Shown here piece by piece: positions 1 to 29,445 of a stretch of DNA of 29,445 nt. Where the stretch lies: positions 1 to 29,445 of IMG/VR virus record IMGVR_UViG_3300047462_000762, one strand, 5' to 3'. Numbering within the stretch: the first letter of the stretch is position 1; every line of letters begins with the position of its first letter. This DNA comes from a virus. Under the pieces are notes generated by a model. It was not told where the DNA came from, did not search any database, and was given only the letters and a program-made list of their open reading frames with translations. Made by a program: the position numbers and the translations under genes.

Positions 1-849
1 TTACAATAATGCCGCTAAAATCTCGGCGCCGACCTGCGGAACAATGGCGCTACCAAAACCGCGCCAGAGCGCCCTACTGTTCACAGGCATTTGCGCCCCG
101 ACGCCGTTGGTCCGCATAGAGCCCACGCCGCGGGGTAGCCCATCAACCACCCAGCAAAGGCCGGGTTTGGTATGCCGCCACTTGCCATCGGCACAACAGA
201 GGGCAGAGGTGTTGACCCATGCATAACTGGGCCGCGTGTGCGCCGCAGAAGGCCCTGCAACAAAAGTTCGTTCGCCCGGGCACCTGATCTGGACGTCGCT
301 GGCTGTGCCTGCGGCGTTGGCCATAGCACGATGCGCGGGCATAGCGACCCACCAGAGCCGCTGGCGCCGATGCGGCGCTCCGAGGGCGACAGCCGGAATA
401 TCAACCGCCGCGCAGGCGTAACCCGCTTCTTCCAGGTCAGCGGCGACGCCATCGAACCAGGCATATCCCAGCGCGCTCGAAGTTTGTTCACCCACCACGC
501 AAGTGGGCTGGCAGGCGCCGACCAGTCGGGCGACATATGGCCAAAGATGTCGTGGGTCATTCAGACCCAGCTTCCGTCCGGCAGGTGAAAACGGCTGACA
601 CGGACAACTTGCTGTCCAGAGCTCACGTTCATCCGGCCAGCCGGCGAGCCTTGCCGCATAGGACCAGCCACCAATGCCGGCAAACAGGTGCACCTGGCGG
701 TAACCACGCAGATCGGAGGGTTTGACATCTATAATGCTGCGATCATCTACATCGCCCGCCGGGATGAGCCTGCGGGCAATAAGGTTGTGCAGCCACTGCA
801 CAGTGCCGGGATGGTTTTCATTATAGTAGACCGCATTATGACGCCTCAA
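1..849 (-). CDS. Phage C5-cytosine DNA methyltransferase
   Basis: This 282-aa protein would transfer a methyl group from S-adenosylmethionine to carbon 5 of cytosine in a specific DNA site, probably protecting phage DNA from host restriction. Visible motifs are FAGIGG (residues 56-61, SAM binding), PCQPFS (83-88, catalytic Cys84), GEQ at 120-122 in place of the usual ENV, HRRQRL near 160-165, and a C-terminal GFGSAIVPQVG resembling motif X. The roughly 50 residues before motif I (containing YYNENHPGTVQWL) are typical of the phage branch of this family. The target-recognition region is short, so the protein is small for the family. It starts with TTG, which overlaps the TGA of the upstream 150-aa gene (TTGA), implying translational coupling. 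Its stop lies exactly at the window edge. The family call is firm; the recognition site is unknown. Confidence 0.9.
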   Translation of the reverse strand: MRRHNAVYYNENHPGTVQWLHNLIARRLIPAGDVDDRSIIDVKPSDLRGYRQVHLFAGIGGWSYAARLAGWPDERELWTASCPCQPFSPAGRKLGLNDPRHLWPYVARLVGACQPTCVVGEQTSSALGYAWFDGVAADLEEAGYACAAVDIPAVALGAPHRRQRLWWVAMPAHRAMANAAGTASDVQIRCPGERTFVAGPSAAHTRPSYAWVNTSALCCADGKWRHTKPGLCWVVDGLPRGVGSMRTNGVGAQMPVNSRALWRGFGSAIVPQVGAEILAALL

Positions 850-1298
850 AGATCATTGCGCTCTAAACGCTTGGAGATGCCTTCGATACGCTCCCCCGTG
901 ACCTTAATCTGCGCCTCCAAACCGCGCCAATCGCCCAACTTCTCGACCAAATGATCGAGCTTGGTTTCGATTTTCATAAGGATGGCATTCATTCTGCTTT
1001 CAAGAGAGGCCATTTCCTCACGCCTTACCGCTTCGCGTTTCAATCGTTCAAGGTCGATCTCGATCTTCTTTGCAACCGTCGACACGTTGCCAATCATCGC
1101 ATTGCGCGACCTCATTTCCACTTCTGCCACCTGGGTAATGCGCTGATCACTCTCCACCCGCGCGATACGAATTTGTTCAAAGACATCCGCACGCACCGAC
1201 TCGGTACCCGCGGCCACAAATCGAAAGAAGGCAAAAAATACGCCGAGCATTGTCGTGCCGACGCCGAGGATTGTTGCCCAAGTTGCCACATCCACCAC
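846..1298 (-). CDS. Small membrane-anchored coiled-coil protein
   Basis: This is a 150-aa protein that I do not recognise. Residues about 8-30 form one hydrophobic segment (ATILGVGTTMLGVFFAFFRF). The rest is highly charged and heptad-like (for example KIEIDLERLKREAVRREEM), so a long coiled coil extends from a single N-terminal membrane anchor. It starts with GTG, preceded by a strong AGGAGG ribosome site at about 1303-1308. It sits just after the tail-tip adhesin, where phages often carry lysis genes, so a holin- or spanin-related role is possible. One transmembrane helix with a long coiled coil is not diagnostic of either. Its stop overlaps the start of the methyltransferase. The reading frame is well supported; the function is not. 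Confidence 0.75.
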   Translation of the reverse strand: MVDVATWATILGVGTTMLGVFFAFFRFVAAGTESVRADVFEQIRIARVESDQRITQVAEVEMRSRNAMIGNVSTVAKKIEIDLERLKREAVRREEMASLESRMNAILMKIETKLDHLVEKLGDWRGLEAQIKVTGERIEGISKRLERNDL

Positions 1299-1319
1299 AG
1301 GCCCTCCTACGTTTTGCTA

Positions 1320-1345
1320 CGGCGGAGACTTGGCTGAGTCCGCCG
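1320..1345 (-). other. Stem-loop between adhesin and membrane-protein genes
   Basis: Arms CGGCGGA (1320-1326) and TCCGCCG (1339-1345) are perfectly complementary around a 12-base loop. No T-run follows on the minus strand, so it is unlikely to be an intrinsic terminator. It could be an mRNA processing or stability element just before the ribosome site of the 150-aa gene. Confidence 0.35.
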
Positions 1346-1364
1346 GGCACGCTCATCAAACACG

Positions 1365-2633
1365 TCACCATTCAATGATCACCTGGCCGGGCGCACCTGC
1401 GCCACCTGTCCCGGTGCCGATACCCCCCGAACCCGCGGCGCCCGGCGCATTCGCCGTCAGACCCACCTGGTTGGACGTCGTGCTGCCAGCCGCACTCAGA
1501 CCGCCGCACCCGCCATTGGCGCCACCACCTTGCCCGCTGATCAATGTACTCCCGGCCACGATGCCATTTTGTCCGCCGAGCCCATTCAGCACGTTGGCAT
1601 TACCAACCACCGCCGATCCCAGACCCCAGGTGCCTGGATACGGCGAACCAAGCCCAACGGAACTTGCAGACCCCGCACCGCCGGCACTCCCACCGCCAGC
1701 CGTTGCGAGATTGCCAACCGCCGTATCGCCACCGCGGCCCGAACTCGTGCCGACGACCCCACCGGCGCCCACAGTAATGCTAAGAGCGGTGCCCGGCGCA
1801 ACTGTGAAATATCCCTCAACATAGGCGCCGCCTGCACCACCGCCACCGACATAGCCAGCGCCGCCGCCATTACCACCCGCCCCACCCGCGCCCCACAAGC
1901 GCAGCTTAATGAGGGTGACTTGATCCGGCACGGTCCAAGTGCCGCCGGAAGAAAACACCGCCATGCGCGAAACACCTGGGGCCAACTGCGGTAACTTAAA
2001 AGATAGAAAGGGCGCTGTCGGATACATTGCGATGTCCGACTGCGTTAGGCCCGTTTGCCCAGAGGTGACTGTGACAACATAGAGCGCAACAAAGCCGGTG
2101 TCCGCCGCCGGGGTTGCCTGGGTGCCCGCTGCGGCCGCCGTGCCGGCTTTTGCAACCAGACTGACCCGCTGCGTGCGCACAGAATTTGTCGTGCTACCGG
2201 TGTTATTAGGGCCCGTAAACGGTTGCGACGGGTTGGCGGCGTTGACAAATGGCAGGACAACGGCGCCGGAGTCAGCCTCAGTAAAACTAGCCTCGATTAA
2301 ATAATTCAGTGCCTGCCCAGGCAGAGCCGGCGCGGAAATACCAAGAGTTGTTGGGGTAAGATTGATGCCCATTTTGACCAGAGCATCTGTCGTGTCCGCT
2401 GCAAGCGACCCATAGCTCGTCGAATCAACGGTGGAAAGTTGGGTCAGACTGCCAGCACCAATCGAAACAGCAAGCCCCGAACTGGCTGGCGTGCACGCCA
2501 AACCATCCGCGACCGTGCCCGTGCCGAGCGTTGCTTGAATCAAAAATCCCAACGCCAACATGACATTGCGATTTGGACTTAAAATATCGACATCCTGCGG
2601 AATACTGCCGGGGTAGACTATATTGCGGTCCAT
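1365..2633 (-). CDS. Glycine-rich tail-tip adhesin / tail fibre
   Basis: This 422-aa protein probably attaches to the distal baseplate and binds the host surface. The N-terminal half (about residues 1-230) carries a phrase, ALNYLIEASF, typical of phage tail-fibre attachment domains. From about residue 235 a motif resembling SSGGTWTVPDQVTLIKLRLWGAGGAGG opens the glycine-rich C-terminal domain. That domain runs as long Gly/Ala/Ser tracts (GGNGGGAGYVGGGGAGG and similar) to the end, which reads APGQVIIEW. Domains of this type form glycine-rich tail-tip structures in many phages. The gene follows the gpI-like gene by a few bases, the normal place for receptor-binding proteins in P2/Mu-type tails. 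It is the third large adhesin in the window. No separate chaperone gene is recognisable downstream. The role is inferred from composition and position. Confidence 0.75.
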   Translation of the reverse strand: MDRNIVYPGSIPQDVDILSPNRNVMLALGFLIQATLGTGTVADGLACTPASSGLAVSIGAGSLTQLSTVDSTSYGSLAADTTDALVKMGINLTPTTLGISAPALPGQALNYLIEASFTEADSGAVVLPFVNAANPSQPFTGPNNTGSTTNSVRTQRVSLVAKAGTAAAAGTQATPAADTGFVALYVVTVTSGQTGLTQSDIAMYPTAPFLSFKLPQLAPGVSRMAVFSSGGTWTVPDQVTLIKLRLWGAGGAGGNGGGAGYVGGGGAGGAYVEGYFTVAPGTALSITVGAGGVVGTSSGRGGDTAVGNLATAGGGSAGGAGSASSVGLGSPYPGTWGLGSAVVGNANVLNGLGGQNGIVAGSTLISGQGGGANGGCGGLSAAGSTTSNQVGLTANAPGAAGSGGIGTGTGGAGAPGQVIIEW

Positions 2634-2639
2634 GTTACC

Positions 2640-3212
2640 TCAGTTGCTCAGTTCGGACCAGGCCACAGTGCCAGCTGGAATAGTACTGGCTATAACCCCA
2701 TAAATCGTCGTATCGCTCACACTGCCGTCGGTCGGGCGATAGGCACTGACAAATGACTGCGCAATCATCTGAACGGACCCGTAATACCCAATTGTATTAT
2801 ATCCCAAACCACCATAGCCATAGGCCCCGCAATCCCCAGGGCGCCATGGGTCCACAACCGTCGGCGCGCGCCCGGTCAAACGAGTCAACGTTGCTATGAG
2901 TGCCGGGCGCGTCGCCGCTGGTTGCAGCAAATTTGCCTTAATACGAGATGCAAATGCCGAATCTGCTTCTCCCGAAAGGCGCAACAGGGCCCGGGCAAAG
3001 AAATCATACGAGATCAGATCTAGCCATCCCCCTGTCGCCGTCGAGATACGGGTCTGATCACGGGTGAAAGCTAGTAAACCGTAACAGAGCGAAAATACAT
3101 AGGCTGGTCCTTGCACAACGGCGCCAAGCACTGTGGTTGCACCGGTTGAAAACCATGGTGGTAAAACAGCATAAAGCCGGTCAACAATGTCCGCCTGGTC
3201 ACCCGTTGCCAT
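2640..3212 (-). CDS. Baseplate wedge protein, gpI-like
   Basis: This 190-aa protein probably joins the baseplate wedge to the tail fibre, like P2 gpI or Mu gp48. The evidence is its place between the baseplate J gene and the adhesin gene. The N-terminal half also has a layout common in such proteins: an early YAVLPPWF motif, then SRIKANLLQPAATRPALIATL and a short Gly/Tyr-rich stretch (YGYGGLGYNTIGYYG). The start codon directly abuts the stop of the J gene (TAAATG). No catalytic motif is visible. The assignment rests mainly on gene order and is less certain than those of the neighbouring baseplate genes. Confidence 0.6.
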   Translation of the reverse strand: MATGDQADIVDRLYAVLPPWFSTGATTVLGAVVQGPAYVFSLCYGLLAFTRDQTRISTATGGWLDLISYDFFARALLRLSGEADSAFASRIKANLLQPAATRPALIATLTRLTGRAPTVVDPWRPGDCGAYGYGGLGYNTIGYYGSVQMIAQSFVSAYRPTDGSVSDTTIYGVIASTIPAGTVAWSELSN

Positions 3213-4355
3213 TTAACTGACCGTCACAGTCACTACGCGTATGACTTGCTGCGGTGAGGTTGCAATATCACTTGTCCCGCCGTTTAGAAGGAGGTTCGAC
3301 ACATTGGTGATGCCGGTGCCAGAATCAAACACGATCTGTGCTAAGCGGTTATAAAAAAGGCCGCTGCCAACTGGAAGCCCATTGATATATGCCATAATCG
3401 CCGCACTGGCTGCCGTCGCGAGCGTGCTTTGACTGTAACCTGACGCGACAGATAGAGTCGCTGTCACGGTCGCACCGATGCTCACCGGTGCGAGTACACC
3501 GAAGCGAATACCAACGCCGACGCTTGCAGCGACTGCATTCGATACCGCCGATATCAAACTCGTTGGGGGATTCCCGGTACCGTCATCGAACACAACATAA
3601 AACGAACCGGGTGCGTATGCGCCTGAATAATCGTAATTTTGGGTTATGCTGTAGGATACCACGCCCGCAACCGTCGTCACCGCGTACCCAATCGCAGCTT
3701 CGGTGGCAAGCGAACGTGTGTTGATGTAGTTTGCGAAGCGGCTTCGAAGGGCAGCATCTGTTTCGCTGGCGATTCCGCCAGATAGCGCGTCCAAATTTGT
3801 TACGTAGTCCACACCGGAAATAGGTGTCGACAAGATGGAAATTGTTCCCGCGGCCACGTTTCCGGCAGTCCCCGCTGTCAAAGCTTGCACGGTCACCAGG
3901 CCGCTCACAGCGCCGATAGCAATTTCATATGAATTGGCACTGGCAACCCAGTCTGCCTGCGTGGTATCGGCAATAACGGCAAATATCTGGCTGCCGTCCC
4001 CCGTCGTGACTTGCGCACCCAAGGGAATGGTCGCAACTTGCGTTGGGGTATATCGTGCAAAGGTCACCTGTCCTGTGGCCGCAACAGCGGCAATTCGCGT
4101 TAGCGAATAGTCGTTCATCCAGCTATCAAGATCGCTACCGGTGCTGGTAGCGGCGCGTGTCAAAGTGAGCACTTGCAAAATCAGCCCCTGCAACCAAAGC
4201 GCAATCCAGGCCGAGCCTTCCGTCAGCGCTCGCAAAATCGAACCAATGGTAAAATCGAGCGGAGCCGTTGGCTGCGCTGCTGCTTGTATAACCGCGACCT
4301 GGCTCGTCACAAGTGCTGAAAACCCTTGTGTCTGCCCCGAAATCGTTTGACTCAT
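3213..4355 (-). CDS. Baseplate assembly protein J-like
   Basis: This 380-aa baseplate protein would form the wedge ring around the tail hub, as P2 gpJ and Mu gp47 do. The N-terminal region contains the family's pattern: FTIGSILRALTEGSAWIALW near residues 35-54, then GSDLDSWMNDYSLTR, then IPLGAQVTTGDGSQIF, where the rigid domain starts. Between about 170 and 300 come GTAGNVAAGTI, GGIASETDAALRSRF and TTVAGVVSYSI, all typical of baseplate J proteins. The ATG is preceded by AGGAGGT eight bases upstream, the clearest ribosome site in the tail cluster. It follows the gp25-like gene and abuts the gpI-like gene, reproducing the P2 order W-J-I. Confidence 0.9.
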   Translation of the reverse strand: MSQTISGQTQGFSALVTSQVAVIQAAAQPTAPLDFTIGSILRALTEGSAWIALWLQGLILQVLTLTRAATSTGSDLDSWMNDYSLTRIAAVAATGQVTFARYTPTQVATIPLGAQVTTGDGSQIFAVIADTTQADWVASANSYEIAIGAVSGLVTVQALTAGTAGNVAAGTISILSTPISGVDYVTNLDALSGGIASETDAALRSRFANYINTRSLATEAAIGYAVTTVAGVVSYSITQNYDYSGAYAPGSFYVVFDDGTGNPPTSLISAVSNAVAASVGVGIRFGVLAPVSIGATVTATLSVASGYSQSTLATAASAAIMAYINGLPVGSGLFYNRLAQIVFDSGTGITNVSNLLLNGGTSDIATSPQQVIRVVTVTVS

Positions 4356-4398
4356 TTCACCGACCTCCTGGTCGTGATGCTCGAACGCATCTGGCCGC

Positions 4399-4764
4399 CT
4401 ATTGGTTGATATCGAAGCCCAGGGTCACGGGCGCAGCGGTTACGGAATCAGTGTATGTTACTAATATGGAAACGCCATTCAGAATGGAAGTGACCGTCAC
4501 GCTCGGCGGCGGGTCCTGCGCCACTGCTTGTTCTTGCAACATCTGCGTCAGAACCAGCGCCTGTAATTCTGCGGCGCTTGCGAGAGACCCGACCTTGGCT
4601 GGCAATCCGGCCCCATACGTCGGGTGTGCAAAATAATCTCCTGGATTGGTCAGCAACCGCCGCAAAACGCGTTGCCGACCAGCTTCCGACCCGGTCGCGA
4701 GCTGCAAATCAGCCGTCAGACTCAGCAACAGATCTTGTTGCCAAATCGCATACAAATCGGCCAC
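4399..4764 (-). CDS. Baseplate wedge protein, gp25/gpW-like
   Basis: This 121-aa protein is probably the gp25/gpW-type wedge component that nucleates sheath assembly on the baseplate. Visible features are GRQRVLRRLLTNPGDYFAHPTYGAGL (about residues 29-54), which matches the family's habit of an arginine-rich stretch followed by NPG-(E/D)-xx-xxPxYG. The C-terminal half is a beta-rich region containing VTSILNGVSILVTYTDS. It starts with GTG inside the stop of the spike gene (TAGTG), so translation is likely coupled. The position between spike and J is the standard one. Confidence 0.8.
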   Translation of the reverse strand: MADLYAIWQQDLLLSLTADLQLATGSEAGRQRVLRRLLTNPGDYFAHPTYGAGLPAKVGSLASAAELQALVLTQMLQEQAVAQDPPPSVTVTSILNGVSILVTYTDSVTAAPVTLGFDINQ

Positions 4765-5327
4765 TAGGCTGCCTTAATATTTTGGGTTAATTCATCCTGG
4801 GTGATTTGTTGTACAGGTGCACCTGAGACGCTGCCCCCGGCCAGAACACCACTATGCGTATGAGCGTTAAATAGACTAACGAAAGTGTCATGCACAAGCT
4901 GATGAAACGTGGCGCCGGATTGTCCGATCTGAACATTTGCTGACACAATCTCGACCAATCCATTGGCGTGCAGCTTGATGGCACTGCCGTTTTGATGCTG
5001 GAGCCACATGTCGCCCGACGGCACGGCTAACGGATTATCTGTTCGACTAAATAATTGGTGAGAGACAAACCCAGCATTCGTATCACCGTCATGATACGCA
5101 ACGACGACCTGTGCCCCGACAACGGGCGCCATATGCAGACCCCAGCCGTTTCCGGTCCACGCAGACCCTATTGGTACCCAGCCAGACAGCTTATCCTCGT
5201 CGGCAAATTTCACCTTAACCGCGTGCCGGTTCGGGTCATAGCTATCGACCAGACCAATGCGCGGCCAGCCGCGGCGCCGAAGCGCCCGCTCCACTTCGCG
5301 CTGTATCAAATCGCGCAGACCCTCCAT
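4764..5327 (-). CDS. Baseplate spike protein, gpV-like
   Basis: This 187-aa protein would form the trimeric central spike that pierces the outer membrane. It has a charged N-terminal helix, an OB-fold region (GLVDSYDPNRHAVKVKFAD, then VVGAQVVVAYHDGD), and a C-terminal beta region ending near HTHSG, a motif common at the end of gpV/gp45 proteins. I chose the ATG at 5327, which overlaps the stop of the hub gene as TGATG. A GTG one codon upstream would add one residue. It lies between hub and gp25-like genes, as expected for a contractile tail. Confidence 0.88.
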   Translation of the reverse strand: MEGLRDLIQREVERALRRRGWPRIGLVDSYDPNRHAVKVKFADEDKLSGWVPIGSAWTGNGWGLHMAPVVGAQVVVAYHDGDTNAGFVSHQLFSRTDNPLAVPSGDMWLQHQNGSAIKLHANGLVEIVSANVQIGQSGATFHQLVHDTFVSLFNAHTHSGVLAGGSVSGAPVQQITQDELTQNIKAA

Positions 5328-6403
5328 CACGCGTACACCACTTTATGGGGGCTGGCATTCTTGGCGGATACGCGCATCGTGAACCCGCGTTGGGCATTCA
5401 AGCTTATGTTGATTTGCGAGACAAAATAGTTTTGGTCAAAATCTGTCTGAGTGCCGCTTAGTCGGATGAGCGATCGCGGGGTCAAAGTCAGGTCGCCCGG
5501 TATATCGAACTCTAGGCGCCGCTCATGTTGCGTCAGTTCGACAAGCTTGGTTTCGGCAAACGCCTCGGCCTGGCTTTGGGTCAGCCCCGCTTCACGAAAG
5601 ACATAGGTCGTTGGCGGCGATGAGCCAACAGTGCCGCCTTTGACCTTCTGGGCGCGCCGTATGACCGTAATGGGCAATTTCATTTCATGATTCCAGGAGA
5701 TGACTTTTACAATGACATCGCGTGCTAACGTAAGATTTCGATGCAACGCAAGACGTTCAACATTAGAAACCGGCGCGTCCCCGCTCGTTATACAAAATAT
5801 ATCGTAAGGTGTATCCACGCTTGGGTCGGCGACCGGCTGAAAATAGAGCGTCTTGCCATCAAAAAAAATATCAAACCCCTCTCGTTCCGCGAGGTGTGTC
5901 AACAAAGTCCATTCGCTAACCTCGTTCGTCACCACCGCATGGTCGACGTCATAATACTTACCGGTGGGGGTCGTCGTAGCTGTAACCTCAGCGTTTAAAC
6001 CATGCCGTGCCGCCAAAACACTCACCACTTGGCTGCTTGTCAGATTCTGAAATTTCTCGGCGGTTTTCGTCTCGATAAATTGTGCAGTATAGTCACGTCC
6101 ACGGATTGTCAGAGTGCTATTGGTAAAATCCAGCGCCACTTCGTCTGCCAGACCCGTAATGATGCTACGGGCGTATCCGACATCAGGGGCAATTTTAAGA
6201 TCAATCTCTAACAAATCCGTCTGAGCCCAACTCAACATCCCGTCGACGAGCGGAAAAACCACCGAAAAACTATCGGACGCAAAGTAATTATTTCGATGAA
6301 CAGATGCTGAGAGGATTTCACTCACCACCGCTCCATTCGCTGTAACCGCTAACCGCGGTTGCCGACTTTTGCCACTCACCGAACCAGATTCAGGAACTGA
6401 CAA
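5327..6403 (-). CDS. Tail hub protein, gpD/gp44-like
   Basis: This 358-aa protein is the baseplate hub on which the spike and tube are built (P2 gpD, Mu gp44). The recognisable order is an N-terminal beta domain, LTIRGRDYTAQFI near residue 120, then LTSSQVVSVLAARHGL, and WTLLTHLAEREGFDIFFDGKTLYFQP near residues 185-210. The last two are family hallmarks. It starts with TTG, with a GGGGG ribosome site five bases upstream, and overlaps the end of the LysM gene by 14 bases. The short C-terminal stretch ending VVYA finishes inside the spike start. Order and motifs agree, so this is a confident call. Confidence 0.88.
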   Translation of the reverse strand: MSVPESGSVSGKSRQPRLAVTANGAVVSEILSASVHRNNYFASDSFSVVFPLVDGMLSWAQTDLLEIDLKIAPDVGYARSIITGLADEVALDFTNSTLTIRGRDYTAQFIETKTAEKFQNLTSSQVVSVLAARHGLNAEVTATTTPTGKYYDVDHAVVTNEVSEWTLLTHLAEREGFDIFFDGKTLYFQPVADPSVDTPYDIFCITSGDAPVSNVERLALHRNLTLARDVIVKVISWNHEMKLPITVIRRAQKVKGGTVGSSPPTTYVFREAGLTQSQAEAFAETKLVELTQHERRLEFDIPGDLTLTPRSLIRLSGTQTDFDQNYFVSQINISLNAQRGFTMRVSAKNASPHKVVYA

Positions 6404-6593
6404 GAATACCCCCGTTTCCCGCGTTGCTATTGACCGGGGGGATCGTCAGTGTTGTTATACCCTGCAAAAATGGATCATAAAGACCATTCAGCTCAGCAAT
6501 TCTGTTCCACTGCGTCGCGTCGCCCAGTTGTTCAGCAGCAATACGAAAAAGATTGCCACCGGCAACGGTAATAATTGTCAATCCAGTGCTCAT
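6390..6593 (-). CDS. LysM-like tail protein, gpX-like
   Basis: This is a 67-aa protein with a single LysM-like fold: ITVAGGNLFRIAAEQLGDATQWNRIAELNGL, followed by a hydrophobic LTIPP end. Small LysM proteins of this kind (P2 gpX type) are found beside tail hub genes in contractile tails and are thought to bind the hub or the tail tube end. The stop of the upstream gpU-like gene overlaps its ATG (ATGA). Its own end overlaps the start of the hub gene. Confidence 0.85.
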   Translation of the reverse strand: MSTGLTIITVAGGNLFRIAAEQLGDATQWNRIAELNGLYDPFLQGITTLTIPPVNSNAGNGGILVSS

Positions 6594-7351
6594 ACCGAAG
6601 CCTCAAGGTTGTCTATCATGCGCGAGGTAATACCCACCCCTTGCACTGCGGCTGCCAATTGTTGATAACTCATGGTTTGCGTCAAAAGCCCAGACGCCAG
6701 GTCAGCCGGGTCACCGCCTGCTACCACGCCACCCGCGCTACCAGCGGGCAGTGAGTCGTCCAGCGCCGACAAAAGGCTCTGCAGTTGGGCATTGCTTGCT
6801 GAAACCGCGGTGGTAAGCGGTGCAATTACCGAAGGTGTCGCATCTTGTAACAACCCAATCTGTGCCTGCGCCGTGGAAATGGATGAGAGCGATATCGGCA
6901 GCGTAACGGTCGTTGCAACTGCCGCTGTAAGCAATGAGAAATCCGCGTTAAACACGTCATCCAAGCTCGCTGTGATAGATTGCCAAACGTCCTGCGTTAA
7001 ATCCGCTATAACTTCAAGTGTCAGTTCATACGTTACTTCGTAGTATCGCTCAAACCGCCAGTTGAAGGCCGCCACTATGACCTGGTAGCGGCTGCTCCAG
7101 TAACTAAAGACAACCGCGGTGCCAACCCGTGCCAAGGTCTCAAGAAGACGCACTCCAGTGGTCGCTGAAGCACCCCGCAGACGACCAGAAAAACGGATCT
7201 GAGCCGGGTCCCAGCCCATGACATCAATAACACGCCCGCCGCCAATCAACCGATGAACAGCCAACCGCTGCTGCCCACCACCGTTCACACGCTCGGGCAC
7301 ACCCCAACTCGAAAACGTATATCCGCCTAAAGAGACTACTGTGTCTACCAT
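6590..7351 (-). CDS. Tail protein, gpU/DNA-circularisation-like
   Basis: This 253-aa protein has an N-terminal domain of the gpU type: LGGYTFSSWGVPERVNGGGQQRLAVHRLIGGGRVIDVMG, and after it a stretch ending GVRLLETLARVGTAVVFSY. The domain is found in tail completion and baseplate proteins next to tape-measure genes. The C-terminal half is alpha-helical and Ala/Gln/Ser-rich (about residues 130-253). I chose the ATG at 7351, which begins just before the conserved motif. A GTG at 7372 would add seven residues but has its G-rich stretch too close to be a good ribosome site. It sits between the tape-measure candidate and the LysM gene, overlapping the latter by four bases. Confidence 0.7.
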   Translation of the reverse strand: MVDTVVSLGGYTFSSWGVPERVNGGGQQRLAVHRLIGGGRVIDVMGWDPAQIRFSGRLRGASATTGVRLLETLARVGTAVVFSYWSSRYQVIVAAFNWRFERYYEVTYELTLEVIADLTQDVWQSITASLDDVFNADFSLLTAAVATTVTLPISLSSISTAQAQIGLLQDATPSVIAPLTTAVSASNAQLQSLLSALDDSLPAGSAGGVVAGGDPADLASGLLTQTMSYQQLAAAVQGVGITSRMIDNLEASV

Positions 7352-7405
7352 TCGCCTAACCAACCCTTGCACCCCAAAGCGAGCGAGCCACCTTGGGCAA
7401 CGCGT

Positions 7406-8737
7406 CTAGGACTCAACAGGCGTATAAGAGCGACGAGGGTCAAATGCGCCAGTGCCGCTCAGCGGGCCATTGAGCCAAGAGATCAGACGCTCACTCACGG
7501 CCCGAGCCACCACATCACCATCAATATGAACATCCGTTTGAATGACCATTGCGGCGCTGGATTCGCTACCGCCATCTGCGGCTGCCGCTTGCTGTGAGCC
7601 ACGGGTTGACAAGCTGCCAGGCGGAGTTTCTCCGGTCTGGTTTCGTGTTGTCTCCACCTGCGGGAAAGTTGGTGGCACAGGATAGGCGGCGGGCGTAGCT
7701 GCCCTCGTGGGCACAGACGCCGACACCCCATCACCGGGTGTTGCGAACGAGACCGACTCTGACATGACACCACCGGCAGCATAGTCCGGCACATCGATGA
7801 CATCATGGGGTGAGACCGACGAGGCTGCCGCGGGCGCGACGAACCCAGAGAGCATGCTGAACGACGGAGACTCGTCTCTCGCCAGACCGAACCGGGCCTC
7901 AACTCGCTCATCTGTATTCTCGGAAGCGCCCGACGCGCCATCGGGCCCACGCCCAGATGTAGCGCTGTCAAACGCCATTTGGTTGCTGGAATTGTTGTCC
8001 CACCGAAGTCTGGCCTGCAGTTCTTTCAACGCCGGATCGCCGCCACCCCCCAGCGCGACAATTCGGCTTGCGGGTACAGGGTGTACCGCCAAGCTCAAAG
8101 CCGCTCGGGTGCTTGGCGGTGCAAACTCCGATCCATCCGCCAGCGCCGCCGTTCGGGCGGGAGCGGCCCCCAAACCCGTGCTATCATCCGTTCGCAGAGT
8201 TGCAGGACCGTCATCAGGAGCGCCCTTCAGGGCCTCGACGAGAGCCGCAAAATCCGCAGCCGTCGGGCTGCTCTGCGTCGAGCCTGCATCACCGCGCTCC
8301 AACACACCTTGGGTGGTCGGCATCATCGACGTACCAGATGACGCATCTTGAGCACCCGTGTGTCCCAACCAGGCGGAGCCACCGTGATCAGGCGCCGAAC
8401 GAGGTTGCGTATCGTCGCGCAGTCGCGACGCGGCGTTCCATGCCAGCCCTGTAGCCTCCGCCCCCGACTGCAACGCGGGAACCGACGACTCTTCGCTGCC
8501 AAAGGAACCTTGAGAGTCACCCTTATACCCTGGGCTTGCCCCGTCATGCTGACCGTTTGAGAGCACCGATGTCGTCAAGTGTTCGGTGAGGGGCCTAGAC
8601 GTATCTCGCATGCGAGATTGGAACTGGGACAAATCTCGATCGAGCGTTGATACTTGTCGCGCCATTTCAGCCAGTGCCGTTCGCGCCTCGTCTGTCTCGA
8701 GCGCAAGCGAGACTCCAATTTCAAAAGCTTCGATCAA
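7406..8737 (-). CDS. Tape-measure protein candidate
   Basis: This 443-aa protein occupies the tape-measure slot between the chaperone block and the gpU/LysM genes. The N-terminal region (EIGVSLALETDEARTALAEMARQVSTLDRDLSQFQSRM) is a helical, coiled-coil-like stretch resembling the start of tape-measure proteins. The middle is low-complexity, Ser/Gly/Pro/Asp-rich and probably disordered. The end is VERLISW-like, with a conserved-looking AMVIQTDVHIDGDVVARAVSERL. It is short for a tape measure: a rough 0.15 nm per residue would predict a tail of about 65 nm. It also lacks the usual hydrophobic segments. Its ATG overlaps the stop of the 140-aa gene (ATGA). A different structural role is possible. 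Confidence 0.5.
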   Translation of the reverse strand: MIEAFEIGVSLALETDEARTALAEMARQVSTLDRDLSQFQSRMRDTSRPLTEHLTTSVLSNGQHDGASPGYKGDSQGSFGSEESSVPALQSGAEATGLAWNAASRLRDDTQPRSAPDHGGSAWLGHTGAQDASSGTSMMPTTQGVLERGDAGSTQSSPTAADFAALVEALKGAPDDGPATLRTDDSTGLGAAPARTAALADGSEFAPPSTRAALSLAVHPVPASRIVALGGGGDPALKELQARLRWDNNSSNQMAFDSATSGRGPDGASGASENTDERVEARFGLARDESPSFSMLSGFVAPAAASSVSPHDVIDVPDYAAGGVMSESVSFATPGDGVSASVPTRAATPAAYPVPPTFPQVETTRNQTGETPPGSLSTRGSQQAAAADGGSESSAAMVIQTDVHIDGDVVARAVSERLISWLNGPLSGTGAFDPRRSYTPVES

Positions 8738-9156
8738 AGTCTGGGCTCCCCAGATTCGAACTGAGCCGCAAGCGTTTCTGTCAGCCGCCGCCGTAGGCCA
8801 TCGATAATGTCCTGAGCGTGGCGCGACGCAACCGGCCCAAACACCCCCGGGGCATCGTGACCACCCAACTCCAAGTGCAGTGCTTGTGAAAGTTCGTGCG
8901 GCGGCAGCGCAGCGTGCCCAAGCCCAACAACAGCACGCTGTTCAACCTTCGTCTCGACCCCTTCTGCCAGCGCATTCAACAAACCTGGCATCATCTCACC
9001 CTCTCGGCGAGCGCGGGCTCGCAACTCCGCTACGACCTCCACACCCAGGCGCTCCGCGGCCTCCGTGAGGGCCGACTCACGCGCAGATTCGATGGCCTCT
9101 GCGGCACGAGCAAACATCGCGGCCAGCTCGCTGAGAGACTTCTTACTCTTGCTCAT
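8734..9156 (-). CDS. Tail protein of unknown function (140 aa)
   Basis: I do not recognise this 140-aa protein. It begins MSKSKKSLSELAAMFARAAEAIE, is helical and charged, and ends GLRRRLTETLAAQF. I chose the ATG at 9156 because the region upstream encodes a convincing protein in another frame (the frameshift extension of the chaperone), whose stop at 9143-9145 overlaps this ATG by a few bases. A longer 181-aa frame starting at 9279 reads as unlikely sequence and is probably a shadow. The gene sits between the chaperone and the tape-measure candidate and overlaps the latter as ATGA. It could be a second tail-assembly factor. Confidence 0.65.
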   Translation of the reverse strand: MSKSKKSLSELAAMFARAAEAIESARESALTEAAERLGVEVVAELRARARREGEMMPGLLNALAEGVETKVEQRAVVGLGHAALPPHELSQALHLELGGHDAPGVFGPVASRHAQDIIDGLRRRLTETLAAQFESGEPRL

Positions 9157-9714
9157 TCCCGTCCCAGCACCGCGTGTTCCAGTCGAACCGCACCCTTGTT
9201 CGAACGCCAACCCCCAGCTCTCCAAAGACAACACACGCCGCCCATTGTTCCGCAGGGTCCATGTCAAATGCTGTGTCATAGGGCACCCCGCACGACACGA
9301 GGTACAAAGCCGCCCGAAAACCGGGGTGCCCTGCTAGTTTTTTGCGCGCGCCAACACCCGCACTTCACGCACCTCGCAGTTGCTGCGATAGCGCACCAGC
9401 AGGGTCCGCATAGCTTCGTCACCAATGCGATCGACCAACGCTTCGACCTGCAGTTTGCTGGTCGGCATGCGAACCGCTTCGCCATCGATATGGGTCACAC
9501 AACATGCTACAGTTGCCCACAACACCCACACTGGATTAAGGCGCGTATCCGCCGCAATACATTCTGAGAGCGCCATCTCCTCACGCACCTTCAGAGCCGG
9601 CTTGGACCGGATGCACCGCCCATCCTCTGTTTCAATTTCAAAATGCCCGTCAGGCAACTCACCGAACGACGTCCGGGCCGCCCCGTCCGACTCGTGAAAC
9701 TTTATGGTTGCCAC
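9143..9714 (-). CDS. Tail assembly chaperone, -1 frameshift product
   Basis: Reading 9714-9337 in the zero frame and then slipping one base back gives about 190 aa: the 126-aa chaperone plus 64 new residues. The -1 frame is open from 9337 to the stop TAA at 9145-9143. It reads LAGHPGFRAALYLVSC, then EQWAACVVFGELGVGV, then RVRFDWNTRC, ending DGNEQE. This looks like real protein, unlike the other frames here. The slippery heptamer A_AAA_AAC, the adjacent stop and the downstream stem-loop all fit programmed frameshifting. Tail-chaperone genes of many tailed phages make a short and a long form in this way. The long form usually binds the tape measure. The level of frameshifting cannot be judged from sequence. 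Confidence 0.8.
9280..9332 (-). other. Stimulatory stem-loop for frameshifting
   Basis: Arms 9322-9332 (CGGGGTGCCCT) and 9280-9290 (AGGGCACCCCG) form a perfect 11-bp, GC-rich stem with a 31-base loop. The 5' arm in the mRNA begins four bases after the slippery heptamer, slightly short but within a usable range. The stem lies wholly in the extension's coding sequence, so it is not a terminator. The loop may add a pseudoknot, which I cannot judge. Confidence 0.75.
9334..9714 (-). CDS. Tail assembly chaperone, zero-frame product
   Basis: This 126-aa protein sits between the tube and tape-measure genes, the place of the tail assembly chaperone (P2 gpE, lambda gpG type), which coats the tape measure during tail assembly. 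No catalytic motif is expected or seen. The sequence is acidic at the N-terminus (HFEIETEDGR) and ends VLARAKN. The start is GTG, overlapping the TAG of the tube gene (TAGTG). The last codons read GCA AAA AAC TAG, a canonical -1 slippery site directly before the stop. The chaperone role is inferred from position and from the frameshift signal. Confidence 0.75.
   Translation of the reverse strand: MATIKFHESDGAARTSFGELPDGHFEIETEDGRCIRSKPALKVREEMALSECIAADTRLNPVWVLWATVACCVTHIDGEAVRMPTSKLQVEALVDRIGDEAMRTLLVRYRSNCEVREVRVLARAKN
9337..9343 (-). other. Programmed -1 frameshift slippery site AAAAAAC
   Basis: On the minus strand the heptamer A_AAA_AAC is in the correct register of the zero frame (GCA AAA AAC) and is followed immediately by TAG. 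This form is the textbook X_XXY_YYZ signal. Its position at the end of the chaperone frame, with an open -1 frame beyond, supports use. Confidence 0.85.
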
Positions 9715-10151
9715 TAGGTCACCTTTCGCCGACGGCTGGCGATGCCCTCAATCTTCATTTTCACCAAATTATCGCCCGACTTTACACCGGCATCGGCCAA
9801 CCGAAGTGCCAGATTTTCATACCGGTATTGCGACGTAGATCCGTCTACCTCAGAAATTGTCTCAGTAACAAGGACGCCCACATAATTCAAACCTGTAAAA
9901 TAACCGTCTTCGACTTTGGCAAAATAGTCATCTACGCTTGATGAACTACGGTCGAGGCTAAAAGAGACATCCCAACCTTGCGGGATTTCCGCAAAATTGT
10001 TGGTTCCATCAAGTCCTATCGACTGCAGTCGCTTCGTTTGCTGTCTTGATTGAAATGCCGTGATGGAGGCCCAAGCCAAGATGCCGCCATTCAACGGGTC
10101 AATTATATCGAGCACCACGTCCCGACCGACGCTTAAACTATTAATCGGCAT
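9714..10151 (-). CDS. Tail tube protein
   Basis: This 145-aa protein is probably the inner tube of the tail, a hexameric stack surrounded by the sheath. Its size is normal, and the short, beta-rich sequence (VGRDVVLDIIDP at the start, FAEIPQGWDVSFSLDRSS in the middle, LVKMKIEGIASRRRKV at the end) fits the tube fold. It lies just after the sheath gene, the standard order. The ATG has a GGGAGGTCTGGA ribosome site. The stop overlaps the GTG of the chaperone gene. Confidence 0.85.
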   Translation of the reverse strand: MPINSLSVGRDVVLDIIDPLNGGILAWASITAFQSRQQTKRLQSIGLDGTNNFAEIPQGWDVSFSLDRSSSSVDDYFAKVEDGYFTGLNYVGVLVTETISEVDGSTSQYRYENLALRLADAGVKSGDNLVKMKIEGIASRRRKVT

Positions 10152-10166
10152 TCCAGACCTCCCTCA

Positions 10167-11939
10167 TTAGGTCGAAAGCGCCGGCGCAACCGCCTGGCGC
10201 GTAATCTGCACACTCTGCCCGCCCTCTATCTCCGTGAGCATGTATTCGATCACGCTTTGATACTGCACTTGCACGTTGGCCTGCATATAACCCAGCGCGA
10301 CGCGGGCTGGCGGGTTGTTGGTGTCATCCAATACAAGGCTATACGGTTGCGTCCCATCGGCGTTGCCAATCAACCCCTGGCCCCAAAGCGTAAAGAAAAA
10401 CTGATCCAGCAACGAAAAAGCTTGTCGGCGCGTTGTTGGGTTCTGCAGCAAGCCCACCACCTGCCCCATCCAGGCATTGATTGTGGCCGCGATGAAATTT
10501 GTCAGTCTCGTATAATTATCGCCGTGTATAACGGCATTGCTTGACGCGTTTCGGCCGATATTTGCCCCAAAATACGCCCCACCTGGACAGGGATTGGCAA
10601 TGACATCAATGCCAGCCGACGCAAGGACCTGCAGGTCCGCCGCGGAATAGACCGCATTCGCGTAGCTTTTCTGCGTGCCAACAACTGCCTGCACCTGCTT
10701 GTTGAGCGTGCTCTGCTCGGGCGATAGGTTGGCAAGTAGGCCCGCGGAAAATGCTTGCGGGGAGACGAGGCGAACATAGCCATTAGTGGTATCATTCCAA
10801 TAAATCCAGTCGCCATGCAACAGCTTCATGGCATAGGTATCGATACCCGCAATGACCTTCGCCGCCGCTGCAGTCGACACGTTTTCCCCGGCAGGAAAAC
10901 AGTCCACCATGTAGATGCCCTCAGATAGTCCAAACGAAACCTGTGTGCTCCAAGATGTGCTGTCGGCACAGTCCGCTAACATCGCGACGGAGGTGCCGGT
11001 TTGCCGCAGAGCATACATGCCCGAACGGGAGGTTCCGTCGGTGCCAAGCAAGCTTGTCGTGTTGACACCGCCCGCGCCATCCGTTCCACCCGTCGCGGTG
11101 TACGTCACGCCGAGTAATGGCCCGCCCGTTCCGCCGGGGTTGCTCGCAATAAATAAGGCCGATGGACCGCGCTGGCTGGTTCCGTTGTTGACAACTGCCG
11201 CAAGGGCAGACCAAATCGCCTGCCCGGTGGGCGCGACGATATTGTCGAACACTTCCGGTGTCCCCAACAGGGGCGAGGTGATCACCAACTTCCACGAATT
11301 GGCCGCACTGCCCGTCTGCAGCGAAGCACTCGCGCCATTCAGCGCCGAACCTGTGTATTTTCCTGTTAGTGTCAGCGCACCAATGGCCACGGATGCGCTC
11401 GCCCCGGACCCACCACCACCCGTAATCGTCAGTATTGGGTTACTGGTATAACCGGCGCCACCAGCGGTCACATATATGTTCGTTATCACGCCGCCGACAG
11501 TTGTACAGGCCGCCGTCGCGCCACTACCGCCGCCACCTGAAATCGTCAGTGTCGGGGCACTGGTATAGCCTGAACCGCCAACAAGGTTATAAAAATTCTC
11601 GACGGAGCCAACGATAATCGACATCGTTGCCGCCACATCGGTGCCATCCGTCACCCGGACGCATTGAAAACTGTTACACCCCTGTTGTACCGCAATCGCA
11701 ACCGCTGTGCCCATGTCGTACGTGCGAGCCTGCAAATTGCCAAAACTTTGCGCATATTCTGAATATGTTCCAATCACTGTCGGGTTGCCCACCGGGCCAA
11801 ATGCGGCAGATCCTACCACCCCCAACGTGCCAGTCGGCACGCCATTGATGTAAGTAATCTGCGGGGGTACGATTGCGACATAATTGCCCGGTACTGACAG
11901 CGCAGCCGTATTGGTGCTGCCGAGTGTAAAAATAGTCAT
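10167..11939 (-). CDS. Contractile tail sheath protein
   Basis: This 590-aa protein is the contractile sheath. The N-terminus (VPGNYVAIVPPQITYINGVPTGTLGVVGSA) and the C-terminal domain (RLTNFIAATINAWMGQVVGLLQNP, then ALGYMQANVQVQYQ and IEYMLTEIEGGQSVQI) are typical of phage sheaths. Near residues 118-187 lies an inserted beta-repeat: GGSGYTSAPTLTI-GGGGSGA, then VGGVITNIYVTAGGAGYTSNPILTI and another GGGGSGA. The same kind of repeat occurs in the tailspike. It probably forms a surface-exposed domain not needed for contraction. The start overlaps the stop of the 55-aa gene upstream (ATGA). Confidence 0.93.
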   Translation of the reverse strand: MTIFTLGSTNTAALSVPGNYVAIVPPQITYINGVPTGTLGVVGSAAFGPVGNPTVIGTYSEYAQSFGNLQARTYDMGTAVAIAVQQGCNSFQCVRVTDGTDVAATMSIIVGSVENFYNLVGGSGYTSAPTLTISGGGGSGATAACTTVGGVITNIYVTAGGAGYTSNPILTITGGGGSGASASVAIGALTLTGKYTGSALNGASASLQTGSAANSWKLVITSPLLGTPEVFDNIVAPTGQAIWSALAAVVNNGTSQRGPSALFIASNPGGTGGPLLGVTYTATGGTDGAGGVNTTSLLGTDGTSRSGMYALRQTGTSVAMLADCADSTSWSTQVSFGLSEGIYMVDCFPAGENVSTAAAAKVIAGIDTYAMKLLHGDWIYWNDTTNGYVRLVSPQAFSAGLLANLSPEQSTLNKQVQAVVGTQKSYANAVYSAADLQVLASAGIDVIANPCPGGAYFGANIGRNASSNAVIHGDNYTRLTNFIAATINAWMGQVVGLLQNPTTRRQAFSLLDQFFFTLWGQGLIGNADGTQPYSLVLDDTNNPPARVALGYMQANVQVQYQSVIEYMLTEIEGGQSVQITRQAVAPALST

Positions 11940-12103
11940 GCCTGGGGCTCCGTCACCACGGGCGCATTATCGGGTGCTGCCACCTTCACCACGCTGCCAG
12001 CCTTATGCGGATCGGCAAGAATGGCGGCGACAATAAGCGGTTCAGTGATCAAATCGCCCTTGCGGTGCCCGTCAAAGGCGCTCCGCACAACGAGGTGGTA
12101 CAT
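11936..12103 (-). CDS. Small 55-aa protein before the sheath
   Basis: This is a short, well-supported frame: MYHLVVRSAFDGHRKGDLIT, then PLIVAAILADPHKAGSVVKV, ending VTEPQA. The ribosome site AGGAG lies eight bases before the ATG, and the stop overlaps the sheath start (ATGA). The sequence has a compact beta-type start and no membrane segment. Small proteins with a similar beginning precede sheath genes in related phages, but I cannot name a function. It may help sheath or neck assembly. Confidence 0.75.
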   Translation of the reverse strand: MYHLVVRSAFDGHRKGDLITEPLIVAAILADPHKAGSVVKVAAPDNAPVVTEPQA

Positions 12104-12319
12104 GCCTCTTACTCCTGGTCAGAACCGCGCCGATGGCCAGCGCGCGGGATATCTTGCCATCCAAATTATCAGGGTGTTCGTTCGCGGCGGCCGAACAGTC
12201 GGCCATTGGCGCTACTCATATCTTCACGTTACCGCTGCGCTTGCGGAGCCACATCGCATGACAGACCTGGTTATTCCGAAAAAGCGGCCCAGCCCATTCA
12301 GCGCCGATCATTCCCTTTT
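12104..12319 (-). other. Gap between tailspike and 55-aa gene
   Basis: This 216-base stretch holds no strong gene. Two tiny minus-strand frames are open: 12216-12311 (31 aa, MIGAEWAGPLF..., with a G-rich stretch right against the ATG) and 12072-12206 (44 aa, overlapping the 55-aa gene out of frame). Neither has a clear ribosome site. I see no promoter or terminator that I would defend. Confidence 0.4.
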
Positions 12320-14452
12320 CTAAACGATGTTCAAAACGTTACCATTACGCCAAATCGCACCGGTCGTTAACCCGGTGGCAACGCTTGGAAGGTCAACAGC
12401 GAACAAGTTTGCACCGCTACCAGGCGCCAAAAATAATGAGGCACCCGATGGCGAGGTCAGCGTAACAGAACCATCAGATTGGGACTGCAACAGCGCAGCT
12501 GGATAAAAACCTGTAGCAAGCCATACACCGCCCGTCTCTACCAACTCAAGCGCCGTGTCATCAACCAGGATAAGATCGCGTTGCGTAGCATTTGCCTGGG
12601 TCATCAACTGCCCTACTTGCCGCATTGTTACTCCGGCCGTTGCCAGAACTTGCAGTCTACGATTGAGCTGTATTGGATTTCCGACGACAACTGTGGCGGT
12701 GGCACCGCTCCCATCACCCGTTATGACACAAGTCGTGCCAACGGCCGTGTATCCGGCGCCATTATTGGTTACCCGAAAACCTATCACCTGGCCGCCATAG
12801 ATCATAGCCGTCGCTTGCGCACCGGCACCAGCACCCACAATACTGACGGTCGCTTGGGTGTAGCCACTCCCGCCGGATGTGACCGTCAGGAAGCTGACCT
12901 GTCCGCCCGACGTCGCCACGCTTGCCGGTAGCACGCTGTCGATAACCTCGCCGCCCAGTGGAACCCGAACTGTGTCAAACACGTCTGGTATTTCGAGGAC
13001 ACCCTGTGCGTCGGGATTTAGGTCAACGCGATCAGTCCCGTTCCATAGGTTGCCGCGCAAAAAAGTGCCGGCGCTGCGGAGTGCAAGTGCCTGGCTTGGT
13101 GACACGGTGTTGTCGGTCGACAGAAAGTTATTGTCGAGAACTGCGATACCCGCCCCGCCATCGAGCACTGAAATTCCGGTTCCTCCCGCGGCAATAACAA
13201 TGAGGTTATGCTGTATCGTGAGCCCAAACACTGGGGCTGGGAACGGCACCCCGTTGCCATCAGCCTCAATGTCATAGATCGACATTCCAATGCTACAGCC
13301 GCGCAGTTTATTGCCACGAACAGTCACAAGCTGCGAGCCGCCTGGATTTATGCCAATGGTGGCGCCAGTTACACTGTTGTCACAGATATCACAGTCATAG
13401 CAACCGCCGCTATCAATCCCGATATAAACACCAGGAACATTCAACGTGTTTCGGGATATACGGGAGTAGCGGGCCGTGGCGACCAACCCACCCGCCGCCG
13501 TGGCAACCTGCGTAATCTGGTTACCGCTCACATCCAGGTAATCACCATAGGATTGAATGCCATACGAACCATTGGCCCATATGATATTGTCTAAAACAGA
13601 GACAGTCGTAAGCGATGGCTGAGCCAGCGTATAAACGGGTGGGCTGGCGCTTTCTGGGTTGATTGTGCCCAGATTGATGCCATCAAGCGTGTTGTTCCAA
13701 CATCTGTTTCCCTGAATTAGCGCCGTCTGGTTAATATTGGTGGAACTCGGGATGGAAAAAACTGAAACCCCAATTCCGCTACCATCATTGTTGAATGCAC
13801 GACAGCCCGTGATTGAAACGCCGCTCGCCTGAAATATACCCAACCCGTCTGAAGCGTTGCCCGAAAACTCGCAGGTATCGACGCTATACGCCGTACCACC
13901 CGGTGCCGCCGGCGCACCGATGATGGCGAGCCCACGACCCAGAGTGCCACTATTGTTCCGAAACGCGCATGCACTGAACCGAGCAAGCGTGACCGGTGTA
14001 TCGACCAGCACATTCCACGTATTGGCCAGCACACTGGGTGCATTGCAGTCAAAGATAACGCCCTCAACATCAACGATGGCACATTCAAGCCCTATCCATG
14101 CACCTGTCGCGCCGCCTTCCATTCGCAGCAAACGAGATAAACCGGCATAGCCACGAACAAGGAAAAACGGAGCGCTCTGCGTAGACCAAGATCCATTAAC
14201 GATATAGGTTTTCGGTCCGAGGCGAAACGGAATTCCACTTTGCACGGCTTTGGTGAATACACCTGTATCGTCATTACCAAGACCGCACTGGCCAAACCAT
14301 TCAATAAACGGCGCATCAGAAAACGCGCTCGCCAGCGTCCGCTGCGTGCCACCGGCCGGCACGGTCGCCGCCCAATAGGAGATGTCCGAACCAGCACCCG
14401 CCAACGCAAGTTGTTGGGCAAACTGTGCCAGAGGCACCGTTGTGGCGCTCAT
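12320..14452 (-). CDS. Beta-helix tailspike protein
   Basis: This 710-aa protein is probably a receptor-binding tailspike with a right-handed parallel beta-helix. The helix region, about residues 80-500, shows the repeated small turns and Asn-rich steps of this fold: CAFRNNSGTLGRGLAIIG, CEFSGNASDGLGIFQASGVSITGCRAFNNDGSGIGV, IQGNRCWNNTLDGINLG, and SGNQITQVATAAGG. Pectate-lyase-like spikes of this type bind or cleave surface polysaccharide. I cannot see the active-site residues. Residues about 525-590 hold the GGSGYT repeat also found in the sheath. The gene lies between neck genes and the sheath gene, an unusual site for a spike. Its start overlaps the upstream gene as ATGA. Confidence 0.85.
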   Translation of the reverse strand: MSATTVPLAQFAQQLALAGAGSDISYWAATVPAGGTQRTLASAFSDAPFIEWFGQCGLGNDDTGVFTKAVQSGIPFRLGPKTYIVNGSWSTQSAPFFLVRGYAGLSRLLRMEGGATGAWIGLECAIVDVEGVIFDCNAPSVLANTWNVLVDTPVTLARFSACAFRNNSGTLGRGLAIIGAPAAPGGTAYSVDTCEFSGNASDGLGIFQASGVSITGCRAFNNDGSGIGVSVFSIPSSTNINQTALIQGNRCWNNTLDGINLGTINPESASPPVYTLAQPSLTTVSVLDNIIWANGSYGIQSYGDYLDVSGNQITQVATAAGGLVATARYSRISRNTLNVPGVYIGIDSGGCYDCDICDNSVTGATIGINPGGSQLVTVRGNKLRGCSIGMSIYDIEADGNGVPFPAPVFGLTIQHNLIVIAAGGTGISVLDGGAGIAVLDNNFLSTDNTVSPSQALALRSAGTFLRGNLWNGTDRVDLNPDAQGVLEIPDVFDTVRVPLGGEVIDSVLPASVATSGGQVSFLTVTSGGSGYTQATVSIVGAGAGAQATAMIYGGQVIGFRVTNNGAGYTAVGTTCVITGDGSGATATVVVGNPIQLNRRLQVLATAGVTMRQVGQLMTQANATQRDLILVDDTALELVETGGVWLATGFYPAALLQSQSDGSVTLTSPSGASLFLAPGSGANLFAVDLPSVATGLTTGAIWRNGNVLNIV

Positions 14453-15408
14453 ATCTCAACCTCAGGGTTACCATAAGGGTCGACCAACACTGAACCGGAC
14501 TGCAGGACGACATTGATATCTGACGGCGCCGGCGGTCGCATCGTATGCGCGTCCGTCACAATAACGACCGGCCCCACACCGCCCCCAATAGCGCGCGGGC
14601 TCAAAATACCCTCAACCACGGCAACCGCTGTTTCAACTTCAGTTTGGGTTGTTGAATACTCAGCCTGATAGAACAGCGAGCGAACGAAGGTCAGTGCCTT
14701 TTGTGTACGGTCATCATAGGCAGTTCCCGAAGACCGCAGCATCGCCACACTTCCATCTGCCAGCGTCATGCGGGACATGGCGGCGAGCGCACCGTCTACG
14801 ACGGCCGCGACAGTATCGCGCACCGCAAAACTCGGTGCATATATTTTGACCATTAGGCCCGCAATCTGCTGACGTGTCGGACGTATCGCGACGCCCTGCA
14901 CGATTTGCCGCACCGTTATTGTGCGCACGCCCGGAATGGTCAAACTCGGCCCCACCGCCTGCACCGGTCGATCTAACTGAATAGCACTGGCAAGGGCCGT
15001 AGCCACTGAACTCAAAGTGTCAGAAGCCGCCGCGACATAGGCATAGGGCTGACCGTCGACAATAAGTAGCACACCCTGGTTTGGTGTGATTGTTCCAGAA
15101 AGCGTTATGATGTCGGTAGTGACCATGACGGTCATCGTCGGGGTCTGAATGGATTGAGTGGACCATTCCAACGGCAAGCGCGTGGTCGTTCGCCCAACAC
15201 CCAAGCGCTGATTGATTGAGATGTTCACTGTGCCGGCACGCAAATCATCATCGAGTTGCTTGGCGAATGGAGTCCCGCGCATTACTTTAACAATAGCACC
15301 CGCGACCGAGGGAAGCGCCTGGCCGTTGCTGTCGAGGGCACCATTTGGATAGAGCGCGGTAGCAACAACAGCGGCTAGACTTTCCAAGACATCGGCGATA
15401 TCCGCCAT
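14449..15408 (-). CDS. Neck/tail completion protein candidate
   Basis: I do not recognise this 319-aa protein with certainty. It has a helical start (ADVLESLAAVVATALYPNG), a central region with TLSGTITPNQGVLLIVDGQPYAYVAA, and a C-terminal half ending QSGSVLVDPYGNPEVEI. It lies in the string of neck genes between the capsid and sheath genes. Size and location suggest a neck, tail-terminator or connector role. Its ATG overlaps the stop of the 216-aa gene (TGATG), and its stop overlaps the tailspike start. Confidence 0.55.
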   Translation of the reverse strand: MADIADVLESLAAVVATALYPNGALDSNGQALPSVAGAIVKVMRGTPFAKQLDDDLRAGTVNISINQRLGVGRTTTRLPLEWSTQSIQTPTMTVMVTTDIITLSGTITPNQGVLLIVDGQPYAYVAAASDTLSSVATALASAIQLDRPVQAVGPSLTIPGVRTITVRQIVQGVAIRPTRQQIAGLMVKIYAPSFAVRDTVAAVVDGALAAMSRMTLADGSVAMLRSSGTAYDDRTQKALTFVRSLFYQAEYSTTQTEVETAVAVVEGILSPRAIGGGVGPVVIVTDAHTMRPPAPSDINVVLQSGSVLVDPYGNPEVEI

Positions 15409-16058
15409 CAGGCAGTTTCCTGCACGACGTCAATGCGCCAACCCATGCTGCTTAATTCTGCTGCACTCACGACGCGCCTCAGGCCGGTTGCCTCAACCAA
15501 TATATCGGAACCGCGGATCTCGATACCAAACAACGCCGGCAGCAATATTTGCCACCCGCCCATACCGATATCCCCCGGCAAATTCACATCCCCCTGGCCG
15601 CCTCTTCCTGTCATTAAGACAGATGCTGGCCAGCCGGAAAAAACGGTGGTTTCCGTGCTGGCGCTGTCAGCACCCGGTGGCCCCAACCCTGCGACTGAAG
15701 TTGATTGCGGCCTTACAAGGGATAACACGGCATTTGTCCGAATAACCACCGGTGGCCGCATCGGCTCCAACGAAGCCACAAAAAATGTACCCTCTGGACC
15801 AACAATATAGTCCCCCACAGCAAGGGTGGAGGTATTGGCGATCATGTAGAACACATCGCGGCCAACTTTGATGGGTTTTTTTAACGTTAAGAGGGGGTCG
15901 GAATCGAATGCAGCGTAAAAAATAGCAACATAACCAGAGATATCCAAAGGCGACTGTATATTTTGTGCCCGGTACTGTGTCACAGCCTGCCCAATGACCC
16001 GTGCCGCAATACCCGAGCCAAAGTTTATTTTCTCTTCGATGGTGGTTAAGTCGACCAT
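15408..16058 (-). CDS. Neck/head-tail connector candidate (216 aa)
   Basis: This 216-aa protein begins MVDLTTIEEKINFGSGIAARVIGQAVTQYR and is mostly beta-rich afterwards. I chose the ATG at 16058 because it overlaps the stop of the upstream 130-aa gene as TAATG. The longer frame upstream reads as unlikely protein. Its place after the connector candidate suggests a neck or head-closure role. I cannot name a family. Confidence 0.6.
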   Translation of the reverse strand: MVDLTTIEEKINFGSGIAARVIGQAVTQYRAQNIQSPLDISGYVAIFYAAFDSDPLLTLKKPIKVGRDVFYMIANTSTLAVGDYIVGPEGTFFVASLEPMRPPVVIRTNAVLSLVRPQSTSVAGLGPPGADSASTETTVFSGWPASVLMTGRGGQGDVNLPGDIGMGGWQILLPALFGIEIRGSDILVEATGLRRVVSAAELSSMGWRIDVVQETA

Positions 16059-16450
16059 TAAACCACCACGCGTATTGTGCCCGTTGAAAGCCCCGGCCCG
16101 GGAGGCACGCCAAGAAAGGCACATAGGCGCCCACGCCAGTCATCAAACAGCGAAGTGCGGTCGCGCACTTCATTAGGATTATGCGTCCAAACAGCGGCAC
16201 TTTCGGTATCGAGATTCGCGGCTGAATTCGGCACGCCGCTTTCCAGACTCCGCAAAGTGGTTAGATAGCCCTGAACAACCGCGACCTCACTGGATGACAG
16301 GTTATTCATGCGAAATTCCAGCAGCCCATAGGCCTGAAAGAAGCGCCACCCGGTAAATCCGCCAGGTTCCGCGCCAAAGGCTGGATACCCACAGAAGCGA
16401 CGTGTGTCGACTTTGTCTGCATCCGCCAGCGCTGTTGCCGTGCCGCTCAT
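16058..16450 (-). CDS. Head-tail connector candidate (130 aa)
   Basis: This 130-aa protein begins with MSGTATALADADKVDTRRFCGYPAFG, continues with GWRFFQAYGLLEFRMNNLSSSEVAVVQGYL, and has TESAAVWTHNPNEVRDRTSLFDDWRGRLC near its end. The RRFCGYPAFG...YGLLEFRMNNL arrangement is a pattern I associate with small neck proteins of alphaproteobacterial prophages. I chose the ATG at 16450, which overlaps the TGA of the large esterase gene (TGATG), over one four codons upstream. It is probably a head-tail connector. Confidence 0.6.
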   Translation of the reverse strand: MSGTATALADADKVDTRRFCGYPAFGAEPGGFTGWRFFQAYGLLEFRMNNLSSSEVAVVQGYLTTLRSLESGVPNSAANLDTESAAVWTHNPNEVRDRTSLFDDWRGRLCAFLGVPPGPGLSTGTIRVVV

Positions 16451-19400
16451 CAGTTCCCCCACTTGCTTGTGGCGTATGTAACCAAGGCCGAACTGTCCGC
16501 GCTCAAGATCGGATGGGTGTAGACCAATATCTCATGTATCCAACCGTCAAACGGATAGTTAATAGCATTCGTCCCGCCCGTCGCAGCGCCGGCGTCCAGA
16601 CTTCCGCCGATGGCGCCGTAGTTGTATGTCGCGGACCCAAATTGGGACGTTGGGATCGTATATGGACCATTTTCCGAATACGTCGTGCCACCATTATTCC
16701 ATAGGATATAATCCCCATACGTCCCGGATGAAACAATCTGGTTCCGTGCCACCCATTTATTGAGGTTCCCAACCACCAGCGTCGATGTTCCGGACATGTT
16801 GAAATTCTGATAGCCAGTGCCCGAGAACGTGAAGATCATGTTGCCAGCAGTGTTTGCGACAAAAAGCGGATCAAGGTGTTGAGAGATGAAAACGGATGAA
16901 TTTCCCCAACTCACTGGCACCATATTGCCATTCGCAGCCGTAACGCCGCTGTTGAATGTCACGACCAGCAGAATGCCAAGACCTTGATTGGTGTTCGTTA
17001 GCAAGGTGTTGCCAAGCGTGGTCGATACCGCGTTGAGCCATTGGTATTGAGACCCGATGAACCGCAGTCCGGGCATTCCGTTTTTGACGTTTGTCTGATA
17101 TATCGGTTGTTGCGTCGTATTTGTTTGACTGTATTGGTTGCCGTAGCTGTCCTGGAAGAACCCAACCTTGGAGCCGTTGATGGCCTGCGGGCTGCTGGTC
17201 CCAGAGCCCTGAAACATGGTCCCGGCAATGTTCGCAGCATCGAGGTGCAGCACCGGCGTCCAACTGGATGTGCTCAGCGTCGGAAGTGGAACGTTGGTGC
17301 CAGTCGTGGTCCCCGTGTTGACCACCGCGAATGCGCCGCTGCTGCCACTCGATCCAGTGGTCTGATCCTTGACCGACACCGCATATTCTCCGGCATACAG
17401 GCCGGCGCTGGTGACGAACGAATAGGTCCCTACCGTTCCGCCGCTGCTAATCGTTGAGGATGTTGCCACCGGCCAGGTTGCATCGTCCGTCTGGTAGTCC
17501 AGCGTGGTGGGAGGATAAACGCTCCATCCGCCGCTCACCGTAATGGCGCTCGTGATGGTTCCTGCACTTGCGATGGTCTGTGTCGAGATGGCGTTGACGC
17601 TGATGGTGTTGCTCAGAACGGTAAATGTCGCACTTGTGGTTGCGCTGGCTGTCGTGCCCACCGCTGTGACGGTCAGTGTATAGGTGCCGGTCACAGTTGG
17701 AGCCAGCGCGGTGAAGCTGTAGGCGTTGCCTTGGATCGTCGCACCGGTCACTGTGGTAATGGCGGTGTTCGACCCCCCGGACGTGAAATAATAGGTGAAC
17801 CCGGTCGGCGTGCCGTTCTGGTAGCCGCCGCTGACCGCGATTGCAGTATTGGGATTGTAGCTGGCATTGACGTTCTGCACCGATAAGGAAAGCGTCGGGC
17901 CGGAAGCAGTGACGACCGCCATGGCGCTGTTGGACGGGTTCGGCGCCATGGACCACATCAGCCGCCCGTTCGGCAGTCCGTCGCCCGTTACGCCGTCATA
18001 GATGGCCGCCGCCAGCTCGGTGGTGCCGTCGAAGGGCCGCTGAAACCACACATCCAAGGAAACCGGCGAGGTGCTATCGTTTGGCGTAGGAGAAATCCCG
18101 ATGTTGATGCTGCCCGCGTTGACGATCGTCGCACCCGTGACTGTGTAGGTGCTGGGAACGCTCCCACCAGGGTTGCTATCGGTCACACCGTAGTAATTTG
18201 AATCACCGGTTGGGAACACCTGGAACAGCGAAGCAATGGTTCCAACGGCGGTCAAAGTGCCATTATTGGCTTGCGTGACTGACAAGCCGATGTTGTTGCT
18301 GCCGAACAGCCGCGTGGCGCTGCCGATATACGGCCCTTGGTCCCCGATGTTGGTGCTGTTTGGCGCCACCGCATGAAGATATGCACGATAGAAGTGGTCT
18401 GCCATCGTGATACAGCCGGCCTGGCTGGGATGCAGCCCGATCTGTCCACCGCTGACATACATGGCAATGTCGTGCCCATCCACATATGGCGCGCTAACCA
18501 GCGTCGCGTAGGCGAGGTAGCATTGCCGGACGATTTCAATCGGTTGTTTCGCCGCGCTCCCAACCGACGGATAGGAGGGGATGCTTGAAAGCACCAGGTT
18601 AAAATTAGAACCGTTGAACGCGTAGGCGCTGCGCAGCGCCGTAAAAAGTGGCACCAGCCCGCCTGTCACGATGGACGCATAAGCAGCCGCCAGCTGCGCG
18701 TTCTGGTTGCCCTGTCCGCCCGGCTCTGTGTAGGTCGCAGAATTCAATGAGGCGTCGCTATGCCCCTGCATCCATAGCATTGCACGGAAGCTTCCCGCGA
18801 GGCTCAGGATGGTTTTCAGAGCATAGTAATTATTCTCGTTCGGCACATTATTGGCCGAGAACCCGCTATAGGTCGGCACCCATTGCGCAATCGTCGTGTT
18901 GCCGATCGCGTACCCGACCAAGCCGCAGGGCACGCCCCAATAGGCGATGATCCGGTTAAGAAACTGCACCGCGAACGTGCTATTCATAGGCGCCGTCGTG
19001 TAAGACGCGGCGGAGACCGGGAACAGCCAAGGCGGGTTGCCACTGTTCCAGTTGATAGAAGGCGCCGCCGTTGCACCCTGATTAGCGCTGTTGACGCCGC
19101 CGCCGTTGGAGCCGTTATACGCCGCCAGCACAACGCCATAAGGGCTAATGCCACCGCCGTAAATCGATCCTGCCAAACTGGCAATTGTCGCGGTATCGCC
19201 GGTGAACAAGTTCGACACCATGCAAACCGCGAGCGATTGCCCGCTGAACGCCACCAACTCCCCGACTGCGAATGAATTGGTGGAGGTCACGATGCTGGTG
19301 CTGTCACCGTTTGCCTGAAACTGAATCAGATACCAATTGAGGCTCGCCGGAATCGATATCGAGAACGTCTGCGACGCGCCCGCCAGCACGCTCGCGGCAA

Positions 19401-19767
19401 AGCTCGTCCACGGCAGAATGACCGTTGAAGGGTTGGACGCGCTGACAAGTTGATACTGGAGAACTGATGCGGACCCGGTCAGGGTTAAGCTGAACGAGAC
19501 CACGCCAGCGCCGAGACTTACACCGGATATTGTCGCACCGGCCGTGCTACCACCTGTCGTGGTGGCGCGCTGAAATATTTGGTTGGTCGAGGGCTGTGAG
19601 ACAATGGTAAGGGCGCCGCTATAAATTGTATTGAGCGAAGCGGCGAGATTTTTGACGCTGATCTGGGCGTTTTGCCCGCCGGTCGTGACCGCCACTCCGG
19701 CGGAAGCCGTAAGGCTCGTGACAGTGCCGGTATTAGCGATCTGAAAGGGAGGGAGAGATGCGGCCAC
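16450..19767 (-). CDS. Tail fibre with SGNH/acetylesterase and LamG-like domains
   Basis: This 1105-aa protein has at least three parts. Residues about 165-470 resemble the SGNH/sialate-O-acetylesterase (SASA) fold: GQS at 176-178 (likely nucleophile Ser178), GYAIGNTTIAQW (285-296), WMQGHSD (332-338, the family's QGExD with His for Glu), and GLHPSQAG (444-451, likely catalytic His446). Residues about 470-870 read as Ig-like repeats (TGTYTLTVTAVGTTASATTSATFTVLS). Residues about 880-1105 resemble a LamG/concanavalin lectin (WTPVLHLDAANIAG, MPGLRFIGSQYQWL, FDGWIHEILVYTHPI). The protein would remove acetyl groups from surface polysaccharide and bind it. It starts with GTG after a G-rich site two bases beyond the previous stop. 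Its location between capsid and connector genes is unusual. Confidence 0.8.
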   Translation of the reverse strand: MAASLPPFQIANTGTVTSLTASAGVAVTTGGQNAQISVKNLAASLNTIYSGALTIVSQPSTNQIFQRATTTGGSTAGATISGVSLGAGVVSFSLTLTGSASVLQYQLVSASNPSTVILPWTSFAASVLAGASQTFSISIPASLNWYLIQFQANGDSTSIVTSTNSFAVGELVAFSGQSLAVCMVSNLFTGDTATIASLAGSIYGGGISPYGVVLAAYNGSNGGGVNSANQGATAAPSINWNSGNPPWLFPVSAASYTTAPMNSTFAVQFLNRIIAYWGVPCGLVGYAIGNTTIAQWVPTYSGFSANNVPNENNYYALKTILSLAGSFRAMLWMQGHSDASLNSATYTEPGGQGNQNAQLAAAYASIVTGGLVPLFTALRSAYAFNGSNFNLVLSSIPSYPSVGSAAKQPIEIVRQCYLAYATLVSAPYVDGHDIAMYVSGGQIGLHPSQAGCITMADHFYRAYLHAVAPNSTNIGDQGPYIGSATRLFGSNNIGLSVTQANNGTLTAVGTIASLFQVFPTGDSNYYGVTDSNPGGSVPSTYTVTGATIVNAGSINIGISPTPNDSTSPVSLDVWFQRPFDGTTELAAAIYDGVTGDGLPNGRLMWSMAPNPSNSAMAVVTASGPTLSLSVQNVNASYNPNTAIAVSGGYQNGTPTGFTYYFTSGGSNTAITTVTGATIQGNAYSFTALAPTVTGTYTLTVTAVGTTASATTSATFTVLSNTISVNAISTQTIASAGTITSAITVSGGWSVYPPTTLDYQTDDATWPVATSSTISSGGTVGTYSFVTSAGLYAGEYAVSVKDQTTGSSGSSGAFAVVNTGTTTGTNVPLPTLSTSSWTPVLHLDAANIAGTMFQGSGTSSPQAINGSKVGFFQDSYGNQYSQTNTTQQPIYQTNVKNGMPGLRFIGSQYQWLNAVSTTLGNTLLTNTNQGLGILLVVTFNSGVTAANGNMVPVSWGNSSVFISQHLDPLFVANTAGNMIFTFSGTGYQNFNMSGTSTLVVGNLNKWVARNQIVSSGTYGDYILWNNGGTTYSENGPYTIPTSQFGSATYNYGAIGGSLDAGAATGGTNAINYPFDGWIHEILVYTHPILSADSSALVTYATSKWGN

Positions 19768-19768
19768 C

Positions 19769-20830
19769 TTATCCCCCCCTCAACATGACGCGCTGGGTGC
19801 TTGAAGGGCCATAGGCGCGTGCCCGACCCTTAAAGGACTGACTAACCCAGGAGCCACCTTGCTGCCCGGTCGCGGCCGCTGGCGCCAGCATGACGGTCGA
19901 AATCTTCCCGGCTGTGCCGCTCCCGTCATCCAGCACAAGCTGCACATAGGATGTATCTTGGTTCTGGCACTCGATTTCTCCACGAACGCTCGACGCCGCC
20001 AAGGTGCTGAGCAACACATAGCCGTTGATTGGTACTGCTGCCGCGTTGGCCGATGCATCAGCAAGCACCGAGCCACCAACGCTCACCGTGACGGTGTTGC
20101 TAATGCTCGTTAGCGCGCCGGAGATAACAGAAATCGGCAAGATCGTGTTGCCGACCGTCACCGTGCCCGTGGTCGTGACTGTTCCGATGTTGTTCGTGCC
20201 AGAAGGTAGCGACACTCCCAGAGCAACGGTGCCTGAAACTGTCTGCGTGCCGCTCGGCGTAAATATACCCGAAACCGGCACCGTTCCGACAATGCCGACA
20301 GACCCGATCGTGTTGATCCCGGGTGGCAGCGCCGGCAACGCCGAAACAGCCAGCGTTCCGAACACCGCCTGTGTCGCTGGAAAGTTGCTAACCGCAAGCG
20401 TGCCAGCGACGGTGGACGTGCCGAGAATGCCAACATTGCCGATGCTGGCAGAACCCGCAACAAGCGACGGTAAGACAACCCCGACTGTCCCAGCAATCGG
20501 TACCGTGCCGTACAGTGCCACGGTCGGCGTTCCAACAATACCGACATTGCCAATGCTCGCAGAGCCTGCAACCAAAGATGGCAGAACAACGCCAACCGTG
20601 CCGGCGACAAGCTGTGTCGTCGGGAAGTTTGCAATTGTCAGCGGACCAGAGGATACAGAAGAGCCAGATATATCTAGGTTTGAAATCGCAACGGTTCCGG
20701 TGACCGCTTGAGTCTCCGGAAAATTATTGACTGCAACGGAAGTGGAAAGTGCGACTGTTCCCGCAATGGCGACAACAGGAACAGTCGAACCATCCGGTAG
20801 AACCGTTACGTTTTCAGGCACGACGCTCAT
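19769..20830 (-). CDS. Repetitive beta-rich structural protein / head fibre
   Basis: This 353-aa protein consists mostly of short beta repeats such as TVAISNL, AVSNFPATQAV, VGIVGT and GTVPVSG, with nearly identical 26-residue units at about 76-101 and 113-138 (AGTVGVVLPSLVAGSASIGN). The last 110 residues are more complex and contain VRGEIECQNQDTSYVQLVLDDGSGTAG. Proteins with VSGTVAVSNFP-type repeats occur as head fibres or surface decorations of phages. The gene follows two small capsid-region genes and precedes the esterase fibre, fitting a capsid or neck fibre. Its start overlaps the stop of the 103-aa gene (ATGA). Confidence 0.65.
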   Translation of the reverse strand: MSVVPENVTVLPDGSTVPVVAIAGTVALSTSVAVNNFPETQAVTGTVAISNLDISGSSVSSGPLTIANFPTTQLVAGTVGVVLPSLVAGSASIGNVGIVGTPTVALYGTVPIAGTVGVVLPSLVAGSASIGNVGILGTSTVAGTLAVSNFPATQAVFGTLAVSALPALPPGINTIGSVGIVGTVPVSGIFTPSGTQTVSGTVALGVSLPSGTNNIGTVTTTGTVTVGNTILPISVISGALTSISNTVTVSVGGSVLADASANAAAVPINGYVLLSTLAASSVRGEIECQNQDTSYVQLVLDDGSGTAGKISTVMLAPAAATGQQGGSWVSQSFKGRARAYGPSSTQRVMLRGG

Positions 20831-21138
20831 GAGAATACCGTGCCGACACCAACCTCAAAGACTACGTTTCCACTACCGGCCGTAAGTATGGCACTGACGA
20901 TTTTTACAAACGCGTTTGTGTTCAACACCCGCTTCTGCATCGGCAGGATCACAATACTGTTGGCCCCACCAATATCTGCCGGCTGACCGAGCGCAATGTA
21001 GACAGGGGCATTATTGAGGTTGCTAACAACAATGACGTCGCCATAGGTTGGCAAAGTCGCAGTTGTGCTGCCTGTACTCACGGCCGCGATCGTAACACTA
21101 CCGCTAAGCTGAAACGGCAACAGGCTCCCGGTGCTCAT
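20827..21138 (-). CDS. Small capsid-region protein (103 aa)
   Basis: This 103-aa protein reads MSTGSLLPFQLSGSVTIAAVSTGS, then VIVVSNLNNAPVYIALGQPADIG, and ends VVFEVGVGTVFS. The sequence is beta-rich, without charge clusters or membrane segments, and resembles capsid decoration or head-fibre proteins. I chose the ATG at 21138 over a TTG at 21189 that has no ribosome site. It lies just upstream of the repetitive protein and overlaps it by four bases. The function is inferred only from place and composition. Confidence 0.55.
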   Translation of the reverse strand: MSTGSLLPFQLSGSVTIAAVSTGSTTATLPTYGDVIVVSNLNNAPVYIALGQPADIGGANSIVILPMQKRVLNTNAFVKIVSAILTAGSGNVVFEVGVGTVFS

Positions 21139-21201
21139 AGCGACCACCAGGGTCTTGAAGCACGACGCCCCTCGGGACGATTTGGGCAAACCAAATTCAT
21201 G

Positions 21202-21414
21202 TCATGGCTCCCATACGACGGCAACGTCTGCAGCCACAATGGCTGCCTTGAGGCCAGCCTCCACCACATAACGGTGCCCGTTTCGGTAACTGAGCGTGCA
21301 TCCACGCCAAAACAGGGTGAAGTCCTGGTTAGCAAGAAAATTCTGCAACGATGACGGTAAGGCCGGCAGCGCTGACCCGGGCGAATCCGATGGCGTGTTA
21401 TCTTCGGTAGCCAT
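21202..21414 (-). CDS. Small protein after the capsid gene (70 aa)
   Basis: This is a 70-aa protein with a Pro/Ser-rich start (PSDSPGSALPALPSSL) and a hydrophilic-then-hydrophobic end, GLKAAIVAADVAVVWEP. It begins 11 bases after the stop of the major capsid gene. No family is recognised. It may be a small capsid or neck accessory protein. Confidence 0.5.
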   Translation of the reverse strand: MATEDNTPSDSPGSALPALPSSLQNFLANQDFTLFWRGCTLSYRNGHRYVVEAGLKAAIVAADVAVVWEP

Positions 21415-21425
21415 GATGATGCCAC

Positions 21426-22784
21426 TTATCCAACATGCTCAATCATGACGGCGCGCTTATAGGCGGAATTCGTCGCCGTCGGGATGGTACTTGTGTTGGT
21501 TGTAATATCTGTCGGCACACAGAAGCCGCCAATCCAATACCAGGACTGCGCAATAATTTGCTGCAACCGATCCAAGGGTTCGCGCGTGACCATCGCAACA
21601 CCATCGACCATGGAGACAATGCTATCCGCCGGCGCCACGTTGCTGGCGGTCATGCCTTCATAATCGCCTTCGATCAACGCGCCCTGACCACAAATAATAG
21701 GACGGCGAATATTAAGATTGGAGATGTACGGATGCTGCTGCACATAGGCTTCGGTGGTCGGCATAAAGCGAAGACCCAGGAAGTCATTCGTCATGCCCTG
21801 GCGGAAAACGGAGTTCGCCGATGTCGCCCCCTGAAATAACTGTTTGAAGTCAGGATCAGAGAACAGCTGCCGTGCCGAGACGGGGTCCAGATAGCAGTTA
21901 TAAACCCCCTCAATGTCGGGAACCGCATTCTGGCGAAGTTTAGCAACCGCATCAAGCAAGTTTGACATTGCCAAAGTATCTGTCGACTGTAGATAAGCGC
22001 TGTTGCTGCGACCATTTGGACGCACTATCACGCTCGAATTCGCTGCCTGCACCGTACTTCCCAGTGTGGCATCCGAAACACTGACGCTTGCCGAGAACGT
22101 CAACGAACCAGATTGGCCGCCCGGTGTCGTCGAAACGTTATTCGTGTCGACTGCAACCGCGACCAAAACATAGGGGTTCGCGCCAATAGTGACCGTCAGT
22201 GGCGAGGTTGCTGATACAGCAACCATGGTGGGAGACGGCGCGCCACCCACCAGCGACCCGACGCCACCAAAACCAGGGACGTATTGAAAGCCCCGGACAT
22301 CATCGACCGACACAGTTGGCCCAGACGCAGCGAGGGCAACAGTCACCCTTGTATTGCCACCGAAATACGCCCCAAATAGTGCGTTCCGCGCGATCTCATC
22401 GAGGCTCCGGGCAGCTTGCTCGCCATTGATGGAAGCGTTAAGCAGAAACTGCCCATCAATGCCAACCCGACTGGTAACGGTGTTGAGGTCCGTCGTAGCA
22501 GCGTATTGATTGATGGAAATCGTATACTGCTCGATAGACTCATACGTGGGTGTAAGCCCGTTATCCAGGTTTGTGTTGGTTGCCGCGTTAAGTGGCGAGG
22601 TGACGCTTGGCTTCAAACCAGGTCGGGTCTTGGTCAACGTCTCACCAATGCCAATCGAGAAAATTTCCCGGTCAGCAATGGCTCGATAGCCAAGGCGTGA
22701 GCGCAGAGCGGTCTCGAATTCGCGTTCCAGGAAGCCCTGCTGAATGATGCCCTGGAGTGCGGTCGGAAAATTGCTGATGCCCAT
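21426..22784 (-). CDS. Major capsid protein
   Basis: This 452-aa protein is the major capsid subunit, expected to have an HK97-type fold. It follows terminase, portal and scaffold genes in the standard order. The N-terminal region holds GFLEREFETALRSRLGYRAIADREIF and TTDLNTVTSRVGIDGQF. The C-terminal half contains LLDAVAKLRQNAVPDIEGVYNCYLDPVSARQLFSDPDFKQLF and GLRFMPTTEAYVQ, the usual pattern of a capsid protein core. The ribosome site GAGGGG lies inside a 6-bp stem-loop just upstream. The family is given by order and size; I do not assign a subgroup. Confidence 0.88.
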   Translation of the reverse strand: MGISNFPTALQGIIQQGFLEREFETALRSRLGYRAIADREIFSIGIGETLTKTRPGLKPSVTSPLNAATNTNLDNGLTPTYESIEQYTISINQYAATTDLNTVTSRVGIDGQFLLNASINGEQAARSLDEIARNALFGAYFGGNTRVTVALAASGPTVSVDDVRGFQYVPGFGGVGSLVGGAPSPTMVAVSATSPLTVTIGANPYVLVAVAVDTNNVSTTPGGQSGSLTFSASVSVSDATLGSTVQAANSSVIVRPNGRSNSAYLQSTDTLAMSNLLDAVAKLRQNAVPDIEGVYNCYLDPVSARQLFSDPDFKQLFQGATSANSVFRQGMTNDFLGLRFMPTTEAYVQQHPYISNLNIRRPIICGQGALIEGDYEGMTASNVAPADSIVSMVDGVAMVTREPLDRLQQIIAQSWYWIGGFCVPTDITTNTSTIPTATNSAYKRAVMIEHVG

Positions 22785-23041
22785 TCGGGTCCCCTCTCAT
22801 AGCTGAGAGCCCCTGGGCGTCTGGCCCCGATAGGCAAAAAGACAACCCGGTTCCCCGGGCCTGTCAGGTTTCTACGGCCTCTACGAAACACGCCTAGACT
22901 GGCCTTGGCCAAAGTCATGTCTCGTCAAACCAAGCACATTCTAACCCTGGGCCAAGCCGGTGAGAACGTCGTGCGATCGAGCGTGAAAGTTACAATCGGT
23001 GCGTACGCGACGTGGGATCAACCTTCGCGTGGGACCAAAAG
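22785..23041 (-). promoter_or_regulatory. Structured leader upstream of major capsid gene
   Basis: This 257-base gap has no plausible gene on the minus strand. Near 22845-22860 lies CCCGG-GGAA-CCGGG, a 5-bp stem with a GNRA-type loop, followed by GTC and five Ts, which resembles a weak terminator. Nearer the ATG (22794-22809), CTCTCA-GCTA-TGAGAG can fold and cover part of the GAGGGG ribosome site. The leader therefore could limit or tune capsid expression. No clear -10/-35 promoter is visible. Confidence 0.4.
22836..22861 (-). terminator. Weak intrinsic terminator candidate before capsid gene
   Basis: The minus strand reads CCCGG, GGAA, CCGGG, then TTGTCTTTTT: a short GC stem, GNRA loop, and an imperfect T-run. 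It stands about 50 bases before the capsid start, so any termination here would be partial. Confidence 0.35.
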
Positions 23042-23563
23042 TCACCGACGGCGGAGAATTTCCGCTCTTGCGTTCTTCCACTCATCAAGTGACATTTCCT
23101 TCGCATGCTTGAACTTGACATCTTGTTCGGCCGGCGCTTTTGCACCGCTGCTGCTTGAACCCTGCCCAAATAACCAGGGCTTAGCCGTGCGCAGTTTCCC
23201 GATAAGTGCCTCGGCTCCCTCAACCTCACCTGCGTCATTGAACTTGACACCGCTCACGTCGAGCAGCTGCAGCCCATCGAGATCAACGATTCCGGCTTTT
23301 ATCGCGTGCGCCTTCAGCTCCGCTCGTACAAGCCGTTCGTTCGTCTTAGTCTGCAGGGCTGCAAGTTTCTGCTCACCTTCTTGCCGGGCTGCCAAAACCG
23401 CTTCGTCGCGCAGCCGCTCGGCTTCCACCGCACGCAGACGATGCTGGCGTGCTTCCGCTCGAAGCTTCTTCTCATAGGCCGATGGCTCGCGCGTCGGTCC
23501 GGCGATATCGGCAGGCAAATCGTTGTCTGGCGTCTCCGTGAGCAACTCATTTGGCTCAGTCAT
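23042..23563 (-). CDS. Scaffold protein candidate
   Basis: This 173-aa protein is acidic at the start (MTEPNELLTETPDNDLPADI), highly helical and charged in the middle (EARQHRLRAVEAERLRDEAVLAARQEGEQKLAALQTKT), and ends KNARAEILRRR. A coiled-coil protein of this size between portal and major capsid genes is typically a phage scaffold, which guides capsid assembly and leaves before packaging. I chose the ATG at 23563 because AGGAGA lies six bases before it. The longer frame starting at 23599 has no such site. Confidence 0.75.
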   Translation of the reverse strand: MTEPNELLTETPDNDLPADIAGPTREPSAYEKKLRAEARQHRLRAVEAERLRDEAVLAARQEGEQKLAALQTKTNERLVRAELKAHAIKAGIVDLDGLQLLDVSGVKFNDAGEVEGAEALIGKLRTAKPWLFGQGSSSSGAKAPAEQDVKFKHAKEMSLDEWKNARAEILRRR

Positions 23564-23753
23564 CAGGTTCTCCTGGGTTAGAGGTGTTTGAAGAGGCAAT
23601 GCACGGAACTTACTCTCCGCAAAAATTTATCCTCTAAAGAAGAATTACACATGACGGGACACCCGGATCAGTATAAAAATTCAAACCGATCGTCGATCGG
23701 GGCCGTGCAAATCCAATTAACAAAAAGAACTGCCGGGTCTGTACACACTCTAA
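23564..23753 (-). other. Intergenic gap with dyad, portal to scaffold
   Basis: This 190-base gap has no convincing gene. At 23686-23700, CCGATCG-T-CGATCGG is a perfect dyad with one central base. On the minus strand it is followed by TTTGAATTTTT, so it might be a weak terminator after the portal gene or an operator. TATACT a few bases on could be a -10 element, but no matching -35 is visible. Confidence 0.35.
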
Positions 23754-25190
23754 CTATGACTTATTACTGGCTTGCGAGTTTATCCCCTGTTCCGCGGCGA
23801 TACGCTGTAGCTCCAGGGCAATGTCCTCCACGTCGTAAATCGAAGCCAGCTCTTTGACCGCCGTCGCACGACTCATGACGCCCGCTGCAATAGCTGTCGC
23901 CACGGCCTGCGCTTGCTGCGTCTTATCCGCCAACGTTAGGCTGAACCAAGAGCCCCATTTCAGTGAAAACCGCAGGTCTAAAGATATCGGTGAGATGGCT
24001 TTGCCAAACACCTTCAGTGAATAACGGTGCGAGGCCTTTGCAACCATCCACATAAGTTTGAGCAAGGCATCCTCGCCGTAACTGACCCTGAGATTATCAG
24101 CGAGGCTGATAAGCGGCGCAAATAATAATTCCATGGCGCGACCAGATTGTGCTGCAGAAATTTTATCCGCGTTGCTCCGATTACCGTGTATACTTTCAAG
24201 CGCCATCTCGCGGAGTGTCCGCACATAGTCAATCACCGCCGAGGAGGCTGTGCCGCTAATCTCCAAAAGTTTTGCATCACCATCGGCGCTCACGATAATG
24301 GCGCTACTGCTGGAGCGAACCAGGCTCGCATCGGATGTCGCTGGTTCCTTCAAAAGCAGAGTTGGATCCGAACTGTACTTTAAACCACGCCCAGCCTGCG
24401 AAAGTTGGTAGTCAATCTCGACGCTCGTATCAACCGCTGCACGAAAAGTTGAGGCACCATCCGGGCCCTCACCGCCAGGAAGGTTGCGGATCCAGACCAT
24501 TGGCACAAAACCAAGCCGATGCGCGACTGACCGTTCTGGGTCTTGCTGCATAGCATTTGCAACATCACCGACCTTCCAGGGAAGAAACCACGTTTCCAGG
24601 TCCGCATCCCAACGCCGGGCAAACCAAAAATCATAAAGCAGTGCAGTGTCGGCGATGTCGTATCCCTGCTCGCGCAGCAGCGCACCCTTTACCTTACGCT
24701 TTTCGGTAACGTGCAAAAGCGTATCCGGCGCCTCGCGTTGCCACTCAGGTGTGAGATACAAGGTGTCCATCACTTCGAAAAACAGTCGTCCCTGAAAGAC
24801 TTGCAGCAGAATAACGACAGAGCCAATCGAGCCACGTAGGGCTGCCTCAAGCATGACACGATTGAGTAGAGTTTCTTTGATAATGTCACCAATGACAGCG
24901 TTCGTAGCAATATCATTGGCATCTATGGTCGGAAAACGCCCCTCACCAAACAGTAGCGCGATACTATCTTCGACAACCATTCGGCATAGTCCATACCGAA
25001 CAGACGGCCGGCGTTCGGCGATCGGAATATAATCGCCCTCCCCGTTTGCGCCGCGCCGCTCTTGATAAAATTGATACGGAAGCACATCATAAAGTGTCCC
25101 GTTCAACACGCGTCGTAAACAATCAAGCGTCCATACGCGGTCGGGGTAATCGTAGTCGCGGGGAATTCTGCTCGTTAGGTTACCGAACAT
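23754..25190 (-). CDS. Portal protein
   Basis: This 478-aa protein is the portal, the ring through which DNA enters the head. Position between terminase and scaffold fits. Visible features include VEDSIALLFGEGRFP near residue 75, GSIGSVVILLQVFQGRLFFEVMDTLYLTPEW at about 120-150, then a wing region ending HRLGFVPMVWIRNLPGG, the helix SVEIDYQLSQAGRGLKYSSDPTLLLKEP, and a stem region with NADKISAAQSGRAMELLFAPLISLADNLR. The FVPMVWIRN and LSQAGRGLKYSSDPTL parts are typical of SPP1-type portals. The ATG has a GGAGGCGGC site. The gene follows the terminase large gene. Confidence 0.85.
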   Translation of the reverse strand: MFGNLTSRIPRDYDYPDRVWTLDCLRRVLNGTLYDVLPYQFYQERRGANGEGDYIPIAERRPSVRYGLCRMVVEDSIALLFGEGRFPTIDANDIATNAVIGDIIKETLLNRVMLEAALRGSIGSVVILLQVFQGRLFFEVMDTLYLTPEWQREAPDTLLHVTEKRKVKGALLREQGYDIADTALLYDFWFARRWDADLETWFLPWKVGDVANAMQQDPERSVAHRLGFVPMVWIRNLPGGEGPDGASTFRAAVDTSVEIDYQLSQAGRGLKYSSDPTLLLKEPATSDASLVRSSSSAIIVSADGDAKLLEISGTASSAVIDYVRTLREMALESIHGNRSNADKISAAQSGRAMELLFAPLISLADNLRVSYGEDALLKLMWMVAKASHRYSLKVFGKAISPISLDLRFSLKWGSWFSLTLADKTQQAQAVATAIAAGVMSRATAVKELASIYDVEDIALELQRIAAEQGINSQASNKS

Positions 25191-25202
25191 GCCGCCTCCG
25201 TC

Positions 25203-26618
25203 CTATCGCGCAAGGATGGGCATACGCAGCATCCGCGCGGGTGCCACATGTGTTGTGAGCATGCCAAACGCACGGCTCAGCGCATCGACTTGATCGTCCT
25301 TGCTTCCGGTGGGAAATCCTTGCAACTCGTCCAGCAGCGCTGCATTCCAAGATGCTCGTACGATAAATAAATTTCCTGCTCCTACCTGAGAAGCGACCAA
25401 CATCGCGCGTGTGGTCTTCGAGCCCGTTTCCGGTGAACCAACCACCCGATACCCGGCAAGTTTGTTGGTCAGGTAAAACACTTGGGCGCGCCCCGCCTGG
25501 CCCGGGTCTTGCGGCAGCCCAATCGCGACGTTGACACCGTCCAGCCGTGCGGCTTCTAAAATGGCTGCTTCAACGTCATGCGGTCCGCTGCGAAACCGTC
25601 TGACGTCAAGTATAACAAATTGCCCGGCTGCCGTACGCATCAGCTTTAAACCTACGGTCCAGTCCGGGTCGTTCCCACGCCCGGCATAACTCGCCGCTAA
25701 ATCCCAGGCCCGCACCGCCGGCCCATCCGGTGCAGGCGCCGTATCCATCACACCAATGCGGTCAATACGAAACAACGCCGATAGCGAGGGCCTCGGGTCC
25801 TGCTGAAACAGCGCCGACCAAGCGCGTTCCCCAATAGAGTCACGCTTGCGTAACAAGGCCGCTTCACTCTCCCATTCAGGCCATAGCGCTTCACCGGGCG
25901 CCCGACCTATCGGGTCATCCTCCAATGCCAGCGCCGGCAAACACAGGCACCGCCAAGAGCCCTGCTCATTGAGCAAGCGCCCGGCAAAATCATCCTCGTG
26001 CCAGCGTGTCATGATCACCGCAATGCGCCCTTGGGGCTTCAAGCGCGGAATCAAGTCCGAGCGGTACCAACTCCAGACATGATCTCGATAAAGCGGGCTG
26101 TCAGCTTCCGCCTGCGATTTCAGCGGATCGTCAATAATAACCAGGTCGGCTCTACGCCCAACAATCGGCCCACGCACACCGGCGCTGTGATAATTGCCGC
26201 CCGGCATGATTCGCCAACTGGCCGCTGTGCGTCTATCAATCGCAAGTTGATAACCCAACATAGGCCCGTGCTCGGCGACCAAATTGCGCGTCTGGCGTGA
26301 AAAATGTGCGGCCAGACCCGCCGTGTGGGAAGCGCCCAGCACCGAACTCATCGGGTGCTGAGTAAACCACCAAGCCGGAAACAAGACCGAAGCGTAGGAG
26401 GATTTTGCAGCGCCAGGTGGCATAAGCACCAGCAACCGGTCAACCTCGCCTCTGGCGACAGCTTCAAGCTCGAAAATCAACTTTAAGTGGTGTCGCGCTG
26501 GCGAAAGACCAGCCGGAGTCAGCGCAAATCTACTCCACGCTGCCAGCGATGTCCGTATCTGTTGGCGGAGCTCGCTCTCCTCCTGCATGAGCGGCCATAA
26601 GTCGTTCGAGCTCGGCAT
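25203..26618 (-). CDS. Terminase large subunit
   Basis: This 471-aa protein is the packaging motor and nuclease. The N-terminal ATPase shows a Walker A PPGAAKSS (67-74), a Walker B LVIIDDP (159-165), and MTRWHEDD (203-210), a coupling motif. The C-terminal nuclease shows AWDLAAS (Asp306), LPQDPGQ (369-374) and SKDDQVDALSRA (439-450, Asp445), consistent with an RNase H-like cluster of acidic residues. Length is normal. It overlaps the terminase small candidate by 89 bases. The ATG at 26618 lacks a strong ribosome site; an ATG ten codons later at 26588 is an alternative. Confidence 0.95.
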   Translation of the reverse strand: MPSSNDLWPLMQEESELRQQIRTSLAAWSRFALTPAGLSPARHHLKLIFELEAVARGEVDRLLVLMPPGAAKSSYASVLFPAWWFTQHPMSSVLGASHTAGLAAHFSRQTRNLVAEHGPMLGYQLAIDRRTAASWRIMPGGNYHSAGVRGPIVGRRADLVIIDDPLKSQAEADSPLYRDHVWSWYRSDLIPRLKPQGRIAVIMTRWHEDDFAGRLLNEQGSWRCLCLPALALEDDPIGRAPGEALWPEWESEAALLRKRDSIGERAWSALFQQDPRPSLSALFRIDRIGVMDTAPAPDGPAVRAWDLAASYAGRGNDPDWTVGLKLMRTAAGQFVILDVRRFRSGPHDVEAAILEAARLDGVNVAIGLPQDPGQAGRAQVFYLTNKLAGYRVVGSPETGSKTTRAMLVASQVGAGNLFIVRASWNAALLDELQGFPTGSKDDQVDALSRAFGMLTTHVAPARMLRMPILAR

Positions 26619-26802
26619 CGGTGAGACGGTGTAATTCCTTTACGGTTGTATCGATGTGAGAATTTGATGTCTTGCGTGAGTGCATGTACGGAGCAGCCGC
26701 ACGAGCGAGAACGGCCGCCCCGTCATGGTCACCCGACAGCCACTTCTCCCGCATAACCCGCAACAAAACCGAAAGTGGGGTGGACGGAACATCGTCAGCC
26801 AC
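26530..26802 (-). CDS. Terminase small subunit candidate
   Basis: This 90-aa protein precedes and overlaps the terminase large gene by 89 bases. It begins with GTG, preceded by AGGAGG eight bases upstream. Helical stretches include LSVLLRVMREKWLSGDHDGAAVLARAAAPY and LTDAELERLMAAH. Small proteins of this type, with an AAPYMHSRK segment and a late LTDAELERL helix, are often the DNA-binding terminase small subunit. The fold is not proven by sequence alone. Confidence 0.6.
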   Translation of the reverse strand: MADDVPSTPLSVLLRVMREKWLSGDHDGAAVLARAAAPYMHSRKTSNSHIDTTVKELHRLTDAELERLMAAHAGGERAPPTDTDIAGSVE

Positions 26803-26896
26803 AACGTGCCCTCCTGTCAGCAGGACAACAAAACAACCCGCGCCACGGTGGCTAGGGCGTCATCATATCCAAACTTATAGGATTATTTGGGGTATG

Positions 26897-26955
26897 TGGG
26901 AAGCATTTTTTCATATTTGCAGATAATTTTCTTATCTCAGCCCAATTGCTTCCCA
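26897..26955. repeat. Nested inverted repeats upstream of terminase
   Basis: TGGGAAGCA (26897-26905) and TGCTTCCCA (26947-26955) form a perfect 9-bp inverted repeat 41 bases apart. Inside lies a second dyad, AGATAA (26921-26926) and TTATCT (26932-26937), around TTTTC. It is a candidate operator, packaging-site element or activator site, about 95 bases upstream of the terminase small start. Confidence 0.6.
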
Positions 26956-27009
26956 GCAAATCCGTCTTGTGCCACCCCATCCCGCATCACGAACCTCTTC
27001 GCCAGCCGT

Positions 27010-27213
27010 TTATGCTGCAACGCGACAGATTTGTAACGCAGGCGTTTTGACCACGCGGATATCAACATCGCTAAACGATAGCGCTATCGTAACGTCCACC
27101 ACTTCGGCCAGCCGAAGTTTGAAAAAACCTGAGTGTTTTTCGGCATCTTTGCCTGTATAAATGCCGGATAAAACAAACCGTCTCCACGTTAGATAATCCG
27201 GGGGCTTGACCAA
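27010..27213 (-). CDS. Possible small protein (67 aa), unverified
   Basis: The frame begins at a TTG and reads VKPPDYLTWRRFVLSGIY, then FFKLRLAEVVDVTIALSF, and ends ALQICRVAA. It looks more protein-like than the frame on the other strand. There is no ATG, and only a loose GAGGAT lies ten bases upstream. It contains a 16-base palindrome. It could be a small regulatory gene, a decayed gene or chance. Confidence 0.3.
   Translation of the reverse strand: MVKPPDYLTWRRFVLSGIYTGKDAEKHSGFFKLRLAEVVDVTIALSFSDVDIRVVKTPALQICRVAA
27075..27090. promoter_or_regulatory. 16-base perfect palindrome, operator candidate
   Basis: ACGATAGCGCTATCGT is perfectly self-complementary, long enough to be an operator for a dimeric regulator. 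It stands in the control region between the RlpA gene and the terminase genes, inside the weak 67-aa frame. Confidence 0.4.
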
Positions 27214-27320
27214 GGTTCGAAAATCCTCAAGCTAGGGGCTTGTTCTTCAATAGCGTGTCCGGCTTTATAAAATTCGGTGTCCGGAAAAGCCGGCCCGGCT
27301 GGCCTTGCAAAGGGGTTTGG

Positions 27321-27977
27321 ATGCTCGTTCAGACTAGGAAGACAGTCTTTGACCTTGAGCGAATCGTGGGCCTGATCAGGCGGCGAAAACAACCAAGATC
27401 TATTCGTTGTAATGTGATTCAGGGGGTTATCGCATCGCTCCTCTTCGGCATGGCGCCTGCATACGCTTCACCCGCTGATGCAACACAACCATCGCGTGCT
27501 GAGCATCGCACCAGTATCTCCCAGCAACGCCGAACCGAGACAGAATTAACCGGCGGCAACGTAACGCATGCCCGGCGGCCGGGTCGCTTGCGACGAAACA
27601 CGCGCATCGCATCTCGCCAACGCAACGACCAAACTCCGGCAAGCGAAACATCAGCCGTTGTGGAGTCGGCACAAGACCTGGCCGAAGGCGCGGTCATAGG
27701 TACCGGCATTGCTTCATGGTACAGCGCCGATCGTTATAACAAGCGCACGTTTAGCGGTGTTCCGTTCGACGAAAACGCTATGACCGCCGCCCACCCCTGG
27801 CTCCCTATGGGCACACGTCTGCGGGTCACTGTACAGGGCGGCGGACCATCCGTAATCGTAACAATCAATGATCGCCAGGGTTCAAAAACACGCGTCATTG
27901 ATCTATCAAAGCGTGCAGCGCGCGAGCTTGGAATTTTGCAAAGGGGTATCGCGCGCGTCACCCTCACCCAAATGTAA
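27321..27977 (+). CDS. Exported RlpA-like septal/cell-wall lytic enzyme
   Basis: This 218-aa protein has a probable signal peptide: an arginine-rich start (RRRKQPRSIR, residues 20-29), a hydrophobic core (VIQGVIASLLFGMAPA), and AYASPA as likely cleavage site. A basic, Arg/Thr-rich linker follows. The C-terminal domain, about 128-215, is a double-psi beta-barrel of the RlpA type: GTGIASWYSADRYNKRTFSG, then AMTAAHPWLPMGTRLRV with His158, TINDRQGSKTRVIDLS with Asp184 and Asp194. RlpA proteins act on denuded glycan strands of peptidoglycan, so in a phage it could help lysis, although host-derived septal function is possible. I chose the ATG at 27321, which follows AGGGG by five bases. It is the only plus-strand gene among the structural genes. 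Confidence 0.85.
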   Translation: MLVQTRKTVFDLERIVGLIRRRKQPRSIRCNVIQGVIASLLFGMAPAYASPADATQPSRAEHRTSISQQRRTETELTGGNVTHARRPGRLRRNTRIASRQRNDQTPASETSAVVESAQDLAEGAVIGTGIASWYSADRYNKRTFSGVPFDENAMTAAHPWLPMGTRLRVTVQGGGPSVIVTINDRQGSKTRVIDLSKRAARELGILQRGIARVTLTQM

Positions 27978-28052
27978 AGTGCCTCGCACTCAGTCCGCAA
28001 AGCGGCCAACTCCCCCCATGTGGCCAGCCCAGGGCGCAAGGCCGATTATCTT

Positions 28053-28532
28053 TCAGCCACGCAGCAACTGATCGTTCACCGCGCTCACAATCATATCGAT
28101 CCCCACATTATACCACCGCTGCACCGCTTTATGGTCAGCACCGACCATGAGCCCGAGCCGACGCCAACTAAATAAATACCGATCTGTCAGCGGGTGAACC
28201 AAGCTGCGCGCGCCGACAACCCTGCGTAAAACATATCGTTCTTGGGGAATCATAGAAATCCAACCCAGGGCTTCATCCATCCGAGATATCTGATCAGCCG
28301 GGGGAATGCCAGGGCGTACGCGCTGCTCCCCCCATCCATAACTCTCCAGCGCCGATCGCACATAATCCAGAGATCGTGTGCGAAACTGCGTGCTATACCC
28401 GCCGGACGGCAACATCAGCAATGTTCGCCCCGCTTCCTCAAGCCGATCTTGCGCGCAAACATGATCTATCAAGCCCGAAGGGTCATCGTGGGCAAAGCTC
28501 ATGAACGATGCAGCTAGTTTCTGTGCCACCAT
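28053..28532 (-). CDS. DUF6362-like phage protein
   Basis: This 159-aa protein contains an N-terminal helix with RLEEAGRTLLMLPSGGY, a central ISRMDEALGWISMIPQERYVLRRVV, and a C-terminal helix-turn-helix-like end, RYLFSWRRLGLMVGADHKAVQRWYNVGIDMIVSAVN. That order resembles the DUF6362 family of phage proteins, which are small, often encoded near terminase, and look like sigma-region-4 DNA-binding proteins. I chose the ATG at 28532 because GGGAG lies a few bases before it; earlier starts lack a ribosome site. It follows an HTH gene and points toward the late region. A role in late transcription is possible but not proven. Confidence 0.6.
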   Translation of the reverse strand: MVAQKLAASFMSFAHDDPSGLIDHVCAQDRLEEAGRTLLMLPSGGYSTQFRTRSLDYVRSALESYGWGEQRVRPGIPPADQISRMDEALGWISMIPQERYVLRRVVGARSLVHPLTDRYLFSWRRLGLMVGADHKAVQRWYNVGIDMIVSAVNDQLLRG

Positions 28533-28599
28533 ACTCTCCCAAACGTTTTGTGCAAAATCCGCAGAACACATGCGGTGTTTGTGTTCATGTTTTGTTCTT

Positions 28600-28932
28600 C
28601 TAAACCTTAGAACCCGGCATTTTCCCACCCGACACCCGCACGCGCGAATACGCCTGTGGCGGAACATAGGGTTCCCCCGCGAGGCACGTCCCCGCCGTGA
28701 TCAACCCCCAACTGATCTCGTGCCCAGGCGGCAACGCCGGGCGATCGGGGTCTTCAACCAACACAACAAACTCCTGCGGCGGGAGTCGAGCGCCAATCCG
28801 CCGCCCGCGCTCTATCGCTGCGTTCCGGCTAATCCCAAGCGATAGCGCAATGGCGTCCCACGACGATCGATCGGCCCGCATTCGCTTAATCTGCATGTCG
28901 CGCGGACCGGTCCAGACAAGTTTCTGTGGCAT
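28600..28932 (-). CDS. Small HTH DNA-binding protein
   Basis: This 110-aa protein carries a helix-turn-helix at residues about 12-48: MQIKRMRADRSSWDAIALSL, then GISRNAAIERGRRIGARLPP. The second half holds Pro-rich sequence and a short beta-like end. The HTH pattern is similar to regulators that follow phage repressors. The ATG has an AGGAGAAGAGGG ribosome stretch. It is divergent from the XRE repressor and shares its control region. It could be a Cro-like or transcription-activator protein. Confidence 0.7.
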   Translation of the reverse strand: MPQKLVWTGPRDMQIKRMRADRSSWDAIALSLGISRNAAIERGRRIGARLPPQEFVVLVEDPDRPALPPGHEISWGLITAGTCLAGEPYVPPQAYSRVRVSGGKMPGSKV

Positions 28933-28942
28933 CCCTCTTCTC

Positions 28943-28984
28943 CTAACACTGTCGTTATGTTAGTTGAACTAACGTCGCCGTCAA
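28943..28984. promoter_or_regulatory. Operator/promoter region of the lysogeny switch
   Basis: Half-sites overlap: CTAACA (28943-28948) and TGTTAG (28958-28963) form an inverted pair, and GTTAGTT-G-AACTAAC (28959-28973) is a perfect 7-bp dyad. A minus-strand promoter fits: TTGACG (28979-28984) as -35, 16 bases, then TAACAT (28957-28962) as -10. The dyad lies within the spacer, so repressor binding would block transcription of the HTH gene. Confidence 0.6.
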
Positions 28985-29058
28985 CGGAAAAACGTCCTTT
29001 GCAGGAATTTTTTCTCCACCCTCTCCCGAGTGCCATAGAAACATCGAGGCCGTCGCAG

Positions 29059-29445
29059 ATGACCACCCCACGCTCCCCCACCCCTGAAGCGTTCGACCTC
29101 AACATGCGCGAGGCGGGTGAGCGCATCCGCGCTGCCCGCCGCGACCGCGGATGGACCCAAGACGACCTTGCCCAAAATGTCGGCGTCTCTCGCAGCGCCG
29201 TCGCGCAATGGGAAACCGGCCGCTCCGGCCAGGTCCGTGGCAACATGGCCCGCATCGCACAAGCACTCCAAATCGACGTCGAGTACCTACTCTATGGCAC
29301 TCAGTTGCGCGCCCCTGCGCAGGCCGCCTCCGGCGATGAGCTCGCCCTCCTGCGCCTTTATCGCGCGTGCTTACCGGAAGACCGCCAGTCCCTCCTGCAA
29401 ACCGCCCGGCGCCTCGCCAACCGTCCACAAGTCAGCCGCACATAA
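29059..29445 (+). CDS. XRE-family phage repressor
   Basis: This 128-aa protein has an N-terminal helix-turn-helix of the Cro/CI type: AGERIRAARRDRGWTQDDLAQNVGVSRSAVAQWETGRSG, followed by MARIAQALQIDVEYLLYG. The WTQDDLA...VSRSAVAQWE run is the standard DNA-recognition pattern. The C-terminal part (LALLRLYRACLPEDRQSLLQTARRLAN) is helical and likely serves dimerisation. No protease-type domain is seen, so it is unlike LexA-type repressors. I chose the ATG at 29059, because an earlier ATG at 28957 falls within the operator; a GAGG lies about nine bases before it. It faces the HTH genes divergently. Confidence 0.85.
   Translation: MTTPRSPTPEAFDLNMREAGERIRAARRDRGWTQDDLAQNVGVSRSAVAQWETGRSGQVRGNMARIAQALQIDVEYLLYGTQLRAPAQAASGDELALLRLYRACLPEDRQSLLQTARRLANRPQVSRT

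Follow-up and report, generated by a model that had tools for sequence, protein, structure and literature searches.

A Probable Tail Assembly Chaperone Gene with a Predicted −1 Frameshift in a Mu-Type Contractile Tail Module

The gene at 9714-9334, on the minus strand of the viral DNA analysed here (the window, a stretch of 29,445 nucleotides), appears to encode the tail assembly chaperone in a Mu-type contractile tail module, as a short form and a −1 frameshift fusion; we place the probability of this reading at about 0.93. That the gene makes two forms of a chaperone by −1 frameshifting had been proposed from the window alone, and the proposal is supported by conservation of the slippery heptamer, the downstream hairpin and the −1 frame in relatives. 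The basis for it here is the anatomy of the site and its conservation, together with compensatory substitutions that keep the hairpin paired and with an extension that is under coding selection and lacks an independent start. As judged from sequence comparison, slippage would take place at A_AAA_AAC, and a chaperone activity is suggested for the products by position and analogy.

Frameshifting is an established source of a short and a long chaperone in lambda, P2, Mu and other phages, and the tail chaperone frameshift is widely conserved despite low sequence similarity (PMC5009743). In lambda, many copies of gpG and few of gpGT are found on the tape measure, and the −1 part binds the tube subunit (PMC5009743).

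Gene context

Genes on the minus strand of the window follow the order terminase, portal, capsid, sheath, tube, chaperone candidate and a 140-aa gene, and continue with a 443-aa putative tape measure, a gene resembling Mu gpN, gpD, V, W, J, I and fibres. The parts of the tail module considered here are as follows.

10167..11939, minus strand: tail sheath protein, 590 aa (PHROG 23 tail sheath, E 9.7e-36)
9714..10151, minus strand: 145-aa putative tail tube protein, so named from its position (matches PHROG 12993, a family of unknown function)
9334..9714, minus strand: zero-frame ORF, short putative chaperone form, 126 aa, GTG start, TAG stop (PHROG 20383)
8734..9156, minus strand: 140-aa gene downstream, probably starting at ATG 9156, within the end of the extension
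7406..8737, minus strand: 443-aa putative tape measure protein, named only from its position

The 9714-9334 gene is set between the putative tube and tape measure genes in a Mu-like gene order, the sheath being assigned by PHROG and the tube and tape measure by position. Family searches gave no match for the putative tape measure (7406-8737). PHROG 20383, a family of unknown function, is the match for the short form in all 42 aligned homologues, and weak matches to PHROG 344 and PHROG 508 (tail assembly chaperone) were given by single short-form members only. Against P2 gpE and Mu gp41, taken as single-sequence targets and hence at low power, the short form gave no significant similarity. The −1 extension is absent from Pfam and PHROGs, and searches by sequence for relatives with a solved structure returned none that was credible. 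We infer the identity of the 9714-9334 product as a tail assembly chaperone from position and frameshift, not from similarity to a characterised chaperone.

Residues 94-187, approximately, of the sheath protein (10167-11939) form a repeat stretch (GGSGYTSAPTLTISGGGGSGATA...) with matches to structural and baseplate families. This repeat is seemingly missing from the 521-aa sheath of one relative (L012), and a similar motif is found in the spike-like protein at 12320-14452.

Relatives and their distribution

The comparison covers 136 distinct homologous sites, drawn from viral contigs, an isolated Komagataeibacter phage and prophages of one alphaproteobacterial family. Searches of viral contigs recovered 7 loci with the short form, 20 with the extension and 54 with a profile of the extension. 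A sample of alphaproteobacterial genomes (n=385) held one match to the extension; within the family to which the matching genome belongs, 299 genomes were sampled and the extension was found in 124. Since the hosts of the phiKX phages are acetic acid bacteria, this family is probably the Acetobacteraceae. Two kinds of match were set aside: those of Pectobacterium phages to the extension fall among replication genes and are due to chance, and the sole genome match obtained from the short form (L009) is an unrelated sequence.

Weak matches to the extension (E 0.04) came from two GenBank phages of Komagataeibacter, phiKX1 and phiKX2, and the same fused protein is matched by phiKX2. The whole arrangement is present in phiKX1 (L030), namely a short form matching PHROG 20383, A_AAA_AAC followed by TGA, the GGCACCCCG/CGGGGTGCC hairpin and the extension. 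Isolated phiKX1 has contractile-tailed particles, and the frameshift goes unmentioned in the paper describing it (PMC8566455). Its chaperone and extension (LC644975.1, 31376-31917) are annotated as separate hypothetical proteins, BCZ76063 and BCZ76064, which are probably one frameshifted gene.

The slip position was read through alignment to the extension, with no search for the heptamer, in the viral loci and in 60 genome loci. A further 32 genome loci were located through a search for heptamers close to the motif; all have one, and they are a weaker test because the heptamer itself was the search target.

The −1 extension

The proposed frameshift site and its product comprise the following features.

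9337..9343, minus strand: slippery heptamer A_AAA_AAC, in phase with ORF 9714-9334
9334..9336, minus strand: zero-frame stop TAG, right after the heptamer; a stop is found there in 117 of 136 distinct sites
9143..9337, minus strand: −1 frame extension, 64 codons (9337-9146) and TAA (9145-9143); predicted fusion about 190 aa
9322..9332, minus strand: putative stimulatory hairpin, 5' arm AGGGCACCCCG, conserved core GGCACCCCG
9280..9290, minus strand: putative stimulatory hairpin, 3' arm CGGGGTGCCCT, conserved core CGGGGTGCC

The open −1 frame of 64 codons described by the sequence-only reading was found and is conserved in relatives. After the slip it reads LAGHPGFRAALYLVSCGVPYDTAFDMDPAEQWAACVVFGELGVGVRTRVRFDWNTRCWDGNEQE, and the predicted peptide across the frameshift junction is ARAKKLAGHPGFR. 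In this frame, dN/dS (Nei-Gojobori) was 0.03, 0.08, 0.14, 0.13 and 0.13 in five clades, the value of 0.03 being that of the window's own clade, versus about 0.9 to >60, mostly well above 1, for the other frames of the same stretch. By this measure the extension is coding, and purifying selection acts on it in each of the five clades. A sequencing error or a pseudogene is ruled out by purifying selection on both reading frames and by the presence of the heptamer at 134 of 136 sites.

The extension might instead be a small protein in its own right, made by coupling or reinitiation after the TAG. It has a separate CDS in the phiKX1 record (BCZ76064), and internal GTG or ATG codons are found within it at some loci. 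However, in 47 of 49 loci there is no ATG, GTG or TTG in the −1 frame upstream of the conserved first residues, and the internal starts vary in position and would remove the conserved L-x-R-H-P motif. Two separate genes would also leave unexplained why the heptamer is retained by co-ordinated change (see below), and we regard this explanation as very improbable.

It had been anticipated that conventional gene calling would give the next gene a false longer start, and indeed the ORF 9279-8734 begins at an ATG inside the extension, a mechanical longer start whose frame is closed by a stop in relatives such as L035. The true start of the downstream gene is probably ATG 9156.

Slippery heptamer

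A_AAA_AAC in the zero frame followed by TAG, as claimed earlier, is present on the minus strand, where the gene ends in GCG CGC GCA AAA AAC TAG, in the phase that a tandem −1 slip needs. Such a heptamer is not informative by itself, as AAAAAAC occurs five times in the window with 4.5 expected by chance. The case rests on relatives because the heptamer alone is expected by chance and the folding of a single sequence is ambiguous.

Conservation of the heptamer in relatives had been set beforehand as a check. A canonical X_XXY_YYZ heptamer is found at the identical position in 134 of 136 distinct homologous sites, as GGGAAAC in 72, AAAAAAC in 59, and AAAAAAT, GGGAAAT and AAAAAAA in one each; in the genome loci read by position alone it is found in 58 of 60. 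The stop immediately 3' of it (117 of 136) may be TGA, TAG or TAA. Chance as the source of heptamer and stem is therefore ruled out by this conservation, together with the shuffles and background counts given below. In two genome loci, L147 and L184, the extension is recognisable and the expected place lacks a canonical heptamer; these copies may have decayed or been misaligned.

In nearly all loci the slip is preceded by GCA when AAA follows and by GCG when GGA follows. Because 134 of 136 sites keep the X_XXY_YYZ pattern, the wobble position just before the slip matches the following codon in every one of them. On this sequence evidence, the tracking of the next codon by a synonymous base is beyond what protein constraint alone explains. 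Changes between the A class and the G class number at least seven on a quick tree of the extension, which is weakly resolved owing to the short alignment.

Runs of A6 are able to promote transcriptional slippage. The −1 product could then arise from slippage of RNA polymerase, not of the ribosome, on the A6 run that the window has, but this is unlikely in the extreme because G_GGA_AAC, with runs no longer than three, is the heptamer at the majority of distinct sites, and both the codon phase and a hairpin at ribosomal spacing are conserved.

Downstream hairpin

The perfect 11-bp stem that had been claimed four bases downstream was found as an inverted repeat, AGGGCACCCCG / CGGGGTGCCCT, with 11 pairs, a 4-nt spacer after the heptamer and a 31-nt loop. 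None of 3000 shuffles gave a perfect stem of at least 11 bp starting within 12 nt of a heptamer, and among 4195 background positions two have one. For the window's single sequence, minimum-energy folding is ambiguous, longer stretches favouring a rival fold, and the hairpin therefore rests on comparative evidence, tested on 48 viral and phage sequences and then on all 136 sites.

In the relatives the stem is kept with compensatory changes. Across the 136 sites the arms pair in 83% of cells, compared with 40-46% when one arm is slid. The pair formed by base 1 of His4 and base 3 of Val18 is C-G in 123 sequences and G-C in 8, and in most of the latter the 5' change alters the amino acid and its 3' partner change is synonymous. 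The Pro5/Gly17 pair is T-A in two sequences and G-C in two. An unbiased scan of all helices between −40 and +126 ranked this hairpin as the top conserved helix. Codon usage in the 3' arm is likewise restricted, with Gly as GGG in 129 and Val as GTG in 126 of the 136 distinct sites; Gly17 of the extension is GGG in 49 of 49 viral and phage sequences, and Gly39 uses all four codons.

No conserved second helix linking the loop to downstream sequence stood out in a search for a pseudoknot; a helix at 55-77 seems to owe most of its pairing to G-U pairs within conserved codons. There was no Rfam match to a known RNA family. A conserved downstream RNA structure, an optional trait among frameshifted tail chaperone genes, is present here.

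That GGGGTG in the 3' arm is kept as a ribosome-binding site for ATG 9279, with the hairpin incidental, is scarcely credible, for although GGGGTG lies just upstream of this ATG in the window and ORF 9279-8734 is open, many relatives have TAC, TTC or TGG in place of the ATG-forming TAT, the 9279 frame is closed in L035, and the 5' arm co-varies with the 3' arm.

Proposed mechanism and comparison with known systems

According to the frameshift model, a majority of ribosomes would terminate at the TAG and release the 126-aa short form. A minority would be held up by the hairpin, and perhaps also by the stop adjoining the slip site, would slip by −1 on A_AAA_AAC and would read 64 more codons to make the fusion of about 190 aa. 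On the pattern of lambda gpG/gpGT, the N-terminal portion common to both forms may coat or hold either the tape measure or a different tail-initiator protein, and the portion encoded in the −1 frame may recruit tube subunits.

The likeness to lambda gpG/gpGT lies in a short form with a rarer −1 fusion and a slip near the end of the short ORF (PMC5009743). Heptamers of the type G_GGA_AAx, also found among the window's relatives, are a further likeness. The heptamer of lambda itself is G_GGA_AAG. Unlike lambda, the tail here is contractile, the stop directly follows the heptamer in most members, and a hairpin of 9-11 bp is conserved.

With P2 gpE/gpE+E' (PMC3931495) the gene shares a contractile tail, a −1 shift, predicted here, and a place between tube and tape measure. 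The P2 slip site, however, is a run of T (T6G), the short forms lack significant similarity, and past the tape measure P2 has genes U and D, where the window has N, D, V, W, J and I. The likeness to Mu gp41 is one of gene order: sheath, tube, chaperone, tape measure, the DNA-circulation protein N and baseplate genes. The shift is −2 in Mu (PMC5009743, PMC2628397) but would be −1 here, and a Mu-type −2 shift into the extension was not found, the conserved extension being in the −1 frame. Only a short L-x-EL-x-x-GDM-x-D motif is common to phiKX1 and Mu gp41.

Relatives without an adjacent tape measure

At most loci the gpN-like gene is preceded by one or two ORFs, including a putative tape measure of about 270-740 aa. 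Both the tape measure ORF and the 140-aa gene are absent between chaperone and gpN-like gene in six relatives (L043, L044, L050, L055, L058 and L061; L044 is the same as L020 and G001), where the gpN-like gene lies 24-44 nt past the extension. G001, at 24.6 kb, encodes a terminase and an otherwise complete contractile tail module, with genes for sheath, tube and baseplate, but a tape measure is not apparent in it. The slip site and the hairpin are preserved in this sub-group, as is selection on the coding of the extension. With the tape measure missing next to the gene, the lambda-type role may not carry over unchanged to these relatives. A very short tail, another chaperone partner or an undetected tape measure elsewhere could each explain this sub-group. 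We tentatively suggest, while thinking it rather unlikely, that the chaperone in these relatives serves another partner (for instance gpN or the tube) and that tail length is set without a classical tape measure. Two other relatives (L048 and L051) have an extra membrane-protein-like ORF of 235-257 aa directly 3' of the extension and before the gpN-like gene.

Implications

The frameshift mechanism is known in other phages and is unannotated in the phage family of the window. Our reading provides a likely function and a corrected gene model for PHROG 20383 and its extension. It also offers a comparative case of a frameshift signal, in which two heptamer types have been swapped at one site and a hairpin has been compensated within coding sequence. 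Finally, the sub-group without an adjacent tape measure turns the identity of the chaperone's partner into a testable question.
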